Assembly (NCBI RefSeq): GCF_025996515.1
Contig: NZ_BLRH01000035.1
Location: 806,001-870,000 of the forward strand
DNA length: 64,000 bases
Reading direction: 5' to 3'
Source: Rhizohabitans arisaemae
GTDB lineage: Bacteria; Actinomycetota; Actinomycetes; Streptosporangiales; Streptosporangiaceae
In this document: piece after piece, positions 1-64,000 of the stretch
Layout of the letters: the number at the start of each line of letters is the position of its first letter
Numbering within the stretch: position 1 is the stretch's first letter
Notes under the pieces: generated by a model
The model's input: only the letters and a program-made list of their open reading frames with translations
The model's database searches: none
Told to the model about the DNA's origin: nothing
Program-made: the position numbers and the translations under genes

Positions 1-1037
1 ACGCCGTCGACGGCGGCGAGCATGACGATGACGATGACGAAGGCGTTGTACTGGAAGTCGGCCTGCCACCACAGGACGCGGTCGCTCAGCAGGCGTTCGA
101 GGACGAGCGGGATCGCGGGAACGATCAGGGGCGAGGCGAGGCAGGCGAAGAGGACCGGCCAGAGCAGCAGGCCGATGGTGCCGATCTTGGCGCCGTGGCT
201 GAACAGCAGGGCGAGGGTGCCGATGGGGTCGCCGAGCACGTGGAGCGCGGCCGAGGCCACGTCGGGGCCGAGGTGGTTGTAGGCCCAGAAGTAGGCGGAG
301 TCTCCGCCGGCGGCGGGGATGAGCACGTTCCGGGTGAGGGCCATGGCGGAGAGCCCGCCGGCGACGAAGGCCGCGCCGACCGCCCAGCGCCGGGTGACCA
401 GGAGGTAGAGGCCGAATCCGGAGACGAGCAGGCCCATGTCCTCTTTGACGAGGAGCAGGCCGAACGCGGCGAGCGATCCGGGCAGGATCCGTCCCGCGTC
501 GAACCGCTCGATCATGATCGCGGTCAGCACCGGGACGAACGCCACCTCGTGGAAGTCGAAGTTGACGGCTTGGGCGACCGGCCAGGAGATCAGGTAGGCG
601 ACGGAGACCAGGTAGGCGGGGGCCGTGCCCATCCGGCGGCGGGTGTACCGCCAGATCCAGGGGACGGCCAGGGTGAACAGGACGGCTTGGGCCACCAGGA
701 GGGTGGCGGGCCCGTCGTGGATCCAGTACAGCGGGGCGAGCAGGGCGAGGATCGGGCTGAAGTGGTCGGCGAGCTGCAGGAAGTCGACGACGCCGAACTT
801 GTTCACGCCGACGGCGGGGCTGTAGGGGAGCCCGAATCCGGACCAGCCGCGTACCGCCTGGTCGAAGATGACCAGATCGAAGACCGACGCCCGGTGGAGC
901 CCGAACTTGACCAGGCTGAGCAGGGCGTAACAGGACGCGGCCACGGTACAGATCACGGCGAGGGCGATGACGTGCCGCCGGTGGCCGCCGGGTCGTACGC
1001 CGATGCTCGCGGGGGGTTGCAGGGCGCTGACTGTCAC
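1..1037 (-). CDS. DUF2079 family polytopic membrane protein (3' end outside window)
   Basis: An open frame runs on the minus strand from a GTG at 1037 to the window edge, so the C-terminus is missing (345 codons visible). An in-frame TAG lies four codons upstream of the GTG, which fixes the start region. The protein has many hydrophobic segments and an early FDLVIFDQAV stretch followed by a LADHFSPILALLAPLYW stretch, which are typical of DUF2079 membrane proteins (a GT-C-like fold is suspected in that family; substrate unknown). The long plus-strand frame over this region is the antisense of a coherent membrane protein. I am confident of the family and claim no substrate. Confidence 0.8.
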   Translation of the reverse strand, partial: MTVSALQPPASIGVRPGGHRRHVIALAVICTVAASCYALLSLVKFGLHRASVFDLVIFDQAVRGWSGFGLPYSPAVGVNKFGVVDFLQLADHFSPILALLAPLYWIHDGPATLLVAQAVLFTLAVPWIWRYTRRRMGTAPAYLVSVAYLISWPVAQAVNFDFHEVAFVPVLTAIMIERFDAGRILPGSLAAFGLLLVKEDMGLLVSGFGLYLLVTRRWAVGAAFVAGGLSAMALTRNVLIPAAGGDSAYFWAYNHLGPDVASAALHVLGDPIGTLALLFSHGAKIGTIGLLLWPVLFACLASPLIVPAIPLVLERLLSDRVLWWQADFQYNAFVIVIVMLAAVDG

Positions 1038-1099
1038 GGCGGAAGCCTACTGTTTCCCCATCGGTCCGATGCGGGCCGCCCTGGCCTGCGGGCCCGTCG

Positions 1100-1774
1100 T
1101 CAGTCGAGCGCGATCCGGTGCCACTCCTCGATCCTGGTGATGTGGACGGTCGCCCACGACCTGGCCACCTCGGCCTGGCGGTTCGCGATCGCCGCGCAGA
1201 TCGCCTCGTGGTGCCGGCGGAGTTCCTCGACGGCGGCGGGCCGGGTGAGCCCGCGGCAGGTCTCCGCGCGGATCGTGGGCCCGGACAGGCTCTCGATGAG
1301 GGAGCAGAGCACCTGGTTTCCCGAGCCGAGGGCGATCCGCCGGTGGAACTTCAAATCGTGTGCGACGAGCTGCTCGGCGGTGGGGTCCCCGGGCAGCGCG
1401 GCGATCATGTCCCGCAGTTCGCCGACGTCGTCGTCGGTCATGCGCTGGCTGGCGAGGGCGGTGGCGGCCGGTTCGAGGACCCGGCGCACCTCGAAGAACT
1501 GCAGCGCGGTGGTCTCGTCGTGCAGGTCGACGACGAAGGACAGGACGTCGAACAGGAGTGAGGGGTGCAGGCTGGTGACGTAGGTCCCGTCGCCTTGCCG
1601 GACGTCCAGCACGTTGATGAGCGCCAGGGCGCGGACCGCCTCGCGGAGCGAGTTGCGGGAAAGGCCCAGTCGATCGGCGAGGTCGGCTTCCCGGGGGAGC
1701 CGATCACCCGGGCTCAGCTTCCCGGAGAGGATCATTCCCTTGATCTGGTTTATCGCCTCGTCCGTGACTGCCAC
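1100..1774 (-). CDS. FadR-type GntR family transcriptional regulator
   Basis: The protein has an N-terminal winged helix (residues about 5-70, with DRLPREADLADRLGLSRNSLREA giving the GntR recognition helix) and an all-helical FCD-like C-terminal domain. That domain keeps spaced Asp and His residues (RRIALGSGN, RRHHEAI) of the kind that hold a metal or carboxylate effector. I chose the GTG at 1774 because a GGGAGG motif lies just upstream. The longer frame to 1864 would run into the divergent esterase gene. The effector is unknown. The regulator may control the adjacent membrane protein or the divergent esterase. Confidence 0.8.
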   Translation of the reverse strand: MAVTDEAINQIKGMILSGKLSPGDRLPREADLADRLGLSRNSLREAVRALALINVLDVRQGDGTYVTSLHPSLLFDVLSFVVDLHDETTALQFFEVRRVLEPAATALASQRMTDDDVGELRDMIAALPGDPTAEQLVAHDLKFHRRIALGSGNQVLCSLIESLSGPTIRAETCRGLTRPAAVEELRRHHEAICAAIANRQAEVARSWATVHITRIEEWHRIALD

Positions 1775-1855
1775 ATGCCCTCCCAGGCATTGGGTGCCTC
1801 CTAGCGTAGGTGAAATTTCGCGCACGTGGTGGGGAAGAGGCGGCATCCTGATCTC

Positions 1856-2884
1856 ATGGGGCACCCGCTTATCCGAAAGATCGTGTTAGTTCAGGGCATC
1901 CTGCTGGCAGGCCTCCTCACGATCGTCGTCGCGGCGCTGGGCCCGTGGACCGCGGTGCCGAAACCCGATCGGGCCCCGCCCGATCCGGTGCCGCCGGTGA
2001 CCCCGGCCGAGGCGGCCGTCTGGGGCGTCTACACCGCGCTCGGGGACTCCTTCTCCGCCGGTATCGGCGCGCTCGCCGACCGGGAGACCGCGTCCCGGCC
2101 CGGATGCGGGCGATCCGAGCTCTCCTACGCCCCGCTCATCGTCACCGAGTTCCTCTTCCGCGGCGGCAACCGCTTCCTGGCGTGCAGCGGCGCCCGGGTG
2201 GCGTCGCTCTTTCGCCGGTACGGCGGCCAAGGCCCGCAGGTCGACGGGGTGGACGGGCGGGCGAGCCTGATCACCCTGACCATCGGCGGCAACGATCTCG
2301 GGTACGCAGGCGTCCTGAAGAACTGCGTGACCAGCGTGCTCTGGTCGGACTCCTGCCGGGAGCAGCAGCCGGAGATCCTGGCCCGGATCGACGTGCTGCG
2401 CGCGGACCTGGCCAGGCTGCTCGGTGAGCTGCACCGCAAGGCGCCGCGGGCCAGGATCGTCGTGATGGGCTATCCGAGGCTCTTTCCGGAGCGGCCCTCC
2501 GGGTCGGTCGACTTCGTCGGCGCCGACGAGCAACTCTGGCTCAACGAGATGACCCGCCGGGCCAACGAGGTGATCCGGCAGACCGTCCGCGGGGTGGACG
2601 AGGAGATCGTCGCGGCGCGGGACGGGGGGAGCGCCGAGTTCGCCGACGCGTTCACCGCCTTCGACGGCGGGGAGGCCGGGACCGCCAGTCCCTACCTGCA
2701 CGCGCTCAACGTCGACTTCCCGGTGAACGTGGATCCCCGGAGCTTCCACCCGAACGAGGCGGGCAACCGCCGCCTCGCCGAGGTGGTCCGGGCCCAGGTG
2801 CACGCGGGACCGGGCCGGCCGCTCGCGCAGCCGTACTGTCTGATCACCCCACGCAGGAAGGACGCGGACTCGCGGGGCTCGTGA
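1856..2884 (+). CDS. SGNH/GDSL-type secreted or membrane-anchored esterase/lipase
   Basis: An N-terminal hydrophobic segment (IVLVQGILLAGLLTIVVAA) acts as signal or anchor. The catalytic blocks follow in order: ALGDSFSAG (block I, nucleophile Ser), ACSGA, TIGGNDLGY (block III, Gly/Asn oxyanion residues) and FHPNEAGN (block V, catalytic Asp/His region). At 342 residues it fits secreted actinobacterial SGNH lipases. The ATG at 1856 puts the hydrophobic segment near the N-terminus; a GTG ten codons earlier is possible. The 3' end overlaps the convergent phosphopantetheinyl transferase gene by about 40 bp. The substrate is not evident. Confidence 0.85.
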   Translation: MGHPLIRKIVLVQGILLAGLLTIVVAALGPWTAVPKPDRAPPDPVPPVTPAEAAVWGVYTALGDSFSAGIGALADRETASRPGCGRSELSYAPLIVTEFLFRGGNRFLACSGARVASLFRRYGGQGPQVDGVDGRASLITLTIGGNDLGYAGVLKNCVTSVLWSDSCREQQPEILARIDVLRADLARLLGELHRKAPRARIVVMGYPRLFPERPSGSVDFVGADEQLWLNEMTRRANEVIRQTVRGVDEEIVAARDGGSAEFADAFTAFDGGEAGTASPYLHALNVDFPVNVDPRSFHPNEAGNRRLAEVVRAQVHAGPGRPLAQPYCLITPRRKDADSRGS

Positions 2885-3596
2885 CGTGGGCGCGCTGGAC
2901 CGGGACGGAGATGTCGCCCGCGGTGAGCTTGGCCGGATAGCCGGGGATCACCCCCAGGGCGGTCTCCGCCGAGACGCCCGGGCCGGTGAGGGCCACCGCG
3001 CAGGTGGTCTCACTGGACAGGGGGACGTCGGTGAGGACGGTCAGCCGTCCGGCGCAGACCGTGGTGTCCCCGGTGACGTCGAAGCTGGCGAGTTCGAGGG
3101 TGAGGCCCGCTCCGCAGGCCTTCATCGCGGCCTCCTTTCGCGCCCAGATCCGGTAGAAGGCCGGGCCGTGGGCGATGGGGATCTCGCGGGGGTGGAGCAG
3201 CCGGCCGACGTCGTGGGAGCGGTCGGTCTCGATGTCGGCGACGTCGATTCCGACCTCGTGCACCCGGGAGACGACGACGGCCGTCTCCCAGATCGCGTGG
3301 GAGAGGTTCCAGGACTCGGGGACCGAAGGGCTGATCAGCACCGGTTTGCCGTGCGGTTGCCCGCATCCGGCGCAGGGGGCCGCGCCGAATTCCAGCTCCC
3401 GGGGCCCGGCACCGCCGTAGGAGGCGAGGACGAGCCGAAGAAAGATGTGGGATTCGAGGTATCTGTCCCGGTCGGTCGGTCGGATGAACCGGGCTGCCCG
3501 CTCCTCCTCGGCGGCTGAGAGCACGCCCCGGTGAGGTGTGAGGTGCCCCGCGGCCGTCCGGCGGTCGATGTGCCATATATCGGTGATGTCCTCCAC
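2844..3596 (-). CDS. 4'-phosphopantetheinyl transferase, Sfp type
   Basis: This 250-residue protein shows the two signature blocks of the Sfp superfamily: VGIDVADIE, with the Mg-binding Asp, and FYRIWARKEAAMKACGAGL, matching the W-x-x-K-E-A-x-x-K core. Such enzymes move the phosphopantetheine arm of CoA onto carrier domains of polyketide, peptide or fatty-acid synthases. No synthase lies in the window, so it probably acts in trans. It is divergent from the DUF5709 gene and overlaps the esterase gene tail to tail. Confidence 0.9.
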   Translation of the reverse strand: MEDITDIWHIDRRTAAGHLTPHRGVLSAAEEERAARFIRPTDRDRYLESHIFLRLVLASYGGAGPRELEFGAAPCAGCGQPHGKPVLISPSVPESWNLSHAIWETAVVVSRVHEVGIDVADIETDRSHDVGRLLHPREIPIAHGPAFYRIWARKEAAMKACGAGLTLELASFDVTGDTTVCAGRLTVLTDVPLSSETTCAVALTGPGVSAETALGVIPGYPAKLTAGDISVPVQRAHVTSPASPRPSCVG

Positions 3597-3743
3597 GGAA
3601 ACCTATGGTGCCCGATCGCGCGTGATCTGTGATCCCACCCGGCGGCCCGGGAAAACCGCTCGGCCGTGCAAATCGGTCGTCATGGTTCCGTCAAGAACCG
3701 CATCCACGGGATAAGCCCGGGTAGGGCCTCAGTAGGAGGAGTC

Positions 3744-4121
3744 ATGAGCGAGGACGATGGCGTGCTACAGCCCGCCGACAGCCTGGAGACCGACGATCTT
3801 CGAGCGGACCCTCTCGACACCGGCCTGATCCCACCCGACCGGTGGTCGGCAGGGCAGAAGTTCGGCACCACCGCCGACGAGCAGCGGCAGGGGGAGTCCC
3901 TGGATCAGCTGCTCGCCGAGGAGGAGCCGGACGTCGACCCCTACGCGCCCGAACCGGGTGAGTACGAGTCGACCGGAGGCCGTCGCGCGGGGCGCCTCGT
4001 CGCGCCCGACGAAGGGGCACACGGCGACGTGGAGTCCGAGATGATCGCCTCGGACGTGGGCATCGACGGAGGGGCGGCCGGAGCCGAAGAGGCGGCGGTC
4101 CACATCGTCGAGGAAGAGTAG
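3744..4121 (+). CDS. DUF5709 family acidic protein
   Basis: This short (125 aa), very acidic, low-complexity protein begins with the pattern typical of DUF5709: LQPADSLETDD, then DPLDTGLIPPDRW, GTTADEQRQGESLDQLLAEE and a downstream PDVDPY. The function is unknown in the family and there are no membrane segments. The ATG at 3744 follows a strong AGGAGG. Its stop lies one base before the start of the sugar porter gene, so the two are probably co-transcribed. Confidence 0.8.
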   Translation: MSEDDGVLQPADSLETDDLRADPLDTGLIPPDRWSAGQKFGTTADEQRQGESLDQLLAEEEPDVDPYAPEPGEYESTGGRRAGRLVAPDEGAHGDVESEMIASDVGIDGGAAGAEEAAVHIVEEE

Positions 4122-4122
4122 G

Positions 4123-5511
4123 GTGCCCGAAGCCGAGGGCCACCGCCACGGCGCGGTGGTCCCGGTGGCCGCCGCGGCCGCGCTCGGCGGGTTTCTCTTC
4201 GGCTACGACACCGCGGTCGTCAACGGAACCGTGGGCGCGCTGGAGAGCACCTTCGGGCTGAGTCCGGCCGCCCTCGGCTTCATCGTCTCCTCCGCCTTGA
4301 TCGGCTGTGCGGCGGGCGCCTGGTTCGCCGGGCCGCTCGCCGACCGGCTCGGCCGGGTCCGGGTGATGCTGCTGGCGAGCGTCCTGTTCTTCGTCAGCGC
4401 CCTCGGCTCCGGGCTCGCCTTCGATCCGGTGGTGCTCACCCTTTTCCGGGTGATGGGCGGGCTCGCCATCGGGGCCGCCTCGGTCATCGCCCCCGCCTAC
4501 ATCGCCGAGATCGCCCCGGCCGCCCTGCGGGGACGGCTCGGCTCGCTGCAGCAGCTGGCGATCGTGACCGGGATCTTCCTCGCGCTCCTCGTCGACTACG
4601 CCCTCGCCGGGCTGGCCGGCGGCGCCGCCCACGACGTGCCCTGGGGCGGCGCCGCCTGGCGGTGGATGTTCGCCAGCGCCGCGCTCCCGGCGGCGATGTA
4701 CGGCGTACTCGCGCTCCGGATACCCGAGTCGCCGCGGTACCTGGTCGCCCGGCGCCGCCTGGGCGAGGCGCGCGAGATCCTCGGGCGGCTGGTCGGCGGG
4801 GACGTCGACGGTCGGATCGGCGAGATCGCCAGGACGCTCACCCTGGACCGGCCGGTCCGCCTCGGGGATCTGCGCGGCCCGCGCCTGGGCCTGCTGCCGA
4901 TCGTCTGGGCCGGTGTGCTGCTCTCGGTGTTCCAGCAGTTCGTCGGGATCAACGTGATCTTCTACTACTCCTCGGCCTTGTGGCGCTCGGTGGGTTTCAC
5001 CGAGCACGACTCCCTGCTCATCACGGTGATCACCTCGGTCGTCAACATCGCGACGACCTTCGTGGCGATCTCGCTCATCGACCGGGTGGGCCGCAGGCCG
5101 CTGCTCCTGACCGGTGCCGCGGGCATGACGGTCACCCTGGGCCTCATGGCCGTCCTCTTCGCCACCGCGCCGATCGTGAACGGGGCGCCGGTCCTCGGCG
5201 ACCTGCCGGGGAAGGCGGCACTCGTCGCCGCCAACCTCTATGTGGTCTTCTTCGGGTGCAGCTGGGGCCCGGTCGTCTGGGTGCTCCTCGGCGAGATGTT
5301 CAACAACCGGATCCGCGCGTCCGCCCTCGCCGTGGCCGCGGCGGCCCAGTGGGTGGCCAACTGGCTCGTCTCCGCGACGTTCCCGGTGCTGGCGGGGGTC
5401 GGCCTGGGACTGGCCTACGGGCTGTACGCGGTGTTCGCGCTGCTCGCCTTCGTCTTCGTCGCCACCGGGATCCGGGAGACGAAGGGGATGGAACTAGAGG
5501 ACATGGCATAA
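4123..5511 (+). CDS. MFS sugar porter (sugar:H+ symporter family)
   Basis: This is a 462-residue transporter with twelve predicted helices. It carries sugar-porter signatures: FLFGYDTAVVNG in helix 1, ADRLGRVR after helix 2, PESPRYLV before the central loop, QQFVGINVIFYYSS in helix 7, DRVGRRPLLL, and the terminal ETKGMELEDM. It should import a monosaccharide or polyol with protons, but the substrate cannot be read from the sequence. It starts with GTG one base after the DUF5709 stop, with a GAGGAAGAG ribosome site inside that gene. Confidence 0.9.
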   Translation: MPEAEGHRHGAVVPVAAAAALGGFLFGYDTAVVNGTVGALESTFGLSPAALGFIVSSALIGCAAGAWFAGPLADRLGRVRVMLLASVLFFVSALGSGLAFDPVVLTLFRVMGGLAIGAASVIAPAYIAEIAPAALRGRLGSLQQLAIVTGIFLALLVDYALAGLAGGAAHDVPWGGAAWRWMFASAALPAAMYGVLALRIPESPRYLVARRRLGEAREILGRLVGGDVDGRIGEIARTLTLDRPVRLGDLRGPRLGLLPIVWAGVLLSVFQQFVGINVIFYYSSALWRSVGFTEHDSLLITVITSVVNIATTFVAISLIDRVGRRPLLLTGAAGMTVTLGLMAVLFATAPIVNGAPVLGDLPGKAALVAANLYVVFFGCSWGPVVWVLLGEMFNNRIRASALAVAAAAQWVANWLVSATFPVLAGVGLGLAYGLYAVFALLAFVFVATGIRETKGMELEDMA

Positions 5512-5562
5512 CTTACGGATCACTGACATCGTAACCGGATGAATATCCCCTGATCCCCAATC

Positions 5563-6159
5563 ATGAGATCCTTCACCAGGATCTTGGAGAAACGGGGTAG
5601 TGGGGTGGGGACGATCGAAGCCGTCGAGGAGCTTCAGGAGTCGGCGGTACGGACCAAGTCCTGGTTCTCCAGGTCGTGGCCGAGCAGTCAGGCGCCGCCC
5701 CGGCTCGGCCCGGCGGCACTGGCCATCACGACCGTGACCAGCGTCGGGGCGCTCGCCACGCTGGCGCTGATCGGCTTCCTGGTGGGGGAGCCCGTACTCA
5801 TCCCGTCGCTGGCCGCGAGCATGGCGCTGGTGGCCGGGGCGCCGAGCACCCCGCTCGCCCAGCCGCGCAACGTCGTGGTGAGTCAGCTCGTCTGCGCGCT
5901 GGTGGGGTTCGCGGCCCACTGGACGCTGGGGTCCTCGCCGTGGAGCGCGGCGCTCGCCGGGGGGCTCGCCCTCGGTGCGATGCTGGCCTGCCGCGCCTCG
6001 CACTCACCCGCCGCGGCCACGGCCATCATCGTCACGGTGACCGGCCCGCCGATCTTCCCGTTCCTGCCGCTGCTGGCCCTGTCGACGGTGGTGATGGTGG
6101 CCGCCGGCTTCGCCGGAGCCCGGGCCCAGGGGATCAAGTACCCCGTCTACTGGTGGTGA
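5563..6159 (+). CDS. HPP family membrane protein
   Basis: This 198-residue protein has four or more hydrophobic helices and the family block PLAQPRNVVVSQLV, close to the HPP-family consensus, followed by CRASHSPAAATAII. HPP proteins are small integral membrane proteins; a plant member has been linked to nitrite transport, but bacterial roles are open. The start is uncertain: ATG 5563 has no clear ribosome site, and a GTG at 5605 is an alternative. Confidence 0.75.
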   Translation: MRSFTRILEKRGSGVGTIEAVEELQESAVRTKSWFSRSWPSSQAPPRLGPAALAITTVTSVGALATLALIGFLVGEPVLIPSLAASMALVAGAPSTPLAQPRNVVVSQLVCALVGFAAHWTLGSSPWSAALAGGLALGAMLACRASHSPAAATAIIVTVTGPPIFPFLPLLALSTVVMVAAGFAGARAQGIKYPVYWW

Positions 6160-6430
6160 TCGCACCCGGCAAGCCGGTGTTTTACCCTGTAGACCGACGC
6201 CTTGGTTGAGTGAGGCTTCCGGAGGACCGGCGGAGGTTTCGACGGAGTTCGGGTTCCAACCCTCCGAGCTCTGCTCCGCCGGTCCGTTCTGTGTGCGTCC
6301 CGACGGCGGGGGATCCGCCGGTAGGCGCACTCGGCTTTCCCGTCTGCCGGCGGTGGTGCGTGCCGCCGTGGGCTTCGTCAGGACCCCGGCGGGATCACCA
6401 TTGCCTCGGATCGGCACACCCGGTCTCTTA
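6160..6430. other. Intergenic region upstream of the nik operon
   Basis: I find no credible gene here. A short hairpin (ACCCGGC/GCCGGTG type) lies shortly after the HPP stop and could end its transcript. Plus-strand frames of about 80-90 codons near 6206-6479 look like chance G+C-rich frames, with no recognisable domain. The region presumably carries the promoter of the downstream importer operon. Confidence 0.5.
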
Positions 6431-6447
6431 TTGCGAATTAGTCGCAG
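6431..6447. promoter_or_regulatory. Nur-type (nickel Fur-family) operator candidate
   Basis: The sequence TTGCGAATTAGTCGCAG contains the dyad TGCGA-N5-TCGCA, close to the Nur box TTGCAA-N5-TTGCAA described in Streptomyces. A second dyad, GCAG-N7-CTGC, overlaps it on the right. The site sits about 46 bp before the ATG of a NikABCDE-like operon. In S. coelicolor, Nur represses a nikABCDE-like cluster. This match supports nickel as substrate. The site is inferred and unverified. Confidence 0.6.
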
Positions 6448-6492
6448 TTAATATCTGCACGCGACTAGTTTCCCCGTGAAGCGAGACCATGT

Positions 6493-8052
6493 ATGAAGCG
6501 CCCCCTGATCGCCTTGCTCACCGTCCTCGGGCTCACCGCCACGGCCTGCGGCGGGACCGATCCAAGCCGTCCAAGGAACACGGACGACACCGTGGTCGTC
6601 TCCGTCGGCAACGCCGTCGAGACGCTCAACCCGATCCTCGGCTTCGGCGCCGACGGCGGATCGATGATGTTCGACGGACTGGTGACCCGGGACGACGACC
6701 TGGAACCCGTCCCCGCGCTCGCCTCCGCGCTGCCGACCACGTCCGCCGACGGCAAGACCGTGACCTTCACCCTCCGGCCGGGGGTGAAATTCCACGACGG
6801 GACGCCGCTGACCTCCGCCGACGTCGTCTTCACCTACACCGAGGTGCTCGACGAGAAGAACAACTCGCCCATCCGCGGCGACTTCGCGGCCATCGACAAG
6901 GTGGAGGCGTCCGACCCGGCCACCGTGGTGTTCACCCTCAAATACCCCTACGCGCCCCTGGTCCAGCGGACGACCCTCGGCATCGTGCCGAAGAACATGG
7001 ACAAGAACACCTTCGGCACCCGGCCGGTGGGCACCGGTCCGTTCAGGTTCGAGTCCTGGACCCCGGGCGACAAACTCGCCCTCACCGCCAACCCGGACCA
7101 CTGGGGCGGGGCACCGGCGATCAAGCGGCTCGTCGTCGCCTTCGCCGCGGACGACAACGTCCGCGCCACCCGCATGGCGGCGGGCGAGTTCGACGCCGTC
7201 GTGCTGCCGCCCAAGCTCGCCGCGTCCTTCCGCGGCAAGGACGGCCTGACCGTGTACGACGTGCCGAGCGCCGACTACCGGGGCGTCATGTTCCCGCTGG
7301 AGCGGCCCGTCACCGGGGATCCGGCCGTCCGCCGGGCGCTCAACCTTGCGGTGGACCGCAAGGCGATGACGGACGGCATCCTCGCCGGAACCGGCAAACC
7401 CGCCTTCGGGCCGATCGCCCCCGGCACCAAGTGGCACGCGGACTCGGTCACCGGCCCGGCCGCCGCCGATCGGGCGGGCGCCGCCAAGATCCTCGACGCG
7501 GCGGGCTGGACGGCCGGTTCCGGCGGGCTGCGGGCCAAGGACGGGGTCCCGGCCAAGTTCACCCTCATGTATCCCGCCGGGGACTCGCTCCGCAAGGAAC
7601 TCGCGCTCGCGGTCGGCTCCGACGCGCGCAAGGTCGGCATCGAGGTCGACGTCGTGGGGCTCGACTGGGACGCCATCGAGGGGCGCATGGACAAGGACGC
7701 CCTCCTCATGGCGTGGGGCAGCCCTTACGACCCCGACTACATCAACTACAACCTGTTCCACTCCAGCCTCGCGGGCCAGGGGTTCTTCAACCCCGGCAGA
7801 CTCCGCGACCCCGAGGTGGACCGCCTGCTGGCGCAGGGGCGCGAGTCCGTCGACCAGGCCGTCCGCAAGCAGGCCTACGACGCCTTGCAGCAGCGGATCC
7901 AGGATCGGCAGGTCTGGCTCTACCTTCTCTTCCTCGACCACGTCTACGTGGTGCGCGGGAAGTGGAGCGGGATCGCCCCGGCCGTGGAGGCCCACGAACA
8001 CGCGATCGGCGGCCTCTTCCGCGACATCCACAAGTGGCGGCCGACGCCGTGA
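6493..8052 (+). CDS. nikA: NikA-like extracellular solute-binding lipoprotein (family 5)
   Basis: This 519-residue protein has a lipoprotein signal peptide ending LTATAC and an SBP family-5 fold. It shows FTLRPGVKFHDGTPLTSADVV, the NLAVDRKAM hinge block and the late DPDYINYNLFHS region. Family 5 binds peptides, nickel or nickel chelates. Nickel is preferred here because of the Nur-like site upstream and the NikBCDE-like operon, but a peptide substrate is not excluded. The ATG at 6493 follows a weak GAAGCGAGA. The stop overlaps the next gene by four bases. Confidence 0.8.
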   Translation: MKRPLIALLTVLGLTATACGGTDPSRPRNTDDTVVVSVGNAVETLNPILGFGADGGSMMFDGLVTRDDDLEPVPALASALPTTSADGKTVTFTLRPGVKFHDGTPLTSADVVFTYTEVLDEKNNSPIRGDFAAIDKVEASDPATVVFTLKYPYAPLVQRTTLGIVPKNMDKNTFGTRPVGTGPFRFESWTPGDKLALTANPDHWGGAPAIKRLVVAFAADDNVRATRMAAGEFDAVVLPPKLAASFRGKDGLTVYDVPSADYRGVMFPLERPVTGDPAVRRALNLAVDRKAMTDGILAGTGKPAFGPIAPGTKWHADSVTGPAAADRAGAAKILDAAGWTAGSGGLRAKDGVPAKFTLMYPAGDSLRKELALAVGSDARKVGIEVDVVGLDWDAIEGRMDKDALLMAWGSPYDPDYINYNLFHSSLAGQGFFNPGRLRDPEVDRLLAQGRESVDQAVRKQAYDALQQRIQDRQVWLYLLFLDHVYVVRGKWSGIAPAVEAHEHAIGGLFRDIHKWRPTP

Positions 8053-9029
8053 GGGCGCGCGCCATCGGGCGCATGGTCGCGTGGCGGCTCCTGTTCGCCG
8101 TACCCCTCCTGCTGATCGTCACGGCGGTGATGTTCGCCCTGGCGAAGGTCTCCCCGTTCGACCCGGTCCGCCAGTACCTGGGGGACCGCGCCTCGCTGAC
8201 CTCAAGCGAGGTGGTCGAGCAGATCCGGCGGAACTGGGGCCTGGACCGGCCGGTCCTGGAGCAGTACCTCACCTGGCTGGGCAATCTGCTCCGGGGCGAA
8301 CTGGGGGACTCCCGCTCGCTGCACCGGCCGGTGGCCGAGATCATCGGTGAGCGGCTCGGCTGGACCCTGCTGATGGTGGGCCTGGCCCTGGTGCTGATGC
8401 TGGTGGCCGGACTGGTCGTGGGCACGCTCGCCGCCTGGCGGGAGAACTCCTGGCTGGACCGCGCGATCAGCGGCGGCGCCCTCGCCAACGAGGCGGCGCC
8501 CGTCTTCTGGTTCGCCCTCATCGTCATCTCGGTCTTCGCCGTGCGGCTGGGCTGGTTTCCGGCGGGCGGGCTCACCGACCCGGCCGCGACCTCGATCACC
8601 CCGGGGGACGTGGCCCACCATCTCGTGCTGCCCTGCCTCGTCCTGGCCGTCTCCCAGTCCTCCTGGCTCGTCCTGTTCGCCAGGGAGTCGGTGCTCGGCG
8701 TGCTGCGCGAGGACTTCGTCGTCGGCGCCCGGGCCCGTGGACTCCGCGAGCGGACGGTGCTCGTCCGGCACGCGCTGCGCTCCGCGCTGCTGCCGTACAT
8801 CACCCTGATCGGAGTGCGTATGCCCGAGCTCGTCACCGGGGCGATCCTGGTCGAGACCGTGTTCTCCTGGCCCGGCGTCGCCTCGGTCTCGGTCGAGGCG
8901 GCCTTGGCGGTGGACTTCCCGCTGCTCGCCGCGGTCACCCTCCTCGGCACCCTCGCCGTGCTGCTGGGGAACCTCGTGGCCGACGTCTGCCACGTCCTCG
9001 CCGACCCCCGGACGGTGGCCGATGCGTGA
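8049..9029 (+). CDS. nikB: NikB-like ABC transporter permease
   Basis: This 326-residue inner-membrane permease of the DppB/NikB family has a hydrophobic start (LLFAVPLLLIVTAVMFAL), the RRNWGLDRPVLEQYLTWL periplasmic block and the EAA loop ARARGLRERTVLVRHALRSA, which docks the ATPase. The GTG start overlaps the nikA stop (GTGA), so translation is probably coupled. The 3' end overlaps nikC by 8 bp. Confidence 0.85.
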   Translation: MRARAIGRMVAWRLLFAVPLLLIVTAVMFALAKVSPFDPVRQYLGDRASLTSSEVVEQIRRNWGLDRPVLEQYLTWLGNLLRGELGDSRSLHRPVAEIIGERLGWTLLMVGLALVLMLVAGLVVGTLAAWRENSWLDRAISGGALANEAAPVFWFALIVISVFAVRLGWFPAGGLTDPAATSITPGDVAHHLVLPCLVLAVSQSSWLVLFARESVLGVLREDFVVGARARGLRERTVLVRHALRSALLPYITLIGVRMPELVTGAILVETVFSWPGVASVSVEAALAVDFPLLAAVTLLGTLAVLLGNLVADVCHVLADPRTVADA

Positions 9030-9864
9030 GGTCGCTGGCACCCGCAGGCCGTACGGACACCGGGTCGCGCTCGCCGTCCTGGCGATACTCGCCGTGGCGG
9101 TCCTGGTCGTCCCGCCGATCGCGCAGGTCGACCAGCGGCTGGTCGACCTGTCCGCGGCCGGTCTGCCGCCGTCCTTCGCCCATCCCTTCGGCACCGACGA
9201 ACTCGGGCGGGACGTTCTGCTGCGCAGCCTGTACGGCCTGCGGGTGTCGGCGCTCATCGGACTGGCCGCCGCGGTCACCGGGGTCATCCTGGGCACCGCG
9301 GTCGGGCTGCTCGCGGGCAGCCTCGGCGGGCTCGCCGACCGCCTGCTCATGCGGGTGGCCGACGGGGTCCAGGCCCTGCCCCACCTGCTGGCGGGGATCT
9401 TCGTCGTGGCGCTCTTCGCCCCCGGCGTGGTCGCGGTCGTGGTCTCCGTCGGGGTCACCCACTGGCTGACCACCGCGCGGATCGTCCGGTCCGAGGTGCT
9501 CAGCCTGCGCTCCCGTACCTTCGTCGAGGCGGCGATCGGCGGCGGGGCCGGCCGGGCGCGGATCGTGTTCCGGCACTACCTGCCCCATCTGCTGCCCCAG
9601 ATCATGCTCGCCTCGGTGCTCCTGATCCCGCACGCCATCTGGCACGAGACCGCGCTGAGCTTCCTCGGGCTCGGGCTGCCGCCCCACCTCGCCTCCCTCG
9701 GCAACATGATCAGCGACGGGCAGCGCTCGCTGCTCACCGGGCATTGGTGGTCCAGCGTCTTCCCCGGGCTGTTCATCTTCGTCCCCACGCTCGCGATCTC
9801 GGTGGTCGCCCGCCGCCTGCGCGATCGCCTCAGCCCGCGCCGCAGATCGGAGCTGACCCTGTGA
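9022..9864 (+). CDS. nikC: NikC-like ABC transporter permease
   Basis: This 280-residue DppC/NikC-family permease carries the family block HPFGTDELGRDVLLRSLYG near the N-terminus, several transmembrane helices, and an EAA loop (VEAAIGGGAGRARIVFRHYLP) followed by ETALSFLGLGLPP. It pairs with the NikB-like protein to form the channel. Its ATG lies within the end of nikB, and its stop overlaps the nikD start. Confidence 0.87.
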   Translation: MREVAGTRRPYGHRVALAVLAILAVAVLVVPPIAQVDQRLVDLSAAGLPPSFAHPFGTDELGRDVLLRSLYGLRVSALIGLAAAVTGVILGTAVGLLAGSLGGLADRLLMRVADGVQALPHLLAGIFVVALFAPGVVAVVVSVGVTHWLTTARIVRSEVLSLRSRTFVEAAIGGGAGRARIVFRHYLPHLLPQIMLASVLLIPHAIWHETALSFLGLGLPPHLASLGNMISDGQRSLLTGHWWSSVFPGLFIFVPTLAISVVARRLRDRLSPRRRSELTL

Positions 9865-10817
9865 ACGGCCTCCTCGTCCGCGGGCTCACCGTCCGCTTCC
9901 TGCTGCGCCGGGCCGTCGTGCACGCGGTCGCCGACGTCGGCCTCACCCTGACCCCGGGCCGGTGCCTGGCGGTGGTCGGCGAGTCCGGCTGCGGCAAGTC
10001 CGTCATGGCGCACGCCCTGCTTGGGCTGCTCCCCGCCAACGCCCGCGTCGAGGGGGAGGCCTGGCTCGACGGGGAACTCCAGCTCATCGGCGCCCCCGAG
10101 CCCGTCCTCGCCCGCCGGGTGCGCGGGCGGCGGATCGGGCTGATCCCGCAGAGCCCGGCCACGCACCTGACCCCGGTGCGGACCGCCCGCTCCCAGCTGC
10201 AGGAGACCCTGAAGGAGCTGACCGGCGCGGGGGGCTCCGCGGCGCGGCTCCGCACCCGCGCGGACTCCCTCGCGGCCCGGGCCGGGCTGGACCCCGCCGA
10301 CCTGGACCGGTACCCGCACGAGCTCTCCGGCGGTACGGCGCAGCGGGTCGCCAACGCGCTGGCCCTGGCCGGGGACCCGCCGATCGTCCTCGCCGACGAG
10401 CCCACGACCGGCCTGGACCGGCCCTTGATCGAGGCGACCATGGCCGAGCTCCGCCGGTTCTGCGACGAAGGGCGGGCCGTGCTGCTGATCACCCATGACC
10501 TCCGGGCCGCCGAGCTCGTCGCCGACGACATCGCGGTCATGTACGCCGGGCGGATCGTCGAGACGGCCCCCGCCGGCGACTTCTTCGCCGGTCCCCGCCA
10601 CCCCTACGCCGACGGGCTGCTTCGGGCCCAGCCGACCCGCGAGTTCACCCCGATCCCCGGGTTCGCGCCCGAGCTCACCGCGCTCCCCGACGGGTGCGCG
10701 TTCGGTCCCCGCTGCGGCGGGGCGGACGCCGCCTGCCGGAGCAGGCCCGAGCCGCGGCCCGCCGGCCGGGACCGGCTCGCCGCCTGTCACCACCCGTTGG
10801 AGGGCCGGGATGCCTGA
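9861..10817 (+). CDS. nikD: NikD-like ABC transporter ATP-binding protein
   Basis: This 318-residue ATPase has Walker A GESGCGKS, signature LSGGTAQR (a variant of LSGGQ), Walker B IVLADEPTT and the H-loop LITHDL. The C-terminus has the oligopeptide/nickel family extension with Cys residues (CAFGPRCGGADAACRSRP, then AACHHPL); such clusters bind iron-sulfur in some relatives. GTG at 9861 overlaps the nikC stop. Confidence 0.87.
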   Translation: MNGLLVRGLTVRFLLRRAVVHAVADVGLTLTPGRCLAVVGESGCGKSVMAHALLGLLPANARVEGEAWLDGELQLIGAPEPVLARRVRGRRIGLIPQSPATHLTPVRTARSQLQETLKELTGAGGSAARLRTRADSLAARAGLDPADLDRYPHELSGGTAQRVANALALAGDPPIVLADEPTTGLDRPLIEATMAELRRFCDEGRAVLLITHDLRAAELVADDIAVMYAGRIVETAPAGDFFAGPRHPYADGLLRAQPTREFTPIPGFAPELTALPDGCAFGPRCGGADAACRSRPEPRPAGRDRLAACHHPLEGRDA

Positions 10818-11475
10818 CACCTGTGCGCTGGAGGCGGCCGGGGTCACGGTCGCCTTCGACCGGCGGGCCGCGGTGCTGGATTCGGTGTCGTTCCGGATCG
10901 AGCACGGCGCGGCGGTCGGCCTGGCCGGGCCGAGCGGCTGCGGCAAGTCCACGCTGGCCCGGGTGCTGGCGCTGCTGCTCAAGCCGTCCGCGGGCTCGGT
11001 CCGGCTGGACGGGAGGCCGGTCACCGGATGGCGGTACCGGGCGCCCCGCGAGGCCCGTACCGCGATCGCGTTGATCTTCCAGCAGCCCAGGGCCGCGGTC
11101 GACCCGCGGCTGACGCTCGCCGAGATCGTCGCCGAGCCGTTGCTCGCGTCCGGGCGGGCGGGCCGCAAGGAGGCGGCGCACGCGGCCGCGTCCCTCGCCG
11201 AACGGACCGGGCTCACCGCCGACCTGCTCGGTCGCAGGCCGCACGAGGTCTCCGACGGGCAGCTGCAGCGGGCGTGCGTGGCCAGGGCGCTCGCCCTGGA
11301 GCCGCGGTACCTGGTCTGCGATGAGATGACCTCCATGCTCGACGCCTCCACCCAGGCCTTCCTGGTGGCGGCGGTCGAGGAGTACCGGGCCCGGACCGGG
11401 GCCGGGCTGCTGGCGATCAGCCACGACGAGGCGCTGCTGGCCCGCTGGTGCGACGAGGTCCGTACCCTGCCGTGA
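10810..11475 (+). CDS. nikE: NikE-like ABC transporter ATP-binding protein
   Basis: This 221-residue ATPase is the second of the operon. It has Walker A GPSGCGKS, Q-loop FQQPRA, signature VSDGQLQR (degenerate LSGGQ), Walker B YLVCDEMTS and H-loop AISHDE. It lacks the C-terminal oligopeptide extension, as expected for NikE-type subunits. ATG 10810 overlaps the nikD end by 8 bp. It is the last gene of the operon, with a strong hairpin 8 bp after its stop. Confidence 0.87.
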   Translation: MPDTCALEAAGVTVAFDRRAAVLDSVSFRIEHGAAVGLAGPSGCGKSTLARVLALLLKPSAGSVRLDGRPVTGWRYRAPREARTAIALIFQQPRAAVDPRLTLAEIVAEPLLASGRAGRKEAAHAAASLAERTGLTADLLGRRPHEVSDGQLQRACVARALALEPRYLVCDEMTSMLDASTQAFLVAAVEEYRARTGAGLLAISHDEALLARWCDEVRTLP

Positions 11476-11482
11476 TCTCCGC

Positions 11483-11521
11483 GCGGCGAGGCCGGCCCCG
11501 GGGAGGAGCCGGCCTCGCCGC
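11483..11521. terminator. Bidirectional hairpin terminator between nikE and the MarR gene
   Basis: Two perfectly complementary 14-base arms (11483-11496 and 11508-11521, core GGCGAGGCCGGC) enclose an 11-base loop directly after nikE and before the end of the convergent MarR gene. No long T tract follows, as is usual in G+C-rich actinobacteria. It probably serves both transcripts. Confidence 0.75.
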
Positions 11522-11591
11522 CACGCCTTGCCGACGTCCGTCCCTCCCGGCGTCCCTCGCCGACCCGGGAGAGGACGGACGGATCCGCGAC

Positions 11592-12152
11592 TCAGCCGGA
11601 GTGCCAGAGCGGTGGGCTCGGCGGTGTGGAGTCCTCCCGGCCCGGCAGGTCTCCGGCGGTCAGCCGGAGCCGGCGGATGAGCCGGGCGATCTGGATGCAT
11701 TCGATCTGCGACAGTTCGGCCATCCCGGCGTTCGTCTGGGCCACGGCCCTGATCGCCTGCTGGGTGACCCGGCGGCCGGTCTCGGTGAGCTGGGCGAGTT
11801 TGGTCCGCCGGTCCGCCGGGTGGCCGACCCGGCGGACCAGGCCTCTGGTCTCCAGCCGGTCCACGGTGTTGGTCACCGTGGCCGGATGCACCATGAGCAT
11901 CTCGCTGAGTTTTCCCAGGGGTAACGAGCCGCCCGGCGCGAGCATGAGCACCATGAGCGCCTCGAAGCGGGGCATCGTCAGGTTGTGCGGCGCGAGCGCC
12001 GCGTCGATCCGTTCTTGGATTAGCTGCTGGGCGCGTACCACGGAGATCGCGGCGGCGATCGCGTCCCGCGCCTCGAGCCCGGCGTCGCCCCACTGTCGCC
12101 GGATCTCCTCGATCGGGTCCAGCGTCGGAATGGAGCCCTTGGTGGTCGTCAT
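11592..12152 (-). CDS. MarR family transcriptional regulator
   Basis: This 186-residue protein has a central winged helix: LTMPRFEALMVLMLAPGG, LGKLSEMLMVHPATVTNTVDRLE (recognition helix), then GLVRRVGHPADRRTKLAQLT (the wing, with the MarR-typical Asp-Arg-Arg). Flanking helices form the dimer interface. It is convergent with nikE and separated from it by the terminator, so there is no evidence that it controls the importer. Its own promoter region is A+T-rich and contains a short dyad. Confidence 0.85.
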   Translation of the reverse strand: MTTTKGSIPTLDPIEEIRRQWGDAGLEARDAIAAAISVVRAQQLIQERIDAALAPHNLTMPRFEALMVLMLAPGGSLPLGKLSEMLMVHPATVTNTVDRLETRGLVRRVGHPADRRTKLAQLTETGRRVTQQAIRAVAQTNAGMAELSQIECIQIARLIRRLRLTAGDLPGREDSTPPSPPLWHSG

Positions 12153-13542
<1,390 letters not shown>

Positions 13543-13613
13543 CGTCGGCATCCGACGCCCGCGGGGGGCGGCCCGGCCGTCCCCCACGGGGGGCCGGCGG
13601 CGCCCGCCGGGCG

Positions 13614-14555
13614 TCAGCGGGAACGTTCCCGGGGGACGCGGCGACCGGCGTCGCCGACGATACGTTCGATCAGATCCTCGTAGGACTGCCCCTGGGCGGT
13701 CGCGGCCGTGGCCGCCACCGAGCGGTCGGACAGCCCGGGGCAAGGGGTGACGTCGAGCACCTGCGGGCCGTCGGGGCCGAGGATGAGATCGACCCTGGCC
13801 AGGTCGCGCACCCCGAGGACCCGGCCGGCGTCCATGGCCGCCTTGGTCACCACGGCCAGCTCCGGCGAGGTCAGGTCCGGGGGCGCGATGTACTTGACCC
13901 CGTTCTCGCTCATGCGCACGTGGATGTCGCACAACCGGCCGGCCGATCGGATCTCCACCGGGATGAGGGGGCGCAGCCCCCGCCCCACCAGGCAGACGCT
14001 GAGTTCGACGCCTTCGACGTACTCCTCCACCAGGACCTCGCCTCCGTGGGCGAAGGCCGCCATGACGGCGGCGGGAAGCTCCTCGGGCGTCTCGACCAGG
14101 TGCACCCCCACGCCCTGGCACTGCCGCGCCGGCTTGACCACGACCGGGTAGCCGATCCGTTCCGCCCCGGACCGGAGCGCGTTCATCCCCTCGTAGTGGC
14201 GGATCGCCTCGGCGTCGACGGAGACGAACTCGGGCGTCGCGACCCCGGCGCGGTCGAGCATGCGCTTGGCTCCGGGCTTGTGCGCGATGAGGGCGCACGT
14301 CGCCGAGTCCGAGCCGAGATAGGGCACCCCGAGCCCCTCCAGGACCGCGGTGATCGAACCCTGCTCGCCCTCGACCCCGTAGACCAGCGGGATCACCAGA
14401 TCGGCTCCGTCCAGATCGGGCCATTGCGCGTCCGCGGTGATTTCCGTCACTTCGTGGCCGCGATGCCGAAGCGCCACCGCGACGTGATGCGATGACCTGA
14501 GGGACACCGAACGCGTATGGCCCCAGCCTCCATGGATGAGCACGATCCCGTTCAA
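13614..14555 (-). CDS. D-alanine-D-alanine ligase-like ATP-grasp protein
   Basis: This 313-residue protein aligns by eye with Ddl enzymes: the N-terminal PLVYGVEGEQGSITAVLEGLGVPYLGSDS block, the central YPVVVKPARQCQGVGVHLV ATP-grasp, VLVEEYVEGVELSVCLVG, and ARVDLILGPDGPQVLDVTPCPGLSD. In Ddl the last block is usually E-x-N-T-x-P-G. Here Glu is replaced by Asp and the Asn metal ligand by Thr. It may therefore make another D-amino-acid or peptide bond, or be a divergent ligase. It is a lone gene. Confidence 0.75.
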   Translation of the reverse strand: MNGIVLIHGGWGHTRSVSLRSSHHVAVALRHRGHEVTEITADAQWPDLDGADLVIPLVYGVEGEQGSITAVLEGLGVPYLGSDSATCALIAHKPGAKRMLDRAGVATPEFVSVDAEAIRHYEGMNALRSGAERIGYPVVVKPARQCQGVGVHLVETPEELPAAVMAAFAHGGEVLVEEYVEGVELSVCLVGRGLRPLIPVEIRSAGRLCDIHVRMSENGVKYIAPPDLTSPELAVVTKAAMDAGRVLGVRDLARVDLILGPDGPQVLDVTPCPGLSDRSVAATAATAQGQSYEDLIERIVGDAGRRVPRERSR

Positions 14556-14947
14556 GGCGTCTCCCCGCTCCTCTCTGCCCGCGCGTCAACGTATCAGACG
14601 CCGCAATTACTAAGAGGTCTGATATTTCGAATAAGAGATGTTGCTCAGGCAATTGGTGGGGTTGTTGGGATACGCCGGATCGAACCGGGTGGAGAACGCC
14701 TCAGGCCGTACCGCATCGCAATCCGAACCGGTTCGCCGAGCCGTGCCGGGTCCCGGCACAGGCGGCGAATCCCCGCTTCGGGTCTTGCCAACCCAGGCGC
14801 GGGTCCACGCGTCTCACGTGCTGCGAATAAGTAATGAAAATTGTGCATCAAATCTCTCATGTCGCATTAGAGGACACAGGGGTGTTTGGCGGCACAGGGT
14901 GCCACAGGGTGTGCAAAGGGGCGGGGCTCATCCCGGGAGGGTGGGAG
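14556..14947. promoter_or_regulatory. Divergent promoter region with 8-bp inverted repeat
   Basis: About 390 bp between the ATP-grasp gene (minus) and the Crp/Fnr gene (plus). TATCAGAC (14592-14599) and GTCTGATA (14617-14624) form a dyad about 37 bp upstream of the ATP-grasp start, a plausible operator. The part near 14820-14880 is A+T-rich. An in-frame extension of the Crp gene to 14834 exists, but the strong ribosome site at about 14938-14946 favours the later start. Confidence 0.4.
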
Positions 14948-15724
14948 ATGGCACGGAGGACCGCGACAGGAAACGACGTTCTGCGCAAAGTCGGCGGCTG
15001 GCCGAAAAGCAGCCTGCTGGGAACCCTGGAGGAGCGGACCAGGGACGAACTGCTCCGCCTCGGCAGCCTCCAGCAGTACGCCACCGGGGAGATCCTGCTC
15101 ATGGAGGGCGAGCGCTCCACCCACGTGTTCCTCCTCATCGAGGCGTGCGTCAAGGTGACCTCCACCACCGAGGACGGCAAACTCGCGCTGCTCGCGATCA
15201 GGATGGGCGGCGACCTCGTCGGCGAACTGGCCGGGCTCGACGGGGAGCCCCGGGTCGCCACGGTCACCGCGGCCGGGCCCTGCGTGGTCCGCCGCATGTC
15301 CCAGGAGGTCTTCGTCGACTTTCTGACCCGGCATCCCGCGGCCTCGCTCGCGGTCAACCGGAGCGTCGCCGGCAAGCTCCGCCACGCGACCCGCAGGCGG
15401 GCCGAGTTCGGCAGCCGAGCCACCTCGACCCGGCTGGCCAGAGTCCTGCTCGAACTGGCCAGGAACTACGGGGAGGCCGGCGAGGAGGGGGTGGTGATCG
15501 GCGTCTCGCTCACCCAGCCCGAGCTCGCCGCCCTGGTCGGCGCGGCCGACCCCACCATCCACAAGGCGTTGACCCAGCTGCGGCGCGGCGGAGTCGTCGA
15601 GACCGGGTACCGCCGGATCGTCATCCGGGACATGGCGACGTTACGCCTGCAGGCGGGAATGTCGCCAAACTCGTGGGATTACGAGGTTCCGGGGGCGCCG
15701 GGGACGGACACTGGGCGGATCTGA
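14948..15724 (+). CDS. Crp/Fnr family transcriptional regulator
   Basis: This 258-residue protein has an N-terminal cyclic-nucleotide-binding beta barrel (residues about 20-130). Its phosphate cassette reads VGELAGLDGEPRVATV: the GEL Glu and the PR Arg that hold cNMP in CRP are present, while the Ser after Arg is Val. A dimer helix follows, then a winged HTH (TQPELAALVGAADPTIHKALTQL). ATG 14948 follows GGGAGGGTGGGAG. A cyclase-like gene follows after 41 bp, suggesting a signal-producer/sensor pair. Confidence 0.85.
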   Translation: MARRTATGNDVLRKVGGWPKSSLLGTLEERTRDELLRLGSLQQYATGEILLMEGERSTHVFLLIEACVKVTSTTEDGKLALLAIRMGGDLVGELAGLDGEPRVATVTAAGPCVVRRMSQEVFVDFLTRHPAASLAVNRSVAGKLRHATRRRAEFGSRATSTRLARVLLELARNYGEAGEEGVVIGVSLTQPELAALVGAADPTIHKALTQLRRGGVVETGYRRIVIRDMATLRLQAGMSPNSWDYEVPGAPGTDTGRI

Positions 15725-15765
15725 CCATCCGCCTCCGGGCGTCGCAGGGTCCCAGGGAGAGCCAG

Positions 15766-16398
15766 ATGACCGACGCTTCCGCCTCCGTTCGCCGACTGTG
15801 CGTCGCCGTGGACGTCGACGACGGGGGGCCGGACCCGCTCGGTTCCGGGCATTCGCTGCCGCATCTGGTGGCCCGGGCGAGCTCGGCCACCGGACTCGAC
15901 CGGCTCTGCATGCAGCAGGACGCGGAGGCGGGCGGCGGACTGCTCCTGCTGCTGCCGCCCGGGGTCGACGAGGCGAAGGTCATCGGCGACCTCCTCGGCG
16001 AGCTGCGGGCCGTCCTGTGGCGGCACAACCGGCACGCCGGCGCCTCCGGGCGGATCCGGCTCCGGCTCGCCTTCCACCAGGGGCTCACCCGGATCGGCGA
16101 GGTCGGCTTCGTCGGCCGGGCCGTGGACACCGTACGGCGGCTCTGCTCCTGCGCCGAGCTTCGACGCGAGCTGATCCGGCACCCCGACGCCGATCTCGCC
16201 GCGATCCTCTCCGAGCAGCTGTTCGACGACGTGATCGAGCATGAGCGCCATGGGCTGCGGCGCTGCTCCTTCCGCGCGGTCGACGTCCGGGAGGACGGGT
16301 GCACCCGCCGGGCCTGGATCCACGTGCAAGGCGTTCGCGGCGACGCCGTGCCGGCGCCGCGCAGGGGCGAAAGCCCGGACGGGCGGCTCGTGACCTGA
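15766..16398 (+). CDS. Nucleotidyl-cyclase-like (CHD-related) protein
   Basis: This 210-residue protein starts RLCVAVDVDDGG, where class III cyclase domains have a beta strand with metal-binding Asp. It contains IRLRLAFHQGLTRIG, then FVGRAVDTVRRLC, resembling the R-x-G-I-H-x-G-x-V ... G-x-x-V-x-x-A-A-R-L part of a cyclase homology domain. The usual catalytic Asn/Arg are not obvious, so it may be degenerate or sense nucleotides. It probably shares the Crp/Fnr transcript. The identification is by pattern only. Confidence 0.55.
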   Translation: MTDASASVRRLCVAVDVDDGGPDPLGSGHSLPHLVARASSATGLDRLCMQQDAEAGGGLLLLLPPGVDEAKVIGDLLGELRAVLWRHNRHAGASGRIRLRLAFHQGLTRIGEVGFVGRAVDTVRRLCSCAELRRELIRHPDADLAAILSEQLFDDVIEHERHGLRRCSFRAVDVREDGCTRRAWIHVQGVRGDAVPAPRRGESPDGRLVT

Positions 16399-16435
16399 GC
16401 GGGGGTACGGCGCGCGGCGCGTCCCGTACCCCCGC
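16399..16435. terminator. Inverted-repeat terminator with GGTACGG/CCGTACC core
   Basis: Perfect 12-base arms (16399-16410, 16424-16435) begin immediately after the cyclase-like stop and end 3 bp before the stop of the convergent membrane-protein gene. The hairpin should terminate both genes. It belongs to the GTACGG inverted-repeat set seen elsewhere in the window. Confidence 0.75.
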
Positions 16436-16438
16436 GGA

Positions 16439-16984
16439 TCAGGCCAGGGCGGCGATCGCCAGCCAGCCGACCGCGGAGATCAGCATCACCGCGCTCCAGC
16501 CGATCGCCGCGGCGACGTATCGGTGCTTCGCCACCGCGATCTCGGCGAGGACGCCCACCACCTCCCACACCTGCGCGCACTGCTCCCGCGCCCCCGTCGC
16601 GGCGGCCGGGGCGTCCGGGCGGGGGCGGCTCGGGAAGGAGAACCGGTTGGCACCCGGCAGGGGGACGGTCCGCGGCCGGATGGCCTGGATGAGGTACCAC
16701 CAGCAGATCGCGAGCGCGACGAGGAAGGTCGCGAGCGTCGCCACCAGCGGCACGAGCACCGGAAAGGCGGCCGAGCCGAGTACCGGGCGGATCTCCCCGA
16801 TCTGGGTGGCCATCAGCGCGGTGAGCCCGGCGTGGGCCACGACGATGGTCCCGACCTTGCCGTCCGCCTGAGAGGTGGCACTCTGAAACGAGGAGAGCGT
16901 CGCCAGCGCGACATGCAGCTCCTCTCCCGGGGACAATTCCGGGTCGGTCCGGTGGGGATTCGTGGGTGTCTTCTCCGCGGTCAT
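16439..16984 (-). CDS. PycTM/SLATT-like membrane protein (Pycsar-effector-type topology)
   Basis: This 181-residue protein has an amphipathic N-terminal helix (EELHVALATLSSFQSATSQAD), two transmembrane helices (AHAGLTALMATQIG; PVLVPLVATLATFLVALAI), a cytoplasmic Pro-rich stretch, a conserved-looking EIAVAKHRYVAAAIGW helix and a final hydrophobic segment. This order resembles the Pycsar transmembrane effector (PycTM) and SLATT families, which depolarise membranes on nucleotide signals. It faces the Crp/cyclase-like pair. The ATG at 16984 follows GGAGGT. Family assignment is tentative. Confidence 0.55.
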   Translation of the reverse strand: MTAEKTPTNPHRTDPELSPGEELHVALATLSSFQSATSQADGKVGTIVVAHAGLTALMATQIGEIRPVLGSAAFPVLVPLVATLATFLVALAICWWYLIQAIRPRTVPLPGANRFSFPSRPRPDAPAAATGAREQCAQVWEVVGVLAEIAVAKHRYVAAAIGWSAVMLISAVGWLAIAALA

Positions 16985-17180
16985 CTCTACCTCCGAGAAT
17001 GAGTGAATCTCGTGGGGCGCGGTGTGAACATGGAGAACTACCGCCTGAGTGCGTGTCCTATGTCTCAGGGGAATGTCATCATTTGACGGATTCTCTGCGT
17101 CATGGATCCGGGGAACTTGACAGGAGCGGGGCAGGAAACCGGTTGCCGAGCCTTCTGGGTGTATTGTCATAATTCGTGAT

Positions 17181-17996
17181 ATGTCATGGACTTTTACTGC
17201 GAATCTGAGTGATTTTCCGGCGTCCGCTGAAGAGTGGCTCCGCGCGGACCTGATTCGGAACACGGTTCCGCTGACCATCCTGGCCCGGATGCGGCACGAG
17301 CCCCGGCGGGACGACGTGACGCTCGGCTGGTACACCCGCGACGGCGAGGTGCACGGGGTCGTCCTGCGCACGCCGCCCTTTCCGCTGGTCCTGGGGAACA
17401 TCCCGGCGGACTCCGCCGGCGAACTCGCCTCGGTGCTGCGCGGTCACCGGGAGCCGCCCGGCGTCAACGGCCCGATGGAGTCGGTGCTCGCCTTCCACGC
17501 GGCTTGGGACCGGCCCGAGTCCACCCGGATCACCCATCGGCTCTACCACCTGGAGAGCCCGACGCCGCCTTCGCCGCGAGGCGCCGCACGGGCACTCGGC
17601 CCGGCGGAGGAGGACCTGGCGGTGGACTGGTTCGCCGCGTTCATGGCGGAGGCCGAGCCGGAGAACGCGGACGCGGACCACAAGGACTACGTCAGGTCCA
17701 GAATCGGGCGGCGGGAACTCGTGTTCTGGGAGGTCGACGAAGAACCGGTGACGATGGCGGGATTCTCCACACCGATCGAGGGGATGTCCCGGATCGGACC
17801 GGTCTACACACCTCCGGCCCACCGGAGGAGAGGGTACGGCTCCGCGGCCACCTGGGCGGTGACCGAGGCCGCGCAGGCGGCGGGGGCCGATCGGGTGCTG
17901 CTCTTCACCGACCTCGCCAACCCGACGTCCAACTCGATCTATCAGAAGCTCGGCTACCGGCCGATCACCGACTATCTGATCGTGTACTACGCGTGA
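17181..17996 (+). CDS. GNAT family N-acetyltransferase
   Basis: In this 271-residue protein the C-terminal half (about 130-270) is a GNAT domain: IGPVYTPPAHRRRGYGSAATWAVTEAA matches the acetyl-CoA pyrophosphate loop (R/Q-x-x-G-x-G/A), and DLANPTSNSIYQKLGYRPI is the usual terminal block. The N-terminal half is longer than in simple GNATs and may be a degenerate second fold. The substrate is unknown. P450 follows after 42 bp on the same strand, so the two may be co-transcribed. Confidence 0.85.
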   Translation: MSWTFTANLSDFPASAEEWLRADLIRNTVPLTILARMRHEPRRDDVTLGWYTRDGEVHGVVLRTPPFPLVLGNIPADSAGELASVLRGHREPPGVNGPMESVLAFHAAWDRPESTRITHRLYHLESPTPPSPRGAARALGPAEEDLAVDWFAAFMAEAEPENADADHKDYVRSRIGRRELVFWEVDEEPVTMAGFSTPIEGMSRIGPVYTPPAHRRRGYGSAATWAVTEAAQAAGADRVLLFTDLANPTSNSIYQKLGYRPITDYLIVYYA

Positions 17997-18038
17997 TCCG
18001 ACGCCGGGTCCGTTCACCGGCCTGATTGGGGAGTACCG

Positions 18039-19259
18039 ATGATTCAGGAGTTCGAGTCCGTCGACCCCGGGTTCAACGCGGACCCCTACCCGGCCTACGC
18101 CGCACTCCGGAAGTCCGACCCCGTATGCCCGGTGACCTTAGCCGACGGGCTGTACGCCCGGCTCGTCACCCGGTACGAGGACGCGAGATCCGTCCTTGCC
18201 GACCCCCGGTTCGGCAAGGACCCCCGGCTCGCCCCGGCGGACTGGCGGGAGGCCGGGCGCGGGCGTCCGCTGGAGGACCGCTCCGGCCTAGGCACCCACC
18301 TGCTCACCGTCGACCCGCCCGAGCACACCCGGTTGCGTACGCTGACCTCCTCGTTCTTCACCCGCCGCCGGGTCGAGGCCCTGCGGCCGCTGGTCGAGAA
18401 CACCGTGGACACGCTGATCGGCGGTTTCGCCGCGCGCGGGCACGCCGATCTCATCGCCGAGTTCGCCGTACCGCTGCAGGCCACCGTGATCAGTGAGATC
18501 CTCGGCATTCCCGCCGCGGACCGGGCCGACTTCCAGCGCTGGTCCGACGATGTGGTCCTCTCCCGGGCGGGCCGGGAGAGCCGCCGTCCGGAGGCGCTGC
18601 GCAACCTGCTCGGCTGCATCTCCGCGCTCGTCGCCGCCAAGCGGCGCTCGCCGGGCGAGGACGTGGTGAGCGTGCTCGCCGGGAGCTCCGGCGGCGCGGA
18701 CGGCCTGTCCGAGCAGGAGTTGCTCGCCGCGGTGTTCCTCCTGCTGGTGGCCGGATACGAGACGACCGTTCACCTGGTGGGCAACGGGGTGCTCGCCCTC
18801 CTGGACCACCCCGGGCAGCTCGCCCGGCTCCGGGCCGAGCCGGAGTCGATCGGCGGCGCGGTCGAGGAGATCCTCCGCTACGACGGGCCGGTCGAGACGG
18901 CCACCTGGCGGTTCCCCGTCGAGCCGGTGGAGGTCGGCGGCACCCTGCTCGCCCCGGGGACGCCCGTCCTGGTCTCCCTCGCCGCCGCGGACCGGGACGG
19001 CGACCGCTTCGCCGACCCCGACCGGTTCGATGTCGGCCGGGAGGACGCCTCCGCGCACCTGGCCTTCGGACACGGGGCGCACTACTGCTCCGGTGCGGCG
19101 CTCGCCCGCATGGAGGGCCGGATCGCGCTGGGCGCGTTGATCGGCCGGTTGCCCGGCCTCGCCTTGGCCGTACCCCGCTCCGAGCTGCTCTGGCGCCGGA
19201 GCTTGACAATTCGCGGCGTGCAGGCGCTTCCGGTGGATTTTGGCCCCGAGAAAATATGA
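18039..19259 (+). CDS. Cytochrome P450 (bacterial class I)
   Basis: This 406-residue haem monooxygenase shows the I-helix AGYETTVHL (oxygen activation), the K-helix EEILR (E-x-x-R), and the haem loop FGHGAHYCSGAALARME with Cys350 as axial ligand. It starts at an ATG 42 bp after the acetyltransferase gene. No ferredoxin or reductase is adjacent, so redox partners must come from elsewhere. The substrate cannot be predicted. It resembles the CYP105/107-like group of actinobacterial P450s. Confidence 0.92.
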   Translation: MIQEFESVDPGFNADPYPAYAALRKSDPVCPVTLADGLYARLVTRYEDARSVLADPRFGKDPRLAPADWREAGRGRPLEDRSGLGTHLLTVDPPEHTRLRTLTSSFFTRRRVEALRPLVENTVDTLIGGFAARGHADLIAEFAVPLQATVISEILGIPAADRADFQRWSDDVVLSRAGRESRRPEALRNLLGCISALVAAKRRSPGEDVVSVLAGSSGGADGLSEQELLAAVFLLLVAGYETTVHLVGNGVLALLDHPGQLARLRAEPESIGGAVEEILRYDGPVETATWRFPVEPVEVGGTLLAPGTPVLVSLAAADRDGDRFADPDRFDVGREDASAHLAFGHGAHYCSGAALARMEGRIALGALIGRLPGLALAVPRSELLWRRSLTIRGVQALPVDFGPEKI

Positions 19260-19418
19260 GGATATTTCCATAACTTCGTCATGTCAGATATCAAGAAGGT
19301 GCTTGTCATTATTAATAGGGGTATCGACGGGTGGCAGCTCGCGACATAACGTTCTGATGCGGTTCCGTATCGCGTTTTCCCGCCAACCGATCACGCGGAT
19401 CCGCAGAGGGGGTCGTTT

Positions 19419-20309
19419 ATGCGTGAAGTACCTCTATCGGAATTGGACTACGGCTCCTGCCGATACTCCCGTGACGCCTGGGAGAAGCGGACGAGCGAGG
19501 AGATCACCAAACAGCGGAACGTCGCGACGTTCCACTTGGTCCGCCGTCCGTCCCTGACCGGTCAGGTTCCGGCGGGTGATCCCCTGTCGTTCACGACCGC
19601 CAGCACCGGATCCGGGATCTACATCACGGTCGGGCACTACGTCGAGCATCAGGTGAGGATCAACGCCAGCCACTCGGAATCGGTCTTCATCCACGACGGG
19701 ACCGGTGGCCTCCAGAAACTCATCGACAGGCAGGTGTTCCCGCAGCAGTACGTGGTCGACTGGGTCTACACCGAGCGACCCGCCTGCCCGGACGTCTACT
19801 GGAGCATGAGACGGGTGGCCAAGGGCTGCAAGACCGAGCTCCAGGAGGTCGAGAACCTTCAGCGCCTGCGCAAGTGGGACGTGGGGGAGAAGGGGTTCGA
19901 GCCGTACGGGCAACGGGACGACCTCCAGATCACCGTCTACAGCTCCTTCACCGGCGCCAAGGAGATCGGCCAGGCCGCCGTCTTCGCCCCGGTCAGGCGA
20001 TCCGTCGTCAACGACCTCACCAACCGGCTGACCGAGCTCTACCAGGAGGACTACGCGGAGCGGGGCAGGGGGACCGAGGAGTACGACCTGGACGAGTACG
20101 AACGGCGGATCCCCGAGGACTCCCGGGACATCGCCGAGAGCGAGCTCCCCAGCTGGACGGACTACGAACTGCGCCTCAGCCAGGTCCGCCTGTTCAGGGA
20201 AGCACTCGAGGAAGAAGCCGACAAAATCTACAACAACAAGAAGGACGCGCTCAACACCACGGAAGACAACAACGGGGACGCGGACATGGTGGACGACGAC
20301 AGCACCTGA
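19419..20309 (+). CDS. Unknown protein; candidate stand-alone nucleic-acid-deaminase-like domain
   Basis: I do not recognise this 296-residue protein as a named family. Residues about 60-140 look like the zinc deaminase fold of polymorphic toxins: HSE at 85-87 (H-x-E), a helix, then a strand VVDWVYTERPAC with PAC at 121-123 and a second Cys at 137 as possible ligands. The wide Cys-Cys spacing resembles some toxin-type deaminases with an insert. The C-terminus (about 200-296) is acidic and helical. No signal, secretion domain or immunity gene is seen next to it. A+T-rich promoter DNA precedes it. Confidence 0.4.
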   Translation: MREVPLSELDYGSCRYSRDAWEKRTSEEITKQRNVATFHLVRRPSLTGQVPAGDPLSFTTASTGSGIYITVGHYVEHQVRINASHSESVFIHDGTGGLQKLIDRQVFPQQYVVDWVYTERPACPDVYWSMRRVAKGCKTELQEVENLQRLRKWDVGEKGFEPYGQRDDLQITVYSSFTGAKEIGQAAVFAPVRRSVVNDLTNRLTELYQEDYAERGRGTEEYDLDEYERRIPEDSRDIAESELPSWTDYELRLSQVRLFREALEEEADKIYNNKKDALNTTEDNNGDADMVDDDST

Positions 20310-20372
20310 CCTCCACCCCGGCCGCCGGAGCCGGCCGTTCGCACCGCGGCCGGCTCCGGCGCCGCCCACCCC

Positions 20373-21641
20373 TCACGGCCCCGCCTCCCACAACGCACTC
20401 ACCGGCATCGCGAGCATGCGCGGCCCGAAGGGGAGGGTTTGGGTACCGGTGTAGAGGACGATTCCCGCAAGGAGGTCGTCACCGACGCGGTCGGCGAGAT
20501 GGCGTAATCCACGCAGGTCACTCTCATGCACGGTTGAGGCGGCCTTGACCTCTATCGCGATCACCTGTCCTCGGCGATCCTCCAGCACCGCGTCGACTTC
20601 CACCCCGTCCTTGGTTCGGTAGTGGTAGAGCTCCGCGCGATGGTCAGACCACTCCAGTTGACGGGCCAACTCCATGAGCACAAACCCCTCCAGTAGCGGA
20701 CCGAAAGGTCCGTCCGGTCGCAGCAGTGTGCCCTCGTCGATGTCGAGCAGGTTGGCGGCGATACCCGAGTCGACCATCGAGACCTTGACGGTCCCCACCG
20801 CGCGGGAATTCAGGTTCCTGGACCACGCGGGGATACGTTTGATCAGGAAAACCTCCTCTAGGAGGCTGAGATAGCGGGTCACGGTGTTCCGGGCAAGCCC
20901 AAGTTGGTTGCTCAGGGCGCCAGGTACCAGAAGGCCGCCGGACCGGGCCGCGATCAGCCGGATCAGGGCCCGCATCTCGGCACCGCGCTCGATCTCCGAG
21001 AGCTGGACGACATCCCGGTTGACAAGATCCGCGACATAGGAATCCAGGAACTTCTCACGGCGACGTGGATCCGCCCGGGTGACCGCCTCGGGGAACCCGC
21101 CGCGCACGATCCTCGTTGCGTATCCGGCCCGGGGCTCGGTGGATTCATGGCGGAGGCGATGGCCATGGGCGAAGACGGCGTCGATGAAGGAATCGGGAGT
21201 GCCGTCGATCTCCCCCTGCGAGAACGGCCAAAGCTCGATGGTCTCCATGCGGCCGGGAAGGGTATCCGGGAGCCCACGCAGCCCGAGCACCCGGGAAGAT
21301 CCGGTGAGGAGAAAACGGCCAGGCAGGGGATCGGTGTCCACCACTTCCTTGATGGCGAGCATGAGGGAGGGCACCCGCTGGATCTCATCGATGACCAGTG
21401 GTCCCGGCCCGGCGACGAACTCGGTGGGATCAAGCTCCGCGGCGTTACGGGTGACGGCTCGGTCGAGGTTGCGCCACTCGGCCCCCATGCCGGAGGCGAT
21501 TGCACGTACCAGAGTGCTCTTACCGGCCTGTCGTGCACCGTTCACCAGGACCACCCGGGTGTCGGCCAAGGCGGCTTCGACAGCGGCTGTGATCCGCCGG
21601 GGCAGCATGCGGTTCATCTGGGGTTTCGACCGTGGTGACAT
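20373..21641 (-). CDS. AAA family ATPase with DUF4143 domain
   Basis: This 422-residue protein has an N-terminal AAA_14 ATPase: Walker A NGARQAGKST, Walker B GPLVIDEIQRVP, and sensor LLTGSSRVLG. The C-terminal DUF4143 domain contains a nuclease-like ending (DGVEVDAVLEDRRGQVIAIEVKAA), similar to the restriction-endonuclease-like core D-x(n)-E-x-K. These proteins are widespread in prokaryotes with unclear function. An ATG at 21617 is an alternative start. A 23-bp tandem repeat array lies 33 bp upstream. Confidence 0.88.
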   Translation of the reverse strand: MSPRSKPQMNRMLPRRITAAVEAALADTRVVLVNGARQAGKSTLVRAIASGMGAEWRNLDRAVTRNAAELDPTEFVAGPGPLVIDEIQRVPSLMLAIKEVVDTDPLPGRFLLTGSSRVLGLRGLPDTLPGRMETIELWPFSQGEIDGTPDSFIDAVFAHGHRLRHESTEPRAGYATRIVRGGFPEAVTRADPRRREKFLDSYVADLVNRDVVQLSEIERGAEMRALIRLIAARSGGLLVPGALSNQLGLARNTVTRYLSLLEEVFLIKRIPAWSRNLNSRAVGTVKVSMVDSGIAANLLDIDEGTLLRPDGPFGPLLEGFVLMELARQLEWSDHRAELYHYRTKDGVEVDAVLEDRRGQVIAIEVKAASTVHESDLRGLRHLADRVGDDLLAGIVLYTGTQTLPFGPRMLAMPVSALWEAGP

Positions 21642-21673
21642 GTACTTAGCATGCCATGGCCATTGTGATCAGT

Positions 21674-21811
21674 GGACGTTTGGTCGCTGGGTTGCTGGAC
21701 GTTTGGTCGGTGGTGTGGTGGACGTTTGGTCGCTGGGTTGCTGGACGTTTGGTCGGTGGTGTGGTGGACGTTTGGTCGCTGGGTTGCCGGATGTCTGGTC
21801 GTCGGCGGAGG
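21674..21811. repeat. Tandem repeat, six copies of a 23-bp unit
   Basis: Units start GGACGTTTGGTCG and alternate between two versions (ending CTGGGTTGCT and GTGGTGTGGT), giving a 46-bp higher-order repeat. Units begin at 21674, 21697, 21720, 21743, 21766 and 21789; the last is degenerate. The array is in the promoter region of the minus-strand AAA/DUF4143 gene. There are no spacers, so it is not CRISPR. Confidence 0.9.
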
Positions 21812-21867
21812 GACGAGGAGGGTGAGGAATCGGAGGATCTGCCATGGGATGGAGAAAGAAGTAAGAA

Positions 21868-21892
21868 AGCCAGGCCACAAGATGGCCTGGCT
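21868..21892 (-). terminator. Rho-independent terminator of the histidine phosphatase gene
   Basis: Perfect 10-base arms AGCCAGGCCA/TGGCCTGGCT enclose a 5-base loop. On the minus strand the stem is followed by a T-rich run (TTTCTTACTTC), making a classical intrinsic terminator about 55 bp after the phosphatase stop. Confidence 0.8.
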
Positions 21893-21945
21893 GGGGTGAC
21901 AACTCCGGAGCCGAGGTTTTTGCGGGGCTTCGGCTGTGTCTGCGT

Positions 21946-22533
21946 TCAGGGGAGCACGCGCGGTCCGAACCCCGTCCAGCGCAGGTCGGGCGGGAGGTGG
22001 CCCATGTCGTTGTACAGCAGCAGCGACGGCTCCCTGCCGTCGTAAAAGTTGATCGCCGTCAGCGCCGTGTTTCCGCCGCCCAACCCGAACCACCGCGCCG
22101 ACGGCGCGTCGAGGGCGTGCCGCACCAGCCAGCCCACCTGATAGGCGTGGGTGACCAGGACCTCGTGGGTCTCGGTTTCGGCGGAGCGCGCGAACCGGTC
22201 GATCAGTGCGTCCGCGAGCCTCGCGCCCGCGGCCGCTTCGGCGGCGTCGTACCCGTCGAAGAACCCCGCCCACGCCGGGGGTATCTCATCCGGCACGTGC
22301 GGGACGTGGTCGATCAGTTCGGCCGCTTCCCGGACGGGAACACCCGCGAGGCGCTCGCCGATGATCTGGGCACACCGGACCGCCCGGGGAAGTGGCGAAT
22401 GCCATACCGCGTCGATCGGCAGGGAGGCGAGACGATCCGCCACCAGTTCCGACTGCCGCCGTCCCACCTCGGTCAACTCCCCGAACGGGCTCGCCTCGCC
22501 GTGCCTCACGACGTACAGGTGCCGGGTCGCCAT
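21946..22533 (-). CDS. Histidine phosphatase superfamily protein (phosphoglycerate-mutase-like)
   Basis: This 195-residue protein begins with the catalytic motif VVRHGE (Arg10, His11, Gly12). HSPLPRAVRCAQII supplies the second Arg, and the later VTHAYQVGWLV the second catalytic His. It should be a cytosolic phosphomonoesterase; the substrate is not deducible. I chose the ATG at 22533 over the GTG one codon earlier because GGGAG sits five bases before it. Confidence 0.87.
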   Translation of the reverse strand: MATRHLYVVRHGEASPFGELTEVGRRQSELVADRLASLPIDAVWHSPLPRAVRCAQIIGERLAGVPVREAAELIDHVPHVPDEIPPAWAGFFDGYDAAEAAAGARLADALIDRFARSAETETHEVLVTHAYQVGWLVRHALDAPSARWFGLGGGNTALTAINFYDGREPSLLLYNDMGHLPPDLRWTGFGPRVLP

Positions 22534-22682
22534 CACCGCTCCCTTTCTGCAAAGCCGGACGTCTGCCTTATCCGGATGCTGACATTCTGATTTCCGCCGG
22601 ACAACCTCATCCGGCGACCTTGCGGTCCCGACGGCCCGTCACCGGCCGCCGAGCGGTACCGACGGGACCGGGGACGAGCGGG

Positions 22683-24290
22683 CTAGCCAGGCCGGAGTAC
22701 GGCATGGGCGGCGTTGAGGCGCCGGGCCTCATCGCGTTCGGAGTGGTCACCCGACACCGCGTCCGCCCAGGCGAGTAGCCGGCGCAGGTGGGCGTCGGCC
22801 GTGTCCGTGGTGACGGCGGGGCTGCCGAGGGCGACCTCACCGCTGGTCCCGTCGATGGTGACCAGGGTGCCCTCGCCGACGGTGCGCCCGCCCGCTCCCA
22901 CCGAGGCGACGTCGACGGTGAGACCGGTGACGCCGACGACGGCGGGCTTTCCCATCGCCCGGGCGACGACCGCGGCGTGGCTGGCCGGCCCGCCGCGCGC
23001 GGTGACGATTCCCGCGGCGGCGGCCAGGCCGCGCATGTCGTGCGGGGAGGTCTCCGGACGCACCAGGACGACCGGGCCGTCGACGGCCATGCGCACCGCG
23101 GCGTCGGTCGTGGTCGCGATCCTGCCGACGGCGACGCCGGGACAGGCCCCGACGCCCCGGGCCAGGATGTCGGCCTGCGCGGATGCCGCGATGCGGGGTG
23201 TCCGGACGTGGTGAAGGTGCCGGGGCGAGATCCTCAGCAGCGCTTCGTGTCGTGTGATCACGCGCTCGTCGGCGAGGTCGGTCGCGAGGCGTACGGCGGC
23301 GGCTCCGGTGAACCGGCCGGGCCGGGCCTGCAGCAGCCACAGCTCGCCCGTCTGGAAGGTGAACTCGACGTAGCAGGCATCGCGGTAATGCCCCTCGACC
23401 CGGCTCAGGGCGTCGATCAGGGCGGTCCACACGGCCGGTTCCCGGTCGGCGAGTTCACGCAGGGGCCGGGTCGTCGATCTGCCTGAGACGACGTCGTCGC
23501 CCTGGCGTCCGAACAGCACATCACCGAACGGGACGTCCTCCCCGGTGCCTGGGTCACGGCTGAAGGCGACTCCGGTGCCGCTGCGGTCGTCGCGGTTCCC
23601 GTACACCATCGTCTGCACGATGGCGGCCGTGCCGAGATCGTGGGGGATGTCGTGCAGTTCGCGGTAGGTGTGCGCCCGCGGCGTGTCCCATGACGAGAAG
23701 ACCGTCTCGACCGCCAGCTCCAGCTGCCGGCCCGCGTCCTCCGGGATCGTCCGGCCGTGTCGCCGGAGGAGGTCCTCGACCGCTTCGATCGCGCCGATCA
23801 GCCGTGCTTCGTCGTCGCGGGGCTTTCGCTCAAGGGCTTCACCGGGTTCGACGTCGGTGCCGATGATCGCTGAGGCGAAGGTCGACAGGAACCGCAGTCG
23901 TGAGTTCAGCGCGAACCGCGGATCGCCGGTCTCGGCCGCCAATCCGGCGGACGCTTCGGCCGTGAGACCGAGGTTCAGGATGGTGTTCATCATGCCGGGC
24001 ATCGACACACTCGCCCCGGAGCGGACCGACAGGGCAAGCGGCGCCCTCGCCCCGCCCAACCGGCGTCCGGTCGCGGCCTCCAGGTCACCCAGGGCGGTCG
24101 CGAGTTCTCCGCCGAGTCCGTCGGGAAGACGCCCCGTACGCAGGAACGCCCGGCAGGCCTCGACGGTGACGACGAACCCGGCGGGCACCGGCAGCCCAAG
24201 GCGGTGCAGCACCACGAGGCCGTGCGCCTTGGCCCCCAGGGTCTCCGCGCTCTCCTCGGTCCGCGCGCGGATCGGCCGAATCCACCTCAT
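22683..24290 (-). CDS. PEP/pyruvate-binding protein: PpdK-like, lacking the C-terminal catalytic barrel
   Basis: This 535-residue protein has the N-terminal nucleotide-binding half of pyruvate phosphate dikinase (ALSVRSGASVSMPGMMNTILNLG; VETVFSSWDTPRA; VQTMVYGNRDDRSGTGVAFSRDP; VEFTFQTGELWLLQARPG) and the phosphohistidine swivelling domain (GGPASHAAVVARAMGKPAVVG, His438). It stops there: the PEP-binding TIM barrel (about 340 residues) of full PpdK is absent. It may phosphorylate itself and pass phosphate to a partner. Its ATG overlaps the stop of the upstream HTH gene, so it is third in a coupled operon with that gene and the TetR gene. Confidence 0.85.
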   Translation of the reverse strand: MRWIRPIRARTEESAETLGAKAHGLVVLHRLGLPVPAGFVVTVEACRAFLRTGRLPDGLGGELATALGDLEAATGRRLGGARAPLALSVRSGASVSMPGMMNTILNLGLTAEASAGLAAETGDPRFALNSRLRFLSTFASAIIGTDVEPGEALERKPRDDEARLIGAIEAVEDLLRRHGRTIPEDAGRQLELAVETVFSSWDTPRAHTYRELHDIPHDLGTAAIVQTMVYGNRDDRSGTGVAFSRDPGTGEDVPFGDVLFGRQGDDVVSGRSTTRPLRELADREPAVWTALIDALSRVEGHYRDACYVEFTFQTGELWLLQARPGRFTGAAAVRLATDLADERVITRHEALLRISPRHLHHVRTPRIAASAQADILARGVGACPGVAVGRIATTTDAAVRMAVDGPVVLVRPETSPHDMRGLAAAAGIVTARGGPASHAAVVARAMGKPAVVGVTGLTVDVASVGAGGRTVGEGTLVTIDGTSGEVALGSPAVTTDTADAHLRRLLAWADAVSGDHSERDEARRLNAAHAVLRPG

Positions 24291-24898
24291 CGGGGGATCC
24301 CGAGCGTGACGAGCAGGTCTTCGTGAAGCTCGGCCCACACCGTGTGGTAGGACGCGACGTCGTCGGTCACGTACGCCAACGCGCCGGAGGCGGCACGATC
24401 GAGGGCGTCGGCGAGGCGGGTCCGATATCGGCCGAAGCGAGGCAGCGCCGCGGCCAGCTCGGCGCAGACGGGTGCGGCCCGCCGGTCCAAGTCGGCGAAC
24501 CGGCCGAGCACACGGGCGTCGTAGGAGGGGTCGCCGTGGTCGTTGGCGGTCATGACACCGTCGACGGACCGCAGTTGCCAGGCCGCGCAGAGGTCGAGCA
24601 GCTCCGGGTTGAGCAGGAGAAAGCGCCGGAACCCCGCGGTCACCGCGGTGCGGGCGCCGGCCGATTCCAGCTCGTCGGCGATCCGCTCGGCGTCCGCGGC
24701 GCGGCCGGCGTCCGTCAGGCCCCACACGTCGAACCCGCGGCCCAGATACGTGACAAGACCGTCGACCGCGAGGTCGATCAGCGTGGACTCGGCCGCGGAC
24801 TCGGTCAGTCCCGTGGCCTTGGCCACGCGGGCGACGCCGACATGGCCGCAGCAGCGCAGGGAGTGGAGGACCAGGAGGGAAGGGTTGGGCCGGGTCAT
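24287..24898 (-). CDS. Winged-helix regulator-like protein coupled to the PpdK-like gene
   Basis: The N-terminus of this 203-residue protein (SLLVLHSLRCCGHVGVARVAKATGLTES) reads as a winged helix, with a wing near GLVTYLGRGFDVWGLTDAG. The C-terminal helices (about 85-200) show no known domain. It overlaps the TetR gene stop (ATGA) and the PpdK-like start (ATGA). Such an HTH/PpdK pairing suggests it senses or regulates the PpdK-like protein; this is inference. Confidence 0.65.
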   Translation of the reverse strand: MTRPNPSLLVLHSLRCCGHVGVARVAKATGLTESAAESTLIDLAVDGLVTYLGRGFDVWGLTDAGRAADAERIADELESAGARTAVTAGFRRFLLLNPELLDLCAAWQLRSVDGVMTANDHGDPSYDARVLGRFADLDRRAAPVCAELAAALPRFGRYRTRLADALDRAASGALAYVTDDVASYHTVWAELHEDLLVTLGIPR

Positions 24899-25995
24899 GT
24901 CGTGGCTTTCCGTGACTTTGTGCCGATCTCGGTGTCGGCGGCCGCGTAGGCGGCGCCTCGCCCGCGGGCCCGGGCGACGATCACACCGCCCTGGACGCGT
25001 ACGGCGGCTTCCGTCTCATCGCCGACGCCGGTCAGGCCGGCGGCCGACGCCACCGCGGCGTCGTCGTCGATGACCAGCCGCACGTGCCGCCAGGCCTCGG
25101 GAGGGAACACGCGCCGCAGGGAGGCGGTGAGGTCGCCGACTCTGAGCCGCACGAGATTGCCGGTCTCGGCGGGGTCGTCGGTGACGGCGACCACCGTGAC
25201 CTGTTCACCGGGTCGGGCGGAGCGGACCGCCTCCTCGCTTGCGGCCAGGCGGCGAGCCCCCAGCACCGTCACCAGGCCGTCGGCGCCGAGGTCGACCGAG
25301 TCGCCGGTGATCTGGTTCGCCAACCCCGTGGGCGGGACCCAGGCCTGGCGACATGGCTCGGCGGGCTCGACGTAGGGCAGATGGGCCGGTGCCCAGGTGT
25401 CGGCGAGGTCGAGGGCCGCCAAGTGCCGGCAGGCGCGGGTCAGGTCGAAGGGGTCGCCGAAGCCCGGTGCCGTCTCGGCCAGAAAGCCCGAACCGGCGAG
25501 CAGTGTCTGGACGAGCCCGGCCAGCCGCACGCGCCGCGGCGCGGTGTCCTCCGGTGCGCAGGACTCCAGCCCGAGGGCGAGCAGCAGGGCCTCCAGGCAG
25601 GCGATCTGCGCCAGCGCGGTGCGCCCGGCGTCGTCGTCGACGACGCCTGCCAGGGAGCGCAGTTGCAGGCGGCCCCCGGTGGCGGTGTCGCCGGCCAGCG
25701 GCAGCCGTTCCAGCCACGTTCGAGCGAACGCGTCGAGCGCGTCGGCCGCCGTCCCCGGCGATGCCGCGGGCGCGACCGTGTCGACGTTCTCCACCATCTC
25801 AACGAGGACCGCCAGATACAGCGCCCGCTTGCTCGGGAAGTTCGAGTACACCGCTCCCCGGGTCAGCTCCGCCCGCTCGGCGATCCGGTCGACCTTCGCC
25901 AGGGCGTAGCCGTACTCGACGAACTCCTGTCTCGCCGCCGCCAGCACCGTTGCGCGGGTGCGTGCCTGCTGCTGCGCACGCGTCAGTCGAACCAT
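24895..25995 (-). CDS. TetR family regulator with long C-terminal extension
   Basis: The N-terminal HTH (residues about 10-60: ATVLAAARQEFVEYGYALAK, then ELTRGAVYSNFPSKRALYLAVL) is clear TetR. A ligand-binding region runs to about 195, then an extra region of about 170 residues (to 366) that is not usual in TetR proteins and whose fold I cannot name. The ATG at 25995 is preferred to two GTGs just upstream because AAGGGG is correctly spaced. The 25-bp palindrome 43 bp upstream is its likely operator. The gene is first in the coupled operon TetR / HTH / PpdK-like. Confidence 0.82.
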   Translation of the reverse strand: MVRLTRAQQQARTRATVLAAARQEFVEYGYALAKVDRIAERAELTRGAVYSNFPSKRALYLAVLVEMVENVDTVAPAASPGTAADALDAFARTWLERLPLAGDTATGGRLQLRSLAGVVDDDAGRTALAQIACLEALLLALGLESCAPEDTAPRRVRLAGLVQTLLAGSGFLAETAPGFGDPFDLTRACRHLAALDLADTWAPAHLPYVEPAEPCRQAWVPPTGLANQITGDSVDLGADGLVTVLGARRLAASEEAVRSARPGEQVTVVAVTDDPAETGNLVRLRVGDLTASLRRVFPPEAWRHVRLVIDDDAAVASAAGLTGVGDETEAAVRVQGGVIVARARGRGAAYAAADTEIGTKSRKATT

Positions 25996-26037
25996 CACCA
26001 CCCCTTCCCTCCACGACTCAAGTGGAATGCTCCAAGA

Positions 26038-26062
26038 ATCCAGATGATTATGTCATCTGGAT
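26038..26062. promoter_or_regulatory. 25-bp palindromic operator of the TetR operon
   Basis: Perfect 10-base arms ATCCAGATGA / TCATCTGGAT are separated by 5 bases. The site lies 43 bp upstream of the TetR start, in locally A+T-rich DNA. Its size and symmetry fit a TetR dimer-of-dimers operator and suggest autorepression. Confidence 0.75.
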
Positions 26063-26357
26063 AATGTTGTCGCCTACAGAGGGGGTGTCGCGCAGGGAAG
26101 ATGGGCGATACGCGTTTGACCCAGAAGATCAGGGTGAGAAGTTCGGCCGGTCCAGCCGATCGTGCTGCCCGTCTGGCGTGGGTGTGCGTCCGGGCCGGTG
26201 AGTGTCGGCGGAACTCCCGGCGGCGGTACGGCATGCTGCTCGACTCGGCGCACGTACGGGCTGGAACTTGGGCAAAGGAGCGCGGCTCGTTCACCGGTCC
26301 GTCGAACATGCGACACGCGCGATTCGCGTGTCGCATACTCGAAATTCGACCACTGGG
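26063..26357. other. Intergenic region between the TetR operon and tRNA-Arg
   Basis: About 295 bp with no supportable gene. Short frames on both strands lack ribosome sites and domains. A CGACACGCGA/TCGCGTGTCG dyad lies near 26310-26333. No att-like duplication of the tRNA 3' end was noticed nearby. Confidence 0.4.
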
Positions 26358-26431
26358 CGCGCCCTGAGGGATTCGAACCCCCGACCGGTGGATTAGAAGT
26401 CCACTGCTCTATCCGGCTGAGCTAAGGGCGC
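26358..26431 (-). tRNA. tRNA-Arg (anticodon TCT)
   Basis: The minus strand folds as a standard cloverleaf: acceptor GCGCCCT/AGGGCGC, D-arm TTAGCTCAGCCGGATAGAGC, anticodon arm GTGGA-CTTCTAA-TCCAC with anticodon TCT, and T-arm GGGGGTTCGAATCCC. CCA is not encoded directly after the discriminator. Confidence 0.95.
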
Positions 26432-26600
26432 CTGGATCGGGGTGCGGCCGGCGCAGTCGCTGATCCGACGCGAGGCTAGCATAACCGCCTGCCGCCGAGA
26501 CAGCGGCGGAATATTCCGCGGGTACGGCGCCGGACCGTCTTCAGGCTACCGGGCGGCGGTGTCGTGGGCGCAGCCCGTACCGGATACGGGCGTGCCGGTG

Positions 26601-27776
26601 TCACAGGCGTTCGAGGGGGAGTTCCACGGTGACGGTGAGGCCGCCCTCCTCGCGTGGCCTGGCGGTGACGGTGCCGCCGTGGGCTTCGGCGACGACCCGG
26701 ACGATGGACAGGCCAAGGCCGCTGCCGCGGTCGGAGCGGAGCCGGTCGCCGTGCAGGCGCCGGAACGGCTGGAAGATCGTCTCGATCTCGTACGCCGGCA
26801 CGGGGAGCCCGGTGTTCGCCACGACGAGCTCGATCCGGTCGGCCCGCTGCCGGGTGTTCACCCAGAGCTCGCCCTGCTCGTGGTTGTGCCTGATCCCGTT
26901 CTCCACCAGGTTCTGCACCAGCCGTTCGAGCAGCACCGGGTCTCCCGCGGTGGGTGCCGGGTCGAGCAGCCGGTGGATGGTCACCGCGGTCTCCTCGGCC
27001 TGCCCGGACACCTGGTCCAGGGCGTGCTCGACCACGTCGGTGAGGTCGAACGGCTGCCGGTTCAGGATCGCCCGCTCGCCTTCGGCCAGGGCCAGCAGGC
27101 CGTCGATCAGCCGTTCGTGCCGGGCGTTCACGATGAGCAGGGACTCGCCGAGCCGTTTGACGTCCTCGGTCGCGTCGGGACGCCGTACCGCCACGTCGAC
27201 CAGCGTGCGGTTGATGGTGAGCGGGGTGCGCAGCTCGTGTGAGGCGTTGGCGACGAACCGCCGCTGGCCGTCGAAGGCCTTGGCGAGCCGTCCCAGCATG
27301 GTGTCGAAGGTGTCGGCGAACCGCTTCACCTCCTCGTCGGAGCCCTGGTAGGCGATCCGCTCGGTGAAGTCGTGGCTCTGCGCGACCCGACCGGCGGTCT
27401 CGGTCACCTTCCGCACGGGGTCGAGCGCCCGGTTCGCCGCCCGCCATCCGGCGCCCACCGCCCCCGCGGCGCCGAGCAGGACGATGAGGGCTCCGACGTT
27501 GCGCACGTTCTTCAGAGTGTCCTGCTGGTAGATCTCGCGGACTGTGGCGGCCCGGTCGACGGCCACGCGGTAGGTCGGGTGGTCCCGCCATAGCTGTTCC
27601 GGTCCCCACTCGCCGTTGCCGACGACGTACCGGGGATTGCCGAGGCCGCTGCGGGGTTCGAGGCTCCGCCAGACGACGACGTACACGCCGGCGAGCACCA
27701 GGGTGCCGAGGAGCAGGAAGACGGCGCCGCAGGCGAGGGCGAACCGCGTGCGCACGGTGACGGGCTTCCGCTTCAC
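26601..27776 (-). CDS. Two-component sensor histidine kinase
   Basis: This 391-residue protein has TM1 near residues 8-32, an extracytoplasmic segment of about 75 residues, TM2 (ALIVLLGAAGAVGAGW), a HAMP domain, HisKA with phospho-His in ASHELRTPL, and HATPase_c with NLVENGIRHN (N-box) and GSGLGLSIV (G2 box). GTG at 27776 overlaps the stop of the response regulator gene (GTGA), so the two are coupled. It is paralogous to the kinase at 31869. The signal is unknown. Confidence 0.9.
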   Translation of the reverse strand: MKRKPVTVRTRFALACGAVFLLLGTLVLAGVYVVVWRSLEPRSGLGNPRYVVGNGEWGPEQLWRDHPTYRVAVDRAATVREIYQQDTLKNVRNVGALIVLLGAAGAVGAGWRAANRALDPVRKVTETAGRVAQSHDFTERIAYQGSDEEVKRFADTFDTMLGRLAKAFDGQRRFVANASHELRTPLTINRTLVDVAVRRPDATEDVKRLGESLLIVNARHERLIDGLLALAEGERAILNRQPFDLTDVVEHALDQVSGQAEETAVTIHRLLDPAPTAGDPVLLERLVQNLVENGIRHNHEQGELWVNTRQRADRIELVVANTGLPVPAYEIETIFQPFRRLHGDRLRSDRGSGLGLSIVRVVAEAHGGTVTARPREEGGLTVTVELPLERL

Positions 27777-28429
27777 GGGATGCGGTACCCCGCGCCGGGC
27801 ACGGTCTCGATGACCGGTGGGTCGCCGAGTTTGCGACGGAGTTTCATCATGGTGGTCCGTACGGTGTTGGTGAACGGGTCGATGTGCTCGTCCCACACCT
27901 TCTCCAGCAGGTCCTCGGCGGAGACGACCGAGCCGCGGGCGCGCAGCAGCTCGGCGAGCACCCCGAATTCCTTGCGGGCGAGCGGGATGTAGCGGTTGCC
28001 GCGGAAGGCCTGCCGGTGCGCCCAGTCCAGCCGGACGTCCCCCCGCTGCAGGATCGGCGGGTCGGCGGGCCTGACCCGGCGGCCGAGGGCGTGCACCCGG
28101 GCCAGGAGTTCCTCGAACGCGAACGGCTTGGGCAGGTAGTCGTCGGCGCCGAGGGAGAGGCCGGCCACCCGGGAGCGGACGTCGGAGGCGGCGGTGAGCA
28201 TGAGGACGCGGACCAGGGCGCCGCGCTCGGTCACCGTCCGGCAGACGTCGTCGCCGTGCACCTTGGGCAGGTCCCGGTCGAGGATGAGCACGTCGTAGTC
28301 GTGCACGGTGAGGCGGTCCACCGCCTCGGCGCCGTCGTAGGCGACGTCCACGGCGAGTGCCTCGGCGCGCAGCCCCTCCGCGATGGAGTCGGCGAGCATC
28401 CGCTCGTCCTCGGCGATGAGTATGCGCAC
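27773..28429 (-). CDS. OmpR/PhoB-type response regulator
   Basis: This 218-residue protein has a receiver domain with acidic pocket E7/D8, phospho-acceptor D51 in LILDRDLP, and Lys in LPKPF, followed by a winged helix (ARKEFGVLAELL, then TVRTTMMKLRRKLG). GTG 28429 follows GGAGACACA. It is nearly the same length as the regulator at 33014 and very similar in motifs, but here the regulator gene precedes the kinase gene. Confidence 0.92.
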   Translation of the reverse strand: MRILIAEDERMLADSIAEGLRAEALAVDVAYDGAEAVDRLTVHDYDVLILDRDLPKVHGDDVCRTVTERGALVRVLMLTAASDVRSRVAGLSLGADDYLPKPFAFEELLARVHALGRRVRPADPPILQRGDVRLDWAHRQAFRGNRYIPLARKEFGVLAELLRARGSVVSAEDLLEKVWDEHIDPFTNTVRTTMMKLRRKLGDPPVIETVPGAGYRIP

Positions 28430-28792
28430 TGTGTCTCCTTGCTCCCCCGGGGCGCGCCGTGGCCAGAATGCCGGGAGCGGCATAACGCCGACATAACCGG
28501 ATTCGACGGCGGCCACGTTATCGATCAAGCGGTGGACTCTCCCGTTTAGCAGAGATCAACCAGCCCTAAGCAGGAAATAGTCCGACAACTCTTTGAAAGA
28601 TCCCTGTCCGCGCACGGCGTGCGGGGCCGGAAGCGCCGAGTCGACGGCATCTCGCTAGTTACATCCTGATTTATCCCTTTTGAGTGTGTATTGTCTGGCT
28701 CATATCGGCTGTTCACCACAGGTAAGCGGGCTCGTCATGGTTGTGCAACACGCTGTCACCCGGCCGCAGGCCGTCCCGGGACGGAGCGGGTC
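28430..28792. other. Divergent promoter region
   Basis: About 360 bp between the response regulator (minus) and the FAD oxidoreductase (plus). It holds an A+T-richer stretch around 28650-28700 that could carry promoters. The oxidoreductase frame extends back to 28691, but its GGAG-preceded GTG at 28793 is the better start. No other gene or dyad stands out. Confidence 0.4.
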
Positions 28793-30190
28793 GTGGCCCG
28801 CGTGACCGGTACGGCGCCGCGCAGAAACGGCGAGGTCTCGTTCTGGTGGTCCTCGATCGGCCGGGACGCCCCCCGCGAGTCCCTGCGCGGCAGCCTCGAC
28901 GCCGACGTGGTGATCGTGGGCGGCGGCTACACCGGCCTGTGGACCGCCTACTACCTCGCCGAGGCGGATCCGAGCCTGCGCGTCGTGGTGCTGGAGAGCC
29001 GGTTCGCCGGCTTCGGCGCCTCCGGCCGCAACGGAGGCTGGCTCACCTCGGCCATCGCCGGAAGCCGATCCCGGTACGCCGCCGCGCACGGCCGCCAGGC
29101 CGTCGTCGACCTCCAGCGCGAGATGATCCACACGGTGGACGAGGTGCTCGCCAGGCTCGCCGCCGAAGGGGTGGACGCCGACGCGGTCAAGGGCGGGGTG
29201 CTCTCGGTCGCCCGGAACCGGGCCCAATGGGAGCGGACCGTCGCCGCGCACGCCGAGGAGACCGCCTGGGGGGACCCGGACGCGACGCTGCTCGACCGGG
29301 ACGCCTCCCTGGCCCGTATCGCGATCGCCGACACCAGGGGAGCCCTGTTCAGCCCGCACACCGCCCGGATAAACCCCGTCAAGCTGGTCCGCGGGCTCGC
29401 GGCGGCGGCCGAGCGGCGCGGGGTCGTTCTCCTGGAGGACAGCGAGGTCGTCTCCGTCGCGCCGGGCCGGGTCCGCACCGCCGCGGGCGCGGTCGAGGCC
29501 CCCGTGGTGCTCCGCTGCACCGAGGGCTTCACCGCGGCGCTGCCGGGTCTGCGGCGGTCCTGGCTGCCGATGAACTCCTCCCTCCTGGTCACCGAACCGC
29601 TCGGCCCGGAGCTGTGGGAGGAGATCGGCTGGGACGGCTGCGAGACGCTCGGCGACATGGCGCACGCCTACATGTACGCCCAGCGCACCGCGGACGGCCG
29701 GATCGCGCTCGGCGGCCGGGGCGTCCCGTACCGGTACGGCTCGCGCACCGACGCCGACGGTGACACCCCGCCGCTCACGATCCGGCAGCTGCACACGGTC
29801 CTGACCTCGATGTTCCCGATGCTGCGGGACGTCGGGATCGACCACGTCTGGTCCGGGGTGCTGGGCGTTCCCCGGGACTGGTGCGCGCAGATGAACTTCG
29901 ACCCCACCACCGGCCTCGGCCACGCCGGCGGGTACGTCGGGCACGGGGTGGCCACCGCCAACCTCGCCGGGCGGACCCTGCGCGACCTGGTGCTGGGCCG
30001 CGACACCTCGATCACCACGCTGCCCCACGTCAACTGGGCGGGCCGGAACTGGGAGCCCGAACCGCTGCGCTGGCTGGGCGTGCAGGCCATGTACGCCGCC
30101 TATCGGACCGCGGACCGCCGCGAGTCCCGCTCCGGTTCGGGAACCTCCGTCATCGCCAGGATCGCCGACAAGGTCTCCGGCCGCCACTGA
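28793..30190 (+). CDS. FAD-dependent oxidoreductase (DAO family)
   Basis: This 465-residue protein of the D-amino-acid oxidase/GlpO-like family has an FAD dinucleotide motif DVVIVGGGYTGLWTAYYLAE, FGASGRNGGW (a second flavin contact typical of gamma-glutamylputrescine oxidase-like members) and a late GYVGHGVATANLAGRTLRDL block that closes the FAD site. It should oxidise an amine or amino acid. GTG 28793 has GGAG six bases upstream. It is monocistronic, with a GTACGG inverted repeat 24 bp after the stop. Confidence 0.85.
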   Translation: MARVTGTAPRRNGEVSFWWSSIGRDAPRESLRGSLDADVVIVGGGYTGLWTAYYLAEADPSLRVVVLESRFAGFGASGRNGGWLTSAIAGSRSRYAAAHGRQAVVDLQREMIHTVDEVLARLAAEGVDADAVKGGVLSVARNRAQWERTVAAHAEETAWGDPDATLLDRDASLARIAIADTRGALFSPHTARINPVKLVRGLAAAAERRGVVLLEDSEVVSVAPGRVRTAAGAVEAPVVLRCTEGFTAALPGLRRSWLPMNSSLLVTEPLGPELWEEIGWDGCETLGDMAHAYMYAQRTADGRIALGGRGVPYRYGSRTDADGDTPPLTIRQLHTVLTSMFPMLRDVGIDHVWSGVLGVPRDWCAQMNFDPTTGLGHAGGYVGHGVATANLAGRTLRDLVLGRDTSITTLPHVNWAGRNWEPEPLRWLGVQAMYAAYRTADRRESRSGSGTSVIARIADKVSGRH

Positions 30191-30214
30191 CCCCGGGCGA
30201 GCAGTCTTCGGCAT

Positions 30215-30251
30215 CCGGTACGGCCGCCGGCGGGCCGTGTGCGCCGTACCG
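30215..30251. terminator. GTACGG-family inverted repeat after the oxidoreductase gene
   Basis: Arms CGGTACGGC (30215-30223) and GCCGTACCG (30243-30251) flank a 19-base G+C-rich loop between convergent genes. The position suggests a terminator. Confidence 0.6.
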
Positions 30252-30294
30252 ATCCGGAGCCCTTCGCCGCCGCGGCGGGGGACCGCGCCGCCCG

Positions 30295-31782
30295 TCATCG
30301 CCAGTCGGTATCGGCCGCCTGCCTGCGGCCGAGAGCGATCAACACCATGATCACCGCGTACGTGCAGAGCAGGGCGAGCCCGGCCCACCAGGGGAGCGGG
30401 AAGTATCCGGCCGACGGCGCGTAATGCGCGGTCACCTGGGGATACTCCACCACAGTCTGCCTTACGGCGAAGCCGGCGGCCGGGGTCAGCCGCAGCAGCC
30501 ACTCCGAGACCGCGTCGGGGAGCAGCGGAATCGCCGTGACGGTGTAGGGCAGGGCGATCAACGTCAGTCCGCCGAGGATCGCCGCCCAGCCACGGCGCAG
30601 CCACACGCCGAGCCCGTAGGCGAGTACGGCGCAGAGCGCGAGCGCCACCGCGACGCCGGCGATCACCCGAGCTCCGGTCAGGACCGGCACCGGCCGCACC
30701 GGGATGCCGTTGCCCGTCAGGATCGCGACGCCCACCGGGAGGACGACGCCGACGGCGAGCAGGCCGGTGACGAAGACGGCCGCCCCCACGACGGCCGCCC
30801 GGACGGCTGTCACGCGTCGGGAGACCGCCTCGCGAGCCGTACGGGCACCGCGGCGGGCCGCGACGATCTGCACGATGATCAGCGCGATCGCCAGACCGGG
30901 CAAGGTCGTCTCAGCGGTGCGCACGCCCTCCTCGCTCAGCGGCCCGATGTCGCCGGTGCCGCTGATCGTGATGACGCCGTCCTTCTCCACGGCGCCCGAC
31001 GCGTTGTGCCGCTTCTCCCAGTCGGTCCGGTTCATCTCGCCGACCGGGTCGCCGCGCCACGCGCCGGCGGCGCCGCCTTCGACGGTGACGTTGTCGAAGA
31101 CGCCGACGGCCTGGGTGAACCGGACCTCCTCGATCGCACCGCCGAGGCCGGTCTCGCGGAGCGTGAGGTCGCCGGGGGAGGCGGCGAAGAGGCCGACCCG
31201 CACGGTGTCCGGCAGTCCGCCGAGCTTAGCCGTCCCGACGACGACCCACCGTCTGCCGTCGCCCGACTCTGAGCCGGTGATCGTGTCGCCCGACCGGGTC
31301 AGGCGCAACCAGCGCGGGGACGGACCTGAGACGACGCCCGCGCTTCCGGCCACGTCGTGCCGGTAGTCGTACTGGAACCGCACGCCGTGGCCGCCGGTTG
31401 TCATGAGCGCCGCGTAACGCGAGCCCTGCCGCAGGCCGTCCTTGACGATGATCCCGGCCTTGGCCCACGGCACCAGCCCGGACACGATCCGGTCGTGGTT
31501 CGGCGGAGGATAGGTGATCGTCCCGGTCATCGAGGTCATCCGGACCGTGATGGAGCCCTCGCGGCCCAGGTCGCGATGGAGGAACCAGAACCTGTCGCCG
31601 ACGGGGGAGCCGTCGACGGCGACGGGAACCTTCGGGCAGGGGCCGTCGCAGGACGAGCGGTCGCCGGAAGCGGACAGCAGGCCGGGCGCGATGACGGCGA
31701 GGGCCGCGGCGGCCAGGGCGATCAGGCGGCCCGGGCGGCGGAACGCGAGCCACTCGCGCCGCAGGAGTTCGGTGGTCGACAT
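30295..31782 (-). CDS. ABC-2-like membrane permease with large extracytoplasmic lectin-like domain
   Basis: This 495-residue protein has TM1 near residues 20-40, then about 250 extracytoplasmic residues with a jelly-roll look (FWFLHRDLGREGSITVRM, AKAGIIVKDGL, WLRLTRSGDTITG, RVGLFAASPGD), which recalls DUF1349/concanavalin-like domains. At least six helices follow from about 300 to 490. The membrane part resembles ABC-2 permeases (LLRREWLAFRRPGR start). No ATPase gene is adjacent. It is divergent from a two-component system, which may regulate it. Confidence 0.65.
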   Translation of the reverse strand: MSTTELLRREWLAFRRPGRLIALAAAALAVIAPGLLSASGDRSSCDGPCPKVPVAVDGSPVGDRFWFLHRDLGREGSITVRMTSMTGTITYPPPNHDRIVSGLVPWAKAGIIVKDGLRQGSRYAALMTTGGHGVRFQYDYRHDVAGSAGVVSGPSPRWLRLTRSGDTITGSESGDGRRWVVVGTAKLGGLPDTVRVGLFAASPGDLTLRETGLGGAIEEVRFTQAVGVFDNVTVEGGAAGAWRGDPVGEMNRTDWEKRHNASGAVEKDGVITISGTGDIGPLSEEGVRTAETTLPGLAIALIIVQIVAARRGARTAREAVSRRVTAVRAAVVGAAVFVTGLLAVGVVLPVGVAILTGNGIPVRPVPVLTGARVIAGVAVALALCAVLAYGLGVWLRRGWAAILGGLTLIALPYTVTAIPLLPDAVSEWLLRLTPAAGFAVRQTVVEYPQVTAHYAPSAGYFPLPWWAGLALLCTYAVIMVLIALGRRQAADTDWR

Positions 31783-31868
31783 GCCGCCGGTTCTACAGAT
31801 CGGCGGGTAACACGGCCCGAATCGGCCTTGTCACGCCGGTGTTAGGTCCGCTGGGGCATGCTGAAGGC

Positions 31869-33017
31869 ATGCTCAGGGTGCGCAGCGGGACCGTGGAGGT
31901 ACGGTTCACAATCTTGTATGCCGTCGTGTTCCTCCTGTCGGGCGCCGGACTGCTGGGCCTGTCCTTTCTGCTCTCCGGCGGCGGCGTGAGCAGCACCGTC
32001 CCCGCCGGGAATCCCCCCGCCCAGGGCGGTCTCGCCCAAGCGCAACAACGCATCCAGGAGCTGGCGGACCAGCTGGCCGCGGTGCACGCGGAGCAGGAGC
32101 GTCAGCTGCTGACCGGATCGCTGGTGGCGCTGATCGTGATGGCGGTCGTCTCATTGCTTCTCGGCCGGGTGCTGGCGAAGCGCGTGCTGCGGCCGCTGCG
32201 GCTCATCACGGGCGCCACGCGGCGCATCTCCGCCGACAGCCTGGACCGGCGGCTGGCCGTCGCCGGCCCGGCCGACGAGGTGAAGGACCTCGCCGACACC
32301 ATCGACGAGCTGCTCGAACGGCTTGAGGCGTCGTTCACCGCGCAGCGCCGCTTCGTCGCCAACGCCTCCCACGAACTGCGTACGCCGCTGGCGACGATGC
32401 GGGCGTCCATGGACGTCGCGGTCGCCAAGCCCGACCCGGCCGCCTCGACGGTGGCGCTCGCGGACCGCCTGCGTACGCAGCTGGACCGGGTCGATCACCT
32501 GCTCGACGGGTTTCTGGTGCTGGCCAGGGCGCAGCACGGCACGCTCGCCGATGCCGCCACGGTGGACCTCGGCGACCTCGTCGGCGCGGCACTGCGGGAA
32601 AGGTCGGCCGACGTGGCGGGGAAGGGGTTGAGCGTGACGGTGGGGGTGCCGCCGGGAGTCTCGGCTCAGGGCAGCCCGGCGCTGCTGGCGCGGTTGGTGG
32701 AGAACGTCGTCGACAACGCCGTGACGCACAACGGGGACGGCGGATGGATCGGGATCACCGGGTCCGCGAGCGAGGAGGAGACGGTGATGGTGGTGGAAAC
32801 CGGCGGAGAAGTCCTCGACCAGCGGGAGGTCGACCGGCTGGCACAGCCCTTCGAGCGGCTTGGCGGCGAGCGCACCGGCTCCTCAGGACTCGGCCTGTCC
32901 ATTGTGGCCGCCGTCGCCGCTGCCTACGGTGGCAGTCTCACCCTGCTCGCCCGGCCGGAGGGCGGCCTGCGCGTGTCGATCACGCTTCCGGTCGCCAAGA
33001 CGCCGGTGGCGGCATGA
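31869..33017 (+). CDS. Two-component sensor histidine kinase
   Basis: This 382-residue protein (from ATG 31869; GTG 31839 is possible) has TM1 (LYAVVFLLSGAGLLGLSFLL), a short extracytoplasmic Gln/Ala-rich segment, TM2 (LVALIVMAVVSLLLG), HAMP, HisKA with ASHELRTPLA and HATPase_c with ENVVDNAVTHN and SSGLGLSIVAAV. It overlaps the next regulator gene by four bases. It is divergent from the ABC-2-like permease, 86 bp apart, a usual layout for a system controlling a cell-envelope or drug-response transporter. Confidence 0.9.
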   Translation: MLRVRSGTVEVRFTILYAVVFLLSGAGLLGLSFLLSGGGVSSTVPAGNPPAQGGLAQAQQRIQELADQLAAVHAEQERQLLTGSLVALIVMAVVSLLLGRVLAKRVLRPLRLITGATRRISADSLDRRLAVAGPADEVKDLADTIDELLERLEASFTAQRRFVANASHELRTPLATMRASMDVAVAKPDPAASTVALADRLRTQLDRVDHLLDGFLVLARAQHGTLADAATVDLGDLVGAALRERSADVAGKGLSVTVGVPPGVSAQGSPALLARLVENVVDNAVTHNGDGGWIGITGSASEEETVMVVETGGEVLDQREVDRLAQPFERLGGERTGSSGLGLSIVAAVAAAYGGSLTLLARPEGGLRVSITLPVAKTPVAA

Positions 33018-33670
33018 GGATCCTCGTCGTCGAAGACGATCACGCTCTCGCCGAGGTCGTCGCGGAAGGACTGGGCGACCAGGGGATGGCCGTCGACCTG
33101 GCGCACGACGGGCTGGCCGCCGCCGCCAAGCTCGACCTCACCGCGTACGACGTGGTGGTCCTGGACCGGGACCTGCCCGGCCTCCACGGCGACACGCTGT
33201 GCCAGATGATCACTGAGCGGGCGGACCGGCCGATGGTGCTGATGCTGACCGCGGCGAGCGCGCCCGGCGACCGGGTCGGCGGGCTGACCCTGGGGGCGGA
33301 CGACTATCTCGGCAAGCCCTTCCACTTCCCGGAGCTGATCCTGCGCATCCGGGCGCTGGCCCGCCGCAAACCCGACGCCCGCCCCCGGACGCTGCAGGTG
33401 GCCGGGATCGAGCTGGACCCGGTCCGCCGGACCGTGGTTCGAGACGGGCGGCACCTCGCGCTTTCGGTGAAGGAGTTCGCCGTGCTGGAGGCGCTGCTGC
33501 GGGCGAGCCCGGGCTTCTTGAGCGGCGAGGCCCTGCTCGAACGGGTCTGGGACGAGCACGCCGACCGGTTCACCAACACCGTCACGGTGACGGTGGGCCG
33601 GTTGCGGCGCAAACTCGGCGACCCGCCGATCATCGCGACGACACCGGGAATCGGCTACCGGATCGCCTAG
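33014..33670 (+). CDS. OmpR/PhoB-type response regulator
   Basis: This 218-residue protein has a receiver with E7/D8/D9 and phospho-acceptor D51 (VVLDRDLP), Lys in LGKPF, and a C-terminal winged helix (SVKEFAVLEALL, then TVTVTVGRLRRKLG). ATG 33014 overlaps the kinase stop (ATGA). It is paralogous to the regulator at 27773; the two share the DRDLP, GADDYL and EKVWDEH/ERVWDEH blocks. Confidence 0.92.
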   Translation: MRILVVEDDHALAEVVAEGLGDQGMAVDLAHDGLAAAAKLDLTAYDVVVLDRDLPGLHGDTLCQMITERADRPMVLMLTAASAPGDRVGGLTLGADDYLGKPFHFPELILRIRALARRKPDARPRTLQVAGIELDPVRRTVVRDGRHLALSVKEFAVLEALLRASPGFLSGEALLERVWDEHADRFTNTVTVTVGRLRRKLGDPPIIATTPGIGYRIA

Positions 33671-33772
33671 CCGGTCCGCGAACCCGCGGCGGCATTCAGG
33701 CGAACGACGCGAGCGCGGGACGGCCGCCGCGGGACGTACGGCCCGTGGCGGCGTCTCCATGGCAGATGACCG

Positions 33773-34774
33773 TCAGCGCCCGCGGGTCACATACAGGAAG
33801 CCACCGGCTGCGACGGTGTAAGAGTCGCTGGTTCTGATCTTCTTCGTCGCGGTGTCGATCTCGCGGACCTGTATCCGGGCGGGTTTGCCTTCCGGTTGCA
33901 GGACAAAATGAACGGTGATCTTCGTGGGGCCGGTCCACGCGATCGAATCCACCGCCCCCTCGGTGCGGGGCATGCGGATGTTCATGACGGACTTCTTCGT
34001 TACCAGGTCGTGGATCTTGAGGATTTCGCGGCCATCCTCATAGTCGATGGTTGCCGCACTTCTGCCATCGGCCGCCAAACCATAGGGAAGGACCAAGTCT
34101 TTCACCGGAGACTTCGCGTGGAGCAGCTGCCGCCCCTGCACCGTGAAGACGAAGACGTCGGACGTGTCGTACTCGTCGTCTTCCCACTTGGCCAGCACCT
34201 CGTCGCCGTCCAGGCTGAAACCGGAGAAGAGGAAATTCCATGGAATCGTTCCCAGCCGGGTGCCGGTGGCGACGTCGTAGATCTCGGTGGGCCGCTTCTC
34301 CTTCCTGTCGTGGTCGTACTCGTCGTCGTAGTCGACCGCCAGACGCGTGCCGTCCTGGGAGAGCGTCACCGCCACGTCTCTCATGAGATAGCCCCGCACC
34401 AGCACCTCATCCCTGATGACATGGACCTTGCCGCCGAGCTCACGTACGACCAGGCGTCGGTCGCCCTTCCTGAAGTAGGCCACCCGCCGGCCGTCGTCGC
34501 TCACCGCGAGCGGCGTGATGGCGTTCAGAGGCTTGCCCTTGGCGTCGAGGGGCCTGACGTACGCGTCACGAAGCCGCTCCCGTCCGCCGTCGCGCAGGTA
34601 CAGGATCCAGTCCCCGCACGCAGGCGCGGAGCGGACCTTCGCGTAACATCCGTCGAGCCAGGCGTACCTGATCGCGCTCGCGTCGTTGAGCCGGTCGGCC
34701 GGCTGCGCGTGGACGGCAAGCGGGGTGTGCGCGATCAGCGCGAGGGCTGCCAGGAACGTTGCCGTGATCCTCAT
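33773..34774 (-). CDS. Secreted beta-propeller-like protein of unknown function
   Basis: A 333-residue protein with a cleavable signal peptide (MRITATFLAALALIAHTPLAVHA). The mature part has repeating strands with TolB/WD-like phrases (PLAVSDDGRRVAYFRKGD, TLSQDGTRLAVDYDDEYD, GFSLDGDEVLAKWEDD, PYGLAADGRSAAT), as in a beta propeller. There are two early Cys residues (DGCYAKVRSAPACGDW) that may form a disulfide. ATG 34774 follows GGGGAAGAGAGG. No enzymatic motif is visible. Confidence 0.6.
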   Translation of the reverse strand: MRITATFLAALALIAHTPLAVHAQPADRLNDASAIRYAWLDGCYAKVRSAPACGDWILYLRDGGRERLRDAYVRPLDAKGKPLNAITPLAVSDDGRRVAYFRKGDRRLVVRELGGKVHVIRDEVLVRGYLMRDVAVTLSQDGTRLAVDYDDEYDHDRKEKRPTEIYDVATGTRLGTIPWNFLFSGFSLDGDEVLAKWEDDEYDTSDVFVFTVQGRQLLHAKSPVKDLVLPYGLAADGRSAATIDYEDGREILKIHDLVTKKSVMNIRMPRTEGAVDSIAWTGPTKITVHFVLQPEGKPARIQVREIDTATKKIRTSDSYTVAAGGFLYVTRGR

Positions 34775-34969
34775 GGGGCCTCTCTTCCCCTGCACTGCGC
34801 GGAGTCGATGCTCGCTCGGATCGTGTCCGGTCTCAGGCAGTGCCGCCGTGGAGGGCGCCGGGACCGTCTGCTTCGTGAGACTTCCGGCGGACAGGGCGAG
34901 TTGGACACGTTTTAGTCACGGCCGGTGGCCGCGATCCGGGGGTCCGATGCGGCGGCGGGAGCGGGCCGG

Positions 34970-36067
34970 TCAGGGGCTGATGGCCAGCGAGATGAACGAG
35001 GCGAAGATGGCGAGGTGGACGCCGCTCTGCAGCAGGGTGGCCCGTCCGGGGACCACGGTGAGGGTGCTGACCACGACGGTGAGGGCGAGCAGCACCATCT
35101 GGGTGGGGCCGAGGCCGAGCAGGAGCGGGCCCTCCAGCCAGATGGAGGCGACGGCGATGGCCGGAATGGTCAGGCCGATGCTGGCCATGGCCGACCCCAG
35201 CGCCAGGTTGAGGCTGGTCTGCATCCGGCCCCGCCGGGCCGCCCGGGTCGCGGCGAGGGTCTCCGGCAGCAGCACCAGCAGGGCGATCACCACACCCACC
35301 ATCGAGTGCGGGAGTTTGGCCACGGCGATCGCCGACTCGATCGCCGGAGATTCGATCTTCGCCAGACCGACCACCGCGACCAGCGCCACCAGCAGCAGCG
35401 CGAGGCTCGCCAGGGTCCTGCGGTCGGACGGCGGTTCCGCGTGTTCGTCGGCGTCGACGACGGCACCGTCGGTGGTGATCGGGAGGAAGTAGTCCCGGTG
35501 CCGGACGGTCTGGGTCACCACGAAAAGTCCGTACAGCACGATCGAGGCGACCGCGGCGAACGCGAGCTGCCCGGGGGAGAAGACCGGGCCGGGGCTGCTG
35601 GTGGTGAAGGTCGGCAGCACCAGGCTGAGCGTGGCGAGGGTCGCCACGGTGGCAAGGGCCCCGCCGGTGCCCTCGGCGTTGAACGCCGCGACCTTGCGGC
35701 GGAGCGTCCCGGCGAGCAGGGCCAGGCCCACGATCCCGTTACAGGTGATCATGATGGCGGCGAACACCGTGTCCCGGGCCAGGGAGGCCGACTCCGGGCC
35801 GCCCGAGATCATCAGGCTGACGATCAGCGCCACCTCGATGACCGTCACCGCGACCGCGAGCACCAGGGAGCCGAACGGTTCGCCCACCCGGTGCGCGACC
35901 ACCTCGGCGTGGTGGACCGCCGCGAGCACCGCGCCCATCAGCAGGAGGGCGACCAGGATCACCGGGATCACCGGGAGTTCTCGCCCCCACAGAACGATCA
36001 ATGCCAGCACCGCCAGGACGGGGGTGACAACGGTCCAGTGCACTGCGGATCGGGTGAGACGGTGCAT
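34970..36067 (-). CDS. Ca2+:H+ antiporter, ChaA/CaCA family
   Basis: This 365-residue protein has about eleven hydrophobic segments and the paired alpha-repeat motifs of cation/Ca2+ exchangers: GEPFGSLVLAVAVTVIEVALI in the first half and LLVLLPETLAATRAARRGRMQTSLNLALGSAMASIGLTIP in the second. A charged cytoplasmic loop with Asp/Glu lies between. It exports Ca2+ or Na+/K+ in exchange for protons. ATG 36067 is taken as start; a GTG seven codons upstream is possible. Confidence 0.88.
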   Translation of the reverse strand: MHRLTRSAVHWTVVTPVLAVLALIVLWGRELPVIPVILVALLLMGAVLAAVHHAEVVAHRVGEPFGSLVLAVAVTVIEVALIVSLMISGGPESASLARDTVFAAIMITCNGIVGLALLAGTLRRKVAAFNAEGTGGALATVATLATLSLVLPTFTTSSPGPVFSPGQLAFAAVASIVLYGLFVVTQTVRHRDYFLPITTDGAVVDADEHAEPPSDRRTLASLALLLVALVAVVGLAKIESPAIESAIAVAKLPHSMVGVVIALLVLLPETLAATRAARRGRMQTSLNLALGSAMASIGLTIPAIAVASIWLEGPLLLGLGPTQMVLLALTVVVSTLTVVPGRATLLQSGVHLAIFASFISLAISP

Positions 36068-36397
36068 GGGTCTATTTTGCCTGACCACTTAGTGTAGATA
36101 ACAAACTGATCGTCCCAATCGTTAGCGAATCATTGATCTTCTCCCCGCTGATCGCCGCCCCACACCTGGTGAACACCGTGCCGTTCACAGCGGGAAATCA
36201 TGAAAGACGCCGGACTCCAGGTCGCCGGATCCGGTCCGCGACGGCCGGCCCGGCGGAGCCCGTACCGTGCCGTGGGGGTGACGCCGCACCAGGTGAAACG
36301 GTCCGGCCGGGCGTGTCGTCGCCGCGGACGAATCGGCGGCGGCAACTCTGTGCCGACGGCCAAGGGACCGGACGGCATCCGTGGCGATACTCGGCTC
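36068..36397. other. Divergent intergenic region
   Basis: About 330 bp between the antiporter (minus) and the serine hydrolase (plus). The first 80 bp are A+T-rich and are the likely promoters. The frame of the hydrolase stays open to 36200, but that stretch is Arg-rich and unlike the family N-terminus, so I treat it as noncoding. Confidence 0.4.
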
Positions 36398-37936
36398 ATG
36401 GACTTTGCGTTGGTGGAACGTGAGCTTTCCACGTTGGTCAAACCCGGCGACCCCGGGATGGCGTTCGGCGTCTACCGGGACGGCGCCGCGGTGTTCACCG
36501 CCGCTCAGGGCGTCGCCTGCGCGGAGTTCGGCGTCCCGATCGACGCCCGGACCCGCTTCGACATCGCCTCGTCGAGCAAGCAGTTCACCGCGGCGTGCGT
36601 CCTGCTGCTGGCCAGGGACGGGGCTTTCGGCCTCGACGACGACGTCCGCACCCTAATCCCCGGGCTGAGCCTTGCGGTCCCGGTCACCGTACGGCAGCTC
36701 CTCCAGCACACCGGCGGCCTGCCCGAGTGGTACGCGCTGACACCGCTCAGCGGGCTCGCGTTCACCGAGATGACCGAGGAGCGGCTGCTCCGGCAGCTCA
36801 AGGGGATCCGCCGGACCAACTTTCCGCCCGGTACCGACTTCTCCTACTCCAACACCGGCTACGTCCTCGCCGCCGTCCTGGTCCGCGAGGTCACCGGGAA
36901 GTCACTCGCCGCGTTCGCCGATGAACGAATCTTCAAGCCGCTCGGCATGGACGACACCGTGTTCCGGGACGACCCGTCCGTACCGCTGCCCCGGATGGCG
37001 TACGGCTACGCCACCGACTCCGGCGAACCCCGCCGCGCCGACACGATGGAGGCCGCGGTCGGCGACGGCGGGGTGGTGACGAGCGTGCGCGACCTCGCCC
37101 CCTGGTTCGGCTTCCTCGCCGACGGCCGGGTGCTCGGCGTCGACCTGCGGGACGCGCTCGTCGAGCAGGCGGTGCTCGACGACGGGACGGTCCTGCCGTA
37201 CGCGTTCGGCGTCTACCACGGCGAGGTGGCGGGGCAGGCGTGCTTCGGGCACGGCGGCAAGATGCACGGGTACACCTGCGACCTGCTCTTCTTCCCGGCC
37301 GCCGGACTGGGCGTGGCCCTGCTCACCAACCAGACCGCCGTCAACCCCTCCCAGGCGGGCGAGCACCTCGTACACCTGCTGCTGGGTGCGCCGCCGGCCG
37401 CGGTTTCGCCCGCCGGGACGACCCCCGGAGGCGAGGTTCCGGTCGGGCACTGGCACGACCCGGCCACCGACGAGGTGTTCACCGTGACCACGGCGGAGGA
37501 CGGGGGGATGGACGTCTACTGGCACGGGATAACCCTGAGGTTCACCGAGGGGACGGACGGCGACTGGCACGGCACCGGCCCCGCCTCCGGGACACGGCTC
37601 GCCGCGGAGGGCGGCCGGCTCACGTTTCACCCGCTGATCAGATCCCGGAGGCCGACCGTGCTGGTCCCGTGCCGGGCACCGGACCCCGCGCCGATGCCGG
37701 ACGCCGTCTACCTCAGCGAGGAGCTGGGCGTGCTCGCCACGGTCGCCGGCGGCACGCTTCACGTCGGGCTCTCGCTCCGCCTGCCGATCGAGCCGGGGCC
37801 CGCGGGGGCGTGGCGGGCGGGGCCGTACACGCTGCGCCTGGACTCCGGGGACCTGCTGGTCAGCGGAGGCGGGCTGCGCGGATTCCGCCTTACCGGACAG
37901 CCGGCGGGCACCCGGGCGATCGGTGTCCCGCGTTGA
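36398..37936 (+). CDS. Beta-lactamase-fold serine hydrolase (class C/CubicO/D-aminopeptidase type)
   Basis: This 512-residue protein has a beta-lactamase/transpeptidase domain, residues 1-340: S-x-x-K at 58-61 (IASSSKQFT), Y-S-N at 150-152, and GHGGK near 285 in place of KTG. The C-terminal part (about 350-512) is beta-rich and resembles the DUF3471/lipocalin-like domain of D-aminopeptidases and CubicO proteins. There is no signal peptide, so it is probably cytosolic. A D-aminoacylase-like gene lies 113 bp downstream, which suggests a D-amino-acid peptide role. Confidence 0.85.
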   Translation: MDFALVERELSTLVKPGDPGMAFGVYRDGAAVFTAAQGVACAEFGVPIDARTRFDIASSSKQFTAACVLLLARDGAFGLDDDVRTLIPGLSLAVPVTVRQLLQHTGGLPEWYALTPLSGLAFTEMTEERLLRQLKGIRRTNFPPGTDFSYSNTGYVLAAVLVREVTGKSLAAFADERIFKPLGMDDTVFRDDPSVPLPRMAYGYATDSGEPRRADTMEAAVGDGGVVTSVRDLAPWFGFLADGRVLGVDLRDALVEQAVLDDGTVLPYAFGVYHGEVAGQACFGHGGKMHGYTCDLLFFPAAGLGVALLTNQTAVNPSQAGEHLVHLLLGAPPAAVSPAGTTPGGEVPVGHWHDPATDEVFTVTTAEDGGMDVYWHGITLRFTEGTDGDWHGTGPASGTRLAAEGGRLTFHPLIRSRRPTVLVPCRAPDPAPMPDAVYLSEELGVLATVAGGTLHVGLSLRLPIEPGPAGAWRAGPYTLRLDSGDLLVSGGGLRGFRLTGQPAGTRAIGVPR

Positions 37937-38049
37937 TTGTGCGCGGGGACGAGACGGCGGCCTCCGGCTTTGGCCGCTCCGTCAGTGATTCCCGGCCACC
38001 CGGCCGCCTAGGGTCCGGCTAGATCCGTCTGTGGGAAGGAAAACCGTCC

Positions 38050-39591
38050 ATGCATGACCTGCTGCTCAGCCGAGGCACCGTCCACGACGGGTTCGGGGGG
38101 CCCGCCGCGGACGCCGACGTCGCGATCACCGGAGGCCGGGTGGTCGCCGTCGGACGGGACCTCGGCCGGGCACGCAGGACGATCGACGTGGCGGGGCTGA
38201 TCGTCGCGCCCGGCTTCGTCGACCCGCACAGCCACTCCGACGCCGTGCCCTTCCTCGACGACCCTCAGCCCTTCAAGCTCCACCAGGGCGTCACCACCGA
38301 GATCGTCGGAAACTGCGGTTTCTCCTGCGGACCCGTGGACCCGGAGAACCCCGGCTTCGCCGAGATCGTCACCGACCGGGTGTTCCCCACCTTCGGCGAC
38401 TACCTGGATGCGGCCGAGGACGCCGGGCTCAGCAACAACCTCGTCCCGCTCGTCGGGCACAACACCCTGCGGCTCGCCGCGGGCGGGATGGACGGCACGC
38501 TCACCCCCGAGGCACTGCGGCGCATGTGCGAGCTGGCCGGGCAGGCGTTCGAGCAGGGGGCGGCCGGGTTCTCCAGCGGGCTGGAGTACGTCCCCGGGGC
38601 GTACGACGGCACCGCCGAGCTCATCGCGCTCGCCCTGGTCGCCAAGCGGTGGAACCTCCCGTACACCACCCACATGCGCAGTGAGAGCGAAGGGCTCGCC
38701 GACGCGCTCGACGAGGCGTTCACCGTCGCCTCCCGGGCCGGGATCCGCCTCCAGCTCTCCCACGCCAAGGCGTCCGGCCGGGCCGTGCACGGAGCTTCGG
38801 CGATGTACCTGGAGAAGCTGGCCCAGGCACGCCGGTCGGGTCTGGACGTACGCGCTGACCTCTACCCCTATCGGGCGTTCGGCACCGGCCTGGTCGCGGT
38901 GCTCCCGCCCATCGCCTGCGAGGGCGGGGAGGAGGCGCTGCGGGCGCGCCTGGCGGACCCGGAGCGGCGGGCGGCCCTGCGCCGGTTCGCCGAGGACCCG
39001 GACACCGGCACCGGGGTCGGTTTCTGGCGCGAACTCCACCCCGACGACGTGCAGATCCTCAACCACTCCGACCCGGCCATCGCCGGGAAGCGCCTGGCGG
39101 ACCTGGGCGGGGACCCCTGGGACGCCCTCTGCGACCTGGTCCGGCGGGACCCCCAGGCCGACGGCGTCTTCCACACCATGCACGAGGACGACGTGCTCGC
39201 GTTCATGGCGGATCCGCTGATCTCCATCGGCTCCGACAGCGGTGTGCCCGTCGGACCCAATCATCCGCGGACATACGGCACCTTCCCTGTCTTCCTCGGG
39301 GACTACGTCCGGGATCGGAACGTCGTCCCGATGCCCGAGGCGATCCGCAAGGTCAGCTCGGCCGTGGCGGTTCAGTTCGGGCTCACCGACCGGGGCTGGC
39401 TGGGTCCCGGCGCGGTCGCCGACCTCTGCCTCTTCGACCCGGAGACCATCGGTCACGCCGGCACCTACGAGAACCCCGCCGTCCGCCCCACCGGGGTCCG
39501 GCACGTCTTCCTCGCCGGTCACGAGGTGATCGCCGAAGGCGAGTTCACCGGGGGCCGGCACGGTCGGATGCTCCGGCGGGGCACCTTGTGA
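38050..39591 (+). CDS. N-acyl-D-amino-acid deacylase (amidohydrolase superfamily)
   Basis: This 513-residue protein has a beta-sandwich start, then the metal motif GFVDPHSHSD, TTEIVGNCGFSC (Cys metal ligand typical of D-aminoacylases), TTHMRSES, LQLSHAKASG (metal His), and SIGSDSGVP (catalytic Asp). It removes acyl groups from N-acyl-D-amino acids. The preceding serine hydrolase of the D-aminopeptidase type makes a joint D-amino-acid salvage role plausible. A GGAAGG ribosome site lies upstream of the ATG. Confidence 0.9.
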   Translation: MHDLLLSRGTVHDGFGGPAADADVAITGGRVVAVGRDLGRARRTIDVAGLIVAPGFVDPHSHSDAVPFLDDPQPFKLHQGVTTEIVGNCGFSCGPVDPENPGFAEIVTDRVFPTFGDYLDAAEDAGLSNNLVPLVGHNTLRLAAGGMDGTLTPEALRRMCELAGQAFEQGAAGFSSGLEYVPGAYDGTAELIALALVAKRWNLPYTTHMRSESEGLADALDEAFTVASRAGIRLQLSHAKASGRAVHGASAMYLEKLAQARRSGLDVRADLYPYRAFGTGLVAVLPPIACEGGEEALRARLADPERRAALRRFAEDPDTGTGVGFWRELHPDDVQILNHSDPAIAGKRLADLGGDPWDALCDLVRRDPQADGVFHTMHEDDVLAFMADPLISIGSDSGVPVGPNHPRTYGTFPVFLGDYVRDRNVVPMPEAIRKVSSAVAVQFGLTDRGWLGPGAVADLCLFDPETIGHAGTYENPAVRPTGVRHVFLAGHEVIAEGEFTGGRHGRMLRRGTL

Positions 39592-39646
39592 CCGCCGGCG
39601 GCCGGGTCGCCCTCGGCACCCGGTCGTGTCCGACCCGGAGGAGCCC

Positions 39647-39730
39647 GTGAAGGACCTCCAAGACACAGTCCTCCAAGACACGGTCCTTGAAGGCGCGGTG
39701 CCGCGGACCTGGCGCTCCGGCTTCGGCTGA
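39647..39730 (+). CDS. Possible small ORF (27 codons) with pentapeptide repeat
   Basis: GTG at 39647 is preceded by GGAGGAG at good spacing and opens a 27-codon frame. It contains a 15-bp tandem repeat (CCTCCAAGACACAGT, CCTCCAAGACACGGT, CCTTGAAGGCGCGGT) encoding DLQDT/VLQDT/VLEGA-like repeats. It lies between the deacylase and an acetyltransferase. It could be a leader peptide, or a chance frame over a repeat. No known family. Confidence 0.25.
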   Translation: MKDLQDTVLQDTVLEGAVPRTWRSGFG

Positions 39731-39809
39731 GCGGGCCCACAAAGCCGGAAGGGTGAAGTTGAGCCTTCACGCCAAGGCGGCGGGGCTTTCCCGGCGGGAT
39801 GCTGGAAGC

Positions 39810-40595
39810 ATGGTCGAACTCCTCACCTCGGCTTCCGCCGGGGTCCGCATCGTCACCCTGCACGGCACCCCGGATCTGGCGCGGGCGGCCCGGCTCCTGC
39901 GCCGGGTCTGGCAGGCCGGGCCCGGGGACGATCCACCCCTCGCGCTGGACGTGATGTGCGCCCTCGCCCACACCGGCGGATACATCGGCGGCGCCTACCT
40001 CGACGGTGAGCTCGCCGGGGTCGCGGCGGGCTTCCTCGCCGAGGGGGCCGGCCTCCACTCCCACGTGGCGGGGGTGGTTCCCGAAGCCCAGGGGCGCGGT
40101 GTCGGCAAGGCGCTCAAGGCCCATCAGCGGGCCTGGGCCGCCGAGCGGGGCCTGACCGGTGTCTCCTGGACCTTCGACCCCCTGGTTCGCCGGAACGCCT
40201 ACTTCAACCTCAACCGGCTGGGCGCGACCGCCGACGCCTACCTCCCCGACTTCTACGGGCCGATGTCCGACGGCATCAACGACGGCGACGTCTCCGACCG
40301 GCTCTTCGTCACCTGGCCGATCGACGCCGGGCCGATCGACGTCGAGGACGGGTTCGCCGCGGCCGTACCGATCCTGGACGAGACGGGAGCCGTACGCGAC
40401 GCCGGGAGCGCGCCGCGCCTGCGCTGCCCGACCCCGCCCGACGTCGAGCGGCTGCGCCGGGACGACCCCGCGGCGGCGCGGCGCTGGCGGGCCGCGCTCG
40501 GCACCGCGCTCGGCGGGGCACTCGCCGACGGCTATCGGATCACCGGGTTCACCAAGTCCGGCTGGTACCTCCTGGAGCGCGACGACGCCCGCTGA
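39810..40595 (+). CDS. GNAT-like acetyltransferase, COG3375 type
   Basis: This 261-residue protein has an acetyl-CoA motif HVAGVVPEAQGRGVGKALKAHQR followed by SWTFDPLVRRNAYFNLNRLGA and YGPMSDGINDGDVSDRLFVTW, which match the COG3375 group. The function is unproven. ATG 39810 is chosen because residues upstream in the longer frame are unlike the family. The C-terminal third is Arg/Ala-rich. Confidence 0.8.
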   Translation: MVELLTSASAGVRIVTLHGTPDLARAARLLRRVWQAGPGDDPPLALDVMCALAHTGGYIGGAYLDGELAGVAAGFLAEGAGLHSHVAGVVPEAQGRGVGKALKAHQRAWAAERGLTGVSWTFDPLVRRNAYFNLNRLGATADAYLPDFYGPMSDGINDGDVSDRLFVTWPIDAGPIDVEDGFAAAVPILDETGAVRDAGSAPRLRCPTPPDVERLRRDDPAAARRWRAALGTALGGALADGYRITGFTKSGWYLLERDDAR

Positions 40596-40923
40596 AGGTA
40601 TCCGGTGGTCCTCAACCCAAGGTGGCGGGAGCAGAGCCCCCGCGCGGACGGGCGTCCTTGCGGCCCCGGCCGGGGAAGAAGACGAGTCCGACGTCGAGTC
40701 CGGCCCGGACCGGCTGCTCGACGAAGTCGAAGCGCCGCTCCGGCGAAGCTGAGGGCAACGGGGTCCGGGAGGAGAAGTTCCCCGCGGAAGAGCGGGCGGT
40801 CCCGTGCCGCCGGTTCCGGCCTCGGCTCGTCCCGCTCCCCTCCCGGCCGATCAGGGGGTACGGCCGCCGGCGGTCGGGTCGGGGCCGCAGGCCGTACCGG
40901 ATCTTCGTTTGCCGTGCGGACGG
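40596..40923. other. Intergenic region with GTACGG inverted repeat
   Basis: About 330 bp between convergent genes. GGTACGGCCGCCGG (40857-40870) and CCGCAGGCCGTACC (40884-40897) form one of the dispersed inverted repeats and could terminate transcription from either side. Near 40620-40760 a short minus-strand frame with an Arg/Gly/Pro-rich end (FFPGRGRKDARPRGG) has no clear start; I do not call it. Confidence 0.5.
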
Positions 40924-41649
40924 TCAGGCGTGGCGGGTGCGGGCGCGGCGCTTGGCGGCGTCCTCGCGCTCCAGCCACCACTCCACCAGGAGCAGGGTGA
41001 CCGTCCAGCCAAGCCAGCCGCCGATGGTCGCGACGGTCGTGCGGAGCGTCGCCTCGTCGGGGATGTGATCGGCGAGCGCGACGACGGCCAGGACGACGAA
41101 GATCCGGTTGGCGATGATCGCGTAGGTAAGCGCGAAACTGCGGAGCATCCACCGGCGGTGGTCGACGAACCGGCGCTGCCTGGCCATCCGGAATCCGGCC
41201 ACGGTGCAGCCGAGCCACAGCAGGGCGAGCATCACGCTGCTGACCGCCACCGCCGGGCCGTGCGGGGTGGCCGCGCCGATGACCAGCCCGGTCAGGCCGC
41301 CGGGGACGACCGCGGCGACGTAGATCCGGCCGGTCCACCGGTGGACCTTGGGGTAACGCCGCCGGAACCACGTCCAGACCTGGAAGAAGCAGGCGACCAT
41401 CGCGATGGATCCGGTGACGACGTGGATCACCACCAGCGGATAGTGGGCGGGGAACCCCTCCGGCTCCATCACCCGGGACAGGGAGGGGTCGCCGGTGAGA
41501 TACGGCGGGAGGGAGAAGCCGATGAACGAGAGGGTCAGCAGACCCAGGGGCGCGATCCACGGCCGCTTCCACCAGGGTCTGCGGGAGAGGCCCGGTCCTG
41601 CAGGCCCGGAGGCGGACTGCGGTGAAGGGGTCCCCGTAGCGGTTGTCAT
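40924..41649 (-). CDS. DUF2306 family membrane protein
   Basis: This 241-residue protein has about six hydrophobic helices. The block HVVTGSIAMVACFFQVW, then RRYPKVHRWTGRIYV and RRFVDHRRWMLRSFALTYAIIANRI are typical of DUF2306 proteins, whose conserved His residues suggest haem or metal binding (function unknown). ATG 41649 has GGAG seven bases upstream. A TGTA-N5-TACA dyad (41681-41693) lies about 30 bp upstream of the start and may be an operator. Confidence 0.8.
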   Translation of the reverse strand: MTTATGTPSPQSASGPAGPGLSRRPWWKRPWIAPLGLLTLSFIGFSLPPYLTGDPSLSRVMEPEGFPAHYPLVVIHVVTGSIAMVACFFQVWTWFRRRYPKVHRWTGRIYVAAVVPGGLTGLVIGAATPHGPAVAVSSVMLALLWLGCTVAGFRMARQRRFVDHRRWMLRSFALTYAIIANRIFVVLAVVALADHIPDEATLRTTVATIGGWLGWTVTLLLVEWWLEREDAAKRRARTRHA

Positions 41650-41761
41650 GAGAAAACTCCGATCATGCCGAAGCTATTGGTGTATGACGTACACTCGGGG
41701 GGTGGTTGCGGTGGGGCGCTCCGAGCGTCCGGTCGATCCAGATAATGGTTCCATCGCGCGG

Positions 41762-42210
41762 CCAGGCCGGACGTCACTCTGGCTCCGTACTCCGGCTATC
41801 ACCCAGGAGGAGTACGACAAGCTCAGCAAGGTCGCGCCGGTGGTCGCCTACCCGGAGAAGCCGTGGGCGCTGCCCTGGCAGGACCAGCTCACCGTCGTCG
41901 GCAAGGCACTCGGGCTCTCGGCCCAGGCGGAGCAGCTGCGCGCCAAGACCGACGCCCACATCGCCTCGCTGGCCGCCGCGAACCCGGCGCTCAAGGGCAA
42001 GTCCTTCGTGTACGCGGCGACGAACCAGGCCGACCAGCTCAACGTGTTCCGCGCCGACGACCCGCGGGTGGCGCTCCTGGTCCAGCTGGGCATGACCGTC
42101 AGCCCGAGCGTGGCCGAGCTCGACGCCGACCCCAAGGCCGGGTCGTACTTCTACCCCCTCAGCTTCGAGAACGCAAGCAAGATGCGGTGATGCAGGGCCT
42201 GGTCCGCAAC
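41762..42210 (+). pseudogene. Decayed duplicate of the siderophore-binding protein gene fused to a permease fragment
   Basis: From about 41776 to 42170 the DNA is nearly identical to 46664-47057 inside the intact binding-protein gene, with a one-base insertion near 41791 (CCGGCTATC against CCGGTATC) that shifts the frame and a single substitution near 41936. At about 42184 it jumps to a 27-base segment identical to 47592-47618 in the downstream permease gene. There is no signal peptide or C-terminus. It is a truncated, internally deleted copy of a siderophore operon. Confidence 0.85.
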
Positions 42211-42360
42211 TTCCAGCCGGCCTATCGGCTCCCCGGCCGCGACCCACGTGCGCTCTCGGCGCGCGTTCGGAGCGGTTCATTCCACTCGTCTTGGCCGGTG
42301 GCGGTGAGGATGCCGGTTACGGGCGACGCCGCTGCCGGCGGGACTCCCCGATGTTCACGA

Positions 42361-44220
42361 TCACCCTCCGTCGAGCGATCGGCGGATGTGGTGGGCGGCG
42401 GACTTCGCCCACCGGTTCACTTCGTACCGGTCACCGGCGAGCGCGTCCAGTACGGGCAGCGCCGCCTCGGCCGCGGCGCCCATCTCCCGCAGTCGGCGGA
42501 TCGCGGTCTGGCAGCGGTTGCGCGTCGAAGCCTCCTCGCCGACCCCCTCCAGCAGCGCCGGAACCGTGGCGCGGGCGTCACCGGCGATCAGCCAGAGGGC
42601 CCACGCCACCTCGTCCCGGATCGGTGCCGCGCGCCCGTCGTCCAAGAGCGCCCGCAGGACGGGCTCGGCCTTGTGGGCGGCGGGTCCGAGTCCGCCCAGC
42701 CGTCGGCACGCCTGGGTTCCGGCCCAGGTCCCCCCGGCATGGGTGAACCCGTCAGGCCCGCCGGCGGCGAGCGGCAGATCGCCGAGGACGGCGGTGAGCA
42801 GGGCCGTCGTCTCCTCGACCGGGTGTCCGAGCCTGGTCAGCGCGTCGATGGGGGCGAGCCGCCAGGTAAGCGGCGCACCGGCGGCCAGCGCGCGCAGCGC
42901 GGCGACCGTCTCCGGGCCGGCCGCGCGCGGTCCGAGGTGCCCCACGGCCTCGCACACCTTGCCGGTGACACTTCGCCGGACGTTGTTCGGCCGTTCCCCG
43001 CCGAATCCGGTGAGCAGTGCGGTGAACTCGGGAAGGGCGCAGGCCTTGGGGCCTGAGGGCCAGGGCAGGATCCCGTCGAGGATCGCGCCGATCTCGGCGA
43101 GGTCGGCCGGGTCGGCGAGCCGCGCCCGTACCGCGGGCATCAGCGTTTCGGCGAACCGGCCGACGCGGGGGAGGAGCGCGGAGGTCTCGGCGTCGACGGG
43201 CCGGGTGAGCAGCCGGAGCACTCCGGGGACGCACCGCTCGTCGCCGCCGTCCACAAGGGCCTCCAGCGCGAGGGGAGTGAGGCGGGGGTCCTCCAGCGTG
43301 GCGGCGACCAGGTCGGCGTACCGGGTGGATTCGGGGTCCTCGGCGTCCCGCAGCCAGCGGCCGATGTGGCGGAGCGCGGCCTCGCGTACGTCGGGATGGG
43401 CATGGGTGAGCAGGTCGCCCAGGACGGGGCCGAGTCGCCGTCCGAGCCGCGGATTGTGGCGGTGGATCCGCTCCGAGGCCATCGAACAGAAGGTGTGGGC
43501 CCAGCCCGCGTCGCATTCCCCGGCTTTCACCAGCGCGAGGAGCCGGGCGATCCAGCGGCTCGCGGCGTGCGGGACCTGCCACAGGCTCGCACCGACGGAC
43601 GAGGGGAGGTCGTCCCACTCGGGGTCGGTCCACGGCAGCAGGGACAGCGCCGCCGCGACCTCGGGGTCCAGGAAGAGAGTGAGCGCGTCCACCAGGTCGT
43701 CGGACAGGTCCGCCCCCGTCTCGTCGGCGATCTCGCCGGTCTGCTTGTAGCGCGGCCCCGGGAGTGCCATCGCCAGCGAGAACGCCGCGCCGAAGCGGAC
43801 GGCGGCCGGGAAGCCGGGGGCCGTGCATCCCGTCAGGAACGGGCGGTGCCCGGGGAACCGGCCGAGCGCGACGAGCAGGGCGATCCGGGTGGCCGGGTCG
43901 GGCTCGGTCCCCACCCGGGCACGCAGCGCGGCGGGCAGGCGCCCGTCCTGGGTCGCGTAGCAGAGCACGAACGCCGTCATCCGCCGAATCTCCAGGTCGG
44001 CGTGGTCCAGCCGGGCCAGGAGCACGTCGGTGTCGGGGCTTCCGGCGGTCACCACCCGCTCGGCCCACTCCTCCCGGGCCCAGTCGGGCTCGTCGCTTGG
44101 AGTGTAGGTCAGGCCGAGGTCCTCGGTAAGCGCGTTCATCACCCGGTCGCACCGGCCGCCGGGCTCGGTCAGCAAGGAGGAGTTGAAGTCGAGCACCACG
44201 GCCTGCCAGTCGACGTCCAT
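42361..44220 (-). CDS. HEAT-repeat protein of unknown function
   Basis: A 619-residue, entirely helical protein made of HEAT-like repeats (for example LLARLDHADLEIRRMTAFVL, PDPATRIALLVALGRFPG, AHPDVREAALRHIGRWL, DPRLTPLALEALVDGGDE, AAPIRDEVAWALWLIAGDAR, STRNRCQTAIRRLREMG). No catalytic motif or membrane segment. Such scaffolds bind proteins or nucleic acids. Divergent from the sigma-factor gene, 140 bp apart. Similar large HEAT proteins occur as lone genes in actinobacteria. Confidence 0.75.
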   Translation of the reverse strand: MDVDWQAVVLDFNSSLLTEPGGRCDRVMNALTEDLGLTYTPSDEPDWAREEWAERVVTAGSPDTDVLLARLDHADLEIRRMTAFVLCYATQDGRLPAALRARVGTEPDPATRIALLVALGRFPGHRPFLTGCTAPGFPAAVRFGAAFSLAMALPGPRYKQTGEIADETGADLSDDLVDALTLFLDPEVAAALSLLPWTDPEWDDLPSSVGASLWQVPHAASRWIARLLALVKAGECDAGWAHTFCSMASERIHRHNPRLGRRLGPVLGDLLTHAHPDVREAALRHIGRWLRDAEDPESTRYADLVAATLEDPRLTPLALEALVDGGDERCVPGVLRLLTRPVDAETSALLPRVGRFAETLMPAVRARLADPADLAEIGAILDGILPWPSGPKACALPEFTALLTGFGGERPNNVRRSVTGKVCEAVGHLGPRAAGPETVAALRALAAGAPLTWRLAPIDALTRLGHPVEETTALLTAVLGDLPLAAGGPDGFTHAGGTWAGTQACRRLGGLGPAAHKAEPVLRALLDDGRAAPIRDEVAWALWLIAGDARATVPALLEGVGEEASTRNRCQTAIRRLREMGAAAEAALPVLDALAGDRYEVNRWAKSAAHHIRRSLDGG

Positions 44221-44360
44221 CGGCTCACTATCGGCGCTCCACGGATCACCCGTCTACGGAAATTTCTGGCGTTGAGCGGATCGATACGATTCCGTCCAGC
44301 CTGTGGGGGTGCAGCATTTTGCGGCTGCCGCGTGTCCTTGGGAGCAAGGAGGCGCGCTGA

Positions 44361-44855
44361 ATGGCCAACACTGATCTAGGCGGGTTCGAGGACTTCCTCG
44401 TACGGCGATTACCCGCGCTGTATCGCTTCGCCCTGACGCTGACCGGCAATCCGCACGACGCGGAGGAGCTGGTGCAGGAGGCGTTGACCCGTACCGGTGC
44501 CGCGTGGTGGCGTGTTCGGCGCAAAGACGACCCGGAAGGGTACGTGCGGACCACCATGGCCCGGATCATGGTGAACCGATGGCGGCGCCCGCGGCGCGAG
44601 CGGCTGGTCGCCGAGGTACCGGAGTACGCCGGCGCCGACCACGAGATGGAAAGGGTCGTCCAGGACGCCGGGGTTGCCTCGCTCCTGGCCCGCCTCCCGC
44701 CCCGGATGCGCGTGATCCTTGCCCTCCGCTACGTGGAGGAGCTCGGCGACACCCAGATCGCCGAGATGCTCGGCTGCACCACCAGCACGGTACGGAGCCA
44801 GGCGTCCCGCGCGCTGGCCAAGCTGCGAACGGTCCAGGAGATGGAGAAGGCATGA
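44361..44855 (+). CDS. SigE-family (ECF-like) RNA polymerase sigma factor
   Basis: A 164-residue protein with region 2 (LPALYRFALTLTGNPHDAEELVQEALTRT, then PEGYVRTTMARIMVNRWRR) and region 4 (LLARLPPRMRVILALRYVEELGDTQIAEMLGCTTSTVRSQASRALAKL). This is the short SigE-family form common in actinomycetes. The ATG at 44361 has GGAGG upstream. It overlaps the next gene by four bases, which encodes a probable membrane anti-sigma partner. Confidence 0.92.
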   Translation: MANTDLGGFEDFLVRRLPALYRFALTLTGNPHDAEELVQEALTRTGAAWWRVRRKDDPEGYVRTTMARIMVNRWRRPRRERLVAEVPEYAGADHEMERVVQDAGVASLLARLPPRMRVILALRYVEELGDTQIAEMLGCTTSTVRSQASRALAKLRTVQEMEKA

Positions 44856-46033
44856 ACCCGGCGGAGCACCGAATCACCGAGTACCTGCGCGAGACAGGCA
44901 GTAGGTATGAGGTCCCCGCCTCGCTAGGCGCAGACATCCTGAGTAGCGTACGCCGGCGCAGACGGCGGCGCCGATTACTGGCCGTGACGATCGCGACTCT
45001 CGCCGCGGTCCTGGTCGTGCCGGGTACGGTGGTGCTCGGGAACCTGCTGTCGGCACGCGGAGCACCGGACTCCGCGGCGCACGCGCCGCCTGTCGGCGTG
45101 ACGTCGCGGATGCTGACGGAGTTCGTCCGGCCGCAGGATCCACGCGTGTTGCCGCGGTTGCTCGAAGACGGCTCGTCGTTCCGTGCGATTGCCCTCAACG
45201 GTGTAGGCGACGTGCTGGGGACCACAAGGAAATCGGATCGGTCGGGCGTGGTCGGCGGGCCGCAGGGGGTCTGGCTGGCCTCGTGGGAGAACAGCGCCGT
45301 TCTCCGGAAGATCAAGGGCGGTGCCGAGGACCCCTCCCTGTGGACCATGGCCGCCGGAGACCGGATCTCCGTGTGGTCGGAGGGGGTTGGGCTGGAGGGG
45401 AGGCGGCTGGAGTGCGTCGAAGACGGTTCCACCAGTCCGTCCCGGACGCTCGACGACCGCTGGGAGAGCAGGGAGAGATTCTTCGCCGACCGCGACGTCG
45501 TCGTCTGGACCCGGAACGACAAACGGCGACTGGCGATGGCCCGCTCCTGCTCGGGCACGCAGCGGACCCTGCCCGCCCAGGGGCAGCTGAAAGCACTGTC
45601 ATACCCCTACGCCTATCTGCGTCAGGGCACCAAGCTGACCCGGATCCACCTGGAGTCCGGAAAGGTGAGTCCCCTTCCCGCCCAGCCGTCCGCACGGGAT
45701 GCGGCCCGCGGCTTCGTCATGGCGGCCGGCGACGACGTCGTGGCCTGGGCCGCGGGGAGCACGCTGACGGTGCTGCATCTTCGGACCCAGGCCAACCGGT
45801 GGACGCCCCTGATGCCGCAGGCCACCGACGATCTCTACATCGGCAGCCTGACCGTCGGTGACCGTCTGCTGGTGTACACGGCGACGCATTCGCACCGTGA
45901 CGAGGCCGTCTCGCTCGTCTACGACCTGCGGACCGGCCGGCAGATCACGGTTCCCGACGAGGTCATGGCGGCGGGAGACCGGCTGCTGTGGCGGGACGGC
46001 GACACGTACCGGCTCGCCAGGGTTCCCGGATAG
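44852..46033 (+). CDS. Single-pass membrane protein, probable anti-sigma partner with propeller-like exterior
   Basis: This 393-residue protein has a short cytoplasmic part (about 45 residues with an Arg-rich RRRRRRR end), one helix (LLAVTIATLAAVLVVPGTVVLG) and a large exterior with beta-propeller-like repeats (VGGPQGVWLAS, MAAGDRISVWS, FADRDVVVWTR, MAAGDDVVAWAAG, TVGDRLLVYTA, VMAAGDRLLWRDG). ATG 44852 overlaps the sigma gene stop. The coupling and topology suggest a sensor that holds the sigma factor. A perfect inverted repeat follows 4 bp after the stop. Confidence 0.75.
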   Translation: MNPAEHRITEYLRETGSRYEVPASLGADILSSVRRRRRRRRLLAVTIATLAAVLVVPGTVVLGNLLSARGAPDSAAHAPPVGVTSRMLTEFVRPQDPRVLPRLLEDGSSFRAIALNGVGDVLGTTRKSDRSGVVGGPQGVWLASWENSAVLRKIKGGAEDPSLWTMAAGDRISVWSEGVGLEGRRLECVEDGSTSPSRTLDDRWESRERFFADRDVVVWTRNDKRRLAMARSCSGTQRTLPAQGQLKALSYPYAYLRQGTKLTRIHLESGKVSPLPAQPSARDAARGFVMAAGDDVVAWAAGSTLTVLHLRTQANRWTPLMPQATDDLYIGSLTVGDRLLVYTATHSHRDEAVSLVYDLRTGRQITVPDEVMAAGDRLLWRDGDTYRLARVPG

Positions 46034-46036
46034 CGC

Positions 46037-46089
46037 ATCCCGTACGGCCTGCGGCGGCTCGGCCCGGGTCGCCGCAGGCCGTACGGGAT
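46037..46089. terminator. Perfect 20-bp-arm inverted repeat (CCGTACGG family)
   Basis: Arms 46037-46056 and 46070-46089 are fully complementary, with core CCGTACGGCCTGCGGC and a 13-base loop. They start three bases after the stop of the anti-sigma-like gene. This is the best copy of the dispersed repeat and probably a terminator. Confidence 0.8.
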
Positions 46090-46184
46090 CGGTGGTGGCC
46101 CGCTGGGGCCGTACGGATAAGTAATGAGGAAATGTCACCGTTTGGGATGTAGGACCCGGTGTGGGGCTTCCGATCAGAGGGAAA

Positions 46185-46203
46185 TAAGGTAAGGCTTACC
46201 TAC
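46185..46203. promoter_or_regulatory. IdeR/DmdR iron box
   Basis: TAAGGTAAGGCTTACCTAC contains a perfect AGGTAAG-G-CTTACCT palindrome and is very close to the DtxR/IdeR consensus (TTAGGTTAGGCTAACCTAA). It is 27 bp upstream of the siderophore-binding protein start, so the operon should be repressed by iron-loaded IdeR/DmdR. Confidence 0.9.
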
Positions 46204-46229
46204 ACAGTCCTGCCCCCTCGGAGGAATCG

Positions 46230-47294
46230 ATGTTCGCTGCCGCCCGATCGCGTGCCCGGGTCACGCTTACCGCGGTCGCCACCCTGACCGCGCTCACGCT
46301 CGCGGGATGCTCGGGCACGTCGGCCACCTCGAACCCGGCGCCCTCGACGCCCGGCGCCGCTAGCCCGGCCGGGGACGCCTTCCCGGTCACGATCAAGAGC
46401 GCGCTCGGCGAGGTGACGATCGAGAAGAAGCCGGAGCGGATCGCCACCTGGGGCTGGTCGACGCAGGACGCGGTACTCGCCCTCGGGATCGTGCCCGTCG
46501 CGATGCCGGAGAACAAGTACGGCGGCGAGGGCACCGGGGTGCTCCCCTGGGACGCCGACAAGATCAAAGAGCTCGGCGGTCAGACCCCGGTCCTGATCGG
46601 CGGCACGGACACCGGCGAGCTCCCGGTCGAGGAGTTCGTCGAGGTCAGGCCCGATATCATTCTGGCTCCGTACTCCGGTATCACCCAGGAGGAGTACGAC
46701 AAGCTCAGCAAGGTCGCGCCGGTGGTCGCCTACCCGGAGAAGCCGTGGGCGCTGCCCTGGCAGGACCAGCTCACCGTCGTCGGCAAGGCACTCGGGCTGT
46801 CGGCCCAGGCGGAGCAGCTGCGCGCCAAGACCGACGCCCACATCGCCTCGCTGGCCGCCGCGAACCCGGCGCTCAAGGGCAAGTCCTTCGTGTACGCGGC
46901 GACGAACCAGGCCGACCAGCTCAACGTGTTCCGCGCCGACGACCCGCGGGTGGCGCTCCTGGTCCAGCTGGGCATGACCGTCAGCCCGAGCGTGGCCGAG
47001 CTCGACGCCGACCCCAAGGCCGGGTCGTACTTCTACCCCCTCAGCTTCGAGAACGTCGGCAAGATCAAGACCGACGTCCTGGTCATGTACTTCGCCACCC
47101 AGAAAGAAGCGGACGCCTTCGCCGCCGACCCGGTCATCGCCGCGATGCCCGCGATCAAGGAAGGGCGGTTCGCCCCGATCGTCGGGGAGTCGTTCGTCAT
47201 GGCGAGCAGCGCGCCGACCGCGCTCTCCATCCCGTGGATGCTCGACAAGTACGTGCCGCAGCTCGCCGCCGTGGCGCAGAAGGCCGGCTCCTAA
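46230..47294 (+). CDS. Iron-siderophore ABC transporter substrate-binding lipoprotein
   Basis: A 354-residue FecB/FepB-type protein with signal peptide and lipobox LTLAGC. The mature part shows PERIATWGWSTQDAVLALGI, EVRPDIILAPYSGITQEEYDKL and a long backbone helix (VVGKALGLSAQAEQLRAK). An iron box lies upstream and two FecCD permeases downstream. Which siderophore it binds is unknown. Part of it is duplicated at 41762-42210. Confidence 0.92.
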   Translation: MFAAARSRARVTLTAVATLTALTLAGCSGTSATSNPAPSTPGAASPAGDAFPVTIKSALGEVTIEKKPERIATWGWSTQDAVLALGIVPVAMPENKYGGEGTGVLPWDADKIKELGGQTPVLIGGTDTGELPVEEFVEVRPDIILAPYSGITQEEYDKLSKVAPVVAYPEKPWALPWQDQLTVVGKALGLSAQAEQLRAKTDAHIASLAAANPALKGKSFVYAATNQADQLNVFRADDPRVALLVQLGMTVSPSVAELDADPKAGSYFYPLSFENVGKIKTDVLVMYFATQKEADAFAADPVIAAMPAIKEGRFAPIVGESFVMASSAPTALSIPWMLDKYVPQLAAVAQKAGS

Positions 47295-47306
47295 CCCGGC
47301 ACGACG

Positions 47307-48365
47307 GTGACGACCCCCACATCGGCGCCGCCCGGGGACAAGGCACCGGCGGCCGGGTCCGGCGGGCGGCGGTCCCGCCTGCTCCTCGGGCTTGTGGTCA
47401 CGCTGGTCATCCTGCTCGGAGCCTGCGCGCTCAGCCTCGCCGTCGGAGCCAACGCCCTGCCTCTCGGCACGGTGTGGCAGGCGCTCACCGCCTACGACCC
47501 GGCGGACCCGAACCATCTGGTGATCGTCGAGAAGCGGGTGCCCCGCACGCTCATCGGCCTCACCGCGGGGCTCGCCCTCGGCGTCGCCGGGGCGGTGATG
47601 CAGGGCCTGGTCCGCAACCCCATCGCCGAACCGGGCCTGCTGGGGGTCAACTCCGGGGCCGCGCTCTTCGTGGTCGTCGCCATCACCCTCTTCGGCGTCC
47701 ACCAGGTCTCGGGCTACGTGTGGTTCGCCTTCCTGGGCGCCGCCGTGACCGGGGGTTTCGTCTACGGGGTGGCGAGTTTCGGCCGGGACGGGGCCACCCC
47801 CGTCAAACTGGTGCTCTCCGGAGCCGCGGTCACCGCCGCGATCGCCTCGGTGGTGACCGCGATGCTCCTGGCCGACCGGACCGTCCTGGACGCGATGCGG
47901 TTCTGGCAGGTCGGCTCGCTGGCCGCCCGCGGCTATCCGGTGTTCTGGGAGACGCTGCCCGGGATCGTCCTCGGCCTGATCCTCGCCCTGGCGGTGAGCG
48001 GCTCGCTCAACGGCCTGGCGCTCGGCGAGGACGTCGCCCGCGGCCTCGGCTACCGGGTGGGCCTCACCCGCGGGGCGGGTGCGCTCGCCCTGGTGCTGCT
48101 GTGCGGCTCGGCGACCGCGGCCACCGGGCCGATCGCCTTCGTCGGCCTGGTCATCCCGCATGTGGTACGGCGGTTCGCCGGGCAGGACCACCGGTGGGTC
48201 ATCCCCTACGCGGCGCTCGCCGGACCCGTGCTCCTGCTCGGCGGCGACGTGATCGGCCGGGTCGTGGTCCGTCCCGGTGAGCTTCAGGTGGGGGTGGTGA
48301 CCGCGCTGGTGGGCGGGCTGTTGTTCATCGCCGTGGTGCGGCAGCGCAGGAGGACGAGCCGGTGA
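47307..48365 (+). CDS. FecCD-type siderophore ABC permease, first subunit
   Basis: This 352-residue permease has about ten helices. Family blocks include RVPRTLIGLTAGLALGVAGAVMQGLVRNPIAEPGLLGVNSGA, LALGEDVARGLGYRV and GPIAFVGLVIPHVVRRFAGQDHRW. GTG 47307 is 12 bp after the binding protein stop. A 27-base piece of it recurs in the decayed copy at 42184. It overlaps the second permease by four bases. Confidence 0.9.
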   Translation: MTTPTSAPPGDKAPAAGSGGRRSRLLLGLVVTLVILLGACALSLAVGANALPLGTVWQALTAYDPADPNHLVIVEKRVPRTLIGLTAGLALGVAGAVMQGLVRNPIAEPGLLGVNSGAALFVVVAITLFGVHQVSGYVWFAFLGAAVTGGFVYGVASFGRDGATPVKLVLSGAAVTAAIASVVTAMLLADRTVLDAMRFWQVGSLAARGYPVFWETLPGIVLGLILALAVSGSLNGLALGEDVARGLGYRVGLTRGAGALALVLLCGSATAATGPIAFVGLVIPHVVRRFAGQDHRWVIPYAALAGPVLLLGGDVIGRVVVRPGELQVGVVTALVGGLLFIAVVRQRRRTSR

Positions 48366-49387
48366 AGACCATCGAGGCGCCGACGACGGTCGCGGCCCTG
48401 CGCCGCCGGGCGGCCCGGCGCGAGGCGGGCGTCGTCGCGGTGCTGGCCGTGACGGCCCTGGCGCTGGGCGTCGTCGGTCTCACCTACGGGAAGGCTTCGG
48501 TCACCCCGGCCGAGGTCCTCGCGGCGATCACCGGCCGTGCGGACGCCATGACCGGGTTCGTCATCCTGGAACTGCGGCTGCCCCGCCTGATCGCCGCGGT
48601 CGTCGCCGGGGCGTGCCTCGCCGTCTCCGGGGCGCTCTTCCAATCCGTCCTGCGCAATCCGCTGGTCAGCCCCGACATCATCGGCGTCACCCAGAGCGCG
48701 GCGACCACCGGGGCCGTGGCGTTGCTCGCGTTCGGCCTCGGCGGGCTCGCCCTGACCGGCACCGTGATCGGCGGGACGCTGCTGGCGGCCGTACTCCTCT
48801 ACGTGTTGGCCTGGCGGGACGGCAGCGGATACCGGCTGGTCCTGGTCGGGATCGGGGTGGCGGCGGTCAGTGCCGGCCTGGTGTCCTACGTGCTCACCCG
48901 ATCCGAGGTCCAGGACGCGCAGAAGGTGTACGCCTGGATCAGCGGCAGCCTGGCCCGGGCCGAGTGGGAGACCCTGGTCCCGCTCCTGCTGGGCGCGGCC
49001 CCGCTGTTTTTGATCACCCTGCCGCTGGCCCGGCGGCTGACCGTGCTTCAGCTGGGGGACGACACCGCCGGCGCGCTGGGTGTGCACGTCCGGCGCTCCC
49101 GGCTCGGGCTGCTCGCCGTCGCCGTGTGCCTGGCGGCGGTGGCGGTGGGGGTGGTGGGCCCCATTTCGTTCGTCGCGTTGGTCAGCGCCCCCATCGCCCG
49201 GCGGGTCGTCGGGGCCGGGGCTCCTGCGCTGTCGGCGTCCGCTTTGGTGGGTGCGGTCATCCTGCTCGCCTCCGACCTGGTCGCGCAGTTCGCCGTGCCC
49301 GGCCTTACCTTGCCGGCCGGCGTGGTCACCGGCGTGGTGGGCGCCCCGTATCTGCTCTGGCTGATTCTCCGCTCCCGCAGTGCATAG
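48362..49387 (+). CDS. FecCD-type siderophore ABC permease, second subunit
   Basis: This 341-residue permease pairs with the preceding one. It has LRLPRLIAAVVAGACLAVSGALFQSVLRNPLVSPDIIGVTQSA, LQLGDDTAGALGVHV and VGPISFVALVSAPIARRVVG. GTG 48362 overlaps the previous stop (GTGA). The operon ends here without an ATP-binding subunit, so the ATPase must be encoded elsewhere or shared with another importer. Confidence 0.9.
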   Translation: MKTIEAPTTVAALRRRAARREAGVVAVLAVTALALGVVGLTYGKASVTPAEVLAAITGRADAMTGFVILELRLPRLIAAVVAGACLAVSGALFQSVLRNPLVSPDIIGVTQSAATTGAVALLAFGLGGLALTGTVIGGTLLAAVLLYVLAWRDGSGYRLVLVGIGVAAVSAGLVSYVLTRSEVQDAQKVYAWISGSLARAEWETLVPLLLGAAPLFLITLPLARRLTVLQLGDDTAGALGVHVRRSRLGLLAVAVCLAAVAVGVVGPISFVALVSAPIARRVVGAGAPALSASALVGAVILLASDLVAQFAVPGLTLPAGVVTGVVGAPYLLWLILRSRSA

Positions 49388-50059
49388 TCCGGCCCGCGGG
49401 TCCGCGTCACCTGCGACCCGGAGACGGCGCTCCCGTACGGCCTGCGGCGGCTGAGGCGGGCGGTGGCCCGCACGGTGGAGGCCGGGTCCTGGGTACGGGC
49501 GTTTTGGCGGCGATCGGGGCCCGGCTTCCCTGCGGCTGGAGCCGAGGGACATCCGCCGTTTTCGACGCGTCGGCGTTGCCGTGGTGCTCGTCCGTCCGGC
49601 CTTGGGCGGTGGTGAAGCCTCGATTTCGACCCGGTCCCGCCTTAATTGGAAAGCGTCCTCTAAGGTGTCTCGGCTGAATTATGCGACTCGGATTTATTAC
49701 GTCGGATAACAATCCGAATTCCCCGTGTTTGATTGTTTGGATTTGGGGAATGGATGTGGGTTTCATTCTTAATTGTTGATCGTGCAACATTATTAGACTT
49801 TGTCGCCATATGTTTGCAAAAGGGAATCGGATTGGCCGAAAGAATTTCGGGCGGGCTTTATCCGCGTGAGGCCATGATGATCTTCGCCACGGCCCCTGAC
49901 CGGTGTGTTCCGTGGGCTGTCGTGGCGTGCTCGACCGCTGTCGAGGATTGGTCTGGACAGAGAGAATACCTGATGTCTTAATAAGAGCACACGGGGCGCT
50001 CTTCATCCTTGTCAATGAATCCAGGGGCGTTGTCGTTAACCGCCGGAAAGGGGTGGTGT
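49388..50059. other. Long intergenic region with degenerate inverted repeat and A+T-rich tract
   Basis: About 670 bp. CCCGTACGGCCTGCGGC begins at 49432 and pairs partly with GGGTACGGG ending 49499: a degenerate copy of the dispersed inverted repeat, probably the terminator of the permease operon. From about 49650 to 50010 base composition falls sharply to A+T-rich, unlike flanking genes; this may be the EgtA-like gene's promoter or foreign DNA. An 82-codon frame at 49733-49981 has no clear domain and is not called. Confidence 0.5.
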
Positions 50060-51247
50060 GTGCGCAGGATGCTTACCGAACGCACCGCAGCAAGCCTGAT
50101 CTACGACAATGCCTTCTCACGGGATCAGGTGGGCCGCATTGGCGTCGAGCTCGAATGGCTCGTGGTCGACCAGGGATTTCCGCAGCAACGCGTCCCCATC
50201 GCCGACATCCGCTCCTGTCTCGGCTTCGCCGACGAGGGGCCGCTCCCCCAAGGGGGGTTGATCTCCTACGAGCCGGGAGGCCAGCTCGAACTGAGCAGTG
50301 CCCCGGCCGACACCCTGGCGGGGTGCCTGGACGCCGCGGCGAGCGACCTGGCGCTCATCCGGGACCTGCTGGGCCGCCGTGATCTGACGCTGGTGGGCAG
50401 AGGGCTGGACGATCGACCGGCCGTCCTGGTCAACGACCTTCCTCGCTACCGGACCCTGGAGCAGAACTACAACCGGTTCGGCCCGAGCGGCAAGATCATA
50501 ATGTGCAACGCCGCGGCGATCCAGATCAACGTGGAGGCCGGGGACGCCTCGCCCGGGTGGCGGGGCTGGCGCCGGCGCTGGTGGCTCGCGAACACCCTGG
50601 GCCCGATCCTCATGGCGATGTTCGCCAACTCCCCGGTGTCCACCGGAGGGATGGCGCACTCGGCGCGGCAGATCCACCGTTTCCAGGCGGATCCCTACCG
50701 CACGGCTCCGCTCTCCCTGCTGGGCGACCCCCGGGAGAACTGGATGAACTACGTGCTGGACGCGCCGCTGCTCGACGGCTCGGGGCTGGGGTCGACGATG
50801 CGGGAGTGGCTGCGGGGCGGCGGGTCGGCCGGGGTCTCACCGGAGGAGCTCGACCTGCACGTCCGGTCGATGGTTCCCCCGGTACGGCCCCGCGGGTACC
50901 TGGAGCTGCGGATGATCGACGCTCAGCGCGACGACAACTGGGTCGTCCCCCTCATCGTGGTCAGCAGGCTGCTCGACGACGCCCTCGCCTCGGCCGAGGC
51001 GATGCGGGTCGTGGAGTCGCTTCCCCAGCCGCTTCGGCCGGAGGACTGGGTGACCGCGGCCCGCGAGGCCATGCGGGACGCGCGCCTCGCGGAGGCGGCC
51101 GGCCGGTGCATGTCGATCGCGATCGACGCCCTCGGCCGGTGCGACGTCCCGCTCTGGGCGCGCAGGCTCGTCCTCGACTTCGCCGACACCTACACCTTCC
51201 GGTCCCGGTGCCCGGCCGACGACCTGCTGGTCGAGGAGGCGGCCTAA
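50060..51247 (+). CDS. egtA: Glutamate-cysteine ligase, EgtA-like (GCS2 family)
   Basis: A 395-residue GCS2-family enzyme that joins glutamate and cysteine; in actinobacteria the EgtA form supplies gamma-glutamylcysteine for ergothioneine. It shows IGVELEWLVVD (ATP/Mg Glu block), GGLISYEPGGQLELSSAP, MCNAAAIQINVEAG, WWLANTLGPILMAMFANSP and GYLELRMIDAQ. GTG 50060 has GAAAGGGG upstream; ATG 50069 is an alternative. No egtB, egtC or egtD is adjacent, so the role in ergothioneine is inferred from the family alone. Confidence 0.78.
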   Translation: MRRMLTERTAASLIYDNAFSRDQVGRIGVELEWLVVDQGFPQQRVPIADIRSCLGFADEGPLPQGGLISYEPGGQLELSSAPADTLAGCLDAAASDLALIRDLLGRRDLTLVGRGLDDRPAVLVNDLPRYRTLEQNYNRFGPSGKIIMCNAAAIQINVEAGDASPGWRGWRRRWWLANTLGPILMAMFANSPVSTGGMAHSARQIHRFQADPYRTAPLSLLGDPRENWMNYVLDAPLLDGSGLGSTMREWLRGGGSAGVSPEELDLHVRSMVPPVRPRGYLELRMIDAQRDDNWVVPLIVVSRLLDDALASAEAMRVVESLPQPLRPEDWVTAAREAMRDARLAEAAGRCMSIAIDALGRCDVPLWARRLVLDFADTYTFRSRCPADDLLVEEAA

Positions 51248-51457
51248 GGTCTGCTCGGCGGGTCTCGCTCTCTGATCCACGGGTCGCCGGCGGACGTGCT
51301 CCGCCGGCGATCGCCGCTTCCTCGGGCCGCCGGACCCGGCGGCCGCCCCGAAGTGCACAGGCCAGGGACGGGCACGCACTGAAGTATAGAAAACTTGACA
51401 TGACGTCAGCTCTGTTTTACCTTCCTTCGTGTCGGCAATTTTTTACATGGGAGCGGC

Positions 51458-51877
51458 ATGTCGTACGAGGAAAAGGGCAAATGGATCTACCTTCTGGTGA
51501 TCCTCGGCACCTATGGGACGTACATCGCCGTCATTCTCGGGCGCGCGGGAGACGTCCCGCTCGCCGAAGTGGCCTATGTGGCGCCGATGCTGTGGACCAT
51601 CGGCGTCTCCATCGTCCTGTCGATCGTCGGCCGGATCGTGGTCGAGATCGCCAAGCCCAGCGAGTCCCACCGGCTCGACGTCCGTGACAAGGACATCCAC
51701 CGGTTCGGCGAGTACGTCGCCGGCACCGTCCTCGGCATCGCCATGGTGGTGCCGTTCGGCCTGACCATGATGGAGGCCGACCACTTCTGGATCGCCAACG
51801 CGATCTACGCGGCCTTCGTCGTGTCGGCGCTCACCGGTGCCTGCCTGAAGCTCGTCGCCTATCGGCGAGGATTGTAG
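51458..51877 (+). CDS. Small four-helix membrane protein
   Basis: This 139-residue protein has four hydrophobic helices (IYLLVILGTYGTYIAVILG; MLWTIGVSIVLSIVGRIVV; YVAGTVLGIAMVVPFGLTM; AIYAAFVVSALTGACL) and a charged loop with DVRDKDIHRFGEY. It resembles the DUF2178-type membrane proteins that are encoded next to a short Xre regulator in many bacteria. The next gene, two bases later, is exactly such a regulator. The function is unknown. Confidence 0.7.
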   Translation: MSYEEKGKWIYLLVILGTYGTYIAVILGRAGDVPLAEVAYVAPMLWTIGVSIVLSIVGRIVVEIAKPSESHRLDVRDKDIHRFGEYVAGTVLGIAMVVPFGLTMMEADHFWIANAIYAAFVVSALTGACLKLVAYRRGL

Positions 51878-51879
51878 CC

Positions 51880-52104
51880 ATGGGCAAGCCCACCAAGGTC
51901 ACCAATTCCATCCGCGCGCTGCGGTTCGCCCACGGCGAGATGACCCAGGCCGAACTGGCCAAACACGTCGGAGTAACCCGGCAGACCATCATCGCCATCG
52001 AACAGGGCCGCTACTCGCCTTCGCTGGAGATGGCCTTCCAGATCGCCCGTGTGTTCAAGGTGCCGCTCGACGACGTCTTCCAGTACCCCGACGCCGAGGA
52101 CTAG
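51880..52104 (+). CDS. Short Xre/Cro-type HTH regulator
   Basis: A 74-residue protein that is little more than one HTH_3 domain: IRALRFAHGEMTQAELAKHVGVTRQTIIAIEQGRYSPSLEMAFQIARVFKVPLDDVFQ. It starts two bases after the membrane protein gene and so is co-transcribed. The pair resembles the YozG-like regulator/membrane protein modules of other Gram-positive bacteria. Confidence 0.9.
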   Translation: MGKPTKVTNSIRALRFAHGEMTQAELAKHVGVTRQTIIAIEQGRYSPSLEMAFQIARVFKVPLDDVFQYPDAED

Positions 52105-52183
52105 ATCCCGCACCGACCACCTCAAGCCCGGGAGGAGAACCCCCCGCGGCCTTCCCAAGCACGCCCGAAATCAGGGAGCAACC

Positions 52184-52891
52184 ATGAGTTCACCCAAGCG
52201 TGTGGCCAGACTCGCCGGAGTCTTCTACCTCGTCGTCGCCCTCTGCGCGTTCTTCGCCCACTTCTACGCCCGAGGCACCGTACGCGTGCCGGGCGACGCC
52301 GCCGCGACCGCCGACAACATCGTGGCGCACGCGACCCTCTTCCGGCTCGGCTTCGTGGCCGACCTGGTGACCGCCACCGCTTCCCTCTTCGTGGCGATGA
52401 CGCTCTACCGGCTCTTCAAGCACGTCAACAAGGACATCGCAGCCGCCATCGTCGTCTTCATGGCCATCGGCACGGGCATGACCCTGGTCAACCTGATCTT
52501 CCACTTCGCCGCGCTGCTGGTCGCCACCGACGCCTCCTACGCCGGGCTGCACACCGGCGGGTCCGACGCCTTGCTGCTGCTCCTGGTGGACCTGCACCAT
52601 TACGGGTACGTGATCGCCGGGATCATGTTCGGCCTGTGGCTGCTGCCGATGGGGTACCTCGCCTACACCTCGGGCATGTTCCCGCGCGCCCTGGGCGTCC
52701 TGCTGATGATCGCGTGTGCCTGCTACCTGATCGACACCCTGACGAGGTTCCTGCTGCCGGATCTCGGCACGACCTTCTCCCAGATCGTCATCATGCCGAC
52801 CGTCGTCGCCGAATTCTGGATGGTCGGGTATCTGCTCGTGATCGGCGTGAAAACGGCCAAGACGGCCCGCCACACACCGGTGACCGCCTGA
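52184..52891 (+). CDS. DUF4386 family membrane protein
   Basis: This 235-residue protein has six hydrophobic helices. The start KRVARLAGVFYLVVALCAFFAHFYAR and the central LVDLHHYGYVIAGIMFGLWLLPMGYLAY block with ALGVLLMIACACYLID are typical of DUF4386. The function is unknown. ATG 52184 follows CAGGGAGCAACC. It lies 79 bp after the Xre gene on the same strand and may be part of that unit. Confidence 0.8.
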   Translation: MSSPKRVARLAGVFYLVVALCAFFAHFYARGTVRVPGDAAATADNIVAHATLFRLGFVADLVTATASLFVAMTLYRLFKHVNKDIAAAIVVFMAIGTGMTLVNLIFHFAALLVATDASYAGLHTGGSDALLLLLVDLHHYGYVIAGIMFGLWLLPMGYLAYTSGMFPRALGVLLMIACACYLIDTLTRFLLPDLGTTFSQIVIMPTVVAEFWMVGYLLVIGVKTAKTARHTPVTA

Positions 52892-53053
52892 ACCTGCGCC
52901 AACGCCGAAGGCGGGGCGTGCGTCCCGGCCGATGACGGCCCACGGCGGACGAACCGTCGGCCTCCCCTCAGGTGAACGGCCGTCCCCGGTCGTCGCCGAA
53001 CGCAGGAAGCGAACAGGAAACGCATTACCCCGGTCCGACGAAAGGGCACGCGG

Positions 53054-54016
53054 ATGAAGGCGATGGTGTTCACGCGGTACGGCGCTCCGGACGTCCTCAC
53101 GCTCCAAGAGGTGGCGAAGCCGGCTCCGGGGGACGACGAGGTGCTGATCCGAGTGCGTGCGACGTCGGTGACGTCGGCGGAGTGCGCCATGCGCCGGGGA
53201 AGGCCGCTGTGGGGCCGGGTCGTTCTCGGCCTCGGCAGACCGCGAAAGCGCATGCGGACCCTTGGGCTGGAGGTGGCGGGGGAGGTCGAGTCCGTGGGCC
53301 GGAACGTCCGGAGATTCGGCGGCGGCGACCAGGTCTTCGGATTCACCGGCTTCACCCTTGGCGCCTGCGCCGAGTACGTGTGCCTGCCCGAGAAGGCGTC
53401 GCTGGCGCCGAAGCCCGCCAACCTGAGCCATGAGGAGGCGGCCGCCGTCGTCGACGGGGCGTCGACGGCGCTGTTCTTCCTCAACGGCAAGGCGAACGTC
53501 CGGCCTGGGCATCGAGTCCTGGTGAACGGCGCCTCGGGGAGCATCGGCACCTACGCGGTGCAGCTCGCCAAGCACTTCGGGGCGGAGGTGACCGGGGTGT
53601 GCGGGACCAGGAACACGGACCTGGTCAGGTCGCTGGGAGCCGACAAGGTGATCGACTACACCAAGGAGGACTTCACCCGGAACGGCGAGAGGTACGACGT
53701 CGTCTTCGACACCGTGAACAAGAGTTCGTTCCTTCGGTGCAAGGGATCCCTGACCCGGAACGGGTGCTATCTCCCCACGTCCGGCCTGATGAACAACGCA
53801 CTGATGCTGTGGACGCGTATGGCCGGAGGCCGGCGGGTGTCAACCGGGATGTCCGTCGAGAAGAACGAAGCACTGATCTTCCTCAGCGAGCTCATCGAAA
53901 CCGGCGGCCTCAAAGTAGTCATCGACCGGCGCTATCGGCTGGAGCAGGCGGCCGACGCCCATCGCTACGTTGAAGAAGGCCACAAAACCGGAAACGTAGT
54001 GATAGCTGTGGGATGA
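53054..54016 (+). CDS. NAD(P)-dependent alcohol dehydrogenase/quinone oxidoreductase (MDR family)
   Basis: This 320-residue protein has a GroES-like N-terminus (MKAMVFTRYGAPDVLTLQEV), LGLEVAGEVESVGRNV, and a Rossmann motif VLVNGASGSIGTYAVQLAKHFGAEVTGV, followed by VRSLGADKVIDY. The Cys/His zinc ligands of classical alcohol dehydrogenases are mostly missing, so a zinc-free reductase of the quinone-oxidoreductase type is more likely. A GGGCACGCGG-like weak ribosome site precedes the ATG. Confidence 0.87.
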   Translation: MKAMVFTRYGAPDVLTLQEVAKPAPGDDEVLIRVRATSVTSAECAMRRGRPLWGRVVLGLGRPRKRMRTLGLEVAGEVESVGRNVRRFGGGDQVFGFTGFTLGACAEYVCLPEKASLAPKPANLSHEEAAAVVDGASTALFFLNGKANVRPGHRVLVNGASGSIGTYAVQLAKHFGAEVTGVCGTRNTDLVRSLGADKVIDYTKEDFTRNGERYDVVFDTVNKSSFLRCKGSLTRNGCYLPTSGLMNNALMLWTRMAGGRRVSTGMSVEKNEALIFLSELIETGGLKVVIDRRYRLEQAADAHRYVEEGHKTGNVVIAVG

Positions 54017-54497
54017 GGCGGCGGACTCCGGCATGTCAGCGCGTCCTCACGTGGGTCGCCGGAAGCCGTCCCGGCCCGGCCGGGTTGCAGGACCACGGAG
54101 CCGGTACGGCCGCACCCACTCTTTCGTCCGTGGGGCGGTGGCAGGACGGACCGCCCGGATGAGGGAGACGCCGCAGGCCGTACCGGCTCCGGTCCTCCGG
54201 TGGGATGACGAGCCGGTTCGGTAGAGGCGGAGACGCCGCGCAGCTCCGGCCTGTCGCCCATGTCCGGCCCGACTCCCTGCGTGTTCTCCGGCGATCGTCA
54301 GCCAAGGGACTTGCGGACTGCGATTTCTTGAATTTTGACGATCTCCATGAAGTGCCGTGCATATTCTTCGTGAATAATAAAACGCCTGTTGTCAAGTCCT
54401 CGATTATTAAGTAAGTCATCAAATTCTGAAAGATATCCTTTGCCAGGTGCCTTGTCGACATAGAGATACGATTAGTGGGTCGCGAAGGGGGCGTCCT
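54017..54497. other. Intergenic region with long inverted repeat and A+T-rich promoter
   Basis: Arms GGAGCCGGTACGGC (54097-54110) and GCCGTACCGGCTCC (54177-54190) are perfectly complementary, 66 bases apart, and belong to the dispersed repeat family. From about 54310 to 54475 the DNA is markedly A+T-rich (AATTTTGACG, AATAATAAAACG), unlike the genes around it, and likely holds the promoter of the peptide/YcaO pair. I see no gene. Confidence 0.55.
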
Positions 54498-54662
54498 ATG
54501 GGAAACGTTGTGGACTACGTCAAGGCCGAGTCCCTCGACAGAGGCGCTCAGCAGCTGACCCAGGCCGAACTCGAGCGACTGGAGGAACTGCTGTCCCCGA
54601 TGACCGGCGACGGTGGATACCGGAGCCCTGAAAACGTCCCCGTCCATGGGCGCCGGGCGTAG
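54498..54662 (+). CDS. Small acidic peptide, candidate RiPP precursor for the adjacent YcaO enzyme
   Basis: This 54-residue peptide has ATG 54498 with AAGGGGG seven bases upstream. The first 34 residues are helical and acidic, with LTQAELERLEELL as a leader-like amphipathic helix. The tail (SPMTGDGGYRSPENVPVHG) is Gly/Pro-rich without Cys, and holds Ser, Thr, Asn and His. It lies 47 bp before a YcaO gene on the same strand. Known precursors of YcaO pathways have this general leader/core build. The absence of Cys argues against thiazoles. No family is recognised. Confidence 0.55.
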   Translation: MGNVVDYVKAESLDRGAQQLTQAELERLEELLSPMTGDGGYRSPENVPVHGRRA

Positions 54663-54709
54663 GCGGGGCACCGCTCCGTACCCCGGATTCGAGGTCCTGA
54701 TGATCCCCG

Positions 54710-56107
54710 ATGCGGTCTCCTGCGATCCACGCGCTGGACCCGGCACGCGCCGGGGAGGGCGCGGGACCGGTGTTCGGTGAAGTGGAGCGGACGGTGCCGC
54801 CCGGCGAGGCCGGGAAACGGGCGGCGGCGGCACTGACCGCGCTGGGCCTGCGGACGGAGTTCGCGGACGTGGGCGGGGGCCGCGATCCGACCGCGTGGTG
54901 GTGCGGACTGCACGGCGACGGGCAAGACGGCTCACCGGTCGCGTGCGGGATGGGGAAGGGGCGCCCGGAGGAAGCCCGCGTGGGCGCGCTGTTCGAGGCC
55001 GTCGAGCACCACCTCACCGGCCGGTCCCGGTTCGACCCCGCCGTCGTGGAACCGGCCGAGCCTTTCGGGCTCGCCGCGGGGTTGTTTCGGGAGGACGCCT
55101 GCGCGCCGCTGCTGGCCGGGATGCCCGGCCGGCGGATGGCCTGCCTGCGCTACCGCTCCCTCGGCGGGGAAGGGGAAGCGCTGGTGCCGCTGTTTCTGTC
55201 CGGCCCCTGGTACACCGAGACCGGCGCCGCCCGGCTCCGTGACCTGGCCGGGGACGACTGCGACTACGCCCACCTGATGCGCTACAGCTGCAACAGCGGC
55301 TCGGCCGCCGGTGTCACTGCTTCCGACGCGCTGTTGCACGCCCTCAACGAGACGATCGAGCGGGACGCGCTGTCCCTGTTCCTGGTGCGGGCCTTCCTGA
55401 GTCGTGCCCGCTTTCGGCCCAGGTTGATCGATGCGGAGACGCTTCCGTACGGCCTCGCGCGGGCGCACGCGACAGCGGGAGAGGTGACCGGGTCGCCGGT
55501 GCATCTGCTGGACATCGGCAGTGACGTCGGTGTGCCGACCATGCTGGCGTACACGGCTCCCACGTCCCGGCATCCGCACCGGCGCGGCGCCGGCACCTCG
55601 CTGAGTCCGGCCTACGCCGCCTGGCGCGCCCTCACCGAGCTCATCCAGGTCACCCTCGGGGAGGGTTTGCCGCAGTCCGGAGCTCTCAAACGTGGTGATC
55701 TGACGGGGCTGGCGGCGCACCCCGAGCTGCACACGTGTGGGCGGTTCGATCTCACCGGCCTCCTGGGTGAGGCGCGTGTGATCCCCTTTCCCCGGGCCGT
55801 CGAGGTGGCCGAGCCATCCGAGGGCCAGGTGCGGAGGGTGGCCGCGATGCTGGCCGCCCGGGGTTACCGGGCCTACCACCGTACGATGTGCGCCCTTCCC
55901 GGCGGGATCACCGCCGTCCACGTGATGGTGCCTGGCATGGAGCGATTCATGCTGATAACCGACGGCAACCTGGTCATCCCCGGCCGTAGAGGGCAGGCAG
56001 CCGCGGCCGGGCGGCCCTTTCCCCGGCCTCCGGAAGGGTTTCCAAACGATCGATGCCTGGCTATTGGCGGCACTATTAATGAGGCGGCCGGTTTTTCCGG
56101 TTTATAA
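54710..56107 (+). CDS. Stand-alone YcaO-domain cyclodehydratase-like enzyme
   Basis: This 465-residue protein has YcaO ATP-binding blocks: GMGKGRPEEARVGALFEAVEHH near residues 83-105, SCNSGSAAGVTASDALLHALNETIERDAL (ATP/Mg Glu residues) near 195-223, and PAYAAWRALTELIQV. YcaO enzymes activate peptide amides with ATP to form azolines, amidines or thioamides, or modify ribosomal S12. No E1-like/ocin-ThiF partner, TfuA, dehydrogenase or peptidase is adjacent. The small peptide gene just upstream is its likely substrate. The C-terminus is PRPPEGFP-rich but does not end in PxPxP. Confidence 0.85.
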   Translation: MRSPAIHALDPARAGEGAGPVFGEVERTVPPGEAGKRAAAALTALGLRTEFADVGGGRDPTAWWCGLHGDGQDGSPVACGMGKGRPEEARVGALFEAVEHHLTGRSRFDPAVVEPAEPFGLAAGLFREDACAPLLAGMPGRRMACLRYRSLGGEGEALVPLFLSGPWYTETGAARLRDLAGDDCDYAHLMRYSCNSGSAAGVTASDALLHALNETIERDALSLFLVRAFLSRARFRPRLIDAETLPYGLARAHATAGEVTGSPVHLLDIGSDVGVPTMLAYTAPTSRHPHRRGAGTSLSPAYAAWRALTELIQVTLGEGLPQSGALKRGDLTGLAAHPELHTCGRFDLTGLLGEARVIPFPRAVEVAEPSEGQVRRVAAMLAARGYRAYHRTMCALPGGITAVHVMVPGMERFMLITDGNLVIPGRRGQAAAAGRPFPRPPEGFPNDRCLAIGGTINEAAGFSGL

Positions 56108-56163
56108 AGCTGCCTGTGTTGGTGTTTGGTTCTCTTTTCGACTTATGTCAATACAGTAGACTT

Positions 56164-58347
56164 ATGTCATTGCGATATCGGCAGAATCGCAAAGCGAGGG
56201 CGTCCGTCGCGCTCGGCGTTCTCCTCTTGGCGCTGTCCACCGTGTTCCTGTTGGTCGCCCCGCGACTGCCCGGGGGATCGGGGACAACGGTCGGAGCCGC
56301 CTCCATCGTGGCGGCGGCGGCCAGCGCGATGGCGCTGGGCAACGGCTTGGTGCAGTTCCTGTCCTGGTGGCGCAGACGAGCCGCACCGGCGCCCGCGCCG
56401 ACGTCGGCCGACATCGCCACCGCGAAGGACATCCTGGGCGGTCTGGTGACCCAGCAATGGCGTGACGAGACGGCCCTGCGCTCACTGTGCGATCCGGAGC
56501 CCATGCCGCTGCCCTGGCGCTCGACGCGGCGGCGCGAACTCGTCGACCACCCCGAGATCATCGCCAAGGGCACCGTGGCCTTCCCCGGCTTGGGCTTGCA
56601 CATCGCGGACATGGTGCGCAACTTCCGCGACCTTCGCTGCCGTCGGCTGGTCATTCTGGGCGATCCGGGTACCGGCAAGACGACACTGGCCGTGCAACTG
56701 GTGCTCGAACTGCTGCGTACGCGGCGGCCGGAGGAACCGGTCCCGGTGCTGCTCTCGGCTGTACGCTGGGACGACCGCCTCTACCCGAACCTCCAGGACT
56801 GGCTGGCGGCGAGCCTGGCGTCGGACTACCCCGCACTGCGCGCGGAGAGCCTCGGCCCCGACATCCCGGAGACGCTCGTGGCCCGCGGCGAGGTGCTGCC
56901 CGTCATCGACGGGCTGGACGAGCTGCCCGGCTCCGCCCGCGTGGACCTGCTCACCGCGCTGAACCGCTCGATGCACGAGAACGACCAACTCGTCATCACC
57001 TGCCGTACGGACCAGTTCGCGAAGTCCGTCCAGGAGGTCGGCGACGTCCTCACCGCGACGGCGGTCATCGAGCCACAGCCCATGACCCCCGTCGCGGCTG
57101 CGGAATACCTGCGGGCGTGCCTTCCCCCCGTGCCGCATCCCGCCTGGCCCCGGGTCCTTTCTGCGCTGCGTACGGGCGCCGCCCCCGCGCTGTCCGAGGT
57201 CACCTCGACGTCCCTGGGGCTCTGGCTGGTCCGCGCCACCTACATCGCGCCGCGGGTGGATCCCACGCCGCTGCTGGAACTCGGGCGCGGCAGCACGGCG
57301 GAACTGCACGACCATCTGTGCGACCAGCTCATCCCCGCCCTGGTGAGTGCCCGCCCACCCGCCGACAACCCGGCCCAGCCCTTCCGGCCGCAGCACGCGT
57401 GGCGCCCGGAGCAGGTCGGACGCTGGCTCACCTACCTTTCCCGCCAGCTCCAGTTCAGCGAGGACGACCCACGCGACATGGCGTGGTGGCACCTGGCCCG
57501 CCATGCCTCCAGCCGCGCGGTCCGGGTGTGGTCGGGCATCGCGATCGGAATCGGGGTCGGGCTGGTCTTCCTGCTGCTGACCGGGATGCCCCACGCCAGC
57601 CTGGGCATCGGCCTGCTGTCCGCGCTCGTGGTCCTGATCATGATCGGGTCCTGGTTCACCGAGCCGCCGGGCCACGCCGACTTCCAGCTCCGCGACAGAA
57701 TCCCCCAGCTCCTCCGCGTCCTGCGGGACGGGCTGATCGTCGGAGCCCTGGGGGCTCTCGTCGGCTGGCTCATGGCCAGCCCGGTGGGAGGCACGAAGGT
57801 CGGTTTGCTGGCCGCGCGGGACATCGGCCTGCTCTCCGGCATCGGGTTCATCGTCGTACTCAGCCTCATCCGCTGGGTCGAGCACCCCACCGCCGCCGCG
57901 ACCGCCAGATCCCCTCGCTCGACCTGGCGGGCCGACCGGAACCTGACCGTCATCCGGATCGTCAGCGGGCTCGTGGTCGGACTCATGGGCGGGGCGATCG
58001 GGCTGAAGGCGCAGCTCAGCCCGAGCGTCGCGATTGTCGGCGGGCTGCTGCTGGGACTGCTGTTCGGGATCATCCTGGGACGCCACCACGCCTGGCTGGC
58101 CTACAAGCTGACCGTCCCCCGGCTGGCCGCCAAGGGGTGGGTGCCGCTGCGGGCGATGGACTTCCTGGACGACGCCCACCGTCTGGGTCTGCTGCGCACC
58201 GAGGGGCCGTACTACCAGTTCCGGCACGTCGAGTTGCAGCAGCATCTCGCGCGCGGGCGGCAGGGGTCCCCCGCGAAGGAAGGACGGAGACCGCCAAGAG
58301 CCCGGACATCCGGCCGGCGAACGCGAACACCGTCCAAGGAGATCTGA
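56164..58347 (+). CDS. Membrane NACHT-domain NTPase (STAND)
   Basis: This 727-residue protein has two N-terminal helices (VALGVLLLALSTVFLLVAP and an Ala-rich one), a linker, then a NACHT module with Walker A GDPGTGKTT (166-174) and Walker B PVIDGLDELPG (Asp pair at about 248-252). A helical region follows to about 450, then four to six helices (IAIGIGVGLVFLLL, LGIGLLSALVVLIMI, GLIVGALGALVGWLM, VSGLVVGLMGGAIG, IVGGLLLGLLFGIILG) and a short basic tail. The trypsin-nuclease gene follows 58 bp downstream, so the two probably work together. ATG 56164 lacks a clear ribosome site. Confidence 0.85.
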   Translation: MSLRYRQNRKARASVALGVLLLALSTVFLLVAPRLPGGSGTTVGAASIVAAAASAMALGNGLVQFLSWWRRRAAPAPAPTSADIATAKDILGGLVTQQWRDETALRSLCDPEPMPLPWRSTRRRELVDHPEIIAKGTVAFPGLGLHIADMVRNFRDLRCRRLVILGDPGTGKTTLAVQLVLELLRTRRPEEPVPVLLSAVRWDDRLYPNLQDWLAASLASDYPALRAESLGPDIPETLVARGEVLPVIDGLDELPGSARVDLLTALNRSMHENDQLVITCRTDQFAKSVQEVGDVLTATAVIEPQPMTPVAAAEYLRACLPPVPHPAWPRVLSALRTGAAPALSEVTSTSLGLWLVRATYIAPRVDPTPLLELGRGSTAELHDHLCDQLIPALVSARPPADNPAQPFRPQHAWRPEQVGRWLTYLSRQLQFSEDDPRDMAWWHLARHASSRAVRVWSGIAIGIGVGLVFLLLTGMPHASLGIGLLSALVVLIMIGSWFTEPPGHADFQLRDRIPQLLRVLRDGLIVGALGALVGWLMASPVGGTKVGLLAARDIGLLSGIGFIVVLSLIRWVEHPTAAATARSPRSTWRADRNLTVIRIVSGLVVGLMGGAIGLKAQLSPSVAIVGGLLLGLLFGIILGRHHAWLAYKLTVPRLAAKGWVPLRAMDFLDDAHRLGLLRTEGPYYQFRHVELQQHLARGRQGSPAKEGRRPPRARTSGRRTRTPSKEI

Positions 58348-58405
58348 CTCCGGCCGGGAGCAACCGCTTTCGCCGGGACGGCACCAGGTCCGAAGGGGGC
58401 AGGGC

Positions 58406-60436
58406 ATGACCACGATGGAAGAGACGCCTGCCACGCTGCGGGAGGACGTCGCGGCGCGGGTGGCCGACAGGAGTGAGCAGCGCCGCCGGAAGATCGCGGT
58501 GCTCGCCGAGCCGGGCGGGATCGCCCGGGCCGACGAGCCCGAGCGGGTGGCCGACCGCATCGACCGGCTCAGCCACCACTACCCGGGCATCCGCCCGATC
58601 GACCCAGCGGCGATCACCGCGGCCGAACCGGCGGCCGTCACGGCGGCGGCGGTGGTGCTGGAGCGGATCATCCAAACCAACGACCTGCTGCCCGTCGGCT
58701 ACCTGGAAGGCGGGGCGGTCGCGGCGCGGGCGGTCGGGCGCGTGGTCATCCGCGACGTCCGCGGACGGCCGACCGGATACGGCACCGGCTCGCTGGTCTC
58801 CCCGGAGCTGCTGCTCACCAACCATCACGTGCTCACCGACGCCGCCACAGCCGGCCAAAGCGTCGTCGAGTTCGACTACCAGGACGGTGTCGACGGACGG
58901 CCCCTGCCGCCACAGAGATTCTCCCTGGACCCGGACCGGTTCTTCTTCGCCGACGAGCAGCTGGACTTCGCACTGGTGGCGGTGAAGGCCGGCCCGGGCG
59001 AGCTGGCCCGGTTCGGGTTCAACCGGATGATGGCCGCCGAGGGCAAAGCCATCGTCGGGGACTTCGTCACGATCGTCCAGCATCCGGGTGGGGAAAGGAA
59101 GCAGGTCGCCCTGCGGGAGAACCGCATCGTCGACATCCTGGAGCTGTTCCTGCACTACCAGACCGACACCGAGCCGGGCTCCTCCGGCTCTCCGGTCTTC
59201 AACGACCAGTGGGAGATCGTGGCCCTGCACCACGCCGGCGTCCCCGATCCCGACCGCGACGACTTCGGCGGCGTCATCAACGAGGGGGTGCGGGTCAGCC
59301 GACTGCTGGACTTCCTGCGCGGCCGGGCGTTCCCGCCGGCCCAGCAGGCCCTGGTCGACCGGTTGCTCACCGACCGCGTCGGCCTCCCGTCAGCCTCACC
59401 GGCCTCGGACGCGCCGGCCGCCCGACCGGCCGAGCGGCGGGAGACGGTGGGACAGGCGGCTGACGGGCAGATGCCGCTGACGCTCACGCTGTCGGTCCCC
59501 GTCGACGTCCTGCTCCGCGGCGAGCCGGTCGAGACGGCCCGTACGGCCGGGGCGGTGCCGGAGGCGATCCAGATCGATCCGGACTACGCACACCGGCGCG
59601 GCTACGACCCGGGCTTCCTGCCAGGCGGGCATCGGGTGCCGCTGCCCGCCCTCGACCCCGATCTCCTCGCGCTGGCGGCCCGCAACCGGCAGGCCGGCGA
59701 CGGGCAGGAGCATGTGCTGGACTACCACCACTTCAGCGTGGTGCTGAACCGTCGGCGGCGGCTGGCCTTCTTCACCGCGGTCAACATCGACGGGGAGACC
59801 AGCGTCCGTATCCGCCGCGATCCCGACCGATGGGTTTTCGACCCTCGCCTGCCCGACAGCGAGCAGACAGGGGAGGAGGTCTACCGCGACAACCCCCTGG
59901 ACCGCGGCCATCTGGTCCGCCGCCTGGACCCAGCCTGGGGCGCCGGCCAAGCCGTGGCCAAGGCCGGCAACGACGACACCTTCCACTTCACCAACTGCAC
60001 CCCGCAGCACAAGGACTTCAACCAGAACCGGACCACCTGGGCCGGTCTGGAGGACTACATCCTGGAGAACGCCGACAACCGCGACCTGAAGGTCACCGTC
60101 TTCACCGGCCCGGTCCTGGCCGCCGACGACGACCCCTACCGAGGTGTCCAGCTGCCCCGCCAGTACTGGAAGGTCGTGGCGATGACCAAGCAGAACGGGG
60201 AATTGTCGGCCACCGGCTACCTGCTCAGCCAGGATCACCTCATCGAGGGCCTGGAAGCCGCCGGCGAGGATTTCTCCTACGGCGCCTACAAGACCTACCA
60301 GGTCCCGATCCGGCGCATCGAGCACCTCACCCGGCTGTCCTTCGACACCCTCGCCGACGCCGACCCGCTAGCCCGAATGGAGGTGACGGACACCGCGGCA
60401 CGGGAGATCACCCATCTTTCTCAGCTCACCCTCTGA
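58406..60436 (+). CDS. Trypsin-like serine protease fused to DNA/RNA non-specific endonuclease
   Basis: This 676-residue protein has two parts. Residues about 100-300 are a trypsin-like protease: His141 in LLTNHHVL, Asp187 in LDFALVAV, Ser260 in EPGSSGSPVF. Residues about 395-660 are a beta-beta-alpha-metal nuclease of the NUC (DNA/RNA non-specific endonuclease) family: DRGH at 499-502 (catalytic His502), then FTNCTPQHKDFNQN with Asn530 and metal Asn. There is no signal peptide, so it should be cytosolic. The pair with the NACHT gene suggests a sensor-controlled effector in which proteolysis could free or arm the nuclease. Confidence 0.88.
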   Translation: MTTMEETPATLREDVAARVADRSEQRRRKIAVLAEPGGIARADEPERVADRIDRLSHHYPGIRPIDPAAITAAEPAAVTAAAVVLERIIQTNDLLPVGYLEGGAVAARAVGRVVIRDVRGRPTGYGTGSLVSPELLLTNHHVLTDAATAGQSVVEFDYQDGVDGRPLPPQRFSLDPDRFFFADEQLDFALVAVKAGPGELARFGFNRMMAAEGKAIVGDFVTIVQHPGGERKQVALRENRIVDILELFLHYQTDTEPGSSGSPVFNDQWEIVALHHAGVPDPDRDDFGGVINEGVRVSRLLDFLRGRAFPPAQQALVDRLLTDRVGLPSASPASDAPAARPAERRETVGQAADGQMPLTLTLSVPVDVLLRGEPVETARTAGAVPEAIQIDPDYAHRRGYDPGFLPGGHRVPLPALDPDLLALAARNRQAGDGQEHVLDYHHFSVVLNRRRRLAFFTAVNIDGETSVRIRRDPDRWVFDPRLPDSEQTGEEVYRDNPLDRGHLVRRLDPAWGAGQAVAKAGNDDTFHFTNCTPQHKDFNQNRTTWAGLEDYILENADNRDLKVTVFTGPVLAADDDPYRGVQLPRQYWKVVAMTKQNGELSATGYLLSQDHLIEGLEAAGEDFSYGAYKTYQVPIRRIEHLTRLSFDTLADADPLARMEVTDTAAREITHLSQLTL

Positions 60437-60625
60437 CAATCGCCTCGCACCTACCCTGCCCTCACCGAGGCGGTGGCGACCTTCTCCCCCGGTCGCCGGG
60501 AGACTGGTTCACCATCAACTCCTGCCTCCTCCCACCACCGCTCATAAGTGATCAACATGCCGATTCCGGGTACGGGCTACGCCGAATTGGGCGCCTGGGT
60601 CCTGCGGCCGGTGTCCGGTTCACCC
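60419..60625. repeat. Direct repeat, copy 1 (about 210 bp)
   Basis: This begins in the last codons of the protease-nuclease gene (TCAGCTCACCCTCTGA) and runs to just before the HTH gene start. It matches 61768-61978 with about 80% identity by eye, including CTGCCTCCTCCCACCACCG and ATGCCGATTCCGGG blocks. It is the left border of a segment that carries the HTH and CYTH genes. Confidence 0.8.
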
Positions 60626-60627
60626 TG

Positions 60628-61041
60628 ATGCCGGTGTCCGCCGCCACCGAGCAGAAGCTTCGCGAGGCCATGGCCCGCCTGTCGGCTGGCGAGCCCCTGC
60701 ACACCGACGGCGCGCTGACCAAGGAGAACCTGGCATGCGAGGTGAAAGTCAGCCACGCCACCGTCCACCGCGTCGAGGAGATCCTGGCTGAATGGGACGC
60801 CAAGGTGGCCCGTCCGATGCTCCGTACGCCGGGAGAAGTCCAACGCGACGAGACAATCGCCGACCTACGCAATCGACTACGGGACGCCGCCGCCAGGGCG
60901 ACCGAACTCCGGGGCAGGCTCGACGCACTCGCCACGATGATCGCGAACCAGTACTACGAGAACCTCGAACTGAGAAAGAAGGCATCGGCCCAGCGACAAG
61001 GCCGGGTTTCCGCCCTACCCGCGTCAACCCCCAGGCCGTAG
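60628..61041 (+). CDS. HTH plus coiled-coil protein, function unknown
   Basis: This 137-residue protein has an N-terminal helical region with an HTH-like LTKENLACEVKVSHATVHRV, followed by a coiled coil (RDETIADLRNRLRDAAARATELRGRLDALATM) and a basic tail. The layout resembles DUF6262/TnpC-like accessory proteins of mobile elements, but I cannot confirm this. It begins directly at the end of the direct repeat copy 1. No strong ribosome site is seen. Confidence 0.5.
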   Translation: MPVSAATEQKLREAMARLSAGEPLHTDGALTKENLACEVKVSHATVHRVEEILAEWDAKVARPMLRTPGEVQRDETIADLRNRLRDAAARATELRGRLDALATMIANQYYENLELRKKASAQRQGRVSALPASTPRP

Positions 61042-61080
61042 CCTCGGCCGGCGCCGGCGCTCGCCAAGAACCTGGGCCGT

Positions 61081-61620
61081 CTACTCGAAGCGCAGGCTGT
61101 CGATGGCGTGGAGGTCGATGCCGTACTGGGCGTAGACCTCCGTCGTATTGATCGAGGTCAGAGACTCGCGCGCGATCCCGAGACGCGCCGCCGCTGCCCA
61201 GACCTCGTCCTCGCTGTCGGCTTCAACTTCCAGATACGGCGGAATGCTCGGCCACTCATCGACCTCCAAGCGCACCGCACCAAGCCGATACGAGGTCCGG
61301 TAGTTCTCCTGGTAGGTACGTGGCGCCAGCCCAGCTAGCTGAAGAAGCGCATGCGCCTCCGCGAAGTCGCTGACCACGACCTCCGTCTCATGAGTGCCGT
61401 CGACCTCGTCCGACAAGATCTGCTTGACGCACAGAGTGACGGTCTGGCCCGTATCACGGAGCCGGACCCACTTGCCCACCAGAGCCGGGATGGTGTCGTA
61501 GACGTAGCGTCGCTGCAGCTGCCGATCGCTGACCTGCTCCCCGCCGGCCTCGTCAATGAGTTGCCGGACCTTCTCCGGGTCGACCTCCAAGGCCTTCGCC
61601 TCGTATTCGATGCCTGCCAT
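61081..61620 (-). CDS. CYTH domain protein (class IV adenylate cyclase/thiamine triphosphatase-like)
   Basis: This 179-residue protein begins with the E-x-E-x-K signature (IEYEAKAL: Glu5, Glu7, Lys9), then RRYVYDTIPALVGKWVRLRDTGQTVTLCVKQI, YRTSYRLGAVRLEVDEWPSIPPYLEVEA with paired metal-binding Glu residues. CYTH enzymes act on triphosphates (thiamine triphosphate, polyphosphate, or ATP to cAMP). ATG 61620 follows AAGGA with 8-base spacing. It lies between the two direct repeats. Confidence 0.85.
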   Translation of the reverse strand: MAGIEYEAKALEVDPEKVRQLIDEAGGEQVSDRQLQRRYVYDTIPALVGKWVRLRDTGQTVTLCVKQILSDEVDGTHETEVVVSDFAEAHALLQLAGLAPRTYQENYRTSYRLGAVRLEVDEWPSIPPYLEVEADSEDEVWAAAARLGIARESLTSINTTEVYAQYGIDLHAIDSLRFE

Positions 61621-61677
61621 GAACGGGTTCCTTCGCTTTCCCGCCGGGCCGCCATAGCCGGGCGCCACTCACCATAG

Positions 61678-61794
61678 ATCACGCTGACCAAGCGGTACGG
61701 GTCCAAGGTCGCCGTCGATCACCTGTCGTTCGAGGTGAAACCGGGGCAGGTGACCGGGTTCCTCCTCTCTCAGCTCACCCTCTGACAATCGCCC
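61678..61794 (+). pseudogene. Remnant of an ABC transporter ATPase N-terminus
   Basis: The plus frame reads ITLTKRYGSKVAVDHLSFEV then KPGQVTGFL, the standard start of an ABC-2-type exporter ATPase just before Walker A. At 61764 it runs in frame into LSQLTL and a TGA, the same end as the protease-nuclease gene. The Walker A and everything after are lost. This is a breakpoint created when repeat copy 2 was joined. Confidence 0.8.
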
Positions 61795-61978
61795 CGCACG
61801 CCGACCCGGCCCGCACCGAGGCGGTGGCGACCTTCGCCCCCGGTCGCCCGGCGACCGGTTCATCGAGGATTTCCTGCCTCCTCCCACCACCGCCACTAAG
61901 TGATCACCATGCCGATTCCGGGCACGGGCTACGCCGAATCGGGCGCCTGGATCCTGCGGTCAGTGACCGGCTCCACCC
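61768..61978. repeat. Direct repeat, copy 2 (about 210 bp)
   Basis: The second copy of the 60419-60625 sequence, in the same orientation, offset by about 1350 bp with small indels. Here the ATG-proximal part is not followed by the HTH gene. Confidence 0.8.
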
Positions 61979-62249
61979 GTCGTCGAAACGCCTCCCGCAG
62001 CCCCGGTCAGTGCCAGGGGGCTGGTTCGGGTTGCGGCTCTCGCCCTCACAGGCTGGGGTGCCATGTCCTTCCCAATCGGGTCACTCGCAGCATTCTCAAG
62101 CACACCGATTGACCGCAGGAGGATCGCAGACTGATCCTCAACACGTCGGAGCATGCGATTCCCAAGGCGCGTGGTTCGCCAAGTGTCCTGGGAGGTGTGG
62201 CTGCGCGAACCGGCGTCAGGCGAGAACTCTGAACTGGAAGGAGGTTCCG
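61979..62249. other. Noncoding stretch before the DUF6879 unit
   Basis: About 270 bp with no supportable gene. It ends in a strong GGAAGGAGG ribosome site for the next gene and presumably contains its promoter. Confidence 0.4.
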
Positions 62250-62507
62250 ATGGCTCTACGGTTTGTGGGCAAAGATCCAGAGTTGGATCACAACGGATCC
62301 CCTACGATCTACGAGGACGGGGACACATACATCCTCCAAGGATGGGTGATCGAGGATCCGTTGACCCTTGCGGAGATCCATGAATTTCAGCCCATCCCTG
62401 ATGGCGAGGCGGTCATTCGTTTTCCGAAACGGATGATGCCACTCTTCCCGGAGGTTTACTGTGCGGCCGACGACGAGCGCCGTCAGCGTGGCGACGGCGA
62501 CGCGTAA
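62250..62507 (+). CDS. Small conserved-type protein upstream of DUF6879
   Basis: This 85-residue acidic protein has ATG 62250 with a very good GGAAGGAGG site. It shows IYEDGDTYILQGWVIEDPLTLAEI and DGEAVIRFPKRMM. I know no function for it. Such small proteins are often found before DUF6879 genes in actinobacteria. It overlaps the next gene by 47 bp, so the two are tightly linked. Confidence 0.7.
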   Translation: MALRFVGKDPELDHNGSPTIYEDGDTYILQGWVIEDPLTLAEIHEFQPIPDGEAVIRFPKRMMPLFPEVYCAADDERRQRGDGDA

Positions 62508-63006
62508 CGAGTTTGCCGAACTACTCGAGTCAGCCCAGCACTCGGCTGTGCACTTGGAGACACGGGATGTCTATGCCGTCGGTGACCCGTTCTTCCAAGC
62601 GTGGAAGGCCGGAGAGCCGTTCGACCGATCCGAGCGTGATCAGGTGTGGAAGGAGATCCTGGTCGGTCCCGTCAGCCGGGGTGTGGAGATCCGGCGGGCA
62701 CGTATTGTGTCCGAACCCGTCTCGGACTACATCAGGTACGAACACTCGATCACTGTCTATGCCAACATCGCGGCCGGTGAGCAGGTTAGGTGGCTGTCCC
62801 GTCGCCTCGCCTCCGACCTGGCTTTGCCGGGAAACGACTTTTGGTTGTTCGACGGCGAAACCGCGGTGTTCAATCACTTCACCGGGGACGGTGAATGGGT
62901 GGGGACGGAGGTCCTTGTCGACCCTGCAGTCACGAGGCTGTGCGCGTCGGCCTTTGACGCGGTCTGGGATCGTGCCACACCCCACCAGGAGTATCGGCTC
63001 AGCTGA
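62461..63006 (+). CDS. DUF6879 family protein
   Basis: This 181-residue protein contains the family phrases HLETRDVYAVGDPFFQAWKAG, SRGVEIRRARIVSEPVSDYIRYEHSIT, NIAAGEQVRWLSRR and NDFWLFDGETAVFNHF. DUF6879 proteins are widespread in actinomycetes next to Xre-DUF5753 regulators and may form toxin-antitoxin-like or developmental modules; the role is unproven. The GTG at 62461 lies inside the preceding gene; a later start is possible. Confidence 0.85.
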   Translation: MRPTTSAVSVATATRNEFAELLESAQHSAVHLETRDVYAVGDPFFQAWKAGEPFDRSERDQVWKEILVGPVSRGVEIRRARIVSEPVSDYIRYEHSITVYANIAAGEQVRWLSRRLASDLALPGNDFWLFDGETAVFNHFTGDGEWVGTEVLVDPAVTRLCASAFDAVWDRATPHQEYRLS

Positions 63007-63020
63007 GATATGCGACCCAC

Positions 63021-63863
63021 ATGTCGGTTTCCAGCGTAGAAGCGGCACGTAGGGCTCTTGCCCTACGGCTTCGCGAGATACGTGTCGAACGCGGCCATAC
63101 GGCCAAGGAACTGGCGAGACTCGCCGGGTGGCATGACGGCAGCAAGGTCTCCAAGATCGAGCACGGCAGGCAGACACCTTCCGCCGACGATATCCGTGCC
63201 TGGTGCCGTCATTGTGACGCGTCGGATCAGATCGACGATCTTATGGAGAGCATGCGGATCGTCGAGGGGATGTACGTCGAGTGGAGACGGCGGCAACGCA
63301 CCGGGATGCGCCGTCTTCAGGAGTCCTATGTGCCGTTGTATGAGGCGACCAGCCACTTTCGCATCTACCAATCGCTGTGTGTGCCCGGCCTTCTTCAGAC
63401 GGAGGAGTATGCTTCGGTGCTGCTTGGGGCGATCATCTCTGCCCAAGGCGTTCCTGATGACACACAGGCCGCTGTCGCAGCCCGCATACGGCGGCAGCAG
63501 GTTCTCCACGAGGGTACTCGCCGGTTCGCGATTCTCCTGGAAGAGTCCGTGCTGCGCACGGGTCTGGGTGGGTCCGAGGTCATGGCCGGTCAGCTCAACC
63601 GGTTGACGGCGGCGATGTCGTTGCCTCGGGTGAGCCTTGGAATCATCCCGGCAACCGTCAACCGGACCGCTTGGCCGACTGTTCCGTTCTGGGTCTATGA
63701 CGAGAATCGGGTCATCGTCGAACTGCCGTCAGCCGAGGTGACGATCACACAGCCTCGCGAGATCGCGATATACACCGCCACATTTAGGTCTCACGCCAAG
63801 GACGCCGTCTATGGCATACAGGCTCGGGCCTTGATCGATTCAATCATGAGTGAAATCTCTTGA
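63021..63863 (+). CDS. Xre-type regulator with DUF5753 domain (Scr1/BldD-helper type)
   Basis: This 280-residue protein has an N-terminal HTH (LREIRVERGHTAKELARLAGWHDGSKVSKIEHGRQ) followed by the DUF5753 domain (SLCVPGLLQTEEYASVLL; FAILLEESVLRTGLG; LNRLTAAMSLPRVSLGIIP; FWVYDENRVIVELPSAEV; ATFRSHAKDAVYG). It is 14 bp after the DUF6879 gene. Members of this family pair with small partner proteins (often DUF397) in actinomycete regulation; here the partner is DUF6879. Confidence 0.92.
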   Translation: MSVSSVEAARRALALRLREIRVERGHTAKELARLAGWHDGSKVSKIEHGRQTPSADDIRAWCRHCDASDQIDDLMESMRIVEGMYVEWRRRQRTGMRRLQESYVPLYEATSHFRIYQSLCVPGLLQTEEYASVLLGAIISAQGVPDDTQAAVAARIRRQQVLHEGTRRFAILLEESVLRTGLGGSEVMAGQLNRLTAAMSLPRVSLGIIPATVNRTAWPTVPFWVYDENRVIVELPSAEVTITQPREIAIYTATFRSHAKDAVYGIQARALIDSIMSEIS

Positions 63864-63937
63864 TCTGACATTGACGAGCATTCTTCAGCACAGTTATCGG
63901 CCGCTGCACTGCGCGGGTCGATCCTTGAGGTGCCTCC

Positions 63938-64000
63938 GTGGCAGGCATTACCGCCTTAGATCAGATGGTTCGGAAGGGAGATCTTCTAGTGCTTGAAGAC
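63938..64000 (+). CDS. Possible start of a further gene (truncated by window end)
   Basis: GTG 63938 is preceded by GAGG at seven bases and opens a frame (VAGITALDQMVRKGDLLVLED) to the window edge. A second GTG at 63989 with GGAAGGGAG is an alternative. Too short to identify. Confidence 0.3.
   Translation, partial: MAGITALDQMVRKGDLLVLED

Follow-up and report, generated by a model that had tools for sequence, protein, structure and literature searches.

What does a small, cysteine-free peptide become when it is encoded directly ahead of a stand-alone YcaO enzyme, and with which other gene products does it work? The question arises from a locus in the window, a 64,000-nucleotide stretch of the Rhizohabitans arisaemae genome, which carries five YcaO genes. 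The original prediction described a minimal locus with a RiPP-type peptide and a stand-alone YcaO, a product that would not be a thiazole and might be an amidine, and no match to a RiPP class that could be named. The pairing, the exclusion of a thiazole and the amidine option are supported here, and the other two claims give way: a NACHT ATPase, unmentioned in the prediction, is linked in most close relatives, and the nearest characterised enzyme among those compared is BtmF of bottromycin biosynthesis. The peptide is conserved, the YcaO is intact and homologous to BtmF, and the pair is linked to NACHT. On balance, the evidence leans towards a RiPP of the follower type that probably carries an amidine at its N-terminus and would work with a membrane NLR-like NACHT NTPase as part of a four-gene unit.

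The peptide and its recurrence beside YcaO genes

Four genes run in one direction, encoding the peptide, the YcaO enzyme, a NACHT NTPase and a trypsin-NucA protein (Table 1), and their intergenic gaps of 47, 8 and 58 bases make it likely that 54498-60436 is one operon-like unit that would be transcribed as such. The Cys-free reading frame with its strong ribosome site (CGAAGGGGGCGTCCT before the ATG), the 47-bp spacing to the YcaO gene and the A+T-rich stretch upstream had all been predicted and are all present; GC content is 38-45% in 100-base windows between 54300 and 54499, against 71-76% further upstream between 54000 and 54299. A conserved promoter in this region was considered and rejected, as the blocks shared in a MAFFT alignment of 170-base stretches upstream of 30 peptide starts are weak and partial, and a sigma-70 consensus scan gave no + strand site upstream of the peptide gene. 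The predicted lack of adjacent partner genes holds for an E1-like partner, TfuA and a nitroreductase-type dehydrogenase, none of which was found by Pfam on the ORFs scanned between 50009 and 60436, and is incomplete for a peptidase, a trypsin-like one lying two genes downstream on the same strand. A glutamate-cysteine ligase family 2 gene, EgtA-like and under the equivalog cut-off, occupies 50009-51247.

Table 1. Features of the locus, in coordinates of the window
Feature	Position	Strand	Basis
Probable promoter region, short blocks common to several relatives around GTCATCAAAT and CTTGTCG...GATACGAT	54408..54475	+	MAFFT
Precursor peptide gene, 54 aa, no Cys: MGNVVDYVKAESLDRGAQQLTQAELERLEELLSPMTGDGGYRSPENVPVHGRRA	54498..54662	+	ORF, alignment, codon constraint
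Proposed N-terminal core, residues 2-7 GNVVDY (residues 1-6 after Met removal)	54501..54518	+	Conservation; putative core role
Proposed follower segment, residues 12-32 (SLDRGAQQLTQAELERLEELL)	54531..54593	+	Invariant residues; putative follower role
Private C-terminal extension, residues 41-54 (the tail of the original prediction)	54618..54659	+	Absent from the other 29 aligned peptides
YcaO enzyme, 465 aa, BtmF-like; residues 441-465 predicted disordered	54710..56107	+	Pfam PF02624 132 bits; BtmF comparison
NACHT STAND NTPase; NTPase domain flanked on both sides by hydrophobic, membrane-like segments	56116..58347	+	Pfam NACHT 42.4 bits
Trypsin-like peptidase fused to NucA-type (Endonuclease_NS) nuclease	58406..60436	+	Pfam Trypsin_2 87.6 bits, Endonuclease_NS 178.8 bits

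Absence of the peptide beside close YcaO homologues, named in the original prediction as grounds for abandoning it, did not occur. A genome-contig scan found six relatives (in Sinosporangium, Nonomuraea and Acrocarpospora) with the peptide upstream in each. YcaO matches with E no higher than 1e-60 came from 42 of the 341 family genomes searched, the source genome included, and an even draw of 394 genomes from the class yielded four with a match at E up to 1e-50, the source and three of the same family. Forty of the 41 other YcaO loci were fetched (G109 was omitted), and a candidate peptide adjoins the YcaO gene in all 40, upstream in 39 (ten of these matched with hand-chosen prefixes) and downstream in L067. 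The relationship is clear by sequence at 33 of the 40 loci, namely the 29 whose peptides were aligned with that of the window (alignment A1, 30 sequences) and L067, L070, L073 and L075, whose peptides outscore all 200 shuffles; those of L074 and L080 outscore all but one. The peptides of L076, L077, L079, L081 and a Streptomyces plasmid are unrecognisable by sequence, with 17-64 of 200 shuffles scoring as high, and that of L078 lay outside the shuffle test. An automatic criterion (ribosome site, MG start) picked out 35 of 41 YcaO genes, compared with 17 of 444 control genes; with the helix motif L[ST]xxE added, which was chosen after the family had been seen, the counts were 34/41 and 1/444. 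The peptide-YcaO pair is real, and the peptide is very likely the substrate of the enzyme.

The Streptomyces plasmid locus (L097, 7626-10815 of NZ_CP109191.1) encodes an MG-start, 53-aa peptide that contains Cys, a 40% identical YcaO and a SagB-type dehydrogenase, and is possibly an azole-forming cousin. An 11.85-Mb replicon of Nonomuraea gerenzanensis (L096, NZ_LT559118.1), filed as a plasmid in PLSDB, carries peptide, YcaO, NACHT and trypsin genes.

Residues M1, G2, D6, L13, Q18, L20, T21 and E24 are invariant in all 30 aligned peptides, and constraint is strongest at the N-terminus, MG-x-x-V-D-Y/F, in which residue 7 is Y in 22 peptides and F in eight, and N3 is found in 19. The codons of the peptide are under protein-level constraint: pN/pS is 0.48 for residues 1-34, against 1.21 and 1.31 in two shifted frames, and by segment is 0.25 for residues 1-7, 0.79 for 8-11 and 0.51 for 12-34, in a count of 29 peptides (without L044 and the divergent ones) in which synonymous change is near saturation. 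Ser, Thr and Cys are missing from residues 2-7 in every aligned peptide, Cys occurring further on in three, so no azoline is possible in that segment.

The original prediction placed a leader first and a C-terminal core after it, in a Gly/Pro-rich tail whose conserved residues were to be sought. The tail is present in the window and is not conserved: 24 of the 30 aligned peptides stop at residue 38-44, five other long ones have different tails, and the final 14 residues of the window peptide are its own, its nearest relative, L043, having a stop there. A C-terminal core was rejected on account of this privacy. At L075, one YcaO gene is preceded by four or more complete precursor genes in tandem, which differ at the N-terminus and have the helix in common. 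The private tail, the highly constrained N-terminus and these tandem precursors fit an N-terminal core with a follower better, and the pattern of conservation and copying is compatible with the bottromycin-type layout of a putative N-terminal core and C-terminal follower with no leader.

Linkage to a NACHT ATPase

A NACHT gene lies directly downstream of YcaO in the window and in 28 of the 40 fetched loci. Its product scores above the Pfam cut-off, and the Walker motifs GxPGxGKT and DGxDEL are invariant in 17 aligned sequences (alignment A3, covering 17 of 31 NACHT genes; membrane segments were judged by eye from the sequence). A conserved Met at 56164 is a likely alternative start of the gene. 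Linkage follows YcaO identity, NACHT being found at 28 of the 31 loci at about 50% or more (it is missing from L060, L067 and L070) and at none of the nine below, and the remaining flanks differ between NACHT-linked loci. In both trees the NACHT-linked YcaOs group as a single clade, with an SH-aLRT value of 99 in the second, where the link needs two changes, one gain and one loss (L060); this second tree was built without L048, L053, L054, L058, L059, L062 and L078, and its long branches, above all that of BtmE, are unsafely placed. Distant relatives and the Streptomyces plasmid lack NACHT, from which it would follow that the chemistry is older than the NACHT link. A functional tie of peptide and YcaO to NACHT is likely from this linkage, though adjacency in itself demonstrates no function.

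Several unusual arrangements were seen. In genome G322 (L093), peptide and NACHT (81% identical) are intact and lie some 1.3 kb apart, with no YcaO in the intervening sequence. The idea of a split locus in this genome, with a YcaO acting from 200 kb away, is weakened, since that YcaO (L067) groups with non-NACHT relatives and has its own downstream peptide. A YcaO-NACHT gene fusion, suspected from open-frame lengths and flagged at L051, was rejected, as the two are separate open stretches in L051 and L058. Two tandem NACHT genes follow YcaO at L061, and NACHT is split into two ORFs at L064. A general rule pairing NACHT with RiPPs was set aside, as two further NACHT paralogues (L094, L095) showed no peptide of this family, and a NACHT search of 60 genomes gave four with a match, one of which (G015, at 44%) was without a fetched YcaO match. 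The source genome itself holds a NACHT paralogue split over two ORFs (L088, 3805-13421, contig G000:C59), which is flanked by a B12-radical SAM gene and one for a RamC-type (class III) lanthipeptide synthetase, another case of NACHT beside peptide-modifying enzymes.

Trypsin-like genes lie near 12 of the 40 loci, mostly divergent, and the protein of the window is matched full-length at L043 only; single loci also carry S8, M43 or Exo_endo_phos genes. PADLOC returned only weak partial matches to catalogued defence proteins, the best of them (E 8.8e-05) to the trypsin domain.

The linkage bears on whether the product is an ordinary secreted small RiPP, an antibiotic or signal made by a BtmF-like YcaO with NACHT as a passenger or self-protection gene. 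Such a reading has precedent in the known BtmF-containing clusters, which make an antibiotic (PMC5103208), and it would accommodate both the nine more distant YcaO relatives, all of which have a candidate peptide and no NACHT, and the plasmid copy, in which the SagB-type dehydrogenase stands in place of NACHT. It is nevertheless considered unlikely: the Pfam scan of the window neighbours found no exporter or immunity gene, NACHT is kept in close loci whose other flanks differ, and the N-terminus is almost fixed across genera (D6 in 30/30, N3 in 19/30), unlike that of a diversifying toxin.

The YcaO enzyme and its possible reaction

The enzyme belongs to the YcaO superfamily, with E96, E99, N195, E214, E217, R218, D219, R306, E310 and Q313 invariant in 38 aligned members; the ATP-binding residues are presumably among these positions. 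The window YcaO was also aligned with MJ1094 and TruD. It scores 60.7 bits against TIGR03604, under the cut-off of 219, and has a weak match to TIGR03266. An AlphaFold2 model (pLDDT 85.4, pTM 0.87) has MJ1094 YcaO (6peu) as its best PDB fold match, at E 6.3e-16, and MJ1094 is also the nearest solved structure by sequence, at E 2.6e-20 with the profile. The PDB list holds no BtmF structure, so the fold match cannot choose between reactions. The C-terminus of the enzyme (56030-56107), like the peptide tail, runs beyond the end of its nearest relative.

Two of 392 genomes from a single genus, taken to be Streptomyces, contain a bottromycin cluster, with MGPVVVFDCMTADFLNDDPNNAELSALEMEELESWGAWDGEATS as precursor. 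In Pfam terms, the cluster genes run B12-radical SAM, precursor, weak YcaO, strong YcaO, radical SAM, alpha/beta hydrolase, amidohydrolase and P450, an order that matches btmC to btmJ, all on one strand in the published btmC-M layout (PMC7113386), so that the second YcaO of the cluster is BtmF. Profile A2, built from 38 YcaO rows (L049 and L050, missed by the gene caller, and L078 were left out), gives the two BtmF copies 203 and 198 bits, BtmE 44-48, and 16 other scoring non-bottromycin YcaO loci 78 or less, with L116 unmatched; these comparison loci came from the source genome and eight genomes of the genus taken to be Streptomyces. By hhalign, the YcaO matches BtmF at E 3.7e-36 over 396 columns and BtmE at E 2.5e-8, and by BLAST, BtmF is the best of six subjects for 39 of 39 YcaOs, at about 32% identity. 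Judged in this way, the closest characterised relative among the YcaOs compared is BtmF, the bottromycin macroamidine enzyme, which mutants have assigned, with BtmI, to macroamidine formation (PMC5103208).

The YcaO could instead carry out thioamidation or ATP-dependent peptide bond cleavage, which are known YcaO reactions (PMC8442711). Cleavage finds some encouragement in PDB entry 7u58, titled ATP-dependent peptidase YcaO. Thioamidation would agree with the MJ1094 fold match and the weak TIGR03266 match, since the family of the archaeal YcaO MJ1094 includes McrA-glycine thioamidation enzymes. These reactions are held to be improbable here: BtmF is by a wide margin nearer in sequence than the other YcaOs compared, and the bacterial thioamidation route, as outlined in PMC8442711, usually involves TfuA, which is missing among the neighbours scanned.

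An amidine at the peptide N-terminus is the preferred product, and a probable one, with both the amidine and its ring size drawn from analogy with bottromycin. Removal of Met1 would expose a free Gly1 amine as the nucleophile; the BtmF-related YcaO would recognise the follower helix and activate a backbone amide with ATP; and the amidine ring would close within GNVVDY, by the bottromycin analogy through attack of Gly1 on the Val4-Asp5 amide with loss of one water. That the peptide and a BtmF-related YcaO travel with NACHT suggests a partnership between the modified peptide and a bacterial NLR-type switch. Paired with the membrane NACHT NTPase, the peptide may be a ligand, a cofactor or an effector of a switch in conflict or signalling, the trypsin-NucA protein perhaps serving as an accessory effector or processing protein. 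A more specific version, put forward tentatively as possible rather than probable, is a RiPP-gated bacterial NLR, in which the macroamidine-closed hexapeptide head GNVVDY would be the built-in ligand or guard of the membrane NACHT, and damage to the supply of the peptide, or release of the peptide, would trigger a conflict or cell-death response. That the peptide is instead a small regulatory partner of a YcaO that modifies another protein, such as NACHT, is very improbable, its conservation like that of a functional small protein and the G322 peptide beside NACHT with no YcaO in place being outweighed by the substrate-like look of the L075 tandem copies with variable N-termini, by the MG start kept even in divergent peptides and by the statement in PMC8442711 that evidence for YcaO substrates other than RiPPs is lacking in Actinobacteria.

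With this locus, enzymology of the bottromycin type reaches a Cys-free family distributed across one actinobacterial family, in a substrate-enzyme pair of two genes that is simple enough to reconstitute, and a YcaO-modified peptide is brought together with a NACHT ATPase. To our knowledge, the triggers of bacterial NLR-like proteins are mostly unknown. If the link holds, it would provide a chemically defined peptide for one such protein, and a RiPP-gated NLR, if true, would be the first YcaO RiPP in an intracellular immune-type switch instead of an exported metabolite. The literature searched (subscription papers and supplements lay outside it) contained no description of a YcaO-NACHT link, the co-occurring 'Nacht' being an author name, no match to MGNVVDY, NVVDYV or LTQAELDRL, and, by title or abstract, no publication describing the window locus. 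The peptide may be listed without comment in the RiPPER data sets of PMC8442711.

Comparison with known systems

Like the window locus, bottromycin clusters have a stand-alone YcaO, related full-length, with no E1-like partner, and a precursor of about 40 aa with an MG start followed by an acidic helix. The scanned window neighbours lack the second YcaO (BtmE), radical SAM methyltransferases, P450, amidohydrolase and O-methyltransferase of bottromycin, and include no equivalent of the partner amidohydrolase BtmI, of the dedicated aminopeptidase BtmM or of an exporter. The window peptide, having no Cys, also differs from the precursor of bottromycin's Cys-derived thiazole, and NACHT and trypsin-NucA genes are present instead. 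Homology between the precursors was not found: none of the 30 peptides matches the bottro_RiPP family NF033414 at E up to 10, hhalign of the precursor against BtmD gives E 0.046 and a probability of 1.2%, and 10 of 200 shuffles of BtmD scored as high or higher, which is not significant. The bottromycin precursor family was matched in 0 of the 394 genomes of the class-wide draw, but as no control matched either, this count carries no information.

Streptamidine (ami) clusters, as described in PMC8442711, resemble the window in combining an actinobacterial stand-alone YcaO with a precursor poor in Cys, Ser and Thr, and their product is an amidine. They differ in that FecBCDE, the E1-like AmiB, AmiC, AmiE and the ABC transporter are absent among the window neighbours scanned, and in that the streptamidine core is central, with leader and follower, and the ALV common to motifs A and B is absent from the window peptide. 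Among the neighbours scanned, there is neither the TfuA of thioamitide and TfuA-YcaO loci nor the E1-like or Ocin-ThiF partner of azoline (TOMM) loci.

In their domain types, the trypsin, S8, M43 and Exo_endo_phos genes are reminiscent of the conflict systems with peptidase and NucA described by Kaur et al. (2020). Their System 3 is defined by a trypsin-like peptidase and NucA, fused or in one operon, sometimes with an S8 peptidase and a STAND NTPase (PMC7159879), and the protein at 58406-60436 has that fusion. System 3 differs, as far as its description in that paper goes, in being mostly alphaproteobacterial, in having a STAND protein with a Death-like domain and trypsin, and in having no YcaO or peptide described; the main text of PMC7159879 makes no mention of YcaO. 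The same paper proposes that the peptide of FxSxx-COOH systems is a toxin or a signal amplifying a conflict system. These systems use a radical SAM enzyme and a metallopeptidase, a conserved C-terminal end and an AP-ATPase, whereas the window has a YcaO, an N-terminal conserved segment and a membrane NACHT. In both, a small modified peptide is encoded with a STAND-class NTPase in multicellular Actinobacteria, and the FxSxx peptides with their AP-ATPases come nearest to a modified peptide joined to a STAND NTPase.
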